Translations under genes and position numbers: made by a program | The notes under the pieces: model-generated | Told to the model about the DNA's origin: nothing | The model's input: only the letters and a program-made list of their open reading frames with translations | Databases searched by the model: none | Part shown: piece after piece, positions 1 to 64,000 of the stretch | Layout: each line of letters begins with the position of its first letter | Position numbering within the stretch: position 1 is the stretch's first letter | Source of the DNA: Planctomycetota bacterium | GTDB lineage: Bacteria; Planctomycetota; Phycisphaerae; Phycisphaerales; UBA1924 | Assembly: GCA_033763975.1 (NCBI GenBank) | Contig: JANRJM010000018.1 | Span: 124,001 to 188,000, forward strand | Length of the DNA: 64,000 nt | Direction of reading: 5' to 3'

Positions 1-1
1 C

Positions 2-796
2 GACGCGGGGTTCGAGTCGCTGCGCGCGATGGGCGTGCGCACGATCATCAGCGTGGACGGCGCCGAGCCGGAGGTGGAGCGCGCCCGCGCGAAGGGCCTG
101 CGGTACATCCACCTGCCGATCGGGTACGACGGCTTCGAAGAAGACCGGAAGCGCGAGTTGGCCCGGGCGACGCGCGACGCCCTGCGCGAGGGGCCGGTGT
201 ACGTGCACTGCCACCACGGCAAGCACCGCAGCGCGGGGGCGGCGGGTGCGGCGGCGGTGTCGCTCGGCTGGGCCACGCCCGAGGAGATGGTCGCGCGGAT
301 GAGGGTCTCGGGCACGGCGCCGGAGTACAAGGGGCTGTACTTCTGCGTATCGAGCGCGGACGTGATACCCGAGGCGGAGATCGACCTGATCGATCCGAAC
401 TTCCCGGAAGTCTCCCCCCCGCCGAGCTTCGTGCGGGGCATGGTCGAGATCGACACGGTGTTCGAGCACCTGAAGGCGATCGAGAAGGCCGGGTGGCGGG
501 CGCCGACGAACCACCCGGACCTGGTGCCGGCGGCGGAGGCCGGGCGGCTGGCGGATCTCTTCCGCGTGCTGGCGGCCGATCCCGAGTCGACGAAGCACGG
601 GGCGGAGTTCGTGGCGTGGATGCAGGCCGATTCGCGGCGTGCGATGCGCGTCGAGGACATGCTGGCGAAGGTCACGGCGTCGCGCGCGGGCGGGCGCCCG
701 GCGCCGGTCGGCGCGGAGGCGGGCGCGGCGATCTCGGCCGAGTTCAAGTTCATCGCGGCCTCGTGCCGCGACTGTCACCAGCGCTACCGCGACTGA
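2..796 (+). CDS. Dual-specificity-phosphatase-like / cytochrome c'-like fusion protein (5' end outside window)
   Basis: The reading frame is open from base 2, so the true start lies upstream. The first half looks like a CX5R protein phosphatase: the P-loop CHHGKHR follows Val-His and is flanked by an IISVDG strand and an acidic GYDGFEED loop that could hold the general acid. The second half is alpha-helical and ends in SCRDCHQRYRD, a CxxCH haem-attachment motif eight residues from the C-terminus, as in cytochrome c' and c556. A CxxCH protein would have to be exported, but the signal peptide would lie outside the window. The fold calls rest on motifs only. The last 13 bp overlap the convergent gene. 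Substrate and redox role are unknown. Confidence 0.75.
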   Translation, partial: DAGFESLRAMGVRTIISVDGAEPEVERARAKGLRYIHLPIGYDGFEEDRKRELARATRDALREGPVYVHCHHGKHRSAGAAGAAAVSLGWATPEEMVARMRVSGTAPEYKGLYFCVSSADVIPEAEIDLIDPNFPEVSPPPSFVRGMVEIDTVFEHLKAIEKAGWRAPTNHPDLVPAAEAGRLADLFRVLAADPESTKHGAEFVAWMQADSRRAMRVEDMLAKVTASRAGGRPAPVGAEAGAAISAEFKFIAASCRDCHQRYRD

Positions 797-1515
797 CCGG
801 CGGGCGTCGCCCGGGTGGGCGCGGTGGCCGGCGTCGCGCGCGGGGACGTTCGGCGCGCGGCCGGGGTGATGAGCCACAGCGCGATGAGCACGGGCAGCGC
901 GAGGCCGATCGCGGCGCTCCACAGGGCCATGCTGAGCGAGGCCCATGTCTGACCGGCCGCGGGAAGGTCGCTGCGCGTGGCGAAGTGCGCGCTGGCCTGG
1001 GCGTACATGAGCACGGCGTTGAGCACTTCGAGCGCGATCTTGGCGAGGCACCAGCGCAGCGCGGCCCGGGGTGCGCCGGGCGTGTGCTTCCACAGGCGAC
1101 GCCCGAGCACGATCGCCCATGCCCCCAGCCCCAGCGCGCCGAGTTCGCAGATGGTGTCGAGTCCGCGGAGGTGTCGAAGGGACCCGGCGAGGTCGTCGCG
1201 CCCGCCGGGCGGAAGGTTCGGCTCGATCCACACGGCCAGCGGCACGTACGCGAGCGCGATCAGCGCGAAGAGCACGCCAGCAACGCCGAGAACGAACAGC
1301 AGCACGCCCACGAGCACCGGCCACGCCGGCTTGCGGGGTGCGGATGAGAGCGGCCCCGGTGTGGTGGGGGGCGTGAGGCCGGCGACGAAGCGCGGCGTCG
1401 GCGGTTCGGTACGCGGCGTCGCGGGTGATTCTGCGGGCGGGCCGGGGTGCGACTCGGGCCGCGATGCTGTGGGCGGGCCGGGGAGTGGGCCGGGGAGTGG
1501 TGGTTCGGACGTCAC
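784..1515 (-). CDS. Proline-rich four-helix integral membrane protein, function unknown
   Basis: This 243-residue protein starts at a GTG. The first 60 or so residues are Pro/Ser/Thr-rich and probably disordered. Four hydrophobic stretches follow: a long one beginning WPVLVGVLLF, one around LGALGLGAWAIVLG, one around IALEVLNAVLMY, and a last one around IGLALPVLIALWLI. I recognise no catalytic motif. It lies 56 bp downstream of the isocitrate dehydrogenase gene on the same strand and may be co-transcribed with it. The frame stays open much further upstream, but that part runs antisense through or out of frame with icd, so the GTG was chosen because the protein-like composition begins there. 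The start is therefore uncertain. Confidence 0.65.
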   Translation of the reverse strand: MTSEPPLPGPLPGPPTASRPESHPGPPAESPATPRTEPPTPRFVAGLTPPTTPGPLSSAPRKPAWPVLVGVLLFVLGVAGVLFALIALAYVPLAVWIEPNLPPGGRDDLAGSLRHLRGLDTICELGALGLGAWAIVLGRRLWKHTPGAPRAALRWCLAKIALEVLNAVLMYAQASAHFATRSDLPAAGQTWASLSMALWSAAIGLALPVLIALWLITPAARRTSPRATPATAPTRATPAGQSR

Positions 1516-1571
1516 GCGACCGAGTCTACGGCGGTGCGGCGGGCGGGCGCAGCGCTGCGCTCGGCGAGCGA

Positions 1572-3059
1572 CTACTGCCCCTGCGCCAGGCTGTACCCCT
1601 TCACGCCGTCGAAGGTCCGGAGGAGTTCGTACGAACAGACTGTGAAACTCTCGGCGATGCGGTCGAGGAGTGCGATGGCGCGGCTCTGGCCGAAGGTGCC
1701 GGGCGTGACGGTTTCCTTCAGTTCGAAGCGGACGCGGTAGTAATCGACGCACTCGGTGAAGACGCTGCCGGTGGGCCACACTTGTGTGCCGCGGTTGGAG
1801 ATGAGCGTGAGTTTGAACGGCGTGTCGGTGCAGGCGCGTTGCATTTCTTCCGCGAGGCTCATGGGGGCGAGGGGCGAGTCCAGGTAGATGTCGCAGCCGA
1901 CGACCTGCGTCACGACGTTCTTGAAGGTGCGGATGACCTGCTGGCCCGTGGGGCGCGCCGGGCGGACGAAGCACGTGTCGCTGACGTCGGGGACGGGCAC
2001 GGCGGGGACGGTCTTGGGCGTGGCACCGAGGTTCTTCTTGATGGCGTTGGTGAACTCGCGCGTGCCGACGGCGGGGCGGGACTTGTCGCCGAAATCGCCG
2101 GTGCGCACGCCCGATTCGAGGGTGGCGAGCAGCGCGTTCTCGATGACCGCGGCCTCGCGCCCGAGGCACAAGTGCCGGAGCATCATGAGACCCGAGAGGA
2201 TGATGCTGGTGGGGTTGGCGATGCCCTTGCCGGCGATGTCGGGCGCGGTGCCGTGGACCGCTTCGAAGATGGAGATGTGATGACCGATGTTGGCGCTGGG
2301 GGCGAAGCCCAGCCCGCCGACGAGCCCGGCGCACAGGTCGCTCACGATGTCGCCCTGCAGGTTCGGGAGCACGACCATCTGGTACTGCTGGGGCTTTACA
2401 ACAAGGTTCATGCACAGCGCGTCGACGATGACATCGCCGGCCTGGATCTCGGGGAAGTCCTTCGACGCCTGGCGGAAGCGGTCGAGGAAGAGCCCGTCGG
2501 TCATCTTCATGATGTTCGCCTTGTGCCCGCAGTGGATCGTTGTAAGACCCATCTTGCGGGCGGTCTGGAAGGCGAAGCGCGAGACCTGATCGCAGCCGGG
2601 GGCCGAGATGAGGCGCTTGCACTGGATCATGTCGTTCGAGAGGCGGTGCTCGACCCCGCCGTAGGTATCTTCGATGTTCTCGCGGACGATGGCCATGTCG
2701 ATGGCGAGGCCGGCCTTGGAGTAGACGGTCTCGACGCCCGGGAGAGACTTGAAGACGCGGAGGTTGGCGTAGGCGTTCCAGAGCTTGCGCGCGGTGACGT
2801 TGATGGACTTGCCCCCGCCGCCCTTGGGGGTTTCCATCGGGCCTTTGAAGAGGATGCCACAGTCTTCGACGGCGCGGACGGCGTCTTCGGTCATGCCGCG
2901 GGTGTTGCCCTTGGCGAAGACGCTCGCGCCCATCTCGACGGGTCGGAAGTCGATGAAGTTGAGCACGCCGGCCTCTTTGAAGAGGTCGAGGGTCGCGTCC
3001 ACGATCTCGGGCCCGATGCCGTCTCCCGCCGCCAACGCCACGCTCACGCGAGTCGCCAT
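1572..3059 (-). CDS. icd: Isocitrate dehydrogenase, long (Thermus-like) form, probably NAD-preferring
   Basis: This is a TCA-cycle enzyme that oxidises isocitrate to 2-oxoglutarate and CO2. The 495 residues match the long bacterial form that carries an extra C-terminal domain of about 150 residues. The isocitrate/isopropylmalate dehydrogenase signature NLQGDIVSDLCAGLVGGLG is at residues 233-251 and supplies metal-binding aspartates. Substrate arginines are in NLRVF (R101) and IVREN (R126). The cofactor loop reads HGTAPDIAG. Asp-Ile at the position where NADP enzymes carry Lys-Tyr is the usual marker of NAD use, so I infer NAD preference. The ATG is the first plausible start and the next gene on the other strand begins 107 bp away. 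Confidence 0.92.
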   Translation of the reverse strand: MATRVSVALAAGDGIGPEIVDATLDLFKEAGVLNFIDFRPVEMGASVFAKGNTRGMTEDAVRAVEDCGILFKGPMETPKGGGGKSINVTARKLWNAYANLRVFKSLPGVETVYSKAGLAIDMAIVRENIEDTYGGVEHRLSNDMIQCKRLISAPGCDQVSRFAFQTARKMGLTTIHCGHKANIMKMTDGLFLDRFRQASKDFPEIQAGDVIVDALCMNLVVKPQQYQMVVLPNLQGDIVSDLCAGLVGGLGFAPSANIGHHISIFEAVHGTAPDIAGKGIANPTSIILSGLMMLRHLCLGREAAVIENALLATLESGVRTGDFGDKSRPAVGTREFTNAIKKNLGATPKTVPAVPVPDVSDTCFVRPARPTGQQVIRTFKNVVTQVVGCDIYLDSPLAPMSLAEEMQRACTDTPFKLTLISNRGTQVWPTGSVFTECVDYYRVRFELKETVTPGTFGQSRAIALLDRIAESFTVCSYELLRTFDGVKGYSLAQGQ

Positions 3060-3166
3060 TCGAGGTCATCTCCGGGTCTCCGCCGGTGGGGCGAGAGGGG
3101 TGGAAGCGTAGACGCGGCGCGCCCGAGGCCCGGTTTCGGCTACGATGGCCGCCCCGGAGGATCACC

Positions 3167-3832
3167 ATGAGCAAGAAGGCGTCGAAGAAGAAGGCAGCAG
3201 CGAAGCGTCCGGCGGCGAAGGCCGCCCGTCCGTCGGCGAAGGCGGCGTCCCGCGGGTCCAAAGCGGCGGGCAAGGCGCGCGCGGGCAAGGCGGCGGGCGG
3301 GGCGCGGGGCGGATCAAAGCCCGGCGGTGCCCCCGGTGCGTCGGTGCTGGTGGATCGCGCGGCGGGGTTCTTCGACTTCGCGGTGGGCGTGACGACGAAG
3401 TACGCCGAGCCGTTCAACCAGAGCAACGCGACCGCGCAGCCGATGCCCACGTCGAACCACGCGCTGTGGAACCTGGGGCACCTGGCGATCAGCAACCTCT
3501 GGTTCGCGAGCCTGATCGACGGGCGTCCGGTCGGCACGACCGACGCGCACGAGCAGATGTTCGGCTCGAAGAGCAAGCCGGTGAACGATCCGAACGCCTA
3601 CCCGCCGTACGCGGAGGTGAAGGGTCTGTACGACCAGGCGGCGCGGCGCCTGCGCGAGGCCGTCCGGGCGGAATCGCCCGCCGGGCTGCTCGCGCCGTGC
3701 GAGACCGACTCGCACGGGTTTTGCACCGACAAGCTGGACGCGGTGCTGAAGGCGGCGTGGCACGAGGGGTGGCACCTCGGGCAGATCGCCGAACTGCGCA
3801 AGGCCCTGGGCCTGGTGCCGGCAAAGGCCTAG
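3167..3832 (+). CDS. DinB-superfamily protein with Lys/Ala-rich histone-like N-terminal tail
   Basis: The ATG at 3167 follows a good ribosome-binding site, CGGAGG, at 3155-3160. Residues 1-55 are almost only Lys, Ala, Arg, Gly, Ser and Pro, with KKA/AAK repeats like a histone-H1 tail. Residues 60-221 form a DinB four-helix domain. The three metal-ligand histidines typical of DinB are available in SNHALWNLGH (H98 or H105) and HEGWH (H199 and H203). DinB proteins include damage-induced proteins and thiol-transferase-type enzymes, so the reaction cannot be named. The tail suggests nucleic-acid binding, which is an inference. The gene is convergent with the next one, with 6 bp between stop codons. 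Confidence 0.82.
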   Translation: MSKKASKKKAAAKRPAAKAARPSAKAASRGSKAAGKARAGKAAGGARGGSKPGGAPGASVLVDRAAGFFDFAVGVTTKYAEPFNQSNATAQPMPTSNHALWNLGHLAISNLWFASLIDGRPVGTTDAHEQMFGSKSKPVNDPNAYPPYAEVKGLYDQAARRLREAVRAESPAGLLAPCETDSHGFCTDKLDAVLKAAWHEGWHLGQIAELRKALGLVPAKA

Positions 3833-3838
3833 GCCGGT

Positions 3839-4852
3839 TCAGTCCCACCACAGCCCGCCGGCGAGGTCGGCAAGCGACTGACGGCCGCCTTGGCGGTTCG
3901 CCGTGCCACGCCCCCACGTCGCGAGGTAGTTATTGGTGTTGGCGGATGCGGTGTCGACCAGGTCCTCGGCGTCGGGGCGACGCGTCCGGTCGTTCTCGTT
4001 GACGAACAGATTGTCGAACTGCGTCTTGCGTCCTGCCGGAAGCGACGAAAACGTGAACGCCAGGGTCTCCGGATCGGGGCGCGAGACGAGTTCGACGTGG
4101 TTGTCGTTGAAGGCCACGTTGCCGCTCCACCGCCCGCCCCGTTGCGCGGGAAAAAGCGTGCGCAGGCTTCCGGCCCCGCGCCGGCCGGCATCGGCCCGTG
4201 GCGCCAAGACCCACCCCGTGAGTTCCGTCTGGCCCTGCGGGTCGTACGCCGGACCTCGCCAGCCTACAACGGCCTCAGTGGCCTGGAACGTGTTGGACCA
4301 CTTGCTTCGGCGTCCGCCCGCGTAGGCGGTAAAGGCGTAGGAGAGCCCGCCGGTTGCCTGTTCTGGGCGCTCGGGGCCGTCCTCGTCGAAGGGGTAGGCG
4401 CGGAACGAGGGATCCCACAGCGCCAGGCGCTTGTCCGGCGCGGCCGCGAGCGGCGGGGCGCTATACGCGTACCCGTCGTGGGGAACGATCGAGCGGTTCG
4501 GTTCGCAGGGGCTCACGAACAGATCAGGACCCACAAGGCCGGCGAAGATCAACACCGACGCGATGTTCCGGGGCAGGTCCTTGGTGACATCGGCGGGAAG
4601 CGTCGTGTTCTGGTGATCAATCGCGCCCGGCATGACGTACTGATCGTTGTTGTTCTGCGCCCAGAGGATCAACCCCTGGCCGATCCCCCGGACCTGTGTG
4701 GAATCCTTCAGCACGCGGTTGGAGGCCGCCGTGCGCTCGGCCCGCACGGACCCGAGCGCCCCGATCACCGGTACACAGAGCACCAGCGCGAGCAGCTCCG
4801 ACAGGCTGAAGGCGCGGCGGGTGGGCGGATGACGATGGGCGGCATCGGTCAT
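3839..4852 (-). CDS. Pseudopilin-like protein with prepilin-type N-terminus
   Basis: The 337-residue product begins with a short basic leader, then RRAFSLSELLALVLCVPVIGALGS, which resembles a type IV prepilin/type II secretion pseudopilin signal: cleavage after Ala, Phe+1, Glu at about +5 and a hydrophobic helix. The rest contains an FNDNHVE segment near residue 245 that resembles the His-x-Glu/Asp display motif seen near the C-terminus of many planctomycete pseudopilin-like proteins. No secretion machinery genes are nearby. Planctomycetes carry many such proteins whose job is unknown. The start was chosen because it puts the prepilin motif at residues 13-24. The gene is divergent from the secreted protein that begins at 4940. 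Confidence 0.75.
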   Translation of the reverse strand: MTDAAHRHPPTRRAFSLSELLALVLCVPVIGALGSVRAERTAASNRVLKDSTQVRGIGQGLILWAQNNNDQYVMPGAIDHQNTTLPADVTKDLPRNIASVLIFAGLVGPDLFVSPCEPNRSIVPHDGYAYSAPPLAAAPDKRLALWDPSFRAYPFDEDGPERPEQATGGLSYAFTAYAGGRRSKWSNTFQATEAVVGWRGPAYDPQGQTELTGWVLAPRADAGRRGAGSLRTLFPAQRGGRWSGNVAFNDNHVELVSRPDPETLAFTFSSLPAGRKTQFDNLFVNENDRTRRPDAEDLVDTASANTNNYLATWGRGTANRQGGRQSLADLAGGLWWD

Positions 4853-4939
4853 AGTGCACCCATGATGACGCTTTGGCGGCGGCTCCGCAACCCACGCCCC
4901 GGCAGTTGGTAGCATGTGGAGAACTCGGAGGGACCGACC

Positions 4940-5986
4940 ATGAGCCATTCGACGCGCTGGGGTGTGGTGATCGTGCCGCTCATGCTGCTCCTCGTGTTCA
5001 GCCCGCCGGCGGCGCGTGCCCAGGCTGACGAGCGCGGCGACGTCGAGCTGGCGCTGCTGCGATACTCGCAGGCGTGCGTCGCATCCGACCTGCCTCAGAT
5101 GTACCGGCTCGGCACCACCGAGTTGCGGCTCATGCTTCGCTTGTCGGTCGTGGGTCAGGGCGCGTCGATCGATCTCTCGAAGGCGGATGACATCGCGGGC
5201 TTCGAGGCGGCGACAAGGGACCTTGGCGTTGAATGGCTGGACGCAACCTCGCGGATGCCCATGAACCCGTTCACGCTCCAGTTCTCGCGCGTCGTGGATA
5301 TCGACGTTCGCGCCGATCGAGCGATGTGCTACGTGCACGACCCCAAGGCGGGCCCCGTGGGCGACCGGCGCCAGCGACGGCGCAGCCAGCCTGAGCACGA
5401 GCTCAGGTCGATGGCCGGACTGCCCCGTCTGCTCGTCACCGCGCCGAGCGCGCCCGACGCGAGCGGCGGGCCGGACCTCCGCGCCGACGCGACGCATGTC
5501 GTGGTAATGCGGCGTGAAGACGGCGCGTGGCGGTTCTCGCTCGCGGTGCGAGCGGGTGTCTCGACCGCGACGGACCTCGGGCGTGCGAGCGCATCCGTCG
5601 AGGCGGACGACGCCACGGCGCGGCGCATCATGGACGCGCGGGCCGCGGGCCGGGAAGCCCCAGGTGCCGGGCGCGACGCGTCGGGGGCGGGTGTGCCCAT
5701 CAGCCGGATCGTCTCGGCGTGCGTGAGCCGCGCCCGGACCGCCGGAGAGGGCGACGGCGCCGTCTCAATCTCGGGGCCGATGACCGAGGCGTTCCGCGCG
5801 TTCGTCGCGACGAAGATCGGCGCCGAACCCGTCCATGCGCACGTAGACATCACGCTGTGGAGCCCGCACGGGGGCGAGGTACACCTCCTCGAGCCCGATG
5901 AGCCCACCATCGGCGACATCGGCGGCCTGAAGGTGCGTGGCCTTTGGGCGCTGATGGTCGAGCACGCTGCGTCCACCCGCCCCTAG
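4940..5986 (+). CDS. Secreted protein of unknown function
   Basis: The ATG at 4940 follows the Shine-Dalgarno sequence CGGAGGGA at 4926-4933. An upstream in-frame ATG at 4916 is less likely because it precedes that site. The 348-residue product has a clear Sec signal peptide, a hydrophobic core VVIVPLMLLLVF followed by an ARAQA cleavage region. The mature part begins with a helical segment (DVELALLRYSQACVASD) reminiscent of NTF2/SnoaL-type domains that couple a helix to an EDGAWRFS strand near residue 190. I recognise no catalytic motif. Its stop codon overlaps the stop of the convergent tsaC gene by 4 bp (CTAG). Confidence 0.72.
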   Translation: MSHSTRWGVVIVPLMLLLVFSPPAARAQADERGDVELALLRYSQACVASDLPQMYRLGTTELRLMLRLSVVGQGASIDLSKADDIAGFEAATRDLGVEWLDATSRMPMNPFTLQFSRVVDIDVRADRAMCYVHDPKAGPVGDRRQRRRSQPEHELRSMAGLPRLLVTAPSAPDASGGPDLRADATHVVVMRREDGAWRFSLAVRAGVSTATDLGRASASVEADDATARRIMDARAAGREAPGAGRDASGAGVPISRIVSACVSRARTAGEGDGAVSISGPMTEAFRAFVATKIGAEPVHAHVDITLWSPHGGEVHLLEPDEPTIGDIGGLKVRGLWALMVEHAASTRP

Positions 5987-6987
5987 CGAACACCCGCCGC
6001 GCGGGTGAGGCGGTCGAGCACGGCCCGCCAGATCGCGCGGTCTTCGGGCGTGTCGCCCTCGGGCGGGCGCTCGATGGCGATGACGCCGGTGCGCGGAGTG
6101 TCGGCCATGCGCAGGGCCGTGTACATCGCGTGCGCGTAGTCCTCCGCGAACTCCGGCATGGGGATGACCTCGTGCGGCTGCGGGAGCGACAGGTCCGAGA
6201 TCGCGAGCGCGACGACCAGCCCGTGCCCTTCGCGCACGAGGCGCTGGATGCCCGGGGCGTCGGTGAGCACGGCCCGGCGCGCGGGCGCGTAATGGCTCGC
6301 CAGCAGGCCCGGCGAGGCCAGCGGGGCGCCCGCATCGGCGGACCCGTCGGGGGCGGCGTCGGCCGGCGCTTCGTACGACACGCCCGCCCCGAGCGTGCCC
6401 GCGATCTGCTCGGCCCCCAGCACGCCCGGACGCAGCACGCGCGCTGGGCCTCCGACGAGCGAGAGCACCGTGGACTCGATGCCGACGCGGCATTCCCCGC
6501 CGTCGAGCACGAGAACTTCGTCGCCCGGGAACGCGTCGCGCACGTGCGAAGCGGCGGTGGGGGAGACCCTGCCGGAGAGGTTGGCGCTCGGGCCGACGAG
6601 CGGGCCCCCGAAGGCGCGGAGCAGCGCGAGGGTGAGCGGGTGGTCGGGGCAGCGGACGGCGATGGTGTCGCCCCCAGCGCTGACGATGGCGGGCACTTGC
6701 GGGGCGCGCTGGAGGACGATCGAGAGGGGGCCGGGCCAGAACGCCTCCGCCAGGCGCTCGGCCCCGGGTGGCCAGGCGCGGACGACCTCGCGCGCCATGG
6801 CGGGGCCGGAGACATGGACGATCAGCGGGTTGTTGGCGGGGCGGCCCTTGAGCTCGAAGACGCGGCGCACGGCGCGCTCGTTGAGGGCGTCGGCCCCCAG
6901 GCCGTAGACGGTCTCGGTGGGAAACGCGACGAGCCCGCCCGCGCGGAGGCGGTCGACGCACGCGTGGATGTCGGGAACGATCGTCAC
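5983..6987 (-). CDS. tsaC: L-threonylcarbamoyladenylate synthase, Sua5/YwlC type
   Basis: This enzyme makes threonylcarbamoyl-AMP from Thr, bicarbonate and ATP for the t6A37 modification of ANN-decoding tRNAs. The 334 residues show the YrdC-domain motifs: FPTETVYGLG at 22-31, KGRP at 47-50 with PLIVH, AVRCPDHP, and GPSANLSG. The protein is longer than plain TsaC (about 190 residues) and continues into a C-terminal part of about 110 residues containing SPGLLASHYAP, as in the Sua5 branch. It lies 54 bp downstream of the TolC-like gene on the same strand. The partners TsaB, TsaD and TsaE are not in the window. Confidence 0.93.
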   Translation of the reverse strand: MTIVPDIHACVDRLRAGGLVAFPTETVYGLGADALNERAVRRVFELKGRPANNPLIVHVSGPAMAREVVRAWPPGAERLAEAFWPGPLSIVLQRAPQVPAIVSAGGDTIAVRCPDHPLTLALLRAFGGPLVGPSANLSGRVSPTAASHVRDAFPGDEVLVLDGGECRVGIESTVLSLVGGPARVLRPGVLGAEQIAGTLGAGVSYEAPADAAPDGSADAGAPLASPGLLASHYAPARRAVLTDAPGIQRLVREGHGLVVALAISDLSLPQPHEVIPMPEFAEDYAHAMYTALRMADTPRTGVIAIERPPEGDTPEDRAIWRAVLDRLTRAAGVR

Positions 6988-7041
6988 GCGGGGGATCCCT
7001 GTCGCGGCCGGGGGGTGAAGAGGCGCTGCAGACCGCAGAGG

Positions 7042-8838
7042 TTACTCCCGCAGCAGGCTCTGGCTCCAGTCCTCGAGGGCGTCTTCGGTGGTGGGGACGA
7101 CCACGCGGATGTTGTTCCGTTCCAGGGCCGTGCCGATCGCCTGGAAGAGCTCCGCGATCGTCTGGTTGTACTCGATGAGGGCCTGGACCTCGTCGCGCTC
7201 GGCGGCGGCGAGGGACTCCTGACGGTTGAGTTCGAGGTCGAGGCGTTCGACGGTGAAGCCCTGGCGGAAGTCCTTCTCGACCTGGAGCACGCGGAGGACC
7301 TCGGCGGCGGCGAGGCGGCTCTGACGCGTCTGCGCGATCAGGGTGTAGTTGAGATTGACGCGGTTGAGGGCCGACTTGACCTCGACGGCCGCGGACTGCA
7401 CCGAGTTTCGGTAGGCGAGCACGGTCTGCATGCGTTCCAGGCGGCGGCGCCTGTAGTCGGCCTCGGCGCGCCGGTTGCCGATCGCCTGCTCGAAGTTCAG
7501 CCCGGCGAGATAGTCGATGAAGTTGCCGCTGAAGAGATCGGCCGAGGTGCTGCCCAGGTCCTGGTCGAGCGCCGACCAGCGGGCCTGCAGGCGCATGGTG
7601 AGATCCGGAAGGCGGGCGTTGCGAGCCACGATCTGACGGATCGACGCGTCATCGATGGCGATCACCGCCTGCTGCACCTCCGGGCGGTTCGCGACGGCCT
7701 GGCGCAGGCTCTCGAGCAGGCTGAACTGCACCGGCTGGTCGATCGGACGATCCACCGGAAGCACGATGACCTCGGACCCCACGGGCACGTCGGGCGCGTT
7801 CATGAGCTGCTTCAGGCGGTCGCTCAGCACGCGCACCTGCGTGCGCGCCCGCTGCAGGTCCGCACGGCGCGCCTCCACGCGCGCCCGCGCGCTGGCGATC
7901 TGCGCCTGGTTCGCGTCCAGCGGCAGGCGCTGCTCGAGCTGGCGGCGAACCTCGATCCCCCGGTCCAGCAGGCGCTGCAAGATCAGCACGTCGTACATCG
8001 AGCGGACGAGGTCCCAGTACGTGCGCTCGGCTTCGGTCACGACGCGGATCAGGTCACGCCGCAGCGTCTGCACCGCGGTGCGTTCCGAGTTGCGCGCCAC
8101 GCGGATCTCGGCGAGCGCCACCTCGCTGCCGGCGTTGCGCAGCAGGGGCTGGTCCCACTGGAGCAGGAACGCCTGCTGCACCGCCGGGTTCGGGCGGTTG
8201 ACCTGCCCGGGCGTGTTGTTGTCGATGTACGAGTTGTCGAGCTGCGCGGTAAACCGCCCGCCCCCGACCAGCGGCCGGCGCAGCCCGGCGCCGCCCGAGA
8301 GCGTCTCGGCCGCGTTGCTCGTCACCGGGCTGGTCGATCCGCTGAACGCACTGGAGACCTGCGGCGAGTTCACGCTGTTCCAGGACGAACTCGCGAAGAA
8401 GGTCCAATCGAACGCGGCCTCGGCCGCCTGCACCTGCGCCTCGCTCACGCCCACGCCCAATCGTGCGAACTGGACGGCGATGTTGTGCTCCACCGTCGTG
8501 CGGACCACCGACTGCAGCGAGACACCGACCTCGTCGGAGGGCGCGCCGAGCAGGTCCTCGCCGAGCGAGAGCGAACTCCAGTCGTAGGACGCGGGCCCGG
8601 CCATGCGCTCCAACTCGGGCAGGAACTCGGCGCGGATGCCCAGTTCGCGGTCCGAGTCATCGCGCCGCACGACGCGCGGCGCGGGCGCGCGCCGGGCGGC
8701 ACGCAGTTCGTGCTCGGTCGCGCTGATCGCACTCTCGCGCACGAGGCGTTCGCTCTCGCGCGCGAGGGGCGAGGTGCGACAGCCTCCAGCCGCCAGGCAC
8801 AGGGCAAGCACGACAAGGCGTAAGCGTGGTCGTCTCAT
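7042..8838 (-). CDS. TolC-family outer-membrane efflux lipoprotein
   Basis: The ATG at 8838 gives a 598-residue protein whose first 20 residues end in a lipobox (AAGGC, lipidated Cys20). Long amphipathic helices rich in Arg, Glu, Ala and Gln follow in two similar halves: TYWDLVRS...VLILQRLLDRGIEVRRQLEQR, then ALNRVNLNYTLIAQTRQSRLAAAEVLRVLQVEKDFRQG. This is the TolC/OEP repeat pattern. Family members form trimeric outer-membrane channels for RND, MFP-ABC or type I export systems. No inner-membrane pump or adaptor gene is adjacent, so the partner is unknown. The divergent neighbour at 9090 is 251 bp away, leaving room for two promoters. Confidence 0.85.
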   Translation of the reverse strand: MRRPRLRLVVLALCLAAGGCRTSPLARESERLVRESAISATEHELRAARRAPAPRVVRRDDSDRELGIRAEFLPELERMAGPASYDWSSLSLGEDLLGAPSDEVGVSLQSVVRTTVEHNIAVQFARLGVGVSEAQVQAAEAAFDWTFFASSSWNSVNSPQVSSAFSGSTSPVTSNAAETLSGGAGLRRPLVGGGRFTAQLDNSYIDNNTPGQVNRPNPAVQQAFLLQWDQPLLRNAGSEVALAEIRVARNSERTAVQTLRRDLIRVVTEAERTYWDLVRSMYDVLILQRLLDRGIEVRRQLEQRLPLDANQAQIASARARVEARRADLQRARTQVRVLSDRLKQLMNAPDVPVGSEVIVLPVDRPIDQPVQFSLLESLRQAVANRPEVQQAVIAIDDASIRQIVARNARLPDLTMRLQARWSALDQDLGSTSADLFSGNFIDYLAGLNFEQAIGNRRAEADYRRRRLERMQTVLAYRNSVQSAAVEVKSALNRVNLNYTLIAQTRQSRLAAAEVLRVLQVEKDFRQGFTVERLDLELNRQESLAAAERDEVQALIEYNQTIAELFQAIGTALERNNIRVVVPTTEDALEDWSQSLLRE

Positions 8839-9089
8839 CGCGCGTCCGCAGTGGGAACAAGCCGGCGGGGCGGCGACATCGCCGTAACATCCTGCCCGGG
8901 CGTCGCTTCCGATTTTCGCCCGGGGTGGGCCCACCGGCAAGCGCCGACACACAACGTAGCGGGCTCGGGCCGGGCGGTCAAAGTCGCTTCCGTCCGCGTA
9001 TCCTGTCGGGCCGCGGGGAGGCCACTCGGGCCGGACGGACCTTGCCCACGCCCCCTCGGGTTCGTCGCCGCTCCGGAAGGAACACATCC

Positions 9090-10514
9090 ATGCTCGGCGT
9101 GTCTCGATTCATCCCGATCGTTGCGAGCGTTGCGATCTGCGCCGTCGCGTGTGCGCAGGTGCAGGACGTCACCCCGTACTACGCCGTCCCCGCGGGCGAC
9201 AAGGTCCCGATCCACTGCAACGACAGCGACCGGTTCTACCGCGTGGGCGAGATCTCGCCCGGCATGCTGGTGGTGGTCGACGCCGAGAGCGAGCGCTGGT
9301 CGCGCGTGTCGTACCCGCCGGGCCTGAGCGCCTTCGTGCGCGCGGTCGAGGTGGGCGTGCAGGGCACGACGGCGACGCTGACGACGCCCAGCCGCCTGCG
9401 GGCGCACAACGCCGCCGCCGGCTACGACGGGTCGTACAAGACGCTGCTCGACAAGGAACTGCCCGCGGGCACGACGCTGACCATCGTCGAAGAGGTGAAG
9501 GACGCGTCCGGGTCGATCGCCGCCTACCGCGTGCAGGCGCCGGCGAGCGCGCGGGGCTTTGTGCCGTCGCGCCTCATGCGCCGGGCGACCGACGCCGAAG
9601 TCGCGACGTACCGCGCCAAGCCCGGTGTATCGCTCCCGTCATTGCCCGGCGCCCCGGCCGGGTCGACCCCCGCGGCCCAGCCCCCGTCGGGCCAGCCTGG
9701 TTCGGGCCAGCCTGGTTCGGGACAGCCTGGTTCGGGACAGCCACCCGCGGTTCCGCCCGCACCGGGCGCGACGCCGGAAACCGTCCCGTCCGACGCGCCG
9801 CCCGCCTCGGGCGAGCCGGCCGAGATCGTGCAGCGCCGCGACCCTGCGGCCCCAGAGCCGGTTGTTCCCGCCGACGCGTCCGAGCAGCCCGGCACCCCGG
9901 CGCCCGGCACCGCCGCGCCCACGACCCCGGCGCCCGCGGACGAACGCCCGGTCGGCACCATCGAGCGTCTCGACGCGTCGTTCAAGCGCGTGTGGGCGCA
10001 GCCGGTGCTGGAGGGTGAGTTCGACGAACTGATGGTGGAGATCGAACGCGCGATCGAGCAGGTCTCGCCGGACCGCGCCGGGCAGCGCCGGCAGTTGGAA
10101 GGCCGCCTGGAGGCCCTGCGCATCCGGCGTGACTACCGCGACCGGCTTCGCCAGCAGGAAGAGGCCCGGGCCCGCCTCGACGCCGCCAAGGTCCGCATCT
10201 CCGAGCAGCTCGCCGAGATCGCCCGCACGCGCTACTACACGATCGTCGGGCAGTTGCAGCCGAGCCTGGTCTACGACGGGCGCGACCTCCCGCAGATGTA
10301 CCGAATCGTGTCCGTCGGCGCGACGGCGCCGCGCACGCTCGGCTACCTCCGCAAGAGCGCCGAGTTCAACCTCGACGCCATGCTCGGGCAGGTCGTCGGC
10401 GTCATCGGCGAGGCCCAGCTCGACCGCTCGCTGCAGCTCAACGTCATCACCCCGGTGACGGTCGACACGCTGCAGGCCGCGCCGAACCAGCCCGCCGCGC
10501 CCGGCACGCCCTGA
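9090..10514 (+). CDS. Secreted SH3-like protein with Pro-rich repeat linker and coiled-coil C-terminus
   Basis: The ATG at 9090 follows GGAAGG at 9075-9080. The signal peptide core is FIPIVASVAICAVAC, cut before AQVQ. Residues about 24-165 hold two SH3-like beta-barrel-type segments (YYAVPAGDKVPIHC..., then PSRLRAHN...). Residues about 185-300 are low complexity, including four copies of the pentapeptide SGQPG at 9687-9741. A charged helical part, RRQLEGRLEALRIRRDYRDRLRQQEEARARLDAAK, probably forms a coiled coil before a final beta-rich region. It looks like a periplasmic or surface scaffold protein. I recognise no enzyme motif. Confidence 0.75.
   Translation: MLGVSRFIPIVASVAICAVACAQVQDVTPYYAVPAGDKVPIHCNDSDRFYRVGEISPGMLVVVDAESERWSRVSYPPGLSAFVRAVEVGVQGTTATLTTPSRLRAHNAAAGYDGSYKTLLDKELPAGTTLTIVEEVKDASGSIAAYRVQAPASARGFVPSRLMRRATDAEVATYRAKPGVSLPSLPGAPAGSTPAAQPPSGQPGSGQPGSGQPGSGQPPAVPPAPGATPETVPSDAPPASGEPAEIVQRRDPAAPEPVVPADASEQPGTPAPGTAAPTTPAPADERPVGTIERLDASFKRVWAQPVLEGEFDELMVEIERAIEQVSPDRAGQRRQLEGRLEALRIRRDYRDRLRQQEEARARLDAAKVRISEQLAEIARTRYYTIVGQLQPSLVYDGRDLPQMYRIVSVGATAPRTLGYLRKSAEFNLDAMLGQVVGVIGEAQLDRSLQLNVITPVTVDTLQAAPNQPAAPGTP
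9687..9741 (+). repeat. In-frame 15-bp tandem repeat encoding SGQPG
   Basis: Nearly identical 15-bp units (consensus TCGGGCCAGCCTGGT) follow one another and encode Ser-Gly-Gln-Pro-Gly four times inside the disordered linker of the surrounding gene. The unit length is a multiple of three, so copy-number change by slippage would keep the frame. The last two units differ by one silent-position change (GGCCAG to GGACAG), showing some divergence. Confidence 0.85.
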
Positions 10515-10543
10515 TCTCGCCCGCCCCGCCGCTACAGTCACCC

Positions 10544-11815
10544 GTGGTCTCGCGGATCGGCTCATCGACCTCGCCCCTGTTCGCGTGCAGCCTGGCGGCG
10601 GGCGAGGACGCGGGCGTCCTCGCGGCCCGGAGCGCCGAAGAGTGCGTGCACGCCCTCGCCGGCACGTGCGACCTCGCCCTCGTCTTCATCTCGCGCGACC
10701 TTGTGCCCCAGGCCGAGGCCATCACCGCCGGCGTGCGATCGCGCCTGCGCCCGGGCGTGCTGTTGGGCGTCACCGCGGCGGGGGTCATCGGGGGCGGCAC
10801 GGAACTCGAAGAATCGTCCGGCGTGTCGATCCTCGCCGCACGCCTGCCCGGCGCCACGCTCACGCCCTTTCGCACCGACGACCTGATCGGCGACGACGAG
10901 CCCGACGCCGCCCGCGAGCGCATCGTCACCACCCTCGGCGCGGCCGACGACCTGCGGGGCGTGCTGCTCTTCGCCGACCCGTTCTCCGTGCCGCTCGTGC
11001 GATTGCTGCCCGCCATGACCGAGGCGCTCAAGGGGTGCGGGAACCCGCCGATCCTGGGCGGGCTCGCGTCGGCCGCGAACGACCCCGGCGGGAACGCGAT
11101 GGCGATCGACGCCCGCGTCGAATCGCGGGGCGGCGTGGGCGTCGCCATCCGCGGGCCCGTCCGCATCGACGCCATGGTCTCGCAGGGATGCCGCCCGTTC
11201 GGCCCCACGTTCGTCGTCACCAAGGCGCGCCGGAACATCATCTTCGAGCTCGGCGGCAAGCCCGCGCTGCAGGTGGTGTCCGACGTCATCGGCGAACTCT
11301 CGGAAGATGAGCGGGCCGGCCTGAAGGCGGGCCTCTTCGTCGGGCGCGTCGTCAATGAGTTCAAGCAGCACTTCGGGCGGGGCGACTTCCTCATCCGCAA
11401 CGTGCTGGGCGTGGATCAGAACCACGGGGCCGTCGCCCTCGCCGATCAGGTGCACGTCGGCCAGACCGTGCGCCTGCACATGCGCGACGCGCGCACGGCC
11501 CACGAGGACCTCGCGCTGCTGCTCGACGCGCAGAAACTCCACGCCCCGCCCGCGGGAGTCCTGCTCGTGACATGCACGGGGCGCGGGCGGCGTCTCTTCG
11601 AAACCCCGAACCACGACGCGGGTGCGATCGTCCGCGCCTTCCTGCCGCACCCGGGCGGAGAGAGCCGCGCACGCGTGGGGTTCGATATCAGCGCGCCCGA
11701 GCACGCCGGCCCGCCGCTCGCGGGTTTCTTCGCCGCCGGCGAGATCGGCCCAATCGACCAAGGCGCGTTCCTCCACGGGCACACCGCCTGTGCGGCGCTG
11801 TTCCGGGGTGTGTGA
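10544..11815 (+). CDS. FIST-domain sensory protein
   Basis: This 423-residue protein starts at GTG and has no signal peptide. FIST_N (residues about 15-240) contains the VLLGVTAAGVIGGGTE segment and the ILGGLAS loop. FIST_C (about 245-400) ends with the GFFAAGEIGPI motif seen in most family members. FIST modules are predicted small-ligand (amino-acid) sensors, often found with histidine kinases or methyl-accepting proteins. Here it stands alone with no output domain. A TACAGT -10-like hexamer at 10533-10538 ends only 5 bp before the GTG, suggesting a leaderless transcript. It is convergent with the next gene, 5 bp apart. Confidence 0.85.
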   Translation: MVSRIGSSTSPLFACSLAAGEDAGVLAARSAEECVHALAGTCDLALVFISRDLVPQAEAITAGVRSRLRPGVLLGVTAAGVIGGGTELEESSGVSILAARLPGATLTPFRTDDLIGDDEPDAARERIVTTLGAADDLRGVLLFADPFSVPLVRLLPAMTEALKGCGNPPILGGLASAANDPGGNAMAIDARVESRGGVGVAIRGPVRIDAMVSQGCRPFGPTFVVTKARRNIIFELGGKPALQVVSDVIGELSEDERAGLKAGLFVGRVVNEFKQHFGRGDFLIRNVLGVDQNHGAVALADQVHVGQTVRLHMRDARTAHEDLALLLDAQKLHAPPAGVLLVTCTGRGRRLFETPNHDAGAIVRAFLPHPGGESRARVGFDISAPEHAGPPLAGFFAAGEIGPIDQGAFLHGHTACAALFRGV

Positions 11816-11820
11816 CGCGT

Positions 11821-13161
11821 TTACGGCGTGGGATTCACGTACGAGTCGATGAAGATCTCGGCATCCGAAAGGTCCACCACACCATTCAGGTCAAGGTCCG
11901 CAGCAGCAACTTCTGCGGCAAATGCGTCCATGAACTGGTTGAAGTCGCCATCCGTAACGATGTCATCGTAGTTCACGTCGCTCATAATGGCTTCTTCCTC
12001 CACGGGCGGGGCCGCCTGGCGGTCGATCCAGCCTCGCGGCAGCATATCCGAGGCGGTGTTCGATTGCCCTTCGTCCACGAACCACCCTGTATTGGCAATT
12101 TGGCCGTCGTACCGTGCCGCGTCGTAGTTCGAGGTGATGACCTGCCAGCCAGCGCCGCGTAGTACGCTGAAGAGCGATGTCTCCGGCACGGCAACCTCCG
12201 CGTTCTTCGTCACATGGTACCACCACTGCATGAACGGGCGGTTCTGCCCAATATCAGCGCGTTGAGATGCCAACAGCCCACCGGAGCCGGTGAGGATTGT
12301 CGGCCACTGCGTGACCCCGTTGGCAGCCTGTGCCGCTCGAGCATCCGCGTACATCTGCGCCAGCGTCTGGCCTGTCGTCGATGCAAATCCGGCGGTCGTA
12401 CTGGGGTTCACAATCTCAGAGTCGGAGGGAGCTGCCCACCCAGACGACCCCGGTACCTTCCACGCGTTCCAGATGTCCGGATTGCCCGCCGTGTTGCCGT
12501 AGGAGTACAGACGGCTGAGCATATAGACCGCGTTTGGCCCACCGTAGTGGGCAATCCACGCTTCCACGTCCATGTACACCCGATACGACACCTCGCGCGG
12601 GTCTGGGAGCGGCGGGTTCTGGTTGTACGGGTGGTTCGGGTTATCGCAGATCGCCTCGAACGCGGCCACGAAGTCCTCCGTCCATTCGTGCAACGGCCCT
12701 GTCGTCGTCGCGTTCGAGAGAAATGGGTGCCGATATGTGCGGTCGCTGACGTCTGAGCTATTCTGGCTCGGGAACTGCTGATCCGTCATTCCTGGCAAAC
12801 GATCGATTTCGCAGAAGAATCTTGTGGCGTTGTGGGTGGCGTTGGGTCCGCTCGTCGTCTCGCTATACAAATTGTCATGCCCGAAGCCGCGGATCATGAT
12901 GCAGACGGAATCGCTCGCGATGTTTCCGGCGGAAAGGTTGGCGTGGATCTTCTGGGCAAGCGCGTCCGCGGCCGCGGCGGGCGTGTAGTCTCCCTGCGAG
13001 ATTTCGTTCACAATGATTCCGTTGATGGTCGTGAACTGCGAGGTCGCGGGGATTGAGACAGGCTGGTCCTGCCACATCCATGCTCGCGGAATGACCCGAG
13101 TCTGGGCGAGGACACACGTCGAGAACGCGATGAGTGCGAATACTGCGGCCATGATGCGCAT
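11821..13161 (-). CDS. Secreted protein with dockerin-like (EF-hand) C-terminus, function unknown
   Basis: This 446-residue protein has a signal peptide (MRIMAAVFALIAFSTCVLA). Its base composition is visibly lower in G+C than its neighbours, with freer use of A/T in third positions. The middle is rich in aromatic residues, Asn, Ser and Pro (for example PFMQWWYH and YNQNPPLPDP), as in carbohydrate-active or glycoside-hydrolase-like proteins, but I can assign no family. The last 60 residues contain two Asp-rich calcium-loop-like segments, DVNYDDIVTDGDF and DLDLNGVVDLSD, the dockerin-like tail common on planctomycete secreted proteins. An alternative is a phage- or transfer-derived gene that recruited a host tail. 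Confidence 0.72.
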   Translation of the reverse strand: MRIMAAVFALIAFSTCVLAQTRVIPRAWMWQDQPVSIPATSQFTTINGIIVNEISQGDYTPAAAADALAQKIHANLSAGNIASDSVCIMIRGFGHDNLYSETTSGPNATHNATRFFCEIDRLPGMTDQQFPSQNSSDVSDRTYRHPFLSNATTTGPLHEWTEDFVAAFEAICDNPNHPYNQNPPLPDPREVSYRVYMDVEAWIAHYGGPNAVYMLSRLYSYGNTAGNPDIWNAWKVPGSSGWAAPSDSEIVNPSTTAGFASTTGQTLAQMYADARAAQAANGVTQWPTILTGSGGLLASQRADIGQNRPFMQWWYHVTKNAEVAVPETSLFSVLRGAGWQVITSNYDAARYDGQIANTGWFVDEGQSNTASDMLPRGWIDRQAAPPVEEEAIMSDVNYDDIVTDGDFNQFMDAFAAEVAAADLDLNGVVDLSDAEIFIDSYVNPTP

Positions 13162-13269
13162 CGCGAGAACTCCAATGATGAGACTCGGTTTACCACCGTC
13201 GATCGCCAGCCAGTGCGATGATTCGGACAGAATCTTGGGCTCTCGCGCAAGAACCTGCCGTGCCGGGCG

Positions 13270-14409
13270 TTAGGGGGCGATGCGACGTCGGTTGAGGCTG
13301 CTGAGGAGCAGTGGAAAGAGCAACGCGACGCTCGCCGGGCACGGAATCACGGCGACGTACCCCTCAAGCCCCCCGTTAGGGCGCTCAGTCCACCCCGCGA
13401 AGGTCATCCCATCGGCACTGATGGCGGAGCAGGTGGTCAGGGTGAGCCCGGCGGGGACCTGCACGCCGTGGAACGCGAGGTAGTCGGACAGCAGCTCCAT
13501 ACCCCACTCGGGCGTCCAGACCGCTGCGTACTGCGTTTGTCCGGGTGGGCCCGCGACGTATCCGCCGATGACATCGCCAGCGTCATTCACGCAGTTCGCA
13601 GCGCCGGTGAAGTACGGACCGGAAAGTTCAAGCTGCCTCAGTTGCCCGGCTTGCCACACAACCGGTAGGAATCCATCTCCCGACGCACCAACTACATATG
13701 CCCCGTCCGCGCTCACTCCGAGCGCGACGTTCGTGGTGCCTGGCAAACCTGGCAACTCCAGCATCCCCGTCCCTTGCGTCCAGGTGAAGGCCCGATAATC
13801 CGACCCGCCGCGGCTTGTGCCGACGATGGTGGACCCATCGCGGCTGATGGCGGCGGCCTCGCTGAACCCGTGGCCGGGTCGGGTGAACCCAAGCCCGACC
13901 ATGCCAGTGGCGCTGGTCCAGCGGAAAGCCTGGCCGATGAACCCGCCGGTACCGAACTCGCCCCGCCCGACGATGATGGAGCCGTCGTGGTTGACCGCCT
14001 GGGCGTAAGTTGCCGGGTAGCCGAACGAGCCGAGGGTCTGGTACGTGCCCGGGCCGCTCCAGCGGAATGCCCGTCGCTGGTTGAGATCGCCCGCTGTCCC
14101 GACGACCGCGCGGCCGTCGCCCGAGAGCCCCGCCGTGATGGTGAGAGAGGGGAGCCCGGGTTCAAGCCCGAAGTCGTAGCGGCCGGTGTCGGCGGTCCAG
14201 ACGTACCCCGGGGTGAAGTTGGCGCGAGAGCTCCACCCGGCCGCGATCGTGCCGTCGGCCGACAGGCCGTACGTCCGTCCGCCCTCTGTGCCCGGTGCCA
14301 GACCGGTGAGGTAGAAGGCCTGTCCGCAGGCCACGCCCGAGAACACGCCCGCGGCGGCCATGGCCACGACTACCGCCCGCACGCCGCCGCTGTACCTCTC
14401 TCGATTCAT
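13270..14409 (-). CDS. Secreted HAF-repeat beta-propeller-like protein with PEP-CTERM-like tail
   Basis: The ATG at 14409 gives 379 residues. An upstream in-frame ATG (14508) was rejected because it places the signal peptide (VVVAMAAAGVFSGVACG) 40 residues inside. The mature protein contains at least five repeats with the HAF pattern: AFRWSGPG, AFRWTSAT, AFTWTQGT, PVVWQAG and AAVWTPEW, each preceded by GxSxDGxxxVG. These repeats occur in extracellular proteins of soil and aquatic bacteria. The C-terminus (VIPCPASVALLFPLLLSSLNRRR) has a Pro-containing start, a hydrophobic helix and basic end, like a PEP-CTERM sorting signal. Function unknown. Confidence 0.8.
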   Translation of the reverse strand: MNRERYSGGVRAVVVAMAAAGVFSGVACGQAFYLTGLAPGTEGGRTYGLSADGTIAAGWSSRANFTPGYVWTADTGRYDFGLEPGLPSLTITAGLSGDGRAVVGTAGDLNQRRAFRWSGPGTYQTLGSFGYPATYAQAVNHDGSIIVGRGEFGTGGFIGQAFRWTSATGMVGLGFTRPGHGFSEAAAISRDGSTIVGTSRGGSDYRAFTWTQGTGMLELPGLPGTTNVALGVSADGAYVVGASGDGFLPVVWQAGQLRQLELSGPYFTGAANCVNDAGDVIGGYVAGPPGQTQYAAVWTPEWGMELLSDYLAFHGVQVPAGLTLTTCSAISADGMTFAGWTERPNGGLEGYVAVIPCPASVALLFPLLLSSLNRRRIAP

Positions 14410-14465
14410 GCACTGAACATACCACGGGCCTCGGACAATGCCAGCCGCGTGGAACGATTGTGACC

Positions 14466-14548
14466 GTGCCACTGACTTCCGTTTGCGGAAGTCAGTGCGA
14501 ATGCGCACGGAGCGAGCACTGACATCGCCGAGCCGATGTCAGTGGCAC
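14466..14548. repeat. Composite palindrome: two hairpins nested inside an outer inverted repeat
   Basis: An outer inverted repeat pairs GTGCCACTGAC (14466-14476) with GTCAGTGGCAC (14538-14548). Within it lie two perfect hairpins: a 12-bp stem with a TTTG loop (14470-14497) and an 11-bp stem with a CCGAGC loop (14517-14544). It sits 1 bp from the 3' end of the fumarylacetoacetase gene and 56 bp upstream of the next gene on the same strand. It could terminate transcription or stabilise the mRNA end, or it could be a dispersed REP-like element. No T-tract follows. Confidence 0.85.
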
Positions 14549-14549
14549 G

Positions 14550-15926
14550 TCACCCGACAATCGTCCCGCGGCATTCGCCGAAACCGATGCGTCGGAAGCC
14601 CTCGCGTTCGGCCCAGGCGCGGAGGATCACCGTGTCGCCGTCCTGCAGGAAGGTGCGGGTTTCGCCGCTGGGCAGGCTGATGGGGCGGCGTGGTTTGCCC
14701 GTGCCGTCCCACGTGAGTTCGAGCAGGCAGCCGCGGGTCGAGGGCTCTGGCCCGCTGACCGTGCCGCTGGCGAGCAGGTCGCCGGGCTGGAGGTTGCACC
14801 CGTTGCTCGTGTGATGCGCGATCATCTGCTGGAACGTCCAGTACATCTCTCGGAAGGTGCGGCCTGTGCTCAAGGTAACAGGCGACAGGCCACGCTTCGC
14901 CATCTCCGCTGTCTGGAGCTGGGCTTCCAGGTGCAGGTCGAGTCCGCCGAACGCGGTGTCGGCGTCGTCGCGCAGGTATTCCAGCGGCTGCGGGTCGCCC
15001 TCGGGCCTCGTGTACGCGGCGCAGCGGAAGGGCTCGAGCGCCTCGGGAAAGACCATGCACTCGGAGATCGTCGTCGCGAAGTTCTTCGCGAGGAACGGGC
15101 CCAGCGGCTGGTATTCCCACTTCTGCACGTCGCGCGCCGACCAGTCGTTCACGAGGCAGTACCCGGCGATGAGGTGGCGCGCCTCCGCCACCGACACCGG
15201 GCGTCCGAGCGGGTTGCCCGGGCCGATGATGCAGCCGACCTCGAGTTCGTAGTCGAGCATCTGGCAGGGGCCGAAGGTGGGGGAGGCTTCGCCGTCCTTG
15301 AACGTCTGCCCGTGGGGGCGCGGGATCGGCGTGCCGGAGGCGACGATCGAGGACGCGCGCCCGTGGTAGCCGATGGGCACCCACTTGTAGTTGGGCAGCA
15401 GCGGGTTGTCGGGGCGGAACATCGCGCCGACGGTCGAAGCGTGGTGGATGGACGCGTAGAAGTCGGTGTAGTTGAAGATGGCGACGGGCTCGGCGAGGCG
15501 TGTCTCGCGCCGCGGGCGCAGGGCCTTCTGGCGCACGCGCCGCAGCGACTGCCCGCCCATGCTGTCCTCGCGCAGGAATCGCTGCAGTGCCTCGCGGAGC
15601 TGGCGGCGCAGTGCCGGGGCGCGCAGCAGCCCGAAGGCGTGCGGCATGGTGATCGCCCGCGCCAGCGCCTCCTCGTTCTTATCGCGCCCGATGAGCCCGC
15701 TCTCGACCAGCATCGAGATGTCGAGTACTTCGTCGCCGATCAGCGTCGCGAGGTGCGTGTGCGTGTGGTTGTCGTGCGAGGCTTCGTACGCCGCGAGCGG
15801 GAGGTTCTGGATGGGAAAGTCCGTCGCGGGGTCGTTCGCGGATTCCACCCACGACCGCAGCTTGGGGTCGTGCGTGGCGTCGATGGTGGGGGAGGCGGCG
15901 TGCGGTCGCGGGGCGTCGGTGCTCAT
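14550..15926 (-). CDS. fahA: Fumarylacetoacetase
   Basis: This is the last enzyme of tyrosine (homogentisate) catabolism and cleaves fumarylacetoacetate to fumarate and acetoacetate. The 458 residues have the family's N-terminal SH3-like domain followed by the FAH catalytic domain. Visible active-site parts are TDFYASIHHASTVG (metal Asp and general-base His), GYHGRASS, LDYELEVG (metal Glu pair) and VNDWSARDVQKWEYQPLGPFLAKNF (metal Asp and the Lys). The ATG at 15926 fits the family's N-terminus (SWVESANDPATDFPIQNLP). No homogentisate dioxygenase or HPPD gene is next to it, so the rest of the pathway must lie elsewhere. Confidence 0.96.
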   Translation of the reverse strand: MSTDAPRPHAASPTIDATHDPKLRSWVESANDPATDFPIQNLPLAAYEASHDNHTHTHLATLIGDEVLDISMLVESGLIGRDKNEEALARAITMPHAFGLLRAPALRRQLREALQRFLREDSMGGQSLRRVRQKALRPRRETRLAEPVAIFNYTDFYASIHHASTVGAMFRPDNPLLPNYKWVPIGYHGRASSIVASGTPIPRPHGQTFKDGEASPTFGPCQMLDYELEVGCIIGPGNPLGRPVSVAEARHLIAGYCLVNDWSARDVQKWEYQPLGPFLAKNFATTISECMVFPEALEPFRCAAYTRPEGDPQPLEYLRDDADTAFGGLDLHLEAQLQTAEMAKRGLSPVTLSTGRTFREMYWTFQQMIAHHTSNGCNLQPGDLLASGTVSGPEPSTRGCLLELTWDGTGKPRRPISLPSGETRTFLQDGDTVILRAWAEREGFRRIGFGECRGTIVG

Positions 15927-15969
15927 GGGCACAGCGTACCCGCGTGCCGCGGGGCCGTACCCTCGCCCC

Positions 15970-16716
15970 GTGACCGACCCGCTGCGGATCGTCCTGGAGC
16001 GCGACGCGTTCGTCGTCGTGGACAAGCCCTCGGGCCTGCTGTCGGTGCCGGGCATCGGGCCGGGCAAGGACGACTGCGTGGCGTCGCGGGTGCGTGCGAT
16101 GTTCCCGCGCGCGGGCGGGCCGCTGATCGTCCACCGCCTCGACATGGACACGAGCGGGCTCATCGTGGTGGGCCTGACGGAGCATGCGCAGCGCGAGCTC
16201 TCCGCGCAGTTCGAGCGGCGCACCGTCGTGAAGAGCTACGTGGCGCGTCTGGAGCGCTGTCCAGAACACCCCGCCGGCGCGATCGAGGTGCCGATCCGGC
16301 TCGATGTCGAGCGGCGTCCGTACCAGGTGGTGGACTTTGAGCAGGGGCGCCCGTCGCTCACGCGGTACCGCGTGCTCGACGCCGGCACGGCGCGCGTGGA
16401 GTTCGAGCCGCTCACGGGGCGCACGCACCAGATCCGCGTGCACGCGGCGTTCGGCGGGCAGACCCACTGGCCCGCGCGCGATCCCGATCGCGCTGCCCCC
16501 CGCGCGATGATCCAGCCGCCCCCGGCGCCGCGCGTCGGGCTGGGCTCGCCCGTGCTGGGCGACCCGCTGTACGGCGTGCCCGCGCCGGAGACGTCCGCAC
16601 ACGCACGGCCCGGGCTTGAACCGCCCGCCCGGCTCTGCCTGCACGCCGCGATGCTGGAGTTCAACGACCCCGACAGCGGCGAGCGCGTGCGCGTGACCAG
16701 CGAGGCCTCGTTCTAG
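15970..16716 (+). CDS. RluA-family RNA pseudouridine synthase
   Basis: The 248-residue product starts at GTG 15970, 43 bp from the divergent fahA start. The RluA signature HRLDMDTSG is at residues 55-63, with catalytic Asp58. The second conserved block GRTHQIRVHAAFGG and the late GDPLYG and RLCLHA motifs are also present. There is no S4 domain, which matches the RluA/RluC-lite or TruC group. A Pro-rich insertion of about 30 residues sits between HWPARDP and LGSPVLGDPLYG. The uridine target in rRNA or tRNA cannot be told from sequence. Confidence 0.92.
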   Translation: MTDPLRIVLERDAFVVVDKPSGLLSVPGIGPGKDDCVASRVRAMFPRAGGPLIVHRLDMDTSGLIVVGLTEHAQRELSAQFERRTVVKSYVARLERCPEHPAGAIEVPIRLDVERRPYQVVDFEQGRPSLTRYRVLDAGTARVEFEPLTGRTHQIRVHAAFGGQTHWPARDPDRAAPRAMIQPPPAPRVGLGSPVLGDPLYGVPAPETSAHARPGLEPPARLCLHAAMLEFNDPDSGERVRVTSEASF

Positions 16717-16757
16717 TTCGGTCGCAGTGCGTTCTGCTCCCTCTCCCGCCTCTTCTG

Positions 16758-16781
16758 CTTCTTCTTCTTCTTCTTCTTCTT
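16758..16781. repeat. CTT trinucleotide microsatellite (8 units)
   Basis: Eight perfect CTT units lie in the 112-bp gap between the pseudouridine synthase stop and the 3' end of gdhA. Related CTT-rich sequence continues on both sides. It is outside coding sequence. The adjoining 16795-16826 stretch consists of degenerate CCCAGTGCCC-type heptads. Confidence 0.9.
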
Positions 16782-16828
16782 GCTCTTGGTCTTCACCAGT
16801 TCCCAGTGCCCAGTCCCCGGTGCCTTCC

Positions 16829-18109
16829 TTACTCCTTCGCGTAGACGCGTCGGGTGCCGGTGCTCTCGAGGGCCGGCGCGAGGCGCTGCAGCGCGTGGGC
16901 GTACGCGGCGGTCCGCATGCTGATGTCTTTCTCTTCCGCGAGCTCGAAGACCTCGGCGAACTCGCTGCTCATCTTCTTGCGGAGTTCGTCGTGGATGCGC
17001 GGGAGGTCCCAGTAGAACCCGCTCTTGTTCTGCGTCCACTCGAAGTACGACACCGTGACGCCCCCGGCGTTCGCGAGGATGTCGGGCACGACGCGCACGC
17101 CGTTCTTCTTGAGGATGACATCCGCCTCGGGCGTGCACGGCCCGTTGGCGAGCTCGAGGATCGCCTTGGCACGCACGCGCCCCGCGTTGTCCTCGGTGAT
17201 GACATTCTCGATCGCGGCGGGCACGAGCAGGTCGACGTCGAGTTCGAGGAGCTGCGCGTTGGTGATCTCGCGCGTGCCGGCGCCGCACTCGGCCGTCGGC
17301 AGCAGCTTGTGCGTTTTCTCCTTGTGGCTCGCCAGGCGCGGGATGTCGAGCCCGTCGGGGTTGTACCGTCCGCCCGTGTGGTCGCTCACGGCGACGACCT
17401 TGTACGCCGGGTCGGCGTGGCAGAGGCGCGCCATGTTGTCGCCCGCGTTGCCGAAGCCCTGGATCGCCACGCGCTCGGCCTTGCCGCCCACCCAGCCCAG
17501 GCGCTTCTCCAGTTCCTTCAGCACGTAGTACCCGCCCCGCGCGGTCGCGTCGTCTCGCCCGAGTGACCCGCCCACCGCGACGGGCTTGCCGGTGATCACG
17601 CCGGGCTCGCGCTTGCCCGTCACCCCGGCGTACTCGTCGGCCATCCACGCCATGATCATCGGGCCCGTGTTCACGTCCGGCGCGGGCACGTCGACGTCAA
17701 CCCCCACCGCGAACGCGATCGCCCGCATGTACCCGCGGCTCAGCCGCTCCAGTTCCGCCGTCGACAGCGTGTGCGGGTCGACGATCACCCCGCCCTTGCC
17801 CCCGCCGAACGGCAGCCCGACGCACGCGCACTTGAAGGTCATCCAGAACGCCAGGGCCTTCACCTCTTCGGGCGAGACGTCCTGGTGGAAGCGGATGCCG
17901 CCCTTCGCCGGCCCGCGCGTGTCGTCGTACTTGCACCGATACCCGGTGAAGAGGCGCAGGGCCCCGTCGTCCATCCGCACGGGGATCGACACCTCGAGCA
18001 TCTGGCGGGGGCTGCGCAGGCGCAGCAGGGTTTCAGGGTGCACCTTCGCGTGGGCGGCCCCGAGGTCAAGCCGCTGAAGCGCCGCGGAAAACACGTCTGT
18101 GGTGGTCAT
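16829..18109 (-). CDS. gdhA: Glutamate dehydrogenase (Glu/Leu/Phe/Val dehydrogenase family)
   Basis: This enzyme interconverts glutamate with 2-oxoglutarate and ammonium. The 426 residues match hexameric bacterial/archaeal GDHs of about 420. The substrate domain contains RGPAKGGIRFH (Lys69) and GLPFGGGKGGV (catalytic Lys105), then DVPAPDVNT. The Rossmann domain starts at about residue 210 with IQGFGNAGDN. The acidic end of the following strand (VVAVSDHTG) hints at NAD rather than NADP, which is an inference. A monocistronic unit seems likely. The divergent ArsR gene begins 128 bp upstream. Confidence 0.94.
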   Translation of the reverse strand: MTTTDVFSAALQRLDLGAAHAKVHPETLLRLRSPRQMLEVSIPVRMDDGALRLFTGYRCKYDDTRGPAKGGIRFHQDVSPEEVKALAFWMTFKCACVGLPFGGGKGGVIVDPHTLSTAELERLSRGYMRAIAFAVGVDVDVPAPDVNTGPMIMAWMADEYAGVTGKREPGVITGKPVAVGGSLGRDDATARGGYYVLKELEKRLGWVGGKAERVAIQGFGNAGDNMARLCHADPAYKVVAVSDHTGGRYNPDGLDIPRLASHKEKTHKLLPTAECGAGTREITNAQLLELDVDLLVPAAIENVITEDNAGRVRAKAILELANGPCTPEADVILKKNGVRVVPDILANAGGVTVSYFEWTQNKSGFYWDLPRIHDELRKKMSSEFAEVFELAEEKDISMRTAAYAHALQRLAPALESTGTRRVYAKE

Positions 18110-18214
18110 GCACGCAGTTTAGTGATTCTCGCGCGGATGCGCCGCGGGGAGGTCGCGGCGAGGTCCGCGGGGCCCGGTGACGTCGCCCCGGCGAAGGCGG
18201 GCTTGACGGGGAGC

Positions 18215-18244
18215 GAAACACGTGATATTTTTATCACGTGTTTC
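18215..18244. promoter_or_regulatory. Perfect 13-bp inverted repeat overlapping the arsR start codon: likely ArsR operator
   Basis: Two perfect 13-bp arms (AAACACGTGATA core and its complement) are separated by TTTT. The palindrome covers the GTG start (18238-18240) of the ArsR-family gene and is strikingly AT-rich for this genome. ArsR-family dimers bind such sites and typically repress their own operon. The position implies that the transcript starts inside or just upstream of the site, so repression would block promoter access or early elongation. Confidence 0.8.
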
Positions 18245-18681
18245 CGGCCGAACCATCCGCCCCGACCGCCGCGTCCCGCTCTGCGGAGCGGGGGGTCGAT
18301 CGTGTCTTCCGCGCGCTGGCGAGCGACGTGCGGCGCGACATTCTCGACGCGCTGCGCGACGGGCCCCGCCCCACGGGCGAACTGGTGATGCTCTTCCCGG
18401 GCCTGTCTCGCTTCGCGGTGATGCAGCACCTGCGCGTGCTCGGCCGAGCCCGACTGGTGGTGTCGAAGAAGACGGGGCGCGTCCGCACGAACTACCTCAA
18501 TCCTGTCCCGATCCGCCTGATCTACGAACGCTGGGTGAGCCGGTACGAGGGCGCCTGGGCCGCCGCACTCACCTCCATCCGCGACGCTGCCGAGGGCGTC
18601 GGAACCGAGCGCACACCATCGCGCCCGGCGGGCACGGCGCGTGCCGATGTCCGGCGGGGCGAACTCCGGGGGCGACCATGA
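18238..18681 (+). CDS. ArsR-family winged-helix transcriptional regulator
   Basis: The 147-residue protein starts at the GTG inside the operator palindrome. No other in-frame start exists before the conserved region. Residues 20-100 form the winged helix: VFRALASDVRRDILDALRDGP, then the recognition region SRFAVMQHLRVLGRARLV and a wing with KKTGRVRTNYLN. There is no CxC metal site, so this belongs with the non-metal ArsR regulators paired with SRPBCC (AHSA1) proteins. Its stop overlaps the next start as ATGA, which gives translational coupling. Autorepression is likely from the operator. Confidence 0.9.
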   Translation: MFPAEPSAPTAASRSAERGVDRVFRALASDVRRDILDALRDGPRPTGELVMLFPGLSRFAVMQHLRVLGRARLVVSKKTGRVRTNYLNPVPIRLIYERWVSRYEGAWAAALTSIRDAAEGVGTERTPSRPAGTARADVRRGELRGRP

Positions 18682-19226
18682 TCGAGAAGGTCTTCAGCAT
18701 CGACATCAAGGCCGGCGCGCAACGCGTGTGGGACGAGATCACCCGCTCCGGCTCCCCGCATCACGCGATGTTCGGCACGTACCTGCACGGCCCCATCGCC
18801 CCCGGGGCGGTGCTTTCCTACCGCAACAAGCGCGGCACGCACACGTTCGTGCTCGGCGAGGTCCTCGAGGTCGACGCCCCGCGCCGCCTCGTCCACACCT
18901 TCCGATTCTCGATGGAGCAGGACGCGCCCACGCTCGTCGAATGGCGGCTGACCGAGCAGGGCGGCGTCACGCGCGTCACGATCACGCACTCGCGATTCGA
19001 GGGCGAGACCCGCACCCTCAAGAGCGTCACCACCAGTTGGCCCGCGATCCTGGCGCTGTACAAGGCCGTCATCGAGACCGGGCGGGCCCCGGCGGGCGCC
19101 CGGTTCAAGAACGCGCTCATGATGAGCATGTCGTTCATGCTCCCCAAGAGCGCGAGGACCGAGGTCGCGCTCGCCGCCAGCACCGCCGTCCCCGGGGTCG
19201 AGCGCGCGGGCCAGAGCGTCCGGTAG
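18678..19226 (+). CDS. SRPBCC (AHSA1/START-like) domain protein
   Basis: The 182-residue protein begins MIEKVFSIDIKAGAQRVWDEIT, the usual first strand and helix of the SRPBCC ligand-binding fold. It continues through GEVLEVDAPRRLVHTFRF and a TLVEWRLTEQGGVTRVTITHS strand pair. The fold binds small hydrophobic ligands; the ligand here is unknown. The start overlaps the ArsR stop (ATGA). ArsR-SRPBCC pairs are frequent and suggest that the two act on the same signal. A C-terminal extension of about 40 residues beyond the core fold is of unknown role. Confidence 0.88.
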   Translation: MIEKVFSIDIKAGAQRVWDEITRSGSPHHAMFGTYLHGPIAPGAVLSYRNKRGTHTFVLGEVLEVDAPRRLVHTFRFSMEQDAPTLVEWRLTEQGGVTRVTITHSRFEGETRTLKSVTTSWPAILALYKAVIETGRAPAGARFKNALMMSMSFMLPKSARTEVALAASTAVPGVERAGQSVR

Positions 19227-19246
19227 ACTGGCGCCCGGGAGGCGCC

Positions 19247-19609
19247 ATGCACGACTTCGTCTGGAATCTGTACCAGCAGCGCAGCATCGACGACGTGCGG
19301 GGCGATCTTGCGCGCTCGACGAGCGACCTCGAGCGCGACGTCACGCGCGTGCAGGACCGCGTCGATCGCCTCGCGCTCATCAACGCCGCGATGTGGGAAC
19401 TGGTCGTCGCGCGCCTCGGGCTGTCGCAGGAGGAGATCGAGGCCAAGGTGCAGGAGGTTGACCTGCGCGACGGCGTGCTCGACGGACGCGTGAGCCGCAC
19501 CGACGGCCCGTATCAGTGCGTCAAGTGCTCGCGCACGCTGATGCAGCGCCACCGCACCTGCCTGTACTGCGGGCAGCCGCACGCGCCGGACATCTCACCC
19601 GTGGTGTAG
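19247..19609 (+). CDS. Small coiled-coil protein with C-terminal zinc ribbon
   Basis: The ATG at 19247 follows GGGAGG at 19237-19242, and a TAGACT -10-like hexamer lies at 19223-19228. The N-terminal 60 residues are a charged helix (DVRGDLARSTSDLERDVTRVQDRVDRLAL) likely to form a coiled coil. The C-terminal 35 residues hold two CxxC knuckles, CVKC and CLYC, spaced as a zinc ribbon. The 120-residue protein has no signal peptide. It may mediate protein or nucleic-acid contacts, but I know no named family. Confidence 0.8.
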   Translation: MHDFVWNLYQQRSIDDVRGDLARSTSDLERDVTRVQDRVDRLALINAAMWELVVARLGLSQEEIEAKVQEVDLRDGVLDGRVSRTDGPYQCVKCSRTLMQRHRTCLYCGQPHAPDISPVV

Positions 19610-19627
19610 CGGGGCGGCCCCGGCGGG

Positions 19628-20905
19628 TCAGGCCTCGATCTCCGCCGCGTCGGCCACGCCCGAGCGCAGTTCTCCCGCCGCGAACCGGTCGAGCGCGTCG
19701 TAGACCTCCGCGGGGGTCGCGGCGTGGCGCATCGCTTCCTTGAAGGGCTTGATGCTCTCCATCTTGCCGCTGCCCAGGTCGCGCTGCAGTGTCTTCGCGA
19801 ACCACGACACGCGCCGGTTGATCTGGAACATCGCGTACCGATCGTCGCGATGCTCGCGCATCAGGTCGAAGAACCGGCGGATGGTCGCGAGCTTCTGCGC
19901 CTCGGTCGGCTCGGGGGGCGGTTCGACTCCCCGCACCGCCGCCCACGCCTCGCGAAACACCCACGGCGCGCTCAGCGCCCCGCGCCCGATCATGACGCCC
20001 TGGCAGCCGGTCTCGCGGATCATCCGTGCCGCGTCCGCGCCGCGGCGCACGTCGCCGTTGCCGATCACCGGGATCCGCCCGTTGACGGCCTCGACCACGC
20101 GCGCGATGCCCGGGAGCTGCGCCTGCCCGCCGAACTTCATCTCGGTCGTCCGCCCGTGCACCGTCACGCCGACGACGCCGACGTCCGCGAGCATGCGCGC
20201 CAGGTGGGGCGAGCACGCCTGCCCCGCCTCGTAGTCCGCGGTGCTCCAGCACAGGCGCATCTTGCACGTCAGCGGCACCACCACCGGTCCACGTTCCGCG
20301 GCACTCGCGTCATCGGCCCGCGCGTCTTGTGCCCGCACCCCGTTCGCCCGCACGCCCGCAGCATGCGCACCGCTCGCCACGCCTTCCCCGAACGCCGAAT
20401 CCCCAATGCCCGATGCCTCGTGCCTGCTCCCTGCGGCCTGTAGCCCGGTGCCTTGTCGCTTCTTCCATTCGTCCGCGCTCACCGGGCAGCGTTCCAGTTC
20501 TCGCACGACCCGGGCCGCGACCGCGACCGCCCGGGCCAGGTCGGTCAGCAGTTTGCTCCCGCCGTCTTTCTTGGTCACCTTGTCCACCGGGCAGCCCATG
20601 TTGATGTCGACGAGGGTGGCCCCGTGCTCGACGGCCCAGCGGGCGCCCTGGGCCATGATCTCGGGGTCGCTGCCGTAGAGCTGCATGCCGACGGGCTTGT
20701 CGAAGTCGTTGGTCTTGGCGAGGTCCAGGCTGGTGGCGGTGCCGCGCAGAAGTCCTTGCGGGCTCAGTAGATCCGTGCACGCCAGGCCCACTCCGCCCCA
20801 TTCGCGGCAGACCGTTCGGAACGCCAGGTCGCAGTACCCGGCGATCGGCGCCAGCAGCAGGTTGGTCGCGAGTTCCAGGCATCCCAGGCGGAGCATCCCG
20901 GACAA
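19628..20905 (-). CDS. dus: tRNA-dihydrouridine synthase (Dus) with a ~60-residue low-complexity insertion
   Basis: This flavoenzyme reduces uridine in the tRNA D-loop. The FMN TIM-barrel motifs are present: LLLAPIAGYCDLAFR, MQLYGSDPEIMAQGA, the DINMGCPV(D)K block that precedes the catalytic loop, TCKMRL, TVHGRT and VIGNGDV followed by GVMIGRGAL. The catalytic Cys sits in the expected NMGCP position. Unusually, an Ala/Gly/Arg-rich stretch (residues about 149-206) lies between ELERCPVSADEW and VVVPLTCKMRL, where typical Dus proteins have only a few residues. Its DNA resembles the heptad repeats next to gdhA. The enzyme is probably still active because all core motifs are intact. Confidence 0.92.
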   Translation of the reverse strand: MSGMLRLGCLELATNLLLAPIAGYCDLAFRTVCREWGGVGLACTDLLSPQGLLRGTATSLDLAKTNDFDKPVGMQLYGSDPEIMAQGARWAVEHGATLVDINMGCPVDKVTKKDGGSKLLTDLARAVAVAARVVRELERCPVSADEWKKRQGTGLQAAGSRHEASGIGDSAFGEGVASGAHAAGVRANGVRAQDARADDASAAERGPVVVPLTCKMRLCWSTADYEAGQACSPHLARMLADVGVVGVTVHGRTTEMKFGGQAQLPGIARVVEAVNGRIPVIGNGDVRRGADAARMIRETGCQGVMIGRGALSAPWVFREAWAAVRGVEPPPEPTEAQKLATIRRFFDLMREHRDDRYAMFQINRRVSWFAKTLQRDLGSGKMESIKPFKEAMRHAATPAEVYDALDRFAAGELRSGVADAAEIEA

Positions 20906-21088
20906 TACGGAGTCCGGCCGGGGCCCGCCGGGCCTAGCCCGGGCCTCACCCCGGGGTGCCCGCCGATACTCAGAAACCCGGCGAGCGCCGCCCCGCCGAC
21001 GGGGAAGAATGAGCCGGGCCGTCCGGAGTGTGCGGGCGCGGCCGAGTTCACCTTCCGCGTCGCGGAGTCATCCAGAGGAGTTCACAAG

Positions 21089-22303
21089 ATGGTGTCGCGT
21101 TCCAGCATGGTCCTTGTCGCCGTCTGCGGTGCCGTGTGCGGGCTTGCGTCCGTGTCGATCGCGCAGGACCAGCCCGTGAAGCCGTCGCTCCCGCCCGCGC
21201 TCTCGCCGGTCGCCCCCGGCGCCAAGGTGCCGATGAAGGGCGACGTGCCCGCGGTTCCCTCGACGGGCGGGAAGATCGAGTTCGACCAGACGACGCACGA
21301 GTTCGGCGAGATCAGCGACGACAAGCCGGTCGAGGCCGTCTTCAAGTTCACGAACCGGGGCACGGGCCCTGTCGAGATCGTGAGCACGCAGGGTTCGTGC
21401 GGGTGCACGGTTCCCGCGCTGGACAAGAAGGTGTACCAGCCCGGCGAATCGGGCGAGATCAAGGTGCAGTACAACCCGCACCACCGGCGCGGGCCGCAGC
21501 ACACGACCGTCACCGTCACCACGAACGACGATTCGAACCGCACGGTGGTGCTGAACGTGAAGAGCGACGTGAACCCGCTGGTGGTGGTGGAGCCGGCGAT
21601 GGTCGCGCTGGGCGAGGTGGCCAAGGGGCGCGGCAAGACGATGACGGTGACGGTCACGTCGCGTTCGAAGGACATCCGCATCGAGGGCGCGACGCCCAAC
21701 ATCGCGCTGGTGGATTCGAAGGTCCTCCCGGGCGTCGAGACTGTGGTCAACGGCCGCACCGTGTGGCAGTACCCCGTCGAGATCTCGGTGAAGCCCAACG
21801 CGCCGGTCGGGCCGATCGCCGGGGGCGTCTCGCTCCGCACGAGCGAGGCGGGCCGCCAGGTGAACTTCACCGTCCAGGGCGAGGTGATCGGCGACGTGCT
21901 CGCGAACCCGGCGCGTCTGCAGCTCGGAGCCCTCCAGCCCGGCCAGGCGATCATGTCGGCCGTCTCGCTCAAGAGCCGCAACGGCAAGCCGTTCAAGATC
22001 CTGAAGGTCGAGGAACAGCCCCAGGGCCCCTCGCCCCTGTTCGCGAAGCTTGACGTCCGCGATGATCAGGTCCCCGCCGGGGCCGCCCCCGCCTACACGC
22101 TCAACCTCGCCGGCACCGCGCCGGGCGCGGGCGGGCCGGCCGCCGGCACCCTGGTCCTCACCACCGACCTGCCCGACGAGAAGGAGTTCAAGATCACCTA
22201 CTACGGCTATGTCCGCGCTCCCGTGGCCAACGCCCCCGCGCCCAAGCCCCGCACCGTCTGGGACGAGCAGCCCAGCCTGCTGATGCCCGGCGGCCCGCGG
22301 TAA
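21089..22303 (+). CDS. Secreted DUF1573 protein
   Basis: The ATG at 21089 follows GAGGAG at 21075-21080. The signal peptide is VLVAVCGAVCGLASVSIAQ. Residues about 60-165 are a DUF1573 domain: FDQTTHEFGEI, FKFTNRGTGPVEI, the signature GSCGCTVP and YQPGESGEIKVQYNP. Two further Ig-like beta-sandwich repeats follow. DUF1573 domains resemble ASPM-SPD-2-Hydin modules and are common in planctomycete and Bacteroidetes exported proteins. The conserved Cys-Gly-Cys suggests a redox or metal function, unproven. The downstream rhodanese and MauE/DoxX genes are closely spaced and support a shared periplasmic sulfur/redox role. Confidence 0.9.
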   Translation: MVSRSSMVLVAVCGAVCGLASVSIAQDQPVKPSLPPALSPVAPGAKVPMKGDVPAVPSTGGKIEFDQTTHEFGEISDDKPVEAVFKFTNRGTGPVEIVSTQGSCGCTVPALDKKVYQPGESGEIKVQYNPHHRRGPQHTTVTVTTNDDSNRTVVLNVKSDVNPLVVVEPAMVALGEVAKGRGKTMTVTVTSRSKDIRIEGATPNIALVDSKVLPGVETVVNGRTVWQYPVEISVKPNAPVGPIAGGVSLRTSEAGRQVNFTVQGEVIGDVLANPARLQLGALQPGQAIMSAVSLKSRNGKPFKILKVEEQPQGPSPLFAKLDVRDDQVPAGAAPAYTLNLAGTAPGAGGPAAGTLVLTTDLPDEKEFKITYYGYVRAPVANAPAPKPRTVWDEQPSLLMPGGPR

Positions 22304-22328
22304 ACTCACCATCACCCTTGGGGGCGCC

Positions 22329-22943
22329 GTGCAACCGCACGCCGTCCCTGTTTTCTCGGCAGCCTCACCCATGCCCCTGGGCACCATCATCCAACGCGCG
22401 TTCGCACTGGGATTCGTCGGCGTGCTCGCCGGCGCGGTGCACTCCGTCGTCACGCCGGTGACGCTCCGACCCGCGCCGCCCGCTCCGCCGGTGCTGCCGA
22501 ACCCGCCCGTCACAACCAACGGCGAACGCCCCGCCGATCCTGCGACGCCCGCCGCGGGGAGCACGCCCGCCGCGGGCGCACCCACGCAGCCCGCGCCGCT
22601 GGGCCTCGACATCGATCTCGCCTCCGCGGCCGCGCTGTTCGCCGCGGGCGCTCCGTTCATCGACGCCCGCCTCGCCAACGAGTACGAGGCCGGGCACGTC
22701 GAGGGGGCGTTCTGGATGCCCTCCGAGGTGTTCATGAACGGCGCCATCCCCGACGCGCTGAACTTCATGGACAAGGCCGCACCCGTCGTCGTGTACTGCG
22801 GCGGTGGGCAGTGCGACGCCTCGCACAACGTCGTCGTTCTCCTCCAGCAGTTGGGCTTCACCCGCTGCCACGTGATGGCCGACGGCTACCCGGCCTGGAA
22901 GGCCGCCGGGCACCCCGTCGCCACCGGCAAGCCCGCCATGTGA
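22329..22943 (+). CDS. Membrane-anchored rhodanese-like protein
   Basis: The 204-residue product starts at GTG 22329. A TM or uncleaved signal helix (IIQRAFALGFVGVLAGAVHSVV) is followed by a Pro/Ala-rich linker and then a rhodanese domain (residues about 95-204). In the domain, FIDARLANEYEAGHVEGA carries the conserved Asp-Ala-Arg and the active-site loop is YCGGGQCDAS with a candidate persulfide-carrying Cys in YCGG. It is probably periplasmic and carries sulfane sulfur. It lies 25 bp from the DUF1573 gene and 47 bp before the MauE/DoxX gene, likely one operon. Confidence 0.88.
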   Translation: MQPHAVPVFSAASPMPLGTIIQRAFALGFVGVLAGAVHSVVTPVTLRPAPPAPPVLPNPPVTTNGERPADPATPAAGSTPAAGAPTQPAPLGLDIDLASAAALFAAGAPFIDARLANEYEAGHVEGAFWMPSEVFMNGAIPDALNFMDKAAPVVVYCGGGQCDASHNVVVLLQQLGFTRCHVMADGYPAWKAAGHPVATGKPAM

Positions 22944-22990
22944 CCCACTCTTCCGCCGGCCCGCGACGGCGAACGCAGGACGCAACGCCC

Positions 22991-23461
22991 GTGAAGACCA
23001 AGAGCCCGAGCATCGTGTGGGGAGGCCTCGCGCTGGTGGTGCGCGTGCTGCTCGGCGGGCTGTTCGTCTTCGCCGCGATCGTCAAGCTCCGCAACCCGCA
23101 GCTCTTCGTGCAGGGCGTCATGGCCTTCAAGATCCTGCCCGACCACCTCGCCACGCTCACGGCCTTTGTCGTCCCCTGGCTCGAGGTCCTCGCGGGCGTC
23201 GCGCTCATCCTCGGCTGGTGGGCCCGCGCGGGGGCGGTGGTCCTCGGGGGCATGCTCCTGGCCTTCATCGGCGGCATGCTCTCCGTCCTCGCCCGCGACC
23301 TCGACGTCCACTGCTCTTGCTTCGGCAAGTTCGAGATTCCCTGCTCGGGGGCGATCGGCCCGTGCCACCTGGCCCGCAACGCCGTCCTGTTCGCCATGGC
23401 GATGTACGTTGCCGTGGTCGGCCCGGGCTCGCTGGCCGTCGACCGCGAATCGATGAAGTAG
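22991..23461 (+). CDS. MauE/DoxX-like four-helix membrane protein
   Basis: The 156-residue protein starts at GTG and has four hydrophobic helices. The first is LALVVRVLLGGLFVFAAIVKLRNP, which carries the family's conserved Phe-x-x-Ala-x-x-Lys pattern. The loop before the last helix contains the Cys pattern DVHCSCFGKFEIPCSGAIGPCHL, as in MauE-type proteins involved in periplasmic disulfide or quinone-linked redox chemistry. It forms a cluster with the preceding DUF1573 and rhodanese genes. Its partner enzyme is not identified. Confidence 0.85.
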   Translation: MKTKSPSIVWGGLALVVRVLLGGLFVFAAIVKLRNPQLFVQGVMAFKILPDHLATLTAFVVPWLEVLAGVALILGWWARAGAVVLGGMLLAFIGGMLSVLARDLDVHCSCFGKFEIPCSGAIGPCHLARNAVLFAMAMYVAVVGPGSLAVDRESMK

Positions 23462-23555
23462 CCCGCCTATCATCCCGCCCGGCACGTTTCCGTCGCCCGG
23501 ACCTGCGGAGCCCGTCGCCCCGCAGCCCCGGGCCTCACGCCCAGGACGGACCTGA

Positions 23556-23798
23556 ATGAGCAAGTTCCCCCGCTTCGGCAACACCCAGAAGATCCGCGTC
23601 GCGCACATCTCCGAGACCGGCGACACGTTCGTCGATTGGAAGGACGTCGAGACGCTCCGCAAGCTCATGAGCCCCAACGGCAAGATCCTGGGACGCAAGC
23701 GCCTCAGCACCTCCGCCGCCGAGCAGCGCATGGTCGCCCAGGCCATCAAGCGCGCCCGCTACATGGCGCTCCTGCCGTACACCTCCGCCACGCTCTGA
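23556..23798 (+). CDS. rpsR: 30S ribosomal protein bS18
   Basis: The 80-residue protein has the bS18 core: VDWKDVETLRKLMSPNGKILGRKRLSTSAAEQRM followed by AQAIKRARYMALLPYT. The N-terminal CxxC zinc motif found in some bS18 proteins is absent. In most bacteria rpsR lies between rpsF/ssb and rplI; here it stands between a MauE/DoxX gene and the free-methionine-sulfoxide reductase gene, so the usual operon is broken up. The length is normal. Confidence 0.93.
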   Translation: MSKFPRFGNTQKIRVAHISETGDTFVDWKDVETLRKLMSPNGKILGRKRLSTSAAEQRMVAQAIKRARYMALLPYTSATL

Positions 23799-23815
23799 CG
23801 CCCCGCGGACCCGGC

Positions 23816-24409
23816 ATGACCACCCCCGCGACCAACGCGCCCGCCCCGGCGGGCGCGAGCGGCGACGCCGCCCCCTCGCACGCGACGCTCGCCCGCGACT
23901 ACGCCGCCATCCTGCGCCGGCACGCCCTCGACCCCGCGGCCCCGCCCGCGCCGGTCTCCGCGCACGCCCCGGAGTTCGCCGACCGCCTCCGCCGCTTCCT
24001 CGACATCGCCTGGGGCGCCCTCTGGTCCTCCGGCATCTCCTGGATCGGCTTCTACGTCCACGGCCCGCACGCCGGCGAGATGTCGCTCGTCGCCCGTGAA
24101 CCCAAGCCCGCCTGCTCGCCCATCGGCCTCCACGGCCTGTGCGGGCGCGGCTGGCGCGACGCGCGCTGCTTCGTCGTCCCCGATGTCCGCTCCCTCGGGC
24201 CCAACTACGTCGCCTGCGACCCCCGCGACCAATCCGAACTCGTCGTCCCCGTCGTCCTCGCCGACGGCACCATCTGGGGCGTCCTCGACGCCGACAGCTT
24301 CGACCTCGGCGCCTTCACCCCCGACGACGCCCGCGGCCTCACCGACCTCCTCGTCGCCATCGGCATCTCGTACCCCGTCGACGACCACCGCCGCGTCGAA
24401 GTGCTGTAG
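23816..24409 (+). CDS. msrC: Free methionine-(R)-sulfoxide reductase (GAF-fold, fRMsr)
   Basis: This enzyme reduces free L-Met-(R)-sulfoxide, a product of oxidative damage. The 197-residue GAF protein has the family's three cysteines in the right places: KPAC (C100), GLCGRG (C109) and YVACD (C134). It also has the family motifs WIGFYV, VVPDV, SELVVPV and GVLDADS. An N-terminal Ala/Pro-rich extension of about 25 residues precedes the fold. It begins 17 bp after rpsR and is likely co-transcribed. A plain GAF sensor is an alternative, but the three Cys argue for the enzyme. Confidence 0.85.
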   Translation: MTTPATNAPAPAGASGDAAPSHATLARDYAAILRRHALDPAAPPAPVSAHAPEFADRLRRFLDIAWGALWSSGISWIGFYVHGPHAGEMSLVAREPKPACSPIGLHGLCGRGWRDARCFVVPDVRSLGPNYVACDPRDQSELVVPVVLADGTIWGVLDADSFDLGAFTPDDARGLTDLLVAIGISYPVDDHRRVEVL

Positions 24410-24421
24410 CCGACGGATCTG

Positions 24422-24571
24422 CGAGCCCGACGCGCTCCGAGCCCGACGCGCCAGCGAGAGTGTTCCCCTCCGAGCCCGACGCGCTAGCGAGGGGCTTGCC
24501 TTCCGTGCCCGCGTACGAGCCCGACGCGCAAGCGAGGGTCTTGCTGTACGAGCCCGACGCGCAAGCGAGGG
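24422..24571 (+). repeat. Interspersed repeat cluster (five copies, EPDAQAR-type element)
   Basis: Five copies of a roughly 25-bp unit (core GAGCCCGACGCGCAAGC) lie at about 24422, 24438, 24471, 24516 and 24549. The first is truncated and the spacing is irregular (16-45 bp). In one frame the unit reads EPDAQARV. The same element recurs inverted at 25972-26034 and singly at 38200-38224. Irregular spacing and varied gap lengths rule out CRISPR. It is a dispersed intergenic repeat of the kind seen in planctomycete genomes. Confidence 0.85.
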
Positions 24572-24610
24572 TCTTGCCTTGGGGGCGCCGCAGCCGGGGG
24601 TAGTCTCAAC

Positions 24611-24781
24611 GTGCCTGTCGCGAGTTCACGCGGCAATCTGCGAAAGGATTTCCCCAGCGCCGAAGCGGGCGAGACCGCGTATTACGCCCTGCGGTGGGTG
24701 AGCACGCGCGGGGAAAAGGTGCCGTGGTCGGAGGTGACTAGTGCAACCGTCGCAGCATGCGGGGCGACGGTGGCTGAGTAA
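24611..24781 (+). pseudogene. C-terminal remnant of an Fn3-like/structural protein
   Basis: A 56-codon open segment (GTG to TAA) encodes AGETAYYALRWVSTRGEKVPWSE followed by a short Thr/Val/Ala tail. The YxLRWVxTRGExGPWSE pattern is one I associate with the C-terminal end of longer hypothetical proteins in planctomycetes, so this looks like the stranded 3' end of a lost gene. It sits between the repeat cluster and the low-GC unknown gene, supporting decay of an inserted segment. A genuine tiny gene is possible but no clear ribosome-binding site precedes the GTG. Confidence 0.45.
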
Positions 24782-24801
24782 ACCCCGCTTCGCGGACTCA
24801 A

Positions 24802-25794
24802 TCACTTCTTCTTCCGTTTCTTGCCCTTCTTCGCGCCGTCATGTGGACCAAACAAACCTTGGTCGGCCACGTCCGGCGCGCCGGTACCGACAATCAGCCA
24901 GTAATGGCCGTGCCGGCTGGTCTCGTAGGCTTTTCGCTGCATTCTGACTTTCAGCGGAATGTCCTCGTGAAATGACCCCGTGTATTGATTCGCTCTGCGG
25001 CGAATGGCCTTGTCCTCGCAGTGGAACCGCTGTTGGCCCAGTTGAGATTCGTCTTGGGGTCGCACAAACTGAAAAAGCCCGTAACCAGTTTTCTTGTTGA
25101 TTCTGATGAACTTCACGGGAGCGTCGATTACTGGGTCGGCCTCGGGATCAAGTGCAGGCGGATCGAACGGGGCGCGGATGGCAGCGCGGCCATTCTGGTC
25201 GATCACGATGTCTACGGCTTGCCCCTTCAACGCCAAGACTTCTTTGGCAGCGGATGAATCCAGTGGCACCGTCGCGTTAGTCAAGGCCGTATTCACTGCC
25301 GTGGCGAAGTCTTCCGAGTCCTCGCGGTTCTTGCTCACGCGCACCGATTCTGCCTTGGCGAGAGTTTCCAGCTCCGCAACCACGCCGTCGAGCGTTTTCT
25401 TCTCCCGCTTGGCCTTGATATGCGCCTTGATGATCTTGCTCGACCACTCCCAGAGTTTATTGGCTATGGCATCCGCGCGGTTCCCGATGATTCCGCCCAC
25501 GGCTGCCACGCCGAACCACAGGGTCGCGTCAACGAGGAACGAGCCCTTGCTGATCTTGCGGACGTGAAACTCGACGCGGAACGACGTGCCCGATTTGGGG
25601 AGTTCGAGGACTGATGTCTCTTGCGAGTAGTACGCGAGTTGAAGAAAGCGGTCCCAGCCTTGGAGCGCGGCACCAAGTTCCGCAGCGGGCAGTTCGCCTC
25701 GGTCGGCGAGCTCGCCGTCAAAGGTCAGAGTCACTTGGAAGCCTGGGGCTTCCTGCGTTTCCACCTCACTTGTGCCACGAGCGGACTTGGCCAT
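24802..25794 (-). CDS. Low-GC protein of unknown function, likely horizontally acquired
   Basis: This 330-residue protein has clearly lower third-position G+C than its neighbours. It starts with a beta-rich part (FQVTLTFDGELADRGELPAAELGAALQGWDRFLQLA, then FRVEFHVRKISKGSFLVDATLWFGVAAVGGIIG). The second part is probably beta-barrel-like (PVKFIRINKKTGYGLFQF ... YWLIVGTGA), with a Lys-only tail. The N-terminal half resembles uncharacterised bacterial proteins with a strand-helix TFDG/SLxGxxRxL pattern that sometimes occur near defence genes, but I cannot name a family with confidence. A vsr remnant lies 9 bp upstream on the same strand. Confidence 0.75.
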   Translation of the reverse strand: MAKSARGTSEVETQEAPGFQVTLTFDGELADRGELPAAELGAALQGWDRFLQLAYYSQETSVLELPKSGTSFRVEFHVRKISKGSFLVDATLWFGVAAVGGIIGNRADAIANKLWEWSSKIIKAHIKAKREKKTLDGVVAELETLAKAESVRVSKNREDSEDFATAVNTALTNATVPLDSSAAKEVLALKGQAVDIVIDQNGRAAIRAPFDPPALDPEADPVIDAPVKFIRINKKTGYGLFQFVRPQDESQLGQQRFHCEDKAIRRRANQYTGSFHEDIPLKVRMQRKAYETSRHGHYWLIVGTGAPDVADQGLFGPHDGAKKGKKRKKK

Positions 25795-25803
25795 GCGAGT
25801 ATT

Positions 25804-25950
25804 CTAACTCTGTTCGCCGACCGACACTTTGCGCGAGTGATGATCCGACAAGCGAGCCATGTCCCGCGTTTGACACTCCCACCCGACCAGTACCTGCCAC
25901 CCGGCGCGCCGCAGCGCGGCGAGTGTCCGCCTGTCGCGTTCCCGGGCCCG
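25804..25950 (-). pseudogene. 3' remnant of a vsr-type very-short-patch repair endonuclease gene
   Basis: About 48 in-frame codons encode RDRRTLAALRRAGWQVLVGWECQTRD followed by MARLSD and a short tail before the stop. GWxVLxxWEC is the hallmark C-terminal motif of Vsr T:G mismatch endonucleases. The zinc and catalytic N-terminal parts are missing; the sequence just upstream is instead two copies of the dispersed repeat. Vsr normally accompanies a 5-methylcytosine methyltransferase of a restriction system, so this is probably the scar of a lost R-M locus, with the unknown gene at 24802 downstream. Confidence 0.7.
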
Positions 25951-25971
25951 CGGCGCATGAGGCGGAGACGA

Positions 25972-26034
25972 CCCCCGCTGGCGCAACGGGCTCGTACCGG
26001 AGGGAAGGACCCTCGCTTGCGCTTCGGGCTCGTA
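25972..26034 (-). repeat. Two inverted copies of the dispersed EPDAQAR-type repeat
   Basis: Copies at 25972-25996 and 26010-26034 match the 24422-24571 cluster in the opposite orientation, with a 13-bp spacer between them. The two arrays therefore flank the low-GC gene and both gene remnants in inverted orientation, which could have allowed recombination or marked insertion ends. No target-site duplication was identified. Confidence 0.8.
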
Positions 26035-26144
26035 TCAGGCGCCAAACGCAAAGAGGGCGCCGGGCGTGCGGCCCAGCGCCCTCCGGGCGAGAGATGAGTG
26101 CTCGTGTGTTGCCGCCGGCGCCATGGGCGCACGCGGCGTTGTGA

Positions 26145-26876
26145 TCAGGCGGCCGCTCTTGTCTTGCGGGGCGTGACCTTCGAGGCGGCGCGGGCCGCGG
26201 CCGGCACGGGGATGGGTGTCGGCACGTGCGCGGGCTCCGGGGGCAGGGTCAGCAGGTCGACCAGGTCCGCCGGGCTGTAGCACCACAGGTCGATGCCGAT
26301 CTCCTCGGCCAGCCCGTCCGCGCGGTTGAACACCCCGCCGCCGACGACCATCTTGGTCTTGCGGCACGCGCCGATCTCGCGCAGCGTGTCGATGATCCGG
26401 CGGATCTCGGGCAGGTCGCTCGCGGCCGACGCGAACATCACCAGGTAGTTCGGCTGCGTTTCCTGCACGCGGCAGAGGATCTCGTCACCCGGCACGCCGC
26501 CGCCGGCGAAGGTGACGTCAAAGCCGTCGGCCTCGAGGAGGTCGCAGGCCATCTGGGCCGCGAGTTCTTCGCCCTGGCTGGGCCCGCAGGCGCAGAAGAT
26601 CGTTTCGCCGCGGGGCGAGGCGCGGTTCAGCGCGGCGCCGGTCTGATCGACGAGCATGCGCAGGAGGCGCGTCGAGAGGTGGTACGCGAGCGAGGTCATC
26701 TGATCGCCCTTGTACAACTTCTCGATCGTCTCGTGCGCGGGCCAGAAGAGCTCGGAGATCACCTGCGACGCGTTCGCGCCGCGGGCGGCCAGTTCTGCCA
26801 CCACGTCCCGGGCGGCGGGGCGATCGCCCCCGACCAGGGCTTCCAGAAATCGTGCCTGCAGCAAGTCACGGCTCAT
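26145..26876 (-). CDS. Cobalamin-binding-fold (B12-binding-like) protein lacking the axial His motif
   Basis: The ATG at 26876 gives 243 residues. A helical cap (residues 1-90, with ELFWPAHETIEKLYKGDQM, as in methionine-synthase-type and CarH-type modules) is followed by a Rossmann B12-binding-like domain (residues 92-220). The usual DxHxxG or ExHxxG ligand motif is replaced by CGPSQGEE, so no lower-axial His is present. The later GGGVPGDEIL and VVGGGVFN loops fit the fold. It may bind cobalamin differently or have become a partner or sensor protein. No MerR-type DNA-binding domain is attached. Confidence 0.8.
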   Translation of the reverse strand: MSRDLLQARFLEALVGGDRPAARDVVAELAARGANASQVISELFWPAHETIEKLYKGDQMTSLAYHLSTRLLRMLVDQTGAALNRASPRGETIFCACGPSQGEELAAQMACDLLEADGFDVTFAGGGVPGDEILCRVQETQPNYLVMFASAASDLPEIRRIIDTLREIGACRKTKMVVGGGVFNRADGLAEEIGIDLWCYSPADLVDLLTLPPEPAHVPTPIPVPAAARAASKVTPRKTRAAA

Positions 26877-27112
26877 CGCGTATCCCCTATGCCCGTCGGC
26901 GACCGGCCGGTCACCAGTAGTTCGGGCGGACTTCGTGCCGCGGACTCCGCCGCTGTTCATGAGGGCGACCTCACGCCCTGCTCATCCGGGCTTGGGTATC
27001 GGCGGCGCGGGTTCGACGCGTCGAGATTGCGGGTGCCGCGCAGGAGTTCACGGACGCAGCGGGGCGCGGGTCCGAGAACGCGCGGGGGTGCGTGTGAGTC
27101 CGGATAACCGAA

Positions 27113-27883
27113 TCAGTTCCCGCGGATGGCCCGGTAACACACGCAAATCCCCCAACTGAGGGGAGTCGCGGTGACATCCGTGCACCCGGCTTGGCGAATG
27201 GCATCCACCATCTGCTCGCGCGACATGAAGGCGCCGACCGAGGCCGGGAGGTAGCGGTAGGCGCCCGACCGGTCGCCGCTGAGCCAGGTCGCGGTGCGGG
27301 GCATGACGCGCCCGCAGTAGAGGTCATTAAACCAGCGGACGACGGCGTTGCGGGGGCGGTCGAACTCGAGCACCACCAGCCGCCCCCCGGGGCGCAGCAC
27401 GCGGGCGAACTCGCCGAGTGCGCGGCGGGGGTCCTGCACGTTGCGGATGCCGAAGGCGATGGAGACGACGTCGACGCTGGCGTCGGCCATGGGCAGGCGC
27501 ATGGCGTCGGCTTCGATATAGGTGGTGCGCGCGTCGGGCCTGTCGCGAGCGGCGATGTCGAGCATCGCGCGGGTGTAGTCGGCGCCGATGACGAGCGAGG
27601 CGGGAGAGCGGGCGGCGAACGCGCGGGTGAGGGCGCCCGTGCCGCAGGCCACGTCGAGGACGACGTCGCCGGGTCTGACGGCGGCCTGGCGGACGGCGAA
27701 GTTCCGCCAGCGCCGGTCCTGCCCGAGGGAGTGGACGGCGTTGTTGAGGTCGTACGAGCGTGCGATCGCGCCGAACATGGCGCGGACCTTCGCGCTCTTG
27801 TCGGCGTGGGCGTGCGGGTTGGCGAGCTCGGCGTCGCGCCAGCCTTCGACCGGCGGCGCGGCGTGTCCCGGCGCTTCGGGCAT
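27113..27883 (-). CDS. ubiE: UbiE/MenG-family quinone-biosynthesis methyltransferase
   Basis: This SAM-dependent enzyme C-methylates demethylmenaquinone (and/or the ubiquinone precursor). The 256 residues contain the UbiE hallmark YDLNNAVHSLGQDRRWR, SAM motif I VLDVACGTGALT, motif II SVDVVSIAFGIRNVQD and motif III LRPGGRLVVLEFDRP. Planctomycetes use menaquinone, so the MenG role is more likely. The start is 60 bp from the divergent M48 peptidase gene. An Ala/Pro-rich N-terminal extension of about 25 residues precedes the core. Confidence 0.9.
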   Translation of the reverse strand: MPEAPGHAAPPVEGWRDAELANPHAHADKSAKVRAMFGAIARSYDLNNAVHSLGQDRRWRNFAVRQAAVRPGDVVLDVACGTGALTRAFAARSPASLVIGADYTRAMLDIAARDRPDARTTYIEADAMRLPMADASVDVVSIAFGIRNVQDPRRALGEFARVLRPGGRLVVLEFDRPRNAVVRWFNDLYCGRVMPRTATWLSGDRSGAYRYLPASVGAFMSREQMVDAIRQAGCTDVTATPLSWGICVCYRAIRGN

Positions 27884-27943
27884 ATGGCAATCGTAGACTT
27901 TGCGCGCTCCCCCCGGGTGGATGCACGAAAATCGGAGGAACCC

Positions 27944-28888
27944 ATGCACGCTGCGAGACTCTTTGTGCTGGTGCTGGCCGCGATGTGCGTCGCGATCGGC
28001 GCGGGCGGATGCCAGAAGAACACGACCACCGGGCGCTCGCAGTTCCTGCTGCTCTCGCTGGAGCAGGAGGCGCAGCTCGGGGCCGAGGCCAAGCCCCAAA
28101 TGCTCGCGGAGATGGGGGGCGAGATCGCGCGAGGCGAGATCAGGGCGTACGTGACGCAGGTGGGCAACCGCCTGCTCGTGCCCGCCCTCGAGCGCGACCC
28201 GGAGATGCGCGCCCTCGCGTGGGAGTTCACCGTGCTCGACAGCGACGTGATCAACGCCTTCGCGCTCCCGGGGGGCAAGGTGTTCATGTCGCGCGGGCTC
28301 ATGCAGAAGATGACCAACGAGGCCCAGCTCGCCGCGGTGCTCGGGCACGAGATCGGGCACGTGACGGCGCGGCACGGGAACGAGCGCGTCTCGCGCACGG
28401 CCGCGGCCCAGATGGGCCTAGAAGTCGCCTCGTCGGTCCTCAGCGGGAGCGAGAGCGGCCCGCTCATCACCCAGCTCGCCGGGCAGGGCACGCAGTTGTT
28501 CCTCATGCGCTACGACCGGCGCCAGGAGTCCGAGTCTGATTCCCTGGGCGCCGAGTACATGGTCGGCGTCAAGTACGACCCCATGGGCGCGGTGCAGGTC
28601 ATGGAGATCCTCGCCGAGGCGGCGGGGGGGCAGTCGCCCCCGGAGATCCTCTCGACCCACCCGGACCCGGCCCGCCGGGCACAAGACCTCCGCGCGAAGA
28701 TCGCCGCGGAGTTCTCGTTCAGCCAGGGCAACCCCGAATACACGCTGCGCGAGGCCGAGTTCCGCCAGAACGTGCTCCGCCGCCTGAGCACCGCCTACCC
28801 CCACGCGGGAACGCCCCGCCTGGCGGCGTACCCGCGCGAGGGCATGCCGGAGGGCGCGACGTGCTCGTTCGCCGGGTGCGGGCACTGA
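27944..28888 (+). CDS. M48-family metallopeptidase lipoprotein (BepA/LoiP-like)
   Basis: The ATG at 27944 follows GGAGGA at 27934-27939. The signal peptide ends in the lipobox GAGGC (lipid-modified Cys23). The 314-residue protein has the M48 pattern: TTGRSQFLLLS near the N-terminus, VLDSDVINAFALPGGKVFMSRGLM, the zinc site HEIGH (third ligand Glu in RQESESDSLGAEYM) and HPDPARRAQDL. BepA/LoiP-type members handle outer-membrane protein quality control. There is no TPR tail, so it is closer to LoiP or YcaL. Confidence 0.93.
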   Translation: MHAARLFVLVLAAMCVAIGAGGCQKNTTTGRSQFLLLSLEQEAQLGAEAKPQMLAEMGGEIARGEIRAYVTQVGNRLLVPALERDPEMRALAWEFTVLDSDVINAFALPGGKVFMSRGLMQKMTNEAQLAAVLGHEIGHVTARHGNERVSRTAAAQMGLEVASSVLSGSESGPLITQLAGQGTQLFLMRYDRRQESESDSLGAEYMVGVKYDPMGAVQVMEILAEAAGGQSPPEILSTHPDPARRAQDLRAKIAAEFSFSQGNPEYTLREAEFRQNVLRRLSTAYPHAGTPRLAAYPREGMPEGATCSFAGCGH

Positions 28889-28967
28889 GCGCACCGCGAC
28901 AAATCTGCAACCGCCCGGCGGCCCGTTCGGTACACTCCTGCGGGCCCCCTCGCCGGGAGGATCTCGC

Positions 28968-29579
28968 GTGTCGTTCGGCATGACCAGATCGCAGGAGCAA
29001 CGGCTGATCGCGAACGCGGCGGCGGGAGACCGTGCCGCGAGCGACACGCTGATCCGGGCCCACCAGCAGGGGGTGTACGCGTACATCCTGCGGCTCAGCG
29101 GGCGGCACGACGTGGCCGAAGACGTGGTGCAGGAGGCGTTCGTTCGGGTGCTGCTGAACCTCGACCGGTTCGACACGCGCTTCCGCTTCTCCACGTGGCT
29201 GTTCACGATCGCACGCCGGGTGTTCTTGAACGCGATCGAGAAGCGCAAGCCCGCCAGCGACAGCGATCGCGTGGGCGAGGCGTCCGGGCATGGGCGCGCG
29301 GTGGGGACGGAGATCGAAGCGTCGGAGCGCCAGACGACGTGCAAGGACGCGGTGCAGAAGGCGCTGCTCACGCTCTCGATGGAGCAGCGCGAGGTGATCG
29401 TGCTCTTCCACCAGCACGAGTGGCCCATCTGGCTCATCGCCGAGCATCTGCGCATGCCCGAGGGCACGGTCAAGAGCCACCTGCACCGCGGGCGGGTGAA
29501 GCTGCGCGAGGCGCTCGAGCGCGACGCGGCCGAGGTGGTGGTGCTCGTGAAGCCGCGTGACGCGGAGGCGATGCGATGA
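28968..29579 (+). CDS. ECF-type RNA polymerase sigma factor
   Basis: The 203-residue protein starts at GTG after GGGAGG at 28955-28960; an in-frame ATG four codons later is an alternative. Sigma region 2 spans about residues 20-90 (DTLIRAHQQGVYAYILRLSGRHDVAEDVVQEAFVRVLLNL, then FRFSTWLFTIARR). Region 4 spans about 125-180 (ALLTLSMEQREVIVLFHQHEWPIWLIAEHLRMPEGTVKSHLHRGRVKLRE). The next gene overlaps by 4 bp (ATGA) and encodes its probable anti-sigma factor. A TACACT hexamer (28931-28936) may be the -10 element. Confidence 0.93.
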   Translation: MSFGMTRSQEQRLIANAAAGDRAASDTLIRAHQQGVYAYILRLSGRHDVAEDVVQEAFVRVLLNLDRFDTRFRFSTWLFTIARRVFLNAIEKRKPASDSDRVGEASGHGRAVGTEIEASERQTTCKDAVQKALLTLSMEQREVIVLFHQHEWPIWLIAEHLRMPEGTVKSHLHRGRVKLREALERDAAEVVVLVKPRDAEAMR

Positions 29580-30469
29580 GCCATCGCCCGAACCATCCCG
29601 CGCCGGGGCGAGACGGCGACAGCGACGACGCGCGTGCCCGCCGCTCGGCCCGCGAGGTCGACCGCGTGGTGAACCGAATCTTGGACGCCGAGAGCGAGGG
29701 CGAACTGCACGAGGCCCGTCGCCTGAAGAAGGACGCGCGCCACGCGGGCCACGACATCGACGCGTCGCTCCGGCGCATGCGCGATGCGGTGGCCCACCTG
29801 AGCGTGATGCCGGCGGCGCCCGACATGCGTTCGCGCGTGCTGGCGGCGATGGAGCACGAGAGCGCGTTCGTCGGCCCGCGCGAGCGTCGGCGGATCTCGG
29901 CGGCGCGGGCGGCGGTCTGCTGCGGCGTGCTGGGCGCCTTCGGCGCCTACGCCCTGGTGCAGCGCCTCGCCCCGCAAGCGCCGCCGCCCCACGAGGCGCC
30001 GGTGTCTCACCTGGTCGAGGCCGGACGCGCGGACCTCGCGACCTCGGCGCAGTCCCTCGCCCAGGCGCTGGGCACGCTGCGCGAGGAGTTGACGCGTCCG
30101 GTCGGTCAGATGGTGGCGTTGAGCGGGCGGGGGCCGATGCCCGCGCCCGACGTCTTCTCGCTCGGCAGCACGCGCGAGTACGACGTCGCGTCGCGCTTCG
30201 ATGCGCACGTGCCCGTCGGGTCCGCGTCGGCGTCGCTCACCGTGCTCGACGTGACGCCGGTCGGGCTCGCCGCCCGCCCGACGCAGCGCGTCTTTGCGGG
30301 CACGCAGGCGGGGCTCGACTTTGCCTGGGACGCGGTAGGCGCGAAGGAGCCGCCGTCGCTTCCCCTCTTGAAACTCTTCCCGTCCCGCCCCACGCGTGCC
30401 GAGGCCGTGCCCGGTGAAGGCCCGTGCCCCGAGCGTTGCCCGCACACCACGTGCGGGCGGCGGCCCTAG
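29576..30469 (+). CDS. Probable membrane-anchored anti-sigma factor with Cys-rich C-terminus
   Basis: This gene is translationally coupled to the sigma gene (ATGA overlap). The 297-residue protein has a charged cytoplasmic N-terminal part (about residues 20-100, two helices that could bind the sigma factor), one transmembrane helix at about 109-129 (ISAARAAVCCGVLGAFGAYAL), and an extracytoplasmic part. It lacks the HxxxCxxC motif of classical ZAS anti-sigmas. The extreme C-terminus has PCPERCPHTTC, three Cys and one His that could bind metal or form disulfides and act as the sensor. The role is inferred from position and topology. Confidence 0.75.
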   Translation: MSHRPNHPAPGRDGDSDDARARRSAREVDRVVNRILDAESEGELHEARRLKKDARHAGHDIDASLRRMRDAVAHLSVMPAAPDMRSRVLAAMEHESAFVGPRERRRISAARAAVCCGVLGAFGAYALVQRLAPQAPPPHEAPVSHLVEAGRADLATSAQSLAQALGTLREELTRPVGQMVALSGRGPMPAPDVFSLGSTREYDVASRFDAHVPVGSASASLTVLDVTPVGLAARPTQRVFAGTQAGLDFAWDAVGAKEPPSLPLLKLFPSRPTRAEAVPGEGPCPERCPHTTCGRRP

Positions 30470-30473
30470 GCGC

Positions 30474-32144
30474 ATGGGGCGCGAGCGGATGGGGCGGCGG
30501 GGGCGCGGCATGTCGATGACGCGGACAGTTCGTGGGCGGGCGCCGCGGGTCGCGGGCGCCTTGTGCATCTTCGCGGCGTCGGGCGCCGTGCTCGCCGGTC
30601 CCGATCCCGCGCTGCTCCGGGCCATGCCCGGGTCTGTTGAGTTCGTCGCGGCCGCGGGAGACCTGCGGAGCGCGGCCCGCACGCCCGCCTTCCGCGGCGC
30701 CGCCGCCTTCGTCGATGAACTCGGCACCTGGAGCCGCAGCGTCGACGCCTGGGGCGGCATCGCGCGGGCGCTGGGCATGACCCCGCAGGCGGCCCGCGAC
30801 GAGGTCTTCGGCTCGCAGATCGTCTACGCCATGCGCGGCGTCGACGACGAACGGGCCGAGCACGCGCTCTTCTGCGAGATCTCGGGCGAAACGGAGCGCC
30901 TGCTGCGCGAGCGGCTCCGCCCGGCTCCGCGCGGGCTCGAGCGCCGGCTGCCCATCCTCGCGCTCGAGAACGGCGCGTTCGACGTCTCGACCTGGATGTT
31001 CCCCGGCGCCGAGACGCGGGCCCGCGTGCTCATCTGTCCGAAGGGAAGCGAGCGGCTGTTCGACAGCCTGCTCCCCGCGCTGCGCACCGGCGAGACGGGC
31101 GACGATCCCGCCGGCCCCGACGGGACGGGCACGCTCGGCGCGTCGCGCGCGTTCGCCCACCTCGGACAACTGCCCGAGGGCGATGTCGCCGTGCTGTCGC
31201 GCCGGATGGGGGCGGAGGGCGAGCGGTTCCTCGTCGCGTCGGTCAGTTTCGATGGCGCGGACGTGCGCGGGGCCATCGTGGCGACCCGCGACATGCTGCT
31301 TCCCGGGCGGGCGGCCCCGCCCGCCGGGGCCCCCGACGAGCGCCCCGCGTGGCCCGGAGAGGCGGTCGAGTTGCTCGCCCAGGACGCCACCCTGCTGGTC
31401 GCCGGCTCGCCCCGCGAGCAGCCGCTGGACCTGGACGCCGAACTGGTCGGCGAGCGCGTGCGGTCCACCCTGCTGCTCTCGCTGCTGGGGATGATGCGCC
31501 TGCCCCCCTCGCTCGAGCAGCGCATCGACGGGATCGCGCTGGTGGCGGTGCACGAGCTGCGCGGGCGGGATGAAGCGGGCGGGTCCGCGTTGTCGATCAG
31601 CGTCGCGGTGCCGACGCCGGACGTCGACGCGTACGCGCCGCTGGTCGACGGCTGGGGCGTCTCGCTGGCGGGAGACGAGCACCTGCGACTGCCCCCCGCG
31701 CCGCTGGAGAGCGTGCGGGTGCTGTCGCTGTCGGGCGAAGGCGGCCCGGTGCTCAGCGGGCTGGGGCGTGCGGGCGGGTCGATCGCCTGGACGTTCGCCA
31801 AGCCGCCGGGCGGGGTCGCCGGGTGGTGGGTCCTGAACATCCGCACCTCGCGGGGCGACGAGCTCGGCGCGGGCGAAGCGGCCAAGGCGCTCGCGATGCG
31901 CCTGAGCGAGGCCCCGGACGCGGCGGACCCGGGGCAGTTCCGCTTGCTGATTCACCCGGCGCGGCTCACGACGCTGCTCCGCCGCGACCGTGCGCCCGCG
32001 CCCGATGCTCCCAGCGATGCGCTGCGGGTCTTCCGCTGGATCGAACGCTTCGAATCGAACCTCGAGCGCGCGGGCGATGGGCTGGTACGCGGGCGCGTGT
32101 CGGTGCGGGTTTCCGAGGCAGCGCTGGCCGAGGCGGAGCGGGCA

Positions 32145-32165
<21 letters not shown>
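30474..32165 (+). CDS. Large secreted protein of unknown function in the sigma/anti-sigma operon
   Basis: The frame begins 5 bp after the anti-sigma stop. In-frame ATGs at 30474, 30489 and 30510 are all possible; the last places the signal peptide (VAGALCIFAASGAVLA) nearest the N-terminus and has a purine-rich stretch before it. The product of about 550 residues contains MPGSVEFVAAAGDLRSA, a pattern like DUF3352-type proteins that begin with a DAxxxVxAxDL motif, and repeated alpha/beta units (for example GDVAVLSRRMGAEGERFLVASVSF). It is likely periplasmic or surface-attached and a probable target or co-regulated partner of the sigma factor. Its 3' end overlaps the convergent gene by 21 bp. 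Confidence 0.75.
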
Positions 32166-32885
<720 letters not shown>

Positions 32886-33281
32886 GTTCTCTCTCCGGTC
32901 TTGAGTTGTCCGCCACGCAGTTCCGGGGCTGGGTGCCCCGACCGGGAGAACATGACGCCTCGCGCGGGCGCGCCAAGCAAAGCCCGCACGGGGGGCTCGT
33001 CGGGCGTCGGCGCAGGCGGTGCGGGCGTTACCGGCGTGCTAAGTTGACGCGGGGGGAGGTCCGAAAAACGCCGCGTGCGCGTCGGACCGGGGGATTCGCG
33101 CGTTCGTGGCGCATAGAGTGGGCCCGGTCGGGCTTTGCTCGCCCCGGGCACTCGCCCGCGGGACCGGCGGGCGGGTGCCGACGCGCATTTCCGGATGCCC
33201 GAACAGAACCGAACCGCTCTCGCGGCGACCGCACCACGGTGGGTGCGACCCCGCGCCGGGCGGCAATCGACCAGGACCGCC
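32886..33281. other. 396-bp divergent intergenic region upstream of typA
   Basis: The region lies between the divergent starts of the PEP-CTERM-like gene and typA. It has a TTGACG hexamer at 33044-33049 and a TAGAGT -10-like hexamer at 33114-33119 (65 bp apart, so not one promoter), and an A5 run at 33064-33068. The frame of typA is open back to 33135, but that part lacks protein-like composition. I see no RNA gene. Both promoters of the divergent pair should be here, but I cannot place them firmly. Confidence 0.4.
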
Positions 33282-35207
33282 ATGACGAGCGCGACCCAGA
33301 GCCCGACCCCCCAGGCCGACGCCACGCCCCGGAACCATCGCATCCGCAATGTGGCGATCATCGCGCACGTCGACCATGGCAAGACGACGCTGGTCGACAA
33401 CCTGCTCAAGCAGAGCGGGAACTTCCGCGCGGGCGAGCTCGAGAAGCTCGAGGGCGGGCAGCACGGGCTGATCATGGACAGCAACCCGCTCGAACGCGAG
33501 CGCGGCATCACCATCCTCTCGAAGAACTGCGCCGTGAACTACCACGCGGCCGACGGCACCGAGTACCGCATCAACATCATCGATACGCCCGGGCACGCCG
33601 ACTTCGGGGGCGAGGTCGAGCGCGTGCTGCGCATGGCCGACGGGGTCTGCCTGCTCGTGGACTCGTCCGAGGGCGTCATGCCCCAGACCAAGTTCGTGCT
33701 GGGCAAGGCGCTGGAGATCGGACTGCGCCCGGTGGTGATCGTGAACAAGGTCGACCGCCCCGACCAGCGCGTCCAGGACGTCGTGCACGAGGTCTTCGAC
33801 CTCCTGGTCGAACTGGGTGCCGAGGAGCACGCGCTCGACTTCCCCGTCATCTACGCGAGCGGGAAGAACGGGTGGGCGACCCGCGAGTGGCCCGTGCCCG
33901 CGCAGAAGCCCGACTCGCTCCGCGACGTCTTCGAGGCGATCGTGAAGGAGATCCCCGCGCCCCCGGCCGACACCAGCGGCCCGCTGCAGGTGCTCATCAC
34001 CAACATCGACTACAACGAGTACGTCGGGCGCATCGGCATCGGGCGGGTGTTCAGCGGGTCGGTGAAGGCCGCCCAGAGCGTGGTGGTGCTCAAGCGCGAC
34101 GGCGCGACCGTGCCCTCGAAGGTCGGGCAGCTCCTGCAGTTCTCGGGGCTCAAGCGTCAGGAGGCGGTCGCGGTCGAGGCCGGCGACCTGTGCGCGATCG
34201 TCGGGCTGGAGAGCGTCGACATCGGCGACACGGTCGCGGACCCCGAGAGCCCCAAGGCCCTCCCCGCGCTCAAGGTCGAAGAGCCGACCATGACGATGCT
34301 CTTCAAGATCAACGACTCGCCGTTCGCGGGGCTGGAGGGCGAGTTCGTGACGAGCCGCCAGATCCGCGAACGCCTGACGAAGGAACTGCAGCGCAACGTG
34401 GCGATGCGCGTGGAGAGCGGGCGGACGGCGGACGAGTTCATGGTCTCGGCGCGCGGGGTGCTGAGCCTGGGGATCCTCATCGAGACGATGCGGCGCGAGG
34501 GGTTCGAGCTGGCCGTCGGCAAGCCCGAGGTCGTGACGAAGACGATCGACGGGGTGCTGTGCGAGCCGATCGAGGAACTGGTCGTCGACGCCCCGCAGGA
34601 GACGGTGGGCTCGGTGATGGAGCTCGTCGGCGGGCGTAAGGGCGAACTGAAGAAGATGGACACGCGGGGCGAGGGCGTGGCGCACATGCGCTTCGAGATC
34701 CCCTCGCGCAGCCTGATCGGGCTGCGCTCGCGCATGATGACCGCGACGCAGGGCCAGGCGATCATGCACCACTCGTTCCTGCGGTTTGACCCCGTGTCGG
34801 GCGAGATCCCGCACCGCAAGGCCGGCGTGCTCGCGAGCATCGAGACCGGCGCCGTCACGACGCACGCGTGCGAGCTGCTGGCCGACCGGGGCGTGCTGTT
34901 CGTCGAGCCCGGCGAGAAGGTCTACACCGGGCAGATCGTGGGCGAGCACAACCGCGACAACGACCTGACGGTGAACATCACGCGCCTCAAGCACCTGGAC
35001 AACATGCGGGCGGCGAGCAAGGACAAGACGGTCGTGCTGAAGGCCCCGCGGAAGATCACCCTCGAGTACGCCATGGAGTACATCGAGGACGACGAACTGG
35101 TCGAGATCACCCCGACGAGCGTGCGCCTGCGCAAGAAGCTGCTGAGCGAGGCCGAGCGGCGCAAGGTCGAGCGGGCCTCGCGCGACCGCGACGCGGACGA
35201 GTCGTAA
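33282..35207 (+). CDS. typA: Ribosome-associated GTPase TypA/BipA
   Basis: The ATG at 33282 gives 641 residues. The first 20 are a disordered lead-in; then the G domain starts [17 protein letters not shown] (G1), ERERGITI (G2), IDTPGHADF (G3) and [12 protein letters not shown] (G4). Translational GTPase domains II, III and V follow, with the TypA-specific C-terminal part ([28 protein letters not shown]...). BipA assists 50S assembly and stress or cold translation. The 690-residue longer frame was rejected because its first 49 residues lack protein-like composition. pheA starts 34 bp later. Confidence 0.96.
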
Positions 35208-35241
35208 CCCCGGGGCCCCGTCGGGCCGATACAAGCTCCGC

Positions 35242-36450
35242 ATGCCCCGACCGAACCGTGCACCCGCGCCCGCGTCGTCCTCCCCTCGGGGGCGCGGGCG
35301 GCGCCCCGACCCGACGCGCGCGACATCCACGCCCCGCGCCGCCGCCGACGCGCTCGCGCCGCTGCGCGCCTCGATCGACGACCTCGACCGGCGCCTCGTC
35401 GCCCTGCTGAACGAGCGCTCGCGCCTGGTCGTCGAGGTCGGCAAGGTCAAGCGCACCAGCGGCATCCCCGTCTACGCCCCGCACCGCGAGGCCCAGGTGC
35501 TCTCAAAGGTGCTGGCCCTCAACGCCGGCCCGCTCCCGCCCCGCACCATCGAGGCCATCTACCGCGAGCTCATGTCCGGCTCGTTCGTGCTCGAGCAGCC
35601 CATGCGCATCGGGTACCTCGGGCCCGCGGGCTCGTTCTCGCACCTGGTCGCGGTCCGCCACTTCGGGTCGTCGGTCGACTTCGAAGACCTCCGCGCCGTG
35701 CGGGGCGTGTTCGAGGAGGTCGTGCGCGGGCACGTCGACCACGGGCTCGTGCCGATCGAGAACTCGATCCACGGCGGGATCACCGAGACCCTCGACTGCT
35801 TCACGCAGTTCGCGGGCGACGTGCGCGTCTACGCAGAGGCGCAGCTCGCGGTGCACCACACGCTGCTGGCGAACTGCAAGCCCTCGTCGATCCGGAAGAT
35901 CTACTCCAGGCCCGAGGTCTTCGCCCAGTGCCGCGCCTGGCTCGCGACGCAGTACCCACAGGCCGAACTCGTGCCCGTGTCGAGCTCGAGCAAGGGCGTG
36001 CAGATGGTGGCCGAGGAGAGCGGGCAGGACGAGACGCGCGAGGGCCCGGGCGTCGCGGCGATCGGCAGCACGCTCGCGGGCGAGCTCTACGGCGTGAACG
36101 TGCTCTTCCGGCGCATCGAAGACAACCCCGGCAACATCACGCGTTTCTATGTCATCAGCCGCCAATGCGCCCTGCGCACGGGCGATGACAAGACCAGCGT
36201 CATGTTCAGCACGATGAACAAGCCCGGCGCGCTGGTGAGCGTGCTGAGCGCCTTCCAGAAGGCCGGCGTCAACCTCACGCACATCGACAAGCGCCCCGGC
36301 GGCCGGCGCAACTGGCAGTACACGTTCTTCGTGGACGCCGAGGGGCACGAGACCGACCCGCGCGTTGCCAAGGCGCTCGTAAACGCCCGCAAACACTGCC
36401 GCGACCTGACCGTGCTGGGCAGTTACCCCCGCAGCACGCGCGTGCTGTAG
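35242..36450 (+). CDS. pheA: Bifunctional chorismate mutase / prephenate dehydratase
   Basis: This is the phenylalanine branch enzyme: chorismate to prephenate to phenylpyruvate. Residues about 1-38 are a basic Pro-rich extension. An AroQ-type chorismate mutase occupies about 38-115 (LRASIDDLDRRLVALLNERSRLVVEVGKVK). Prephenate dehydratase spans about 120-310 (IGYLGPAGSFSH, PIENSIHGGI, NITRFYVI, the TRF catalytic motif). A C-terminal ACT domain begins at about 315 (SVMFSTMNKPGALVSVLSAF, NLTHIDKRPG) and should give feedback inhibition by Phe. A GATACA stretch lies 15 bp before the start. Confidence 0.95.
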   Translation: MPRPNRAPAPASSSPRGRGRRPDPTRATSTPRAAADALAPLRASIDDLDRRLVALLNERSRLVVEVGKVKRTSGIPVYAPHREAQVLSKVLALNAGPLPPRTIEAIYRELMSGSFVLEQPMRIGYLGPAGSFSHLVAVRHFGSSVDFEDLRAVRGVFEEVVRGHVDHGLVPIENSIHGGITETLDCFTQFAGDVRVYAEAQLAVHHTLLANCKPSSIRKIYSRPEVFAQCRAWLATQYPQAELVPVSSSSKGVQMVAEESGQDETREGPGVAAIGSTLAGELYGVNVLFRRIEDNPGNITRFYVISRQCALRTGDDKTSVMFSTMNKPGALVSVLSAFQKAGVNLTHIDKRPGGRRNWQYTFFVDAEGHETDPRVAKALVNARKHCRDLTVLGSYPRSTRVL

Positions 36451-36496
36451 GCGGGCGACCCTCGACGCCGCGGGCGCCGCGCGGTATACCGATGGC

Positions 36497-37714
36497 ATGA
36501 GCACACTCTCCCGGCGGGCGTTTCTGGGCGCATCGGTGGCGGCTGCGGGCGCGATGGGTGCGGCGTCAGGGGCCGAACGCCCCGGTCCCCGCGCGGGCGC
36601 CCGCCCCGAGGCGCGCCCGCGGTTTCACGCCGCCGGCCCGGTGGTCATCGCGTCGCTCAACGGCCTGCCCGCGACCCGCCGCGCGATGGACCTGCTGAAC
36701 GAGGGCTACGACCCCGCCGACGCGATCGTGCAGGGCGTGCGCATCGTCGAGGACGACCCCAACGACGATTCGGTCGGCTACGGCGGGCTGCCCAACGCCG
36801 ACGGCGTGGTCGAGCTCGACGCGTCGGTGATGCACGGGCCGACGCACAAGAGCGGGGCGGTCGCGAGCGTGCGGAACATCAAGAACGTCGCGATGGTCGC
36901 GCTCATGGTGCTCCGGCGCACCGACCACTGCCTGCTCGTGGGCGAGGGGGCGTACCGCTACGCGCGGTCGATGGGCTTCGCGCACGAGGAACTGCTCACC
37001 GAGCACGCGCGGGCCGAGTACCTCAACTGGCGCCAGAACATGAGCCGGGACGACGACTACCTGAACGACGACGAGCGCGACGCGCCGGTGGGCAAGACCT
37101 GGGACCTGCTGCCCGGGCAGCAGGCGCCCGCCGCTCCCGTTCCTCGGACCAACGACGGGCCGGACATCCGCGACGACTCGCCGGCTCAAGGCCGGCCCCG
37201 CACCCGCGCCCCGGGTCAGGACTTCATCAGGGAAGTGACGGGCACGGTGCACTGCTCGGCGCTCACCGCCAAGGGCGACATCGCGAGCTGCACGAGCACG
37301 AGCGGGCTGAACTGGAAGATCCCCGGTCGCGTGGGCGATTCGCCGATCATCGGCGCGGGCAACTACTGCGACAACGACATCGGGGCAGCGGGCAGCACCG
37401 GGCGGGGCGAGGCGAACATCGTGACGCTCGCCGCGGCCCGGATCGTGGACCTGATGGGCGACGGGCTGTCGCCCGAAGAGGCCTGCCTCGCGATGTGTCG
37501 CTACGTGGTGGATCGCACGAAGGAAAAGCGCCTGTGGCGTGTGCGGGGCGACGTGCGCGAGCCCACGTTCGACCTGAAGTTCTACGCGCTGCGCAAGGAC
37601 GGGCTGTTCGGCGGGGCGTCGCTGTGGTCGGGCGCGAAGATGAGCGTGTGCGACGGCGCGGGCGCCCGCGTGATCGACGTGCCATCGCTGTACGAGCGTG
37701 CGCAGGGGCGGTGA
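36497..37714 (+). CDS. Tat-exported N4-(beta-N-acetylglucosaminyl)-L-asparaginase family protein
   Basis: The N-terminus SRRAFLGASVAAAGAMGAA is a twin-arginine signal. The mature protein is an Ntn hydrolase of the glycosylasparaginase / isoaspartyl-peptidase family: ASLNGLPATRRAMDLLNEGYDPADAIVQGVR, the VGYGGLPNADG loop, and the autoproteolysis site in TGTVHCSAL, where the Thr becomes the catalytic N-terminus, followed by GDIASCTSTSG. Substrates could be GlcNAc-Asn from glycoproteins or isoAsp peptides. A linker of about 45 residues rich in Pro/Arg precedes the cleavage site. A TATACC hexamer at 36485-36490 ends 6 bp before the ATG, suggesting a leaderless mRNA. Confidence 0.9.
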   Translation: MSTLSRRAFLGASVAAAGAMGAASGAERPGPRAGARPEARPRFHAAGPVVIASLNGLPATRRAMDLLNEGYDPADAIVQGVRIVEDDPNDDSVGYGGLPNADGVVELDASVMHGPTHKSGAVASVRNIKNVAMVALMVLRRTDHCLLVGEGAYRYARSMGFAHEELLTEHARAEYLNWRQNMSRDDDYLNDDERDAPVGKTWDLLPGQQAPAAPVPRTNDGPDIRDDSPAQGRPRTRAPGQDFIREVTGTVHCSALTAKGDIASCTSTSGLNWKIPGRVGDSPIIGAGNYCDNDIGAAGSTGRGEANIVTLAAARIVDLMGDGLSPEEACLAMCRYVVDRTKEKRLWRVRGDVREPTFDLKFYALRKDGLFGGASLWSGAKMSVCDGAGARVIDVPSLYERAQGR

Positions 37715-37718
37715 ACTC

Positions 37719-38171
37719 GTGACGGAGACAGACCAGCCCCGTCCCGCCGGCGCGAGCGACGCCGCGCCCGGAACGCCCGGTGCGCCTGCCGCGCCCGGTG
37801 TCGACCCGTCCGCGGACCCGGACTACGGAAAGAAGTACCGCCAGCCCCCGTTCGTGCGGCGGCTGCGGTGGTGGTGGCTGCTGACGGTGCTGCCGGTTCC
37901 CGTGTGGGTGTGGATCTGGCCGGGCCCGGGCGGTTGGGCGGGCCCGCTGGTGTTTTTCCTGCCGCAGTTCGTGGTGATCTTCGTGCTGACGGTGGTGTAC
38001 CGCCGGGCGCGTGGCCGCGCGAAGCGCGTGGTGGACGCGTCCGATGGGCGCGCCTGCTGGCACTGCGTGTACGACCTGTCGGGGCTGCCCGAGATCGGGG
38101 CGTGCCCGGAGTGCGGGCGCGCGTACGAGCACGCGGAGGTGCAACGCCGGTGGAAAGCCGCGGACTGGTGA
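37719..38171 (+). CDS. Two-helix membrane protein with C-terminal zinc ribbon
   Basis: The start is GTG 37719, preceded by AGGGGCGG at 37703-37710; an earlier in-frame GTG (37698) lies inside the previous gene. The 150-residue protein has a disordered Pro/Ala-rich N-terminus, a helical hairpin (WWWLLTVLPVPVWVWIWPG and LVFFLPQFVVIFVLTVVY), then a ribbon CWHCVYDLSG...GACPECGRAY. The C-terminal knuckle CPECGR recurs in the protein at 41562. Such small zinc-ribbon membrane proteins are abundant in this group, and their role is unknown. It is probably co-transcribed with the asparaginase gene. Confidence 0.78.
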   Translation: MTETDQPRPAGASDAAPGTPGAPAAPGVDPSADPDYGKKYRQPPFVRRLRWWWLLTVLPVPVWVWIWPGPGGWAGPLVFFLPQFVVIFVLTVVYRRARGRAKRVVDASDGRACWHCVYDLSGLPEIGACPECGRAYEHAEVQRRWKAADW

Positions 38172-38199
38172 GACCGCGCGGTGTGAACGCGCCGTCTCG

Positions 38200-38224
38200 T
38201 ACGAGCCCGAAGCGCGAGCGAGGG
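38200..38224 (+). repeat. Single copy of the dispersed EPDAQAR-type repeat
   Basis: This copy matches the unit seen at 24422-24571 and 25972-26034, with a few substitutions (core GAGCCCGAAGCGCGAGC). It lies alone in the gap between 38171 and 38317. Confidence 0.75.
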
Positions 38225-38316
38225 CCTCTCGCTGGGACGGGCCTTTCCAGGCTCCGTTCGCCCGACGGCGGTTCTACCTCGCGGCGTGACCCTCCCGCCC
38301 CGCCAACAATGAAGCC

Positions 38317-39603
38317 ATGCTCATCCTGGCAATCGTTGCGTCCGCGTGCGTGGCCCAGCCGGAAACCGACTGGCGCGAGGCCGAGGCGCCGCTGCTTCGC
38401 AACCCGGTGCAACTCACCTTCCGCGAGCAGTTCGTGCGCGCGGGCGAGGCGTACTTCTCGCCCGACGGCGAGTGGGTCATCTTCCAGGCGATCCCCGCGC
38501 CGGCGCCGGGTGCCGAGCCCGACCCGTTCTACGCCATGTACGTCGCGAAACTGCGTCGTCAGAACGGGCTGGTCGCCGGGCTCGAGCAGGTGACGCGCAT
38601 CAGCCCCGCCGGCAGCGCCAACACCTGCGGCTGGTTCCACCCCACCAACCCCGGTGAGGTCATCTTCGGCTCGACCATCGTCCGCCCCGCCGACGAGCAG
38701 AAGTCCGGCTTCCAGGTCGGCACGCGCAACTACAAGTGGATGTTCCCCGCCGAGATGGAGATCGTCCGCGCCGAGCCCTTCATGGTGACGGGCGGCGTGC
38801 GCGCCCCCGGCGCGGGCGACGCCAAGCGCCCGGCTCGCGTGCCGTCCGAGCCGTCCGAATCGCCCCGCCCGCTGTTCAGCCTGCCCAACTACGACGCCGA
38901 ATGCTCGTACGACCCGACGGGGCGCTTCGTGCTCTACGCCCACGTGGAAGCCGAGCAGCAGATGGGGCGGGCCGACGCGAACATCTATGTCTACGACACG
39001 AAGACGACGGCCCACCACGCCATCGTGACCGCCCCCGGCTACGACGGCGGGCCGTTCTTCTCCCCCGATGGCAAGTGGATCGCCTACCGGTCGGACCGCG
39101 CGGGCGACGACCTGCTGCAGTTGTACGTCGCCGAACTGAAGTTCGAGGCCGGGCCCGACGGCGTGCCGGTGCCGGTTGGCATCGCGGCGGAGTATCCGCT
39201 CACGCGTAACGAGCATGTGAACTGGTGCCCGTACTGGCACCCGTCGGGCGAGTTCCTGGTGTACGCCACCAGCGAGGTGGGGCACCAGAACTACGAAGTG
39301 TTCGCGATCCCCGTGCAGTTCGGGCACCTGCGCGAGGGGAAGGCCGCGCCGGAGGATCTTTACCACATCCGCGTCACGCACGCGCCCGGCGCGGACGTGC
39401 TGCCGGCGTTCAGCCCCGACGGCAAACTCATGATGTGGACGAGCCAGCGCGGGCCCAAGGCCGAGGGCGAGCAGCGCCCCAGCAGCCAGCTCTGGATCGC
39501 CGAGTGGTCTGGTGGGAAGTCCTTCATGCGGTTCGTCCGACGAGTCCCGCCGACCGCCAAGCCTGTGACGCCGTCCAATCCGCCCGCACCGGAGAGCCCG
39601 TGA
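38317..39603 (+). CDS. Secreted TolB/WD40-like (PD40) beta-propeller protein
   Basis: The 428-residue product has a short signal-like start (LILAIVASACVAQPE). Propeller blades carry the PD40 motif: EAYFSPDGEWVIFQAIP, ECSYDPTGRFVLYAHV, GPFFSPDGKWIAYRSDRAGD, YWHPSGEFLVYATSE and AFSPDGKLMMWTSQRG. Such periplasmic propellers are protein-interaction modules, as in TolB, or part of peptidase-like proteins; no peptidase domain is attached here. The next gene overlaps by 4 bp (GTGA), so the two are translated together. Confidence 0.88.
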   Translation: MLILAIVASACVAQPETDWREAEAPLLRNPVQLTFREQFVRAGEAYFSPDGEWVIFQAIPAPAPGAEPDPFYAMYVAKLRRQNGLVAGLEQVTRISPAGSANTCGWFHPTNPGEVIFGSTIVRPADEQKSGFQVGTRNYKWMFPAEMEIVRAEPFMVTGGVRAPGAGDAKRPARVPSEPSESPRPLFSLPNYDAECSYDPTGRFVLYAHVEAEQQMGRADANIYVYDTKTTAHHAIVTAPGYDGGPFFSPDGKWIAYRSDRAGDDLLQLYVAELKFEAGPDGVPVPVGIAAEYPLTRNEHVNWCPYWHPSGEFLVYATSEVGHQNYEVFAIPVQFGHLREGKAAPEDLYHIRVTHAPGADVLPAFSPDGKLMMWTSQRGPKAEGEQRPSSQLWIAEWSGGKSFMRFVRRVPPTAKPVTPSNPPAPESP

Positions 39604-40058
39604 ACGACGGCCTGTTCGAGCCCCTCGCCGCCAAGCACGCCGCACTCGGCGACGCGGAGTTCGACCGGCTGCTCGTGGCGGCGTACGAGCGCGCCGGGCG
39701 CACGCTCGACGATCTCGCGTACACGCCCGAGTTCGAGGCCCTGTACGGCGCGGTCGCCGGCGGGTCGGCCGGCGCCGCGCCGACGCGTCGCGACGTGCTG
39801 CACCGCCTCCAGAACTTGCGCAAGGCCGGCAAGCTCCCTCGGCTGGGGCGGGGCGCGAGCGAGCCCGTGAAAGTGCTCGACGAGGACGAGCAGACGCTGG
39901 CCCGGCTGGTGATTGACGCCGTGGGCACGCTGGGCCAGCGCGATCGCCTGCTCTACGACCCGCGCTTCGACGCCATCGTGCAGCAGTTCAACGCCCGCAC
40001 AGGGCGCAGCCTCGAGCCGCACGACGTCTGGCGCCTGGTGGCTAGACTGGCGAAGTAG
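39600..40058 (+). CDS. Small alpha-helical protein of unknown function, coupled to the propeller gene
   Basis: GTG 39600 overlaps the previous stop (GTGA). The 152-residue protein is soluble and helical: AFDRLLVAAYERAGRTLDDLAYTPEFEALYG, then a LHRLQNLRKAGKLPRLGRG segment like a small DNA- or protein-binding helix pair, and a second half (LLYDPRFDAIVQQFNARTGRSLEPHDVWRLV) similar in layout to the first. The internal DLAYTPEFE / LLYDPRFDAI resemblance suggests two repeats of one small domain. I recognise no family. Confidence 0.72.
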   Translation: MNDGLFEPLAAKHAALGDAEFDRLLVAAYERAGRTLDDLAYTPEFEALYGAVAGGSAGAAPTRRDVLHRLQNLRKAGKLPRLGRGASEPVKVLDEDEQTLARLVIDAVGTLGQRDRLLYDPRFDAIVQQFNARTGRSLEPHDVWRLVARLAK

Positions 40059-40108
40059 GTCCGGGCCCCCGCCCCGCCACACCGAACACCCCTCACCGAG
40101 AGCGTCGC

Positions 40109-41059
40109 ATGACCGAATCCCTCCGCACGCTGCTCACCGGCATCGTGGATTACGCCGGGCTTTTCCCGCCCGCCAAGCTGTCCATGGCGCACAGCGCCGA
40201 GGCGTACAACCGCGCACGCATGAGCGAGGACGCCTGGATGCTCGGGCGGTTCGTGTGCCCCGTCTCGCGCCTGGGCGAGTTCGACGCGGCGGGGGCCCAA
40301 CTGCTGCCCGGAACGCTCGCGACCAGCGGCTACCGCGAGCACGCGGGCGTGTCGGAGCCCTGGCGTCTGTCGGTGCTGGCGGAGGGCACGCCCGATGAGA
40401 CGCTCGACGCCATCGCGTCGTTCAACTCGCGCCACGACGCCGACGAGGGCGGGCGGGCGATCATCGACTGCGTGGAGATCAAGGTCGCCCAGGCCGCCGA
40501 CATCGACGCCTGGCTCGACGAGATGCCCGAAGAACTCCTCCCGTTCTTCGAGGTGCCCGCGGGGGTCGCGGGCACGCCGACCGACTGTCGCGGGTTCGTG
40601 GCGGCCCTCGCCGGCGAGCGAGCCGCCGCCAAGATCCGCACCGGCGGGGTCATCCCCTCCGCGTTCCCCACGCCCCGCGAGGTCGTCGCGTTCCTGGCCG
40701 CCTGCGTCGCGGCCGAGGTGCCCTTCAAGGCGACGGCCGGCCTGCACCACCCTCTCCGCGGCACGTACCCCCTGACGTACGAGCCGGGCAGCCAGACCTG
40801 CGGGATGTACGGCTTCGTCAACCTGTTCCTCGCGGCGGCCTTCATCCGCATCAAGGGAATGAACGATTCCGAAACCGCCGAGGTGCTCACGGACGACGAC
40901 CCCTCACACTTCGCCTGGCTCGACGGCGTGGTGAGTTGGAAAGGGCACGGCCTGGAAACCGGCCAGATCGCCGCCGCCCGCGAGCGCTTCGCCCTCTCGT
41001 TCGGGTCGTGTTCGTTCGATGACCCGACGGGCGATCTCCGCCGCCTCGGGTGGATCTAG
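40109..41059 (+). CDS. Conserved protein of unknown function (FKATAGLHHP family)
   Basis: The 316-residue cytoplasmic protein has conserved-looking blocks: IVDYAGLFPPAKLSMAHSAEAYNRAR near the N-terminus, a central strand-rich part, PFKATAGLHHPLRG, GMYGFVNLFLAAAFIRIKG, and a C-terminal RERFALSFGSCSFDDPTGDL. The His-His and the SCSFDDP segment might form an active or metal site. I recall such proteins from actinobacteria and planctomycetes as hypothetical, and I know no function. It is followed by rplU 87 bp away. Confidence 0.8.
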   Translation: MTESLRTLLTGIVDYAGLFPPAKLSMAHSAEAYNRARMSEDAWMLGRFVCPVSRLGEFDAAGAQLLPGTLATSGYREHAGVSEPWRLSVLAEGTPDETLDAIASFNSRHDADEGGRAIIDCVEIKVAQAADIDAWLDEMPEELLPFFEVPAGVAGTPTDCRGFVAALAGERAAAKIRTGGVIPSAFPTPREVVAFLAACVAAEVPFKATAGLHHPLRGTYPLTYEPGSQTCGMYGFVNLFLAAAFIRIKGMNDSETAEVLTDDDPSHFAWLDGVVSWKGHGLETGQIAAARERFALSFGSCSFDDPTGDLRRLGWI

Positions 41060-41146
41060 CACGCGCCCGGTTGGTCGGACGCGCGGGCTGGAAAACGCGG
41101 GGACCCCGCCTACACTCCCCTCCCGCTCGACGGGACGAGGGTACCC

Positions 41147-41473
41147 ATGTACGCGATCATCGAAGAATCCGGCTCGCAGCGCAAGGTCGTTTCCGGGGAC
41201 GAGTTCCTCGCCGATCTCCTGTCCGAGGGGCAGGCCAAGGTGGGCGACGCCGTGACGTTCGACAAGGTGCTGGTCGTCGGCGAGATCGGCGGCACCGCGA
41301 AGATCGGCCGCCCGTACGTCGCCGGGGCCAAGGTGACCGCCGAGGTCGTCGAGCCCATGGTGAAGGGCGACAAGGTCCACATCCAGAAGTTCCGCGACAA
41401 GAAGACCTGGCAGAAGAAGACCGGGCACCGCCAGCCCTACACCATGGTGAAGGTCACCGGCATCAGCGGCTGA
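41147..41473 (+). CDS. rplU: 50S ribosomal protein bL21
   Basis: The 108-residue protein matches bL21: MYAIIEESGSQRKVVSGDEF, the VGDAVTFDKVLVVGE segment, GRPYVAGAKVTAEV, and VHIQKFRDKKTWQKKTGHRQPYTMVKV, which contains the signature of the family. The usual partner rpmA does not follow; instead a rho-independent terminator lies directly downstream. A TACACT -10-like hexamer (41111-41116) is 30 bp upstream of the ATG. Confidence 0.95.
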   Translation: MYAIIEESGSQRKVVSGDEFLADLLSEGQAKVGDAVTFDKVLVVGEIGGTAKIGRPYVAGAKVTAEVVEPMVKGDKVHIQKFRDKKTWQKKTGHRQPYTMVKVTGISG

Positions 41474-41511
41474 GTGCCCCGCTGACCGCCCCGCCCGCGA
41501 TGAACTACCCG

Positions 41512-41546
41512 CGCCCCGGACACTTCTGTCCGGGGCGTGTTCTTTT
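41512..41546 (+). terminator. Rho-independent terminator of rplU
   Basis: An 11-bp perfect G/C-rich stem (CGCCCCGGACA paired with TGTCCGGGGCG; CTTC loop at 41523-41526) is followed by the T-rich stretch GTGTTCTTTT. It begins 38 bp after the rplU stop and ends 15 bp before the next gene. Confidence 0.85.
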
Positions 41547-41561
41547 CGGAGGGTCCAGGCG

Positions 41562-42617
41562 ATGGGGACCGGCGGCACGCCCCTGCTCGTGATCGTCGTC
41601 GGCGCGCTGCTCGTGCTCGCGGGCGTGGCGTTGCTCGTGGTCGGGCTCGTCGGGCGCCGTCGCGCGGGGCGCGCCTGCCGCGCGTGCGGGTACGACCTCG
41701 GGGCGGGCGTGGGGCTGACGTGCCCGGAGTGCGGGCGCGTACACGCGGGCGAGCGCGAGCTTGTGCCGCGCCGGCGCGTGCGTTGGAAGTGGGTGGTGCT
41801 CGGGCTGCTGCTGCTCGTCGCCGGCGCCGGGGCGACGATGGGCTGGCGCCACGTGCGGCGGGCGTTCTACGCCGTCATGCCCGAGTGGCGCGTGCGGGCC
41901 TCGCACACGATCGGCGCTTGCACGATCACCCGGTACCGTCCCTTTGACCCCGAGGGCTGGGGCGAGCGGCTCGTCGTGCGGCACGCCGACGCCATCGTCG
42001 CCGATATCCAGGATCACCGCGTCGGGTTCGGGAACGACGCGCCCCCCGCCCTCGCGCGCGACGTGACGAATGACGGCGTGCCCGACCTCGTCGTCGAGGG
42101 GTACTCGGGCGGCGCGCACTGCTGCTGGACGTACATCGTGATCCAACTCGGCGACGCGCCCCGCGAACTCGCCTCCATCGACGCGCCGGACCCCGGGCGG
42201 TTCGAGCTCGACGAGCAGCACGGCCTGGTCGTCTTCCGGGGCACCGATCCGATCTGGAACTACTGGAACGCGAGTTACGCCGCGAGCGCGCGCCCCGACG
42301 TCGTCCTGCTCTGGCGCGACGGCGCGTTCCGCCTGGCGCCGCACCTCATGCGCACGCCCGAGCCCGGCGAGGACGCCGTCCGCGCGAGCATCGACCTCGC
42401 CCGCGAAGAATCGGCCAGCTCCGGTCAGCCCGCGTTCCTGGAGACCGTGCGCTGGCTGTACGAAGGGCACCCGCGGGTCGCGTGGCGGGTGTACGACGAG
42501 GGCTCGCCGGGCATCTCCGCCGAGAGCACCGCTGCGTTTCGGTCCGAGATCGAGCGGACCCTGCGCCAGAGCCGCTACTGGCCGGACCTGCGCGTGCTGA
42601 CCGGCGGGGAGCCCTAG
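41562..42617 (+). CDS. Membrane protein with zinc ribbon and secreted C-terminal domain
   Basis: The 351-residue protein begins with a TM helix (LLVIVVGALLVLAGVALLVVGLVG), then a CRACGYDLG...LTCPECGR ribbon on the cytoplasmic side, a second TM helix (WVVLGLLLLVAGAGATM) and an outer domain of about 230 residues. That domain has DVTNDGVPDLVVEGYSGGAHCCW, a VCBS/FG-GAP-like Asp-rich calcium loop in which DxNxDGxxDL is partly kept. No catalytic motif was recognised. It is convergent with the next gene with a 4-bp stop overlap (CTAG). Confidence 0.76.
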   Translation: MGTGGTPLLVIVVGALLVLAGVALLVVGLVGRRRAGRACRACGYDLGAGVGLTCPECGRVHAGERELVPRRRVRWKWVVLGLLLLVAGAGATMGWRHVRRAFYAVMPEWRVRASHTIGACTITRYRPFDPEGWGERLVVRHADAIVADIQDHRVGFGNDAPPALARDVTNDGVPDLVVEGYSGGAHCCWTYIVIQLGDAPRELASIDAPDPGRFELDEQHGLVVFRGTDPIWNYWNASYAASARPDVVLLWRDGAFRLAPHLMRTPEPGEDAVRASIDLAREESASSGQPAFLETVRWLYEGHPRVAWRVYDEGSPGISAESTAAFRSEIERTLRQSRYWPDLRVLTGGEP

Positions 42618-43804
42618 GCCCCGGGCGCGGGGGGCGGCTCGGCGATCGCCTTCATCGCGTCCTCGGCGCCGGCGAGGATCGCGCCCAGGCGATGGTCCCA
42701 CAGGTGGCGCTGCGCGACGGTGTCGCGCCCGCGACGGGCGAGCGTTGTCGCCAGCGTCCGATCGGCGAGCAGCGCGTCGACCTGCGCGCGGGCCTGCGCC
42801 GGGTCGGCCGCGTCGTAGAGGCGCGCACACTCCGCGAACTCGGCGCGGACCAGCGCCCGATCGTCGGCGACGCACGCGCACCCCGCGCCGAGCCCCAGCA
42901 GCAGGCGCTCGCTGAAACTGTGCACGAACTGCGTCGGCCCCCACGCGATGTGCACGCGGGCGCGCGCCAGGCGCTCCGGCAGGTCGGCGTACGCGACCTC
43001 GCCCTCGTAGCGGATCGTCCCATCGCACACCTCACCCCACGCGGGCGGGCCGACGACGCTGGTCTCAACGCCCTGCATGGCGCGCACGAGGCGCACGCGC
43101 CGTTCGCGGTTCAGCGACGCCGTCACGTACCGCCACACGCGCTGCATGAACAGCCAGTGGTCGCTCGCGTACACGCCCGAGGGCATGCACAACTCGAACG
43201 ACTGCCCGAACGACGCGAGCGGGCGCTCGAGCATGAACCGGACCATCGCGTCCGCGCCGGGGCGGAGCGATTCGGGGATCGGCGTACGCAGCGCGTCGAG
43301 CTCGGCGGGCGTGTGGATCGACCCGGCGATGAGCAGGTCCGTGTCGCGCCCGCCCGCGGCGTGCCCGGGCTCAATGAGCTCGGGCGCCACGAGCGACTCG
43401 GGCGGCACGCCGTGCAGGCAGCGCACGGGGCGCAGGTTCGCCCAGCGCAGGCGGAGCAGGTGGGTGTCGTCGACGCACGGCAGCAGCAGGCGGTAGTGGG
43501 GGAGCGTCGCGAGCTGGTCGAGCTGCCCCACACTCAGCGCGAACGGGTGATCGACGAAGAACTGGATCATCGCCGTGCGCGCCCGCGGGCGGCCCGCCGC
43601 ATCCACGCCCGCCCACCGCTTCAGCGTGTCGAGGTTCTGCGCAAAGTTCAGGAACAGGTACACCGCGCCCGACGCCCGCACGTCGCCCGTCGGGTTCACG
43701 ATCGCCCCGGCACGCGCGAACGCGTCCCCGATCTGCCCGCCCATCGCCGCCAGCAGGCTGTAGCGCGACTCGTACCGCGTGGGAATGAAGACCGCGAGTT
43801 TCAT
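42614..43804 (-). CDS. GT-B-type glycosyltransferase-like protein
   Basis: ATG 43804 gives 396 residues starting MKLAVFIPTRYESRYSLLAAMGGQIGDAF. The C-terminal half holds a GT-B nucleotide-sugar pattern: VVGPPAWGEV, EVAYADLPERLARARVHIAWGPTQFVHSFSERLLLGLGAGCACVADDRALVRAEF, close to Glycos_transf_1 proteins that lack a clear EX7E (here the Glu in SERLLLGLG and in AEF). The N-terminal half is less conserved. It stands alone without other glycan genes. It probably modifies a surface or small molecule. Confidence 0.75.
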   Translation of the reverse strand: MKLAVFIPTRYESRYSLLAAMGGQIGDAFARAGAIVNPTGDVRASGAVYLFLNFAQNLDTLKRWAGVDAAGRPRARTAMIQFFVDHPFALSVGQLDQLATLPHYRLLLPCVDDTHLLRLRWANLRPVRCLHGVPPESLVAPELIEPGHAAGGRDTDLLIAGSIHTPAELDALRTPIPESLRPGADAMVRFMLERPLASFGQSFELCMPSGVYASDHWLFMQRVWRYVTASLNRERRVRLVRAMQGVETSVVGPPAWGEVCDGTIRYEGEVAYADLPERLARARVHIAWGPTQFVHSFSERLLLGLGAGCACVADDRALVRAEFAECARLYDAADPAQARAQVDALLADRTLATTLARRGRDTVAQRHLWDHRLGAILAGAEDAMKAIAEPPPAPGA

Positions 43805-43850
43805 CGCCCGCAAGGTAGGCCGGCGCGGGCCCGCGTCTCCCAATACGACA

Positions 43851-43877
43851 AGCCCCCGCCTTGTTGGGGCGGGGGCT
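43851..43877 (-). terminator. Putative terminator hairpin after the DUF4397 gene
   Basis: A 10-bp perfect stem (AGCCCCCGCC with GGCGGGGGCT; 7-nt loop) lies 57 bp past the stop of the minus-strand DUF4397 gene. The following minus-strand sequence (TGTCGTATT) is only moderately T-rich, so termination efficiency is uncertain. Confidence 0.65.
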
Positions 43878-43933
43878 CGTCTCGTGCAGAGGGTCAGCAG
43901 TGTGAGGATGGCCAGCGCGACGTGCGCCGGTGC

Positions 43934-44659
43934 TCAGGCGCGGCGGCGACGGCGCATCGCCACGAGCCCGCCCATCGCCGCCAGGGCCGCGGCCCCGGGG
44001 GCGGGCACGGCGTCGACGGTGACGACGGCCTGGACGTTCCCGCCCTGGAGCGAGCCCATGGCCCAGATGGTGTACACGGTGCCGGCCGAGAGGCCCACGC
44101 CGGGGACGCTCAGCGCGGTCGCGCCGCCGGCGTCGAGGCGCACCTCGAGGTCGTACGAGCCCGCGGGCACCTCGATGTACCCGCCGCTGGTGCCGAACGA
44201 GACGGCGTCGAACAGGGGGTTCACGCCGCCGGCGGCGAAGATGTCGACGGTGGGGACGTCGGGCGAGGCGTGGACGAAGCGGACACGGGCCGCCCCGGGG
44301 TTGATGGTGTTGTCGTCCACGAGCACGAGGGGCTGGATGCCGGAGAGGAACCCGATGGCGGCGATGGTGTAGTCGGTGTTCGCGTCGATCATCGCGTTGG
44401 CGTTGATGACGACGGGGGCGGGGGCGCCGGTGGGCGTGACCTGGAAGTTGTACATGGCCGTGGGCAGCGCGATGTAGGGAGTCGCCTGGGTGAAGGCGAG
44501 GTTGCTGATCGCGGGCATGTCGATGCCGGGCGTGCCGTTGACGAACACGTCGACGTTGGGGGCATCGGGCGAGGCGTGCACGACGCGGACGTCGGCGGCG
44601 GCGACGGAGGCGCCCGCGACCAGGGCGAGCACGGAAACGACGGACGGGACAGCGCGCAT
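43934..44659 (-). CDS. Secreted protein with two DUF4397 domains and PEP-CTERM-like tail
   Basis: The 241-residue protein has a signal peptide (VVSVLALVAGASVAAA), then two DUF4397 repeats: VRVVHASPDAPNVDVFVNG and VRFVHASPDVPTVDIFAAGG. Each is followed by a beta-sandwich (YDLEVR and TVYTIWAMG in the second). The C-terminus VPAPGAAALAAMGGLVAMRRRRRA is a Pro-x-Pro, hydrophobic, poly-Arg sorting-like tail. DUF4397 proteins are extracellular and of unknown ligand. The divergent ribosomal promoter is about 235 bp upstream. Confidence 0.85.
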   Translation of the reverse strand: MRAVPSVVSVLALVAGASVAAADVRVVHASPDAPNVDVFVNGTPGIDMPAISNLAFTQATPYIALPTAMYNFQVTPTGAPAPVVINANAMIDANTDYTIAAIGFLSGIQPLVLVDDNTINPGAARVRFVHASPDVPTVDIFAAGGVNPLFDAVSFGTSGGYIEVPAGSYDLEVRLDAGGATALSVPGVGLSAGTVYTIWAMGSLQGGNVQAVVTVDAVPAPGAAALAAMGGLVAMRRRRRA

Positions 44660-44894
44660 GGACAGTTCTCCCTTTCCCCACGATCGAAGTGAGACGAGTC
44701 CGGATCGTGGAGCACGGCGACACGCCGCACGACCGGCGAGAGGAACATGCGCGCCGGCGCGACGGCGGCAAGCAAACGGGAGGCGCGTGCGCGAGACTTA
44801 GCGGACCGTGCGGCTTTTGACGAGGAGCGGCGCGGGCCGTCGGCGCCGCGGCGGCGCGGATCGCCGGGAAGGCGTTCGGGTGAGATGGACGCGA

Positions 44895-44923
44895 TTGCCT
44901 TGACGCGGGTCGGTGTCTAGAGT
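44895..44923 (+). promoter_or_regulatory. Sigma70-type promoter of the rplK operon
   Basis: TTGCCT (44895-44900), a 17-bp spacer, then TAGAGT (44918-44923). The predicted start at about 44930 leaves a leader of about 125 nt before rplK. The -35 TTGC start and 17-bp spacing are shared with the promoters proposed for rpoB and the riboswitch operon. An overlapping TTGACG (44900-44905) has no -10 at a good distance. Confidence 0.55.
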
Positions 44924-45056
44924 TGGGGCCCCGGGCGGCGCGAGAGCGCTGCGGGGACATCTCAGGCCGTATGAACTACCAAGCCCTGCCCGCGTCCCGT
45001 CGCCCGGGAGGCGGGCGGACGGGGAAGACCCGAGGGGCCGGTGGGAGGTTGAACCG
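44924..45056 (+). other. Leader of the rplK operon
   Basis: This untranslated leader of about 130 bp is G/C-rich with short inverted repeats (for example CGCCCGGGAGGCGGGCG at about 45001-45017) and the GGGAGG ribosome-binding site at 45043-45048. The 44660-44894 stretch upstream, shared with the divergent DUF4397 gene, shows no gene. I did not recognise a known ribosomal-protein leader motif. Confidence 0.4.
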
Positions 45057-45482
45057 ATGGGCAAGCGCGAAGTCGTCAACGTATTCAAGATCATGGCCAC
45101 GGGTGGCGCCGCAACGCCGGCCCCGCCGCTGGGCCCCGTGCTGGGCTCCAAGGGTGTCAACCCGGGCCAGTTCATCCAGAAGTTCAACGCGGCGACGCAG
45201 CACGTCAAGGGCAAGACGGTCGGGTGCATCGTCACGGTGTACTCGGACAAGTCGTTCGAGTTCGAGGTGAAGAGCTCCCCGGCGTCGGCGATGATCATCG
45301 ACGCGGCGGGCATCCCCAAGGGCTCGGGCGTCCCGAACAAGAACAAGGTCGGCAAGATCACCCGGGCGCAGGTCGAGAAGATCGCGCAGGAGAAGATGCA
45401 GGACCTGAACGCGCACTCGCTCGAGGCCGCCATGCGGATCATCGAGGGAACCGCCCGATCGATGGGCGTGACGGTGGCCTGA
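45057..45482 (+). CDS. rplK: 50S ribosomal protein uL11
   Basis: The ATG at 45057 follows GGGAGG at 45043-45048. The 141-residue product has the usual length and motifs: VFKIMATGGAATPAPPLGPVLGSKGVNPGQFIQKFN, CIVTVYSDKSFEF and the C-terminal rRNA-binding KVGKITRAQVEKIAQEKMQDLNA. It is part of the GTPase-associated centre. It is first in rplK-rplA-rplJ-rplL. secE, nusG and the Trp tRNA gene, which usually precede rplK, are absent. Confidence 0.97.
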   Translation: MGKREVVNVFKIMATGGAATPAPPLGPVLGSKGVNPGQFIQKFNAATQHVKGKTVGCIVTVYSDKSFEFEVKSSPASAMIIDAAGIPKGSGVPNKNKVGKITRAQVEKIAQEKMQDLNAHSLEAAMRIIEGTARSMGVTVA

Positions 45483-45544
45483 GGACGGCCGGAGCACAAA
45501 GAAGGACGTGAGGGCGGCAAAGCCCGCCCCGGAGAACGCGACCC

Positions 45545-46249
45545 ATGCCCGCACGAGTGTCCAAGCGAGCCAAGGCGAACGAGGCGTTGATCCCGACGCA
45601 GGCGATCCCCGCGCCGGAGGCCATCACGGCGCTGAAGAAGTTCAAGGGCCCGAAGTTCGATCAGACGGTGAACGTCTGCATGCACCTGAACATCGACCCC
45701 GCGCAGGCGGATCAGAACATCCGCGGCGCGATCAGCCTGCCCGCGGGCATCGGCAAGAGCAAGCGCGTGATCGCGTTCTGCACGAGCGACGTGTCGGCGG
45801 CGGCGATGGCGGCCGGGGCGATCAAGGCCGGGGGCGAGGAACTGGTCGCCGAGGTGGAGAAGGGGTTCTTCGACTTCGACGTGGCGATCGCGAGCCCGGA
45901 CATGATGCGCATCGTGTCGAAGCTGGGCAAGGTGCTGGGCCCCAAGGGGCTGATGCCCACGCCCAAGGCGGGCACGGTGACGACCGACGTCCCCAAGGCC
46001 GTCAAGGAATATTCGGCCGGCAAGGTCGAGTACCGCGCCGACAAGGCGGGCAACATCCACTCGATCATCGGGAAGCTGAGCTTCGCCGACCAGGCGCTGG
46101 TGCAGAACCTCGAGTTCTTCATGCAGGCGATCGAACGGACGCGCCCCGCGACGGTGAAGGGCGAGTTCGTGAAGAAGGTGACGATCAGCGGCGCGATGAC
46201 GCCCGGTGTGCAGGTGAAGTTCGTGTCGGCCAAGGCCGTTGCGGAGTAA
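45545..46249 (+). CDS. rplA: 50S ribosomal protein uL1
   Basis: The 234-residue L1-stalk protein is of normal length: NVCMHLNIDPAQADQNIRGAISLPAGIGKSKRV, DVAIASPDMMRIVSKLGKVLGPKGLMPTPKAGTV, which is the family signature. In many bacteria L1 represses its own operon by binding the mRNA leader; the 62-bp gap after rplK was not found to contain an obvious L1-site mimic. It is followed by rplJ 6 bp later. Confidence 0.97.
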   Translation: MPARVSKRAKANEALIPTQAIPAPEAITALKKFKGPKFDQTVNVCMHLNIDPAQADQNIRGAISLPAGIGKSKRVIAFCTSDVSAAAMAAGAIKAGGEELVAEVEKGFFDFDVAIASPDMMRIVSKLGKVLGPKGLMPTPKAGTVTTDVPKAVKEYSAGKVEYRADKAGNIHSIIGKLSFADQALVQNLEFFMQAIERTRPATVKGEFVKKVTISGAMTPGVQVKFVSAKAVAE

Positions 46250-46255
46250 GCGATC

Positions 46256-46813
46256 ATGTCGAAGACGGTCAAGAACATCATCATGCGGGACTACAAGAAC
46301 CGCATCGCCGGCGGGCGCGACGAGTTTCCCGACGCGACGCTGATCAGCCTGCGCGGGCTGAAGGGCATCGACACGACGAAGCTGCGGGCCGGGCTGGCCC
46401 AGAAGCAGATCCGCGTCATCGTCGTCCAGAACGCGCTGGCCCGCAAGACGTTCGAGGGTACGAACCTCGCGCCGCTCGCGGAGCTCATGACCGGGTCGAA
46501 CGCGATCGCCTACGGCGGGCAGTCCGTCGTCGAGGTGGCGCGCGAGCTCATCGCGGTCCTGGGCAAGAACCCGGCGATCGAGCTCAAGGGCGCCGTGCTC
46601 GACGGGATGCTCTTCAAGGGCAAGGCCGGCGTCGAGGAGCTGAGCAAGTTCCCCACGCGCGACGAGGCCATCGGCCAGGTTGTCACGCTCATCGTGAGCC
46701 CGGCACGCAAGCTCGTGGGCCAGGTGCAGGGCCCCGGCAGCGCCATCGCGGGGATCATCAAGGCGATCGAAGGCAAGCTGGAGAAGGGCGAGACGATCGC
46801 CAAGGCCGGCTGA
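46256..46813 (+). CDS. rplJ: 50S ribosomal protein uL10
   Basis: The 185-residue L12-stalk base protein has an N-terminal rRNA-binding part (MSKTVKNIIMRDYKNRI, SLRGLKGIDTTKLRAGL, VVQNALARKTFEGT) and a C-terminal helix that should bind bL12 dimers (AGIIKAIEGKLEKGE). Length and motifs are normal. It is followed by a 138-bp gap with three hairpins before rplL. Confidence 0.95.
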   Translation: MSKTVKNIIMRDYKNRIAGGRDEFPDATLISLRGLKGIDTTKLRAGLAQKQIRVIVVQNALARKTFEGTNLAPLAELMTGSNAIAYGGQSVVEVARELIAVLGKNPAIELKGAVLDGMLFKGKAGVEELSKFPTRDEAIGQVVTLIVSPARKLVGQVQGPGSAIAGIIKAIEGKLEKGETIAKAG

Positions 46814-46853
46814 TCTCGGGCGGGCACGCAAGACCACATCCGACGCTCACTGG

Positions 46854-46933
46854 CCCCTTCGAGGGGGTAAAGGCCGAATGGTTCGGCCCCACTGAGCGCG
46901 GCGAATGGACCGGCCCGGGCGTCGTGCCCGGGC
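46854..46933 (+). promoter_or_regulatory. Three consecutive hairpins between rplJ and rplL
   Basis: Hairpin 1 is CCCCT-TCG-AGGGG (46854-46866). Hairpin 2 is GGCCGAA-TGG-TTCGGCC (46872-46888). Hairpin 3 is GCCCGGGC-GTCGT-GCCCGGGC (46913-46933). The third ends 18 bp before the rplL ATG, followed by GAGAGAAAGGG, the ribosome-binding site. They may act as an RNA-processing site, attenuator or L10(L12)-binding element that sets the excess of bL12 over the other operon proteins. Confidence 0.6.
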
Positions 46934-46951
46934 GAGAGAAAGGGTTGGACC

Positions 46952-47350
46952 ATGTCGGACTTTGACGCGAAGGTGACGAAACTCGGCGACGAACTCGCGG
47001 CCCTCACGCTGAAGGAGGCCGTTGACCTCGGCAAGTACATGAAGGAGAAGTACGGCATCGAGGCCGCCGCGGGCGGGGCCGTGATGATGGCGGCGGCCGG
47101 CGGCGGCGGGGCCGCGGCTGCTCCCAAGGCCGAGGAGAAGACCTCGTTCGACGTCATCCTCAAGGCCGCGGGCGACAAGAAGATCCAGGTCATCAAGGTC
47201 GTCCGCGAAGCCACGGGCCTGGGCCTGGCGGAGGCCAAGGCGCTGGTCGACGTCCCCGGCAAGCCCATCAAGCAGGGCCTGTCGAAGGAGGACGCCGAGA
47301 AGCTCCTCAAGACCCTGCAGGAAAACGGCGCGACGGCCGAACTGGCCTAA
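46952..47350 (+). CDS. rplL: 50S ribosomal protein bL12 (L7/L12)
   Basis: This 132-residue stalk protein has an N-terminal dimerisation domain ([26 protein letters not shown]), an Ala/Gly-rich hinge and a C-terminal factor-binding domain ([61 protein letters not shown]). It is slightly longer than the E. coli protein. Translation starts after GAAAGGG at about 46938. The rho-independent terminator 25 bp downstream ends the ribosomal-protein part of the cluster. Confidence 0.97.
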
Positions 47351-47374
47351 GCCGCCGTTCCCGGTCTACCAGGA

Positions 47375-47402
47375 GGGCCCGCGCCGCCGCGGGCCCTTTT
47401 TT
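47375..47402 (+). terminator. Strong rho-independent terminator after rplL
   Basis: A perfect 9-bp stem (GGGCCCGCG and CGCGGGCCC, loop CCGC) is followed directly by TTTTTT (47397-47402). It starts 25 bp after the rplL stop and separates rplKAJL from rpoBC, or at least attenuates read-through. Confidence 0.92.
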
Positions 47403-47449
47403 CATTCTGACCGCCAGTTGACAGGCGGGGCGGGGTCTGGGCGCGCCAC

Positions 47450-47478
47450 TTGCCAACGGGGGCGCGCGCGGGTACACT
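47450..47478 (+). promoter_or_regulatory. Sigma70-type promoter for rpoBC
   Basis: TTGCCA (47450-47455), a 17-bp spacer, then TACACT (47473-47478), downstream of the rplL terminator and about 130 bp before rpoB. A perfect TTGACA at 47418-47423 has no -10 at a good distance. An AT-rich patch, GACTTGAATTTATAG (about 47525-47539), lies in the leader. Confidence 0.6.
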
Positions 47479-47613
47479 TATCGGTTCGACGCGGCACGGG
47501 GCGCCTGTGGGTACACCTGTTCACGACTTGAATTTATAGCACCGACTTCCCCTCCTTCCCGGCGGAGACACCGACCGGGGGTGGGGTAGCACTGTCTGCA
47601 TCGCGAGGTACCG

Positions 47614-51465
<3,852 letters not shown>

Positions 51466-51489
51466 GGGCCTTCGCACGGAGTGGGGCGC

Positions 51490-51702
51490 ATGAACGTGCG
51501 TGACGACACCGTGGACGCGAAGGCGCGGGCGGATCGGGCGGCGGCGACGATGTGCCTGGCGGCGGCAACGCTGGGCGTGCTCGTCGCGAACGGCGTGGAA
51601 CTCGCGTCGGGAACATGGTCCTGGCCCGACGCGATCGGTCCCGTGGTGCTGGGGGGTGGGTTGGTCTGGATCCTTTTCACGCGGCGAGTGAATCGCCGTT
51701 GA
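51490..51702 (+). CDS. Small two-helix membrane protein encoded between rpoB and rpoC
   Basis: The 70-codon frame has ATG 51490 after GGAG at 51479-51482. It encodes a basic/acidic N-terminus, then two hydrophobic segments ([22 protein letters not shown] and [19 protein letters not shown]) and a basic end. It sits in the 256-bp gap between rpoB and rpoC. It has GC-rich third positions like its neighbours, which argues for a real gene. I know no family. Confidence 0.65.
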
Positions 51703-51721
51703 CAGTCTGGAGTGTTCAGCG

Positions 51722-56122
<4,401 letters not shown>

Positions 56123-56167
56123 CCTTGCCCCGTCCCCCGGTGCGGGCGCCCCGGGGGGCGGGATTGC

Positions 56168-56192
56168 CGCCGCGGCGACCGACGCCGCGGCG
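56168..56192. terminator. Palindromic hairpin between convergent rpoC and the Bfd-like gene
   Basis: A perfect 10-bp stem (CGCCGCGGCG on both sides, ACCGA loop) lies 46 bp after the rpoC stop and 11 bp from the end of the convergent minus-strand operon. It could end transcription from both sides. No T-tract follows, so this is tentative. Confidence 0.45.
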
Positions 56193-56202
56193 TTCGGACG
56201 CG

Positions 56203-56496
56203 CTAGGCGAGGCTCGGGCGGTCGCTGGGGGTCTGCCCCGCGGTGCCGGGGGCCAACGCGCGCGCCCGCGCCGTCCAGCGCCGGGTGTCGGACTCGTTCA
56301 TGAGGGGCTGGGCCGCCTCGCGCGTCTCGACGAGCCGCGCGACGTACGGCAGGCACAGGCGGCACGACGTGCCGCAGCCGGTCTCGAGCTGCAGCTCGGC
56401 GAGTCCGGCGCCCTGGAGGATGCGTTCGAGCAGCTCGGCGAAGAGCACGTCGTGGCAGACGCACTTGGTCACCAGGATCGGGGAGGGGTCGTACAT
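56203..56496 (-). CDS. Bfd-like [2Fe-2S]-binding protein, last gene of the riboswitch operon
   Basis: The 97-residue protein has the BFD-like domain at residues 10-55: KCVCHDVLFAEL, then a helix and ETGCGTSCRLCLPYV. The pattern C-x-C...C-x2-C with the Cys placement of bacterioferritin-associated ferredoxin binds a [2Fe-2S] cluster. The basic C-terminal part of about 40 residues (SDTRRWTARARAL...) is an extra tail. It starts 2 bp after the stop of the pseudopilin gene. It could donate electrons to iron- or cobalt-containing partners, but the target is unknown. Confidence 0.85.
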   Translation of the reverse strand: MYDPSPILVTKCVCHDVLFAELLERILQGAGLAELQLETGCGTSCRLCLPYVARLVETREAAQPLMNESDTRRWTARARALAPGTAGQTPSDRPSLA

Positions 56497-56498
56497 CG

Positions 56499-57311
56499 CT
56501 AGCGCCACTCCGCGGCGTCGGGGACATAGTGCGGGTCGTTTGTCTCGCCCACCGATCCCACCGCGTGGGTGGTGACGCGGATCCACTGGGGGATCGCCCG
56601 CACACCGACGACACTTCCATCGGCTCGTGCGGTGTTGGAGCTTCCCGGCTTCGACGGTCCTCGCGCATGACGGAACGCGGTCGTCGGATAGTCGTTGCGG
56701 GTCCACCCGGCGCCGTCGAACAACAAGGGCGGGTCGAGCAGCGCGGTGTTGCGCGGCTGCGTGGTGGGGAGGAGCGCGTCCGCGAAGACGAACAGGTCGG
56801 CGGGCCGCTGGATCTCGAAGAGGCGTCGCCAGGGGCGCCGGCTGATCTGATCCGCCCATCCGGGTGTGCGCGAGGGGCACAAGTAATACCCGTTGTAGCC
56901 GTACGTGCTCGTGGGCTGCGCGAATCCCCCTTGCGGGCGGTACGAGCCCCAGGGCTGCGAGGGGCATTCGAAGACGGAGTTGCGCGCGAGCTCGGCGCCC
57001 ATGTAGGGGGCGATGAATCCCCGCTCGTAGCGGACTTCCTGCAGCGGCCCGCCCACGGCGCCCCACCAGTAGACGGGGTTGCCCGAGCCGATGTCGGCCT
57101 CGCTCCAGTAGGCGAGCGGCATGGCGCGGTCGCGGAAGTCGTTGGCGTAGGCGGTCCAGGCGGTGACGAGCTGGCGCGTGTTCGAGAGGCACGCCGCGGC
57201 CCGTCCGGCCTCCCGCGCCCCGCGGAGCGTGGGGAGCAGGATGGCCAGCAGCAGCGCGATGATCGCGGTGCACACGAGCGCCTCGATGAGCGAGAAGGCG
57301 CGTCGCGTCAT
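56499..57311 (-). CDS. Pseudopilin-like protein in the cobalamin-riboswitch operon
   Basis: The 270-residue product begins MTRRAFSLIEALVCTAIIALLLAILLPTL, a strong prepilin/pseudopilin signal with Phe+1, Glu+5 and a hydrophobic helix, followed by a CLSNTRQLVTAWTAYANDFRD helix. The C-terminal part includes a pilin-like display (LFVFADALLP, ARADGSVVGV). The start overlaps the propeller gene (ATGA, 57308-57311), so translation is coupled. Secreted pseudopilins in this group may form short surface fibres. No ATPase or secretin is encoded nearby. Confidence 0.87.
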   Translation of the reverse strand: MTRRAFSLIEALVCTAIIALLLAILLPTLRGAREAGRAAACLSNTRQLVTAWTAYANDFRDRAMPLAYWSEADIGSGNPVYWWGAVGGPLQEVRYERGFIAPYMGAELARNSVFECPSQPWGSYRPQGGFAQPTSTYGYNGYYLCPSRTPGWADQISRRPWRRLFEIQRPADLFVFADALLPTTQPRNTALLDPPLLFDGAGWTRNDYPTTAFRHARGPSKPGSSNTARADGSVVGVRAIPQWIRVTTHAVGSVGETNDPHYVPDAAEWR

Positions 57312-58963
57312 GGCGTCACCGGGGCGGCGGGGGTGCGGACGGGAAGTCGGACGCGGGTGATGAGCCAGGCGCGGTCGGCGGCGTCCGTCACGCCGCTGGC
57401 GTCGAGATCGCGCATGCCAAGGCCCGTCTCCCACGCGTACAGGTCGTCGATCGTGGACGAGCCGTCGGCGTTGAGGTCGAGCGTGCCCGCCGGGATGCCC
57501 AGCGCGCCCAGCCCGCCCGCGCCGGTGGCGAAGAGCATGAGCCCGCCCGCGGCGGGCGACGCGCCGATGCCCGGGTGCGAGGCGCGCACGAACGACGGGG
57601 CGGAGGGGTGCTCCGAGAGGTCGAGCAGGAGCAGATCGGACGGATGGGTGTTGGCGGCGCCGGTGCCGGGCACGCCGCACGCGGCGAGCGTCGATCCGGC
57701 GAACTCGAAGACGACGGGCTGGTTCGACCAGCCGCCGACGCGCAGGTACTCGCCGGGATCGATCGTGCCGTCGTGATCGGCATCGACCCACGAGTCGAGC
57801 GCGGAGTCCCAGACGGTGGCGACGGTCGCGCCGGCGTCGGCGTACAGGCGCACCGATGGCACGCTGCCGAAGCCGGAAATGCCGCCCGAGAGCAGGATGC
57901 GCCCGCCGGGCAGCAATGCGGGAATGGCGGAGGTGCGGCTCGCGGGCGCGGACCAGACGAGCGTGCCCGAGCAGGCGTCGAGCTTGACGAGGTTGGAGTT
58001 GGTGAGGCCGCCGAAAAAGGCGTACGAGGCGGCGAAGACGTGCGGGTGCTCGCCCGGCGCGTCGGGCTCGCGGATGCTGAGCCCGCCGAAGAAGCCGGCG
58101 TCGAGCACGTTCTGGAAGGACCAGGCGGGGCAGGGCTGGCCATCGGCGAAGGCGGGGAACGCGCGCACGATGCCCGGGCCCTCGCCCTCTTCGCCGGGGG
58201 TCGAGACGTAGACCAGGCCGACGCCGCCGCGTGCGAGCGGGAGGTACGCGGGCGTGTTGCCGGATGATGCGCCGATGGGCGCGCTCCAGAGGAGTTCGCC
58301 GGGGGTCTGGGGCTCGCCGTGCTCGTTGAGGTCGTCGAGGCGGAGGCAGTGGAGCGAGGCGGCGTCGCCGAAGCCGTCGTAGTCGGTGATGAACACGCGG
58401 GCCGTGCCGGGGCCTTCGTCCACAACGAGCGGCGATGCGTTGACAACGGGGCGCGGGAGTTGGGTCTTCCAAAGGACGACGCCGTCGTTCAGGCGCAGGG
58501 CGGCGACTTCCGAGCCGGAGGCGATGACGACCAGCGCCCGCGCCGCATCGATCGCGGGGGTGCTGAAGGAATCAAGCGAGGGCGCGTCGATGGGGGTTGA
58601 CCATCGCGGCTCGCCCGTGTCGGCCGCGAAGGCGAGCGCGTACGGCGCGCCCGGAGGCTCGCCGGGGCGCGAGACGCGCCCGACGCCGATGACGAGGCTT
58701 GCCTGACCCTCGCCCGCGACGACCATGCCGGCGTTCGGGATGAACCAGACCGGCGAGCCCGTGTCGTCGGCAGAAGCGGTCCAGCGTCGGGGCGTGAGGG
58801 GCGGCGCGGGGCGATGAACGAGCGCGGCGCGGGACGGGCCTCCGGCCAGCCCGGGCCACGCGTCGGACGCGCCCGATTGCGCGCCCGCGTGCCCGGAGAA
58901 AGCCCAGAGCGCTGCGGCAGCAGCGCTCGAGGCCGCCCTAACTCTTCCGCCGTGTGTACGCAC
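57308..58963 (-). CDS. Secreted PQQ-like beta-propeller with dockerin-like C-terminus
   Basis: The 551-residue protein has a signal peptide (AASSAAAAALWAFSGHAGA) and several propeller blades: PYALAFAADTGEPRWSTPI, VAALRLNDGVVLWKTQL and LVKLDACSGTLVWSAP, each with the GxxxW pattern of PQQ-like repeats. The last 60 residues hold two Asp-rich loops (DLNADGSSTIDDL, DLDASGVTDAADRAWL), like a dockerin or EF-hand tail. It is an extracellular, non-enzymatic-looking scaffold or ligand-binding propeller. It follows the surface beta-sandwich gene by 49 bp and overlaps the pseudopilin start. Confidence 0.88.
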   Translation of the reverse strand: MRTHGGRVRAASSAAAAALWAFSGHAGAQSGASDAWPGLAGGPSRAALVHRPAPPLTPRRWTASADDTGSPVWFIPNAGMVVAGEGQASLVIGVGRVSRPGEPPGAPYALAFAADTGEPRWSTPIDAPSLDSFSTPAIDAARALVVIASGSEVAALRLNDGVVLWKTQLPRPVVNASPLVVDEGPGTARVFITDYDGFGDAASLHCLRLDDLNEHGEPQTPGELLWSAPIGASSGNTPAYLPLARGGVGLVYVSTPGEEGEGPGIVRAFPAFADGQPCPAWSFQNVLDAGFFGGLSIREPDAPGEHPHVFAASYAFFGGLTNSNLVKLDACSGTLVWSAPASRTSAIPALLPGGRILLSGGISGFGSVPSVRLYADAGATVATVWDSALDSWVDADHDGTIDPGEYLRVGGWSNQPVVFEFAGSTLAACGVPGTGAANTHPSDLLLLDLSEHPSAPSFVRASHPGIGASPAAGGLMLFATGAGGLGALGIPAGTLDLNADGSSTIDDLYAWETGLGMRDLDASGVTDAADRAWLITRVRLPVRTPAAPVTP

Positions 58964-59012
58964 AACCGCGTGCCACGCCTTTCGACGGGGCGCGCGTGCT
59001 CACTCTCCAACT

Positions 59013-59918
59013 TCAGAGCCCGCGGCGTCGCCCGCGCAAGAGCGGGAGCACGCCGAGGAGAATCGCGGAGGACGGGGACGGGATGGGCGAGACGTCGGAG
59101 ATCGCGTCGATCTCGAACGCCGCGGGAGACGTGGAGACGTTGATGATGCGGACGTAGCGGGCGGAGGCAAGGCCCGACCCGGCGAGATCGAAGCCGGTGC
59201 CGCCGCCGGAGCCGGCGTACCCGGCGATGAGTTCGGCGAACGTGCGCCCGCGGGGGTCGAAGGTGGGATCGACCGGGCGGGTGAAATCGGTGAGCACCTG
59301 CCCGGGGGCAGGGGCGTAGGCGTCGGTGAGGTCGAGGAAGCCGAGCGTGGGGAAGAGGGCGTCGGCGCCTGGGCCGAGGGTGCGCCAGTCGATGAAGTCG
59401 TTTGAGACCTGGACGACGGGCGCGACGCCGACGCCGAAGAGGGCGCCGTCGGGGCGGACCTGGCCCGCGGGGAAGGCGGCGTCGATGAATCCGGCGTTAC
59501 CAAACACGATGAGATCGAGGCCGAAGGGGTTGTTTGGGTCGTCGACGATGGGCTCGTCGAACTCGAGGACGAGCTGCCCGCCCGCGCCGATGGAGACGAT
59601 CTCGTCGGAGCCGAAGGCCGGGTTGAAGGGCGTGATGGCGCCGGGGAAGCCGAGCTCCTCACCCGTGAACCGCTCGGGCGCGCCCAGGGCGCGCGCGGGG
59701 AAGTTGTACCCGGGAACGGCGCCGGCGCCGGAAACGAAGCCGACCACGTGATCGGCGTAGGGGTCTGGCTCCCCCATCCGCGCCCACGCGGGCAGCGCGC
59801 TCGTGGTGAGGACCATCGACGCAACCGCCCGCACCAGCGTGCTCGGGCGGGCAGCCGGCGCACATCCGGCGGCCGGGCGCCCGCTCGAAACTCCGAAGTA
59901 CCGCACTCCGCACTCCAT
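59013..59918 (-). CDS. Surface beta-sandwich protein with PEP-CTERM-like tail, first gene after the cobalamin riboswitch
   Basis: The 301-residue protein contains a signal peptide (STLVRAVASMVLTTSALPAWA). The mature part has ALGAPERFTG, GGQLVLEFDEPIVDDP, LDLIVFGNAGF and QVSNDFIDWRTLG, a pattern shared with cell-surface proteins that in several phyla sit next to B12 transport genes (recalled, not checked). The C-terminus is SPIPSPSSAILLGVLPLLRGRRRGL, a sorting-like tail. The N-terminus is uncertain: ATG 59918 was used; ATG 59936 and a GTG at the signal peptide are alternatives. The DNA around 59890-59918 is degenerate GCGGAGT-type repeat, so the start may be inside it. Confidence 0.8.
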   Translation of the reverse strand: MECGVRYFGVSSGRPAAGCAPAARPSTLVRAVASMVLTTSALPAWARMGEPDPYADHVVGFVSGAGAVPGYNFPARALGAPERFTGEELGFPGAITPFNPAFGSDEIVSIGAGGQLVLEFDEPIVDDPNNPFGLDLIVFGNAGFIDAAFPAGQVRPDGALFGVGVAPVVQVSNDFIDWRTLGPGADALFPTLGFLDLTDAYAPAPGQVLTDFTRPVDPTFDPRGRTFAELIAGYAGSGGGTGFDLAGSGLASARYVRIINVSTSPAAFEIDAISDVSPIPSPSSAILLGVLPLLRGRRRGL

Positions 59919-60085
59919 CCGCGACCGCGGCGTCATCCCGAATCGCGCGGGATGATCCCTGCCGAAGGTACGAGCCGCTCGCGGAATAGACGGGGGTGGC
60001 CCGGCGCAGGGACAGACGCCGAACCGCTCCGCCGGCGCCCTTGCCCAAAGCCGGTGAAACCGGCCCCGGGCCCGCGAGGGCCCAA

Positions 60086-60302
60086 CAGCACACAGCCATC
60101 GGCAGGTCTTCCGGCTTCGGGCTCGGCGGGTCGCCTTCCCGGGGTGGTCGAGGTCTCGTACCTCGCTCAACCCAGTGGCTGAGGCCGGCCGAAGCCAGCC
60201 CCGTGACCCGCGTCTTCACCCGTTACGGCGGCGCGTCCGCGGTGGATTTTCACCACGCTTCCCTTTTCACCCGAGAGGCGTTCAGGCCGCCCGGGCACCG
60301 AC
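60086..60302 (-). ncRNA. Cobalamin (B12) riboswitch
   Basis: Reading the minus strand, the conserved blocks appear in order: CGGTGCC near the 5' end; GGGAAG followed by GGTGAAAATCC at about 60270-60245; CCGTAACGGGTG and CACGGGGCTGG; CAGCCACTG; and the B12 box AGCCGGAAGACCTGCC at 60117-60102. The 3' flank GATGGCTGTGTGCTG can form the closing and kissing-loop pairings. A GGGCCC hairpin (60068-60083) just downstream is a candidate expression-platform element. About 170 nt separate the B12 box from the next start codon. Family members repress B12 uptake or synthesis genes when adenosylcobalamin binds. Confidence 0.92.
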
Positions 60303-60311
60303 AGCACGAAG

Positions 60312-60340
60312 AGCATACCCGTCTGGGGAATGTTCCGCAA
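60312..60340 (-). promoter_or_regulatory. Sigma70-type promoter of the riboswitch operon
   Basis: On the minus strand TTGCGG (60340-60335), a 17-bp spacer and TATGCT (60317-60312) place the start near 60305, exactly where the riboswitch core begins. This agreement makes it the best-supported promoter in the window. Confidence 0.75.
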
Positions 60341-60366
60341 CCACGATTTTCACCGCAGGAATGGCA

Positions 60367-60392
60367 CCGCCGCCGGGCGAGCCCGGCGGCGG
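60367..60392 (-). terminator. Putative terminator hairpin after the hydrolase gene
   Basis: An 11-bp perfect G/C stem (CCGCCGCCGGG with CCCGGCGGCGG, 4-nt loop) lies 30 bp past the stop of the minus-strand hydrolase gene and just upstream of the riboswitch promoter. There is no T-tract, but the position between two transcription units supports a terminator role. Confidence 0.55.
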
Positions 60393-60421
60393 CGAGGAAC
60401 CTGCGAGGCGTGTCGCGGTCA

Positions 60422-62794
60422 TTACGGGCACGGGCCGCCGGCGACGACATCGGTCAGCGACGCGATGTCGTCCTGGTCGGTGTTGCCGTCGGTGTTGAAG
60501 TCCGGGTCGATGCCGGTGGGGTTCGATCCCCCGCCGATGACGTCGGTGAGGTAGGCGATGTCGTCCTGATCGACGTTGCCGTCGCCGTTGAGGTCCGGGC
60601 AGCACGAGACGACGACGGTGACGGGGCTGGTCGTGAAGTTGCCGCAGGCGTTCGCCACGCGGCAGGTGTAGATGCCCGAATCACCCTGGGTGGCGGCGTC
60701 GACGACGAGCGTGCGCGTCAGGGCGGTGGGGTTGTCGGCGGGGTTGACGGGCGCGGCGTTGCGACGCCACTGGTAGGTCAGCCCCGCACTGTCGCCCGCG
60801 ACGCCGACATCCAGCACGAGCTGCGAGCCGGTGCACACGAACGTGTCGCTCGGGGGCGAGACGAGATCAAGGCAGGGGATCGCGAGCGAGAGTCGCACGC
60901 GGGTGGGATCCCGCGGCACGAGCACGCCCGGGACAGCGACCACGCCCTCGCTCTCGGCCGGCACGACGCCGCTCTGCACGACCGCGCCGGACGCGATGTC
61001 CGTCACCGTCCAGTCGACGGGCGTGCCCTCGATGGGGCGGAACTGTGCGACCTTGCGCGGGATGACGTCTGTCTTGATGCGCGGGACCGGGGCGTTGTCG
61101 ATGGCGACGCCCGAGAGTCCGGTGGCGTAGAGGGTGGCGCCCCAGGTGGTGGGGGTGTCGGTGACGCCGGTCCACTCGAAATAGCCCTCCCACGTGCCCC
61201 AGGGGTCGCCGAGGTTCGGGTTGCCGTTGCCGGGGTCGGGCTGGCGCGAGAGGGGCGTGGCGGGGTCGTGGTCGGCGTTGAAGAAGCCGGGGTAGGACTG
61301 GTTGGCGCGGTAGGTGTCGACGAGGTACTGGGCCGACGGGCGCACGGTGCGGACGGGGGCGACCCACTGGCCGATGTCGGGGCCGGGGGTGGGCTGCTCG
61401 GTGGTCCAGAGTTCGATGCCGTGCTCGCGTTCGTCCCAGGCGATCATGGTGCCGCAGCGCGAGTCGTTGATGTCGTCGAGGATGTCGCGCATGGAGGAGT
61501 TCCAGGCGGCGGCGGTGGCGACGTCGCGCTTGCCGAAGTACATGCGGGTGAAGGGGAAGTCGCGCTGCGTCGCGGAGATGCGGGTGGACGCGGTGAAGAA
61601 GTCAACGACGCGGACGGGATCGCCGTCGGGCCCGAGGACATTGCTCGCGAGGTTCTGGTCGTTGGTGCCGCGGAGGAAGTTCTCGTCGCCGGTGCTGCCC
61701 GAGGGCAGGTTGAGGGCCGGGGTGTAGCAGACGGCGGCGCAGAACCGCTCGGGGCGGAGGCGGGTGAGGTGCGACGTGCCGCGACCGCCGCCGCTGTGCC
61801 CGATCATGGCGACGCGGGTGGGGTCGAGGTCGTAGGGGGATTGCGGGCTGAGAAGCCAGTCGAGGATCCAGTGCACGCGCCGCTGGGTGAAGTTCACGAC
61901 GGTCTCGCCGTCGAGCGGCGGGACGCGCGGGAGCGAGTCGAAGGGATCAACCGAGGTGACGTAGCCGAGCCACGAGGTGTTCGAGCGGACGAGGCTGCCC
62001 TCGATGTTGGCGTAGAACGAGTCGTCGGGCGCGACGACGATGCCGTCGGTGAGCGGCAGCGAGATGGGCGCCCGCGCGGGAACGCCCGGGAGGAACAGCT
62101 CGTACTCGCCCCCGCCGCCGTGCATCGCAAAGACGCACGACAGGTCCTGGTTGGGCGGGGCGACGATGGGGCGCGCCACGGCGAAGACGTGCGGCACGCC
62201 GTTCTTGGCGGCGTTCGCGAGCACGGGGATGTCGGGCCGGGCGTTTGTGTGGTCGTCGCGTCCTTCGGCCCACACGACGAACGCGGTGTACGGGAAGCCG
62301 CCCGGCGTGAAGCCGTCGAACTGCGGGTGCGGGCGGATGGCGTCGCCGACGGGGTCGTACATGAAGGCGGCGGCGGTGCTGTTGCCGGCGTTCACCGTCG
62401 TCGAACCGGTGTCGACCACCGCGAAGAACAGGTTGCCGCTGGACCGGGGCGTGTACGCGAAGGCGCCCTCGTCGGGCGCGAGGCGGTACGTGCCGCCCGC
62501 GGGCGTGGGCAGGAGGAGCCGGGCGGCCGGGTTCAACTCCGTGAGGCGTGCGCCGGTGTACTCGGGGTAGAAGAGCCGTCCGACCCGGTCCATGTTCGCG
62601 ACGTTGACCTGCGCCGCGACGGAGGCGTAGACCTCGACGGTGTCCGTCGGGGCGGCCGGCGGCGCGGTGAACTGCCAGACGACGAACACCTGGCCCTCCG
62701 CGTACCACGAGCGGACGTTGAAGGGCTGGGCCTCCGCCGCGCCGGCGAAGGCGGCGAGCGCGAGTGCGACCGATGCGATCCGATTCCGTTGCAT
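60422..62794 (-). CDS. Secreted alpha/beta-hydrolase with Ig-like domain and dockerin-like tail
   Basis: ATG 62794 gives 790 residues. After the signal peptide (RIASVALALAAFAGAAEA) comes a region of about 230 residues, then an esterase/depolymerase-like domain with HGGGGEYELFLP (oxyanion region), GHSGGGRGTS (nucleophile Ser334) and later EREHGIELW, which may supply the catalytic His. A beta-rich part, then an Ig-like domain (FVCTGSQLVLDVGVAGDSAGLTYQWRRN), and a C-terminal dockerin-like pair (DLNGDGNVDQDDI, DFNTDGNTDQDDI) follow. It probably acts on an extracellular polymer ester. It lies upstream of the riboswitch, outside that operon. Confidence 0.85.
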   Translation of the reverse strand: MQRNRIASVALALAAFAGAAEAQPFNVRSWYAEGQVFVVWQFTAPPAAPTDTVEVYASVAAQVNVANMDRVGRLFYPEYTGARLTELNPAARLLLPTPAGGTYRLAPDEGAFAYTPRSSGNLFFAVVDTGSTTVNAGNSTAAAFMYDPVGDAIRPHPQFDGFTPGGFPYTAFVVWAEGRDDHTNARPDIPVLANAAKNGVPHVFAVARPIVAPPNQDLSCVFAMHGGGGEYELFLPGVPARAPISLPLTDGIVVAPDDSFYANIEGSLVRSNTSWLGYVTSVDPFDSLPRVPPLDGETVVNFTQRRVHWILDWLLSPQSPYDLDPTRVAMIGHSGGGRGTSHLTRLRPERFCAAVCYTPALNLPSGSTGDENFLRGTNDQNLASNVLGPDGDPVRVVDFFTASTRISATQRDFPFTRMYFGKRDVATAAAWNSSMRDILDDINDSRCGTMIAWDEREHGIELWTTEQPTPGPDIGQWVAPVRTVRPSAQYLVDTYRANQSYPGFFNADHDPATPLSRQPDPGNGNPNLGDPWGTWEGYFEWTGVTDTPTTWGATLYATGLSGVAIDNAPVPRIKTDVIPRKVAQFRPIEGTPVDWTVTDIASGAVVQSGVVPAESEGVVAVPGVLVPRDPTRVRLSLAIPCLDLVSPPSDTFVCTGSQLVLDVGVAGDSAGLTYQWRRNAAPVNPADNPTALTRTLVVDAATQGDSGIYTCRVANACGNFTTSPVTVVVSCCPDLNGDGNVDQDDIAYLTDVIGGGSNPTGIDPDFNTDGNTDQDDIASLTDVVAGGPCP

Positions 62795-63055
62795 GCTGCA
62801 CCATCCTCTGTTCGAGCAGCGCCCCGGCGGCCTCGCGAAGGTCCGGAAACCTCCCCGACGGGGCGTTGCGTGACGGGATGGTGAACGCCGGTGCGTGCCC
62901 GATATTGTCGCGCGGGCGTCAAGATCGCGCGAAGCCGCGCGGGCGACGCGGGGAGCAGTGCGGCGTGCGCAGAGAAAAGCCGCTCGACGCACGCGGCACG
63001 CCGCGGGATCGAACGGCTCGGCAATGGGCTTCTTCGTGCGGCGACGGATCGCGGG

Positions 63056-63313
63056 CTACTTCACGATCTTCACGCTCACGCCGCTGTGCTTGCTCTTCAC
63101 GAGCGCGATGGCGGCGTCGTTCATCTGCTTGGACTGCTTGTTCTCGTCGCCCGCCATGTTGCGCGTCATGTTGATGTCGAACGAGCCCTTCTTCGTGGGC
63201 TCTTCCTCGTCGTAGTACTCGTACGACCACTTCGGCAAGGTGCCGGCCTTCCCGGCGTTGTGCATGAACTTGGGGCTCGAAGTCTTCACGAGTTTGACGC
63301 AGTACACCGGCAT
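63056..63313 (-). CDS. Small basic protein of unknown function
   Basis: ATG 63313 was preferred because MPVYCVKLVKTSSPKFMHNAGKAGTLPKW begins the protein-like composition and a GGAG-like site lies before it. The 85-residue protein is rich in Lys, Ser and Asn (TRNMAGDENKQSKQMNDAAIALVKSKHSGVSVKIVK), with no signal peptide and no recognised domain. It is soluble and positively charged at the C-terminus. Confidence 0.68.
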   Translation of the reverse strand: MPVYCVKLVKTSSPKFMHNAGKAGTLPKWSYEYYDEEEPTKKGSFDINMTRNMAGDENKQSKQMNDAAIALVKSKHSGVSVKIVK

Positions 63314-63430
63314 GGCCAGTTCTCCGAAGCGGGTCGTGCCCCTCGGGGCACCTCCCACCCGCGCCGACACGCTACCGCGCGCCGCGATCGCCCGCAAGCG
63401 GGGGAGGGCAACCGACCTGCCGGCTGGCGC

Positions 63431-63652
63431 TTACGACGCGGCGGCGTAGATCGCCGGGCGGTACCGGGGCTTGGGCACCTTGCGCCCGTCCGCCTTCGCT
63501 GACGCCAGCCACGCCTTCTGCGCGACCAGCACCTCGCGCACGGCGTCTTCCGGAGTCTTGCCCCAGGCCGAGCAGTACTTGAGGTCCGGAATGTCGGCGA
63601 TGTAGCCGTCGTCTTCTTTGCTGTAGAAGATGTTGATGAGGTACGCGGTCAT
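63431..63652 (-). CDS. HicB-family antitoxin-like protein (orphan)
   Basis: The 73-residue protein reads TAYLINIFYSKEDDGYIADIPDLKYCSAWGKTPEDAVREVLVAQKAWL, the usual HicB fold: a partial RNase-H-like strand pattern, then the helix after GKTPEDA. Family members neutralise HicA mRNA interferases. No HicA gene (about 60-80 codons with an SHxxW-type motif) is seen on either side, so it is an orphan or acts as a regulator. An upstream ATG (63691) would add 13 residues with no family match. Confidence 0.75.
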   Translation of the reverse strand: MTAYLINIFYSKEDDGYIADIPDLKYCSAWGKTPEDAVREVLVAQKAWLASAKADGRKVPKPRYRPAIYAAAS

Positions 63653-63700
63653 GCCATCGCGACCTCGACGCAGCAGAGTTCTGAATAACAATCTAGAAAA

Positions 63701-64000
63701 TCACCGATTCGCATAAATGGCTGCTGTGATTGATGCAACAGCATTATCTCGTGAAATGTTCCCCCAAAGGGGCAACAAAATACGCTCCCCGGGCGATACT
63801 TCGGTGGCTAATCTAACAGATATCATAAAATCATCGGGGATGAGTGTGTGCAACTGGACCAACAAGTCGTCCCTCGAAGTATTTGTGTCGGCAAGATAAA
63901 GCCCAAAGTGTCTGCTTTCTGTTAGTGCGAAGCCGGGCAATATTGTGTCGTCGACGCGAATAGAGCTGGATCGATCTGTGCCCTCTGGCATTTCAGCGAG
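63701..64000 (-). CDS. AT-rich gene fragment, 5' end outside window
   Basis: The minus-strand frame is open to the window edge. Its 96 visible codons (from an internal Met) encode a soluble protein (DDTILPGFALTESRHFGLYLADTNTSRDDLLVQLHTLIPDD...LLPLWGNISRDNAVASI). Its base composition is near 45-50% G+C, unlike the rest of the window, so it probably belongs to an acquired element that continues beyond 64000. I recognise no family. Confidence 0.5.
   Translation of the reverse strand, partial: LAEMPEGTDRSSSIRVDDTILPGFALTESRHFGLYLADTNTSRDDLLVQLHTLIPDDFMISVRLATEVSPGERILLPLWGNISRDNAVASITAAIYANR

Follow-up and report, generated by a model that had tools for sequence, protein, structure and literature searches.

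A cobalamin-riboswitch operon in Planctomycetota links a BtuH-family protein to a dedicated pseudopilin: a candidate corrinoid-capture module without a TonB-dependent receptor

Bacteroidetes are known to possess BtuH domains and surface proteins regulated by B12 (PMC8941943, PMC10404256, PMC12751083). The closest described systems, the BtuB-BtuG-BtuH loci of Bacteroides (loci 1-3 of B. theta), share with the operon analysed here control by a cobalamin riboswitch, a BtuH-family domain and an adjacent surface propeller. In Bacteroides BtuG1, the propeller is fused to a BtuH domain, an arrangement paralleled by the operons denoted below as type B, in which a propeller gene is followed by a BtuH gene. 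Unlike these loci, the operon in the window (the whole stretch of 64,000 nucleotides that was analysed) encodes no BtuB and has, instead of a lipoprotein anchor, a PEP-CTERM-like one; it adds a dedicated pseudopilin and a Bfd-like protein, and its propeller is of the BamB/PQQ_2 rather than the BtuG kind. The DUF4465/BtuJ beta-jellyrolls, which have been reported more widely, PVC bacteria included (PMC13398666), are likewise exported beta-sandwich B12 binders in riboswitch loci but constitute a different family. No prior description of an operon combining BtuH with a pseudopilin was found in the open-licence literature. To our knowledge, the acquisition of B12 by diderm bacteria that lack TonB receptors has so far received no explanation, and we know of no precedent for a role of pseudopilins in vitamin uptake. 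The reading that we favour, with a probability of about 0.6, is that of a module for corrinoid capture, repressed by B12 and independent of any TonB-dependent receptor.

The cobalamin riboswitch of the original prediction is confirmed by the Rfam covariance model: the aptamer (RF00174; 60084-60317, minus strand) scores 75.6 bits in cmscan (E=8e-17), compared with a gathering threshold of 31.5 bits, and spans the model in full (1-189). No other cobalamin riboswitch was found in the 3.27 Mb genome. The four minus-strand genes and their spacing are likewise as claimed, with a beta-sandwich protein followed by a propeller (49-bp gap), a pseudopilin (ATGA overlap) and a Bfd-like protein (2-bp gap). 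The convergent rpoC gene that comes after the last of these marks the boundary of the unit, and the scan for an intrinsic terminator at the operon end found none. The promoter that had been attributed to the operon was not confirmed: the consensus scan gave none, and TTGCGG-17-TATGCT, visible in the sequence, matches the consensus weakly. We infer from the sequence that the RF00174 element exerts B12-dependent control over the four downstream genes. The gene upstream of the riboswitch (60422-62992, minus strand) codes for an exported protein of 856 aa that resembles hydrolases and carries both an Ig domain and a dockerin-like tail.

The first gene (minus strand; stop at 59013, start uncertain, either ATG at 59918 or GTG at 59906) encodes an exported protein that profiles, an AF2 model and Foldseek assign to the BtuH domain family, in a short form that we denote type A. 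As a single sequence, it matches nothing in Pfam (DUF4465 included), NCBIfam or PDB. The profile of the family (45 homologues), searched against PDB, matches 8blw_B (E=2.6e-14), within the C-terminal BtuH domain of the BtuG1 chain in the BtuB1-BtuG1 complex, and 7biz_A (E=2.8e-10), which is BtuH2 with bound B12; its other matches are dockerin/EF-hand tails and weak chance matches. The type B sequences alone give a profile that reaches the BtuG1 H-domain of 8blw_B with E=5e-35 and BtuH2 with 1e-25, and types A and B align in hhalign with E=2.2e-25. The link of the window protein to BtuH is transitive, through type B, because the profile made of type A only does not reach the BtuH structures in PDB. 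When the window protein is modelled by AF2 (pLDDT 83.6) and searched in Foldseek, 8blw_B is the sole PDB match with an E-value below 1e-3 (7.9e-6), and BtuH2 (7biz) is not among the matches listed; the superposition on the multidomain BtuG1 chain has a poor global rmsd, probably due to the presence of several domains in the target. The search of a viral structure library gave no informative match. Membership of gene 1 in the BtuH B12-binding domain family is supported by these comparisons and goes beyond the mere fold analogy to the Bacteroidetes capture proteins that had been proposed originally.

Of the residues through which BtuH2 (BT_1956, PDB 7BIZ) contacts B12, Asn399 binds the phosphate and Gln333 the ribose (PMC8941943). 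Asn399 corresponds to the Asn in the motif VFGNA (codon 59496-59498, minus strand), which is at least 90% conserved in the alignment of 45 homologues and is kept in the window protein. The equivalent of Gln333, the Q of PAPGQ, is kept in type B, which also shares with BtuH2 the DxNGNGxxDDxW segment, and is absent from type A, the window protein included; for the contacts His476, Tyr510, Trp511 and Trp577, no conservation is evident in either type. Compared with BtuH2, the window protein is a short form without several insertions, other contact residues and the PKD domains. Corrinoid binding appears likely for the family, with less certainty for type A. At the C-terminus of the window protein (59016-59075, minus strand), a hydrophobic helix (residues 288-306 in the model) followed by an Arg-rich tail resembles a PEP-CTERM sorting or anchor signal, and four gene-1 homologues have PEP-CTERM matches in Pfam (best E 0.015).

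Of 61 genomes from the genus, family and order to which the bacterium belongs, 58 carry a cobalamin riboswitch, mostly one in each. Sixty riboswitch loci were taken, and their genes were predicted, clustered and scored with family profiles; most of the 60 retain the same gene set under the riboswitch, the outcome that the original prediction had proposed to check. In the 56 loci that extend 4.5 kb or more downstream, to which the following counts refer, the pseudopilin is the most constant gene (52 loci), followed by the gene-1 (BtuH) family (49, with both present in 48), a propeller (38, comprising 18 of the PQQ type found in the window and 20 of type c3) and the Bfd-like gene (27), whereas a TonB-dependent, BtuB-type receptor occurs once. 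The genes come in three types of order: sandwich, PQQ propeller, pilin, Bfd, as in the window (A); c3 propeller, sandwich, pilin, Bfd (B); and sandwich, pilin, Bfd (C). In one genome (G018), the operon is split in two, propeller plus pilin in one locus and BtuH plus Bfd in the other, and both halves follow a riboswitch-like element of their own (41.6 and 27.3 bits, one below the Rfam threshold). The linkage between these genes and the riboswitch is far beyond chance. An undescribed domain (A7; W-x-GSGxNxAxLVVDF...AWGYRWDG) comes first under the riboswitch in loci L041, L057, L062, L079 and L085, and in L185 (2901-5247) two copies of it are fused to a BtuH domain; this domain, which can replace BtuH, has no solved relative and is possibly another corrinoid binder.

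Gene 2 (57308-58963, minus strand) encodes an exported beta-propeller of the BamB/PQQ_2 type (PF13360, E=1.5e-9), with an AF2 model (pLDDT 86.7) for which Foldseek retrieves BamB-like propellers. Its Asp-rich C-terminal segment (57344-57496, minus strand) reads as dockerin- or EF-hand-like and has no family match. The original comparison with the surface propellers of Bacteroidetes does not extend to demonstrable kinship with BtuG: profile and structure searches gave matches to BamB/PQQ_2 and none to BtuG, and the likeness is best regarded as analogy. The type c3 propellers of the type B operons, when used as a profile, produced weak matches to a mixture of propellers and unrelated proteins, and nothing else.

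Gene 4 (56203-56496, minus strand) encodes a Bfd-like [2Fe-2S] protein with a CxC-x30-CxxC pattern and a weak Fer2_BFD match that lies below the Pfam cut-off in the window member. The identity originally suggested for it is upheld by its relatives: Fer2_BFD is recognized in 19 of 21 homologues, the four cluster cysteines (12, 14, 45, 48) are invariant in the 21 sequences, and the family profile matches Bfd structures (E=7e-5). No signal peptide or other export signal was found in this protein, and action in the cytosol, on imported corrinoid, is more probable. The invariant cysteines, along with the resemblance of the propeller to PQQ enzymes, among others, would fit a redox module in which these two proteins carry out electron transfer or dealkylation on corrinoids while the sandwich protein is secondary; we consider this highly improbable given that the propeller is closest to the non-enzymatic BamB-like propellers, is swapped for c3 or missing in many loci, and that the Bfd-like gene is present in only 27 of the 56.

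Gene 3 (56499-57311, minus strand) encodes a pseudopilin of the DUF1559 type with the prepilin motif RRA-FSLIEA (PF07963 and PF07596, both above cut-offs). The N-terminal methylation motif with Glu5, recognized by PF07963 and TIGR02532, is found in 46 of 47 homologues. Few gene families in these bacteria are as expanded, or as poorly understood, as the pseudopilins, and the profile of this pilin family (A5) has 52 matches in the genome of the window, of which the operon copy scores E=6.8e-98 and the next 2.2e-38, a gap that is not an independent test, the profile having been built from operon copies. Gene 3 shares the prepilin motif and DUF1559 with the planctomycete DUF1559/N_methyl pseudopilins and T2SS/T4P systems, and comparison of the sequences shows that, together with its operon homologues, it forms a distinct pilin subfamily tied to B12 riboswitches. 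Pseudopilins would thereby be linked to one specific nutrient.

What, then, is the B12 economy of the bacteria that carry this operon? MetH is encoded in the genome of the window, and its activation domain in 60 of the 61 genomes. CbiC, which is required for de novo corrin synthesis, was detected in none of the 61, the window's own genome included, in a search that did detect the positive controls. In the genome of the window (97% complete), there are no matches to the plug and none to the barrel of TonB receptors; apparently, then, this genome can make neither B12 nor the usual B12 receptor. The BtuB-centred analogy with Bacteroidetes that had been drawn originally accordingly fails at the transport step, and the operon may represent a new route for catching and importing B12, because synthesis and the usual receptor both appear to be missing. 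The operon is a concrete, widespread and testable candidate for such a route in B12-auxotrophic planctomycetes that have MetH, one riboswitch and no BtuB. The plug is absent from 38 of the 61 genomes, 35 of which have the BtuH family under a riboswitch, the remaining three being affected by contig ends or incompleteness. Since 18 of the 23 plug-bearing relatives also have BtuH under a riboswitch, the TonB receptor and the BtuH module are not strictly exclusive; a single genome (G048) combines a TonB receptor under a riboswitch with no BtuH match.

The capture module that we favour would operate as follows. At low intracellular cobalamin, the riboswitch would permit expression of the operon; the BtuH-like protein, held at the cell surface by its PEP-CTERM-like tail, would bind corrinoids in a pocket with the retained phosphate-contacting Asn, and the propeller would assist or offer a second surface for cargo or partner. 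Less certainly, the pseudopilin would join one of the cell's machines of the T2SS/T4P type and either display the capture proteins or, as the pseudopilus moves through a secretin, bring bound corrinoid across the outer membrane instead of BtuB. An inner-membrane permease of the FecCD type, one of which is encoded in the genome, would then import corrinoid for MetH, and the cytosolic Bfd-like protein would probably supply the electrons with which the cobalt is reduced or the upper ligand removed. A pseudopilus machine is available for the pilin to join, because secretins and many PilB/GspE-type ATPases are encoded in the genome.

The constancy of the dedicated pseudopilin, together with the absence of BtuB, suggests display by the pseudopilus or movement of cargo. 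The boldest version, a TonB-independent outer-membrane route in which the BtuH-like protein catches the corrinoid and the dedicated pseudopilus draws it through a secretin, with this route standing in for BtuB in many Planctomycetota and in related phyla, is a tentative proposal that we consider rather doubtful. Pseudopilins are numerous in these genomes and could serve in display or secretion only. About as tentatively, one could propose capture without transport by a pilus, such that corrinoids are concentrated at the surface, the pseudopilin serves secretion or display, and the outer membrane is crossed through some porin or channel. The abundance of pseudopilins and T2SS ATPases in the genome is compatible with this alternative, as is the role of BtuH in Bacteroides, which is that of an accessory binder rather than a channel (PMC8941943); the occurrence of the pseudopilin in 52 of the 56 loci and its persistence where A7 replaces BtuH (L041, L062, L079) speak against it by suggesting more than generic export. 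As for the permease, the FecCD-type gene (L105, 7084-8094, G000:C18:104k) stands alone, with no BtuF, BtuD or other ABC partner recognized beside it, and in relatives adjoins the gene for the epsilon subunit of the F1 ATP synthase. Elsewhere in the genome (L200, 6698-12144, G000:C9; also L201-L205), the gene for a BtuF-like Peripla_BP_2 protein adjoins, in divergent orientation, the genes for a secretin and a GspE-type ATPase, an arrangement conserved in several relatives; we rejected this protein as a BtuF tied to the pseudopilus, given that it has no evident signal peptide and may be there for unrelated reasons.

When 84,980 species genomes were scanned with a type B query, 80 loci were obtained (organism names are from public records, and many denote metagenome bins). 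In these 80 loci, 69 pilin matches on the same strand lie no more than 4.5 kb from the BtuH gene, a rate about six-fold that in the remainder of the loci. BtuH with pseudopilin neighbours is found in Planctomycetota, Verrucomicrobiota, Kiritimatiellota, Lentisphaerota, Hydrogenedentota and Armatimonadota, and in most of the tested loci of these phyla a cobalamin or AdoCbl-II riboswitch lies upstream. The BtuH family, described in gut Bacteroidetes, thus extends to several further phyla. It also occurs without a pilin and adjoining a TonB receptor, namely, in a Bacteroides (L160), a deltaproteobacterium (L168) and a myxobacterium (L198); the deltaproteobacterial protein belongs to type A and shares 45% identity with that of the window, and its gene is divergent from the riboswitch-led receptor gene. 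Surface-type proteins with dockerin and PEP-CTERM-like features, in an operon with no classical transport gene, might also point away from uptake altogether, to a surface or biofilm structure whose expression tracks cobalamin status; this is improbable in view of the BtuH-family homology, the presence, in other phyla, of the same domain next to BtuB-type receptors, and the combination of B12 auxotrophy with a single riboswitch. The corrinoid-capture device of the original prediction gains strong support from BtuH homology combined with conservation under riboswitches across several phyla, and capture of corrinoids by a BtuH-family surface protein is a well-supported reading of these sequences. 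In a Hydrogenedentes contig (L150, 1226-4126), a BtuH domain and a pseudopilin are encoded in one open frame, which reflects either a fusion or a lost stop codon.
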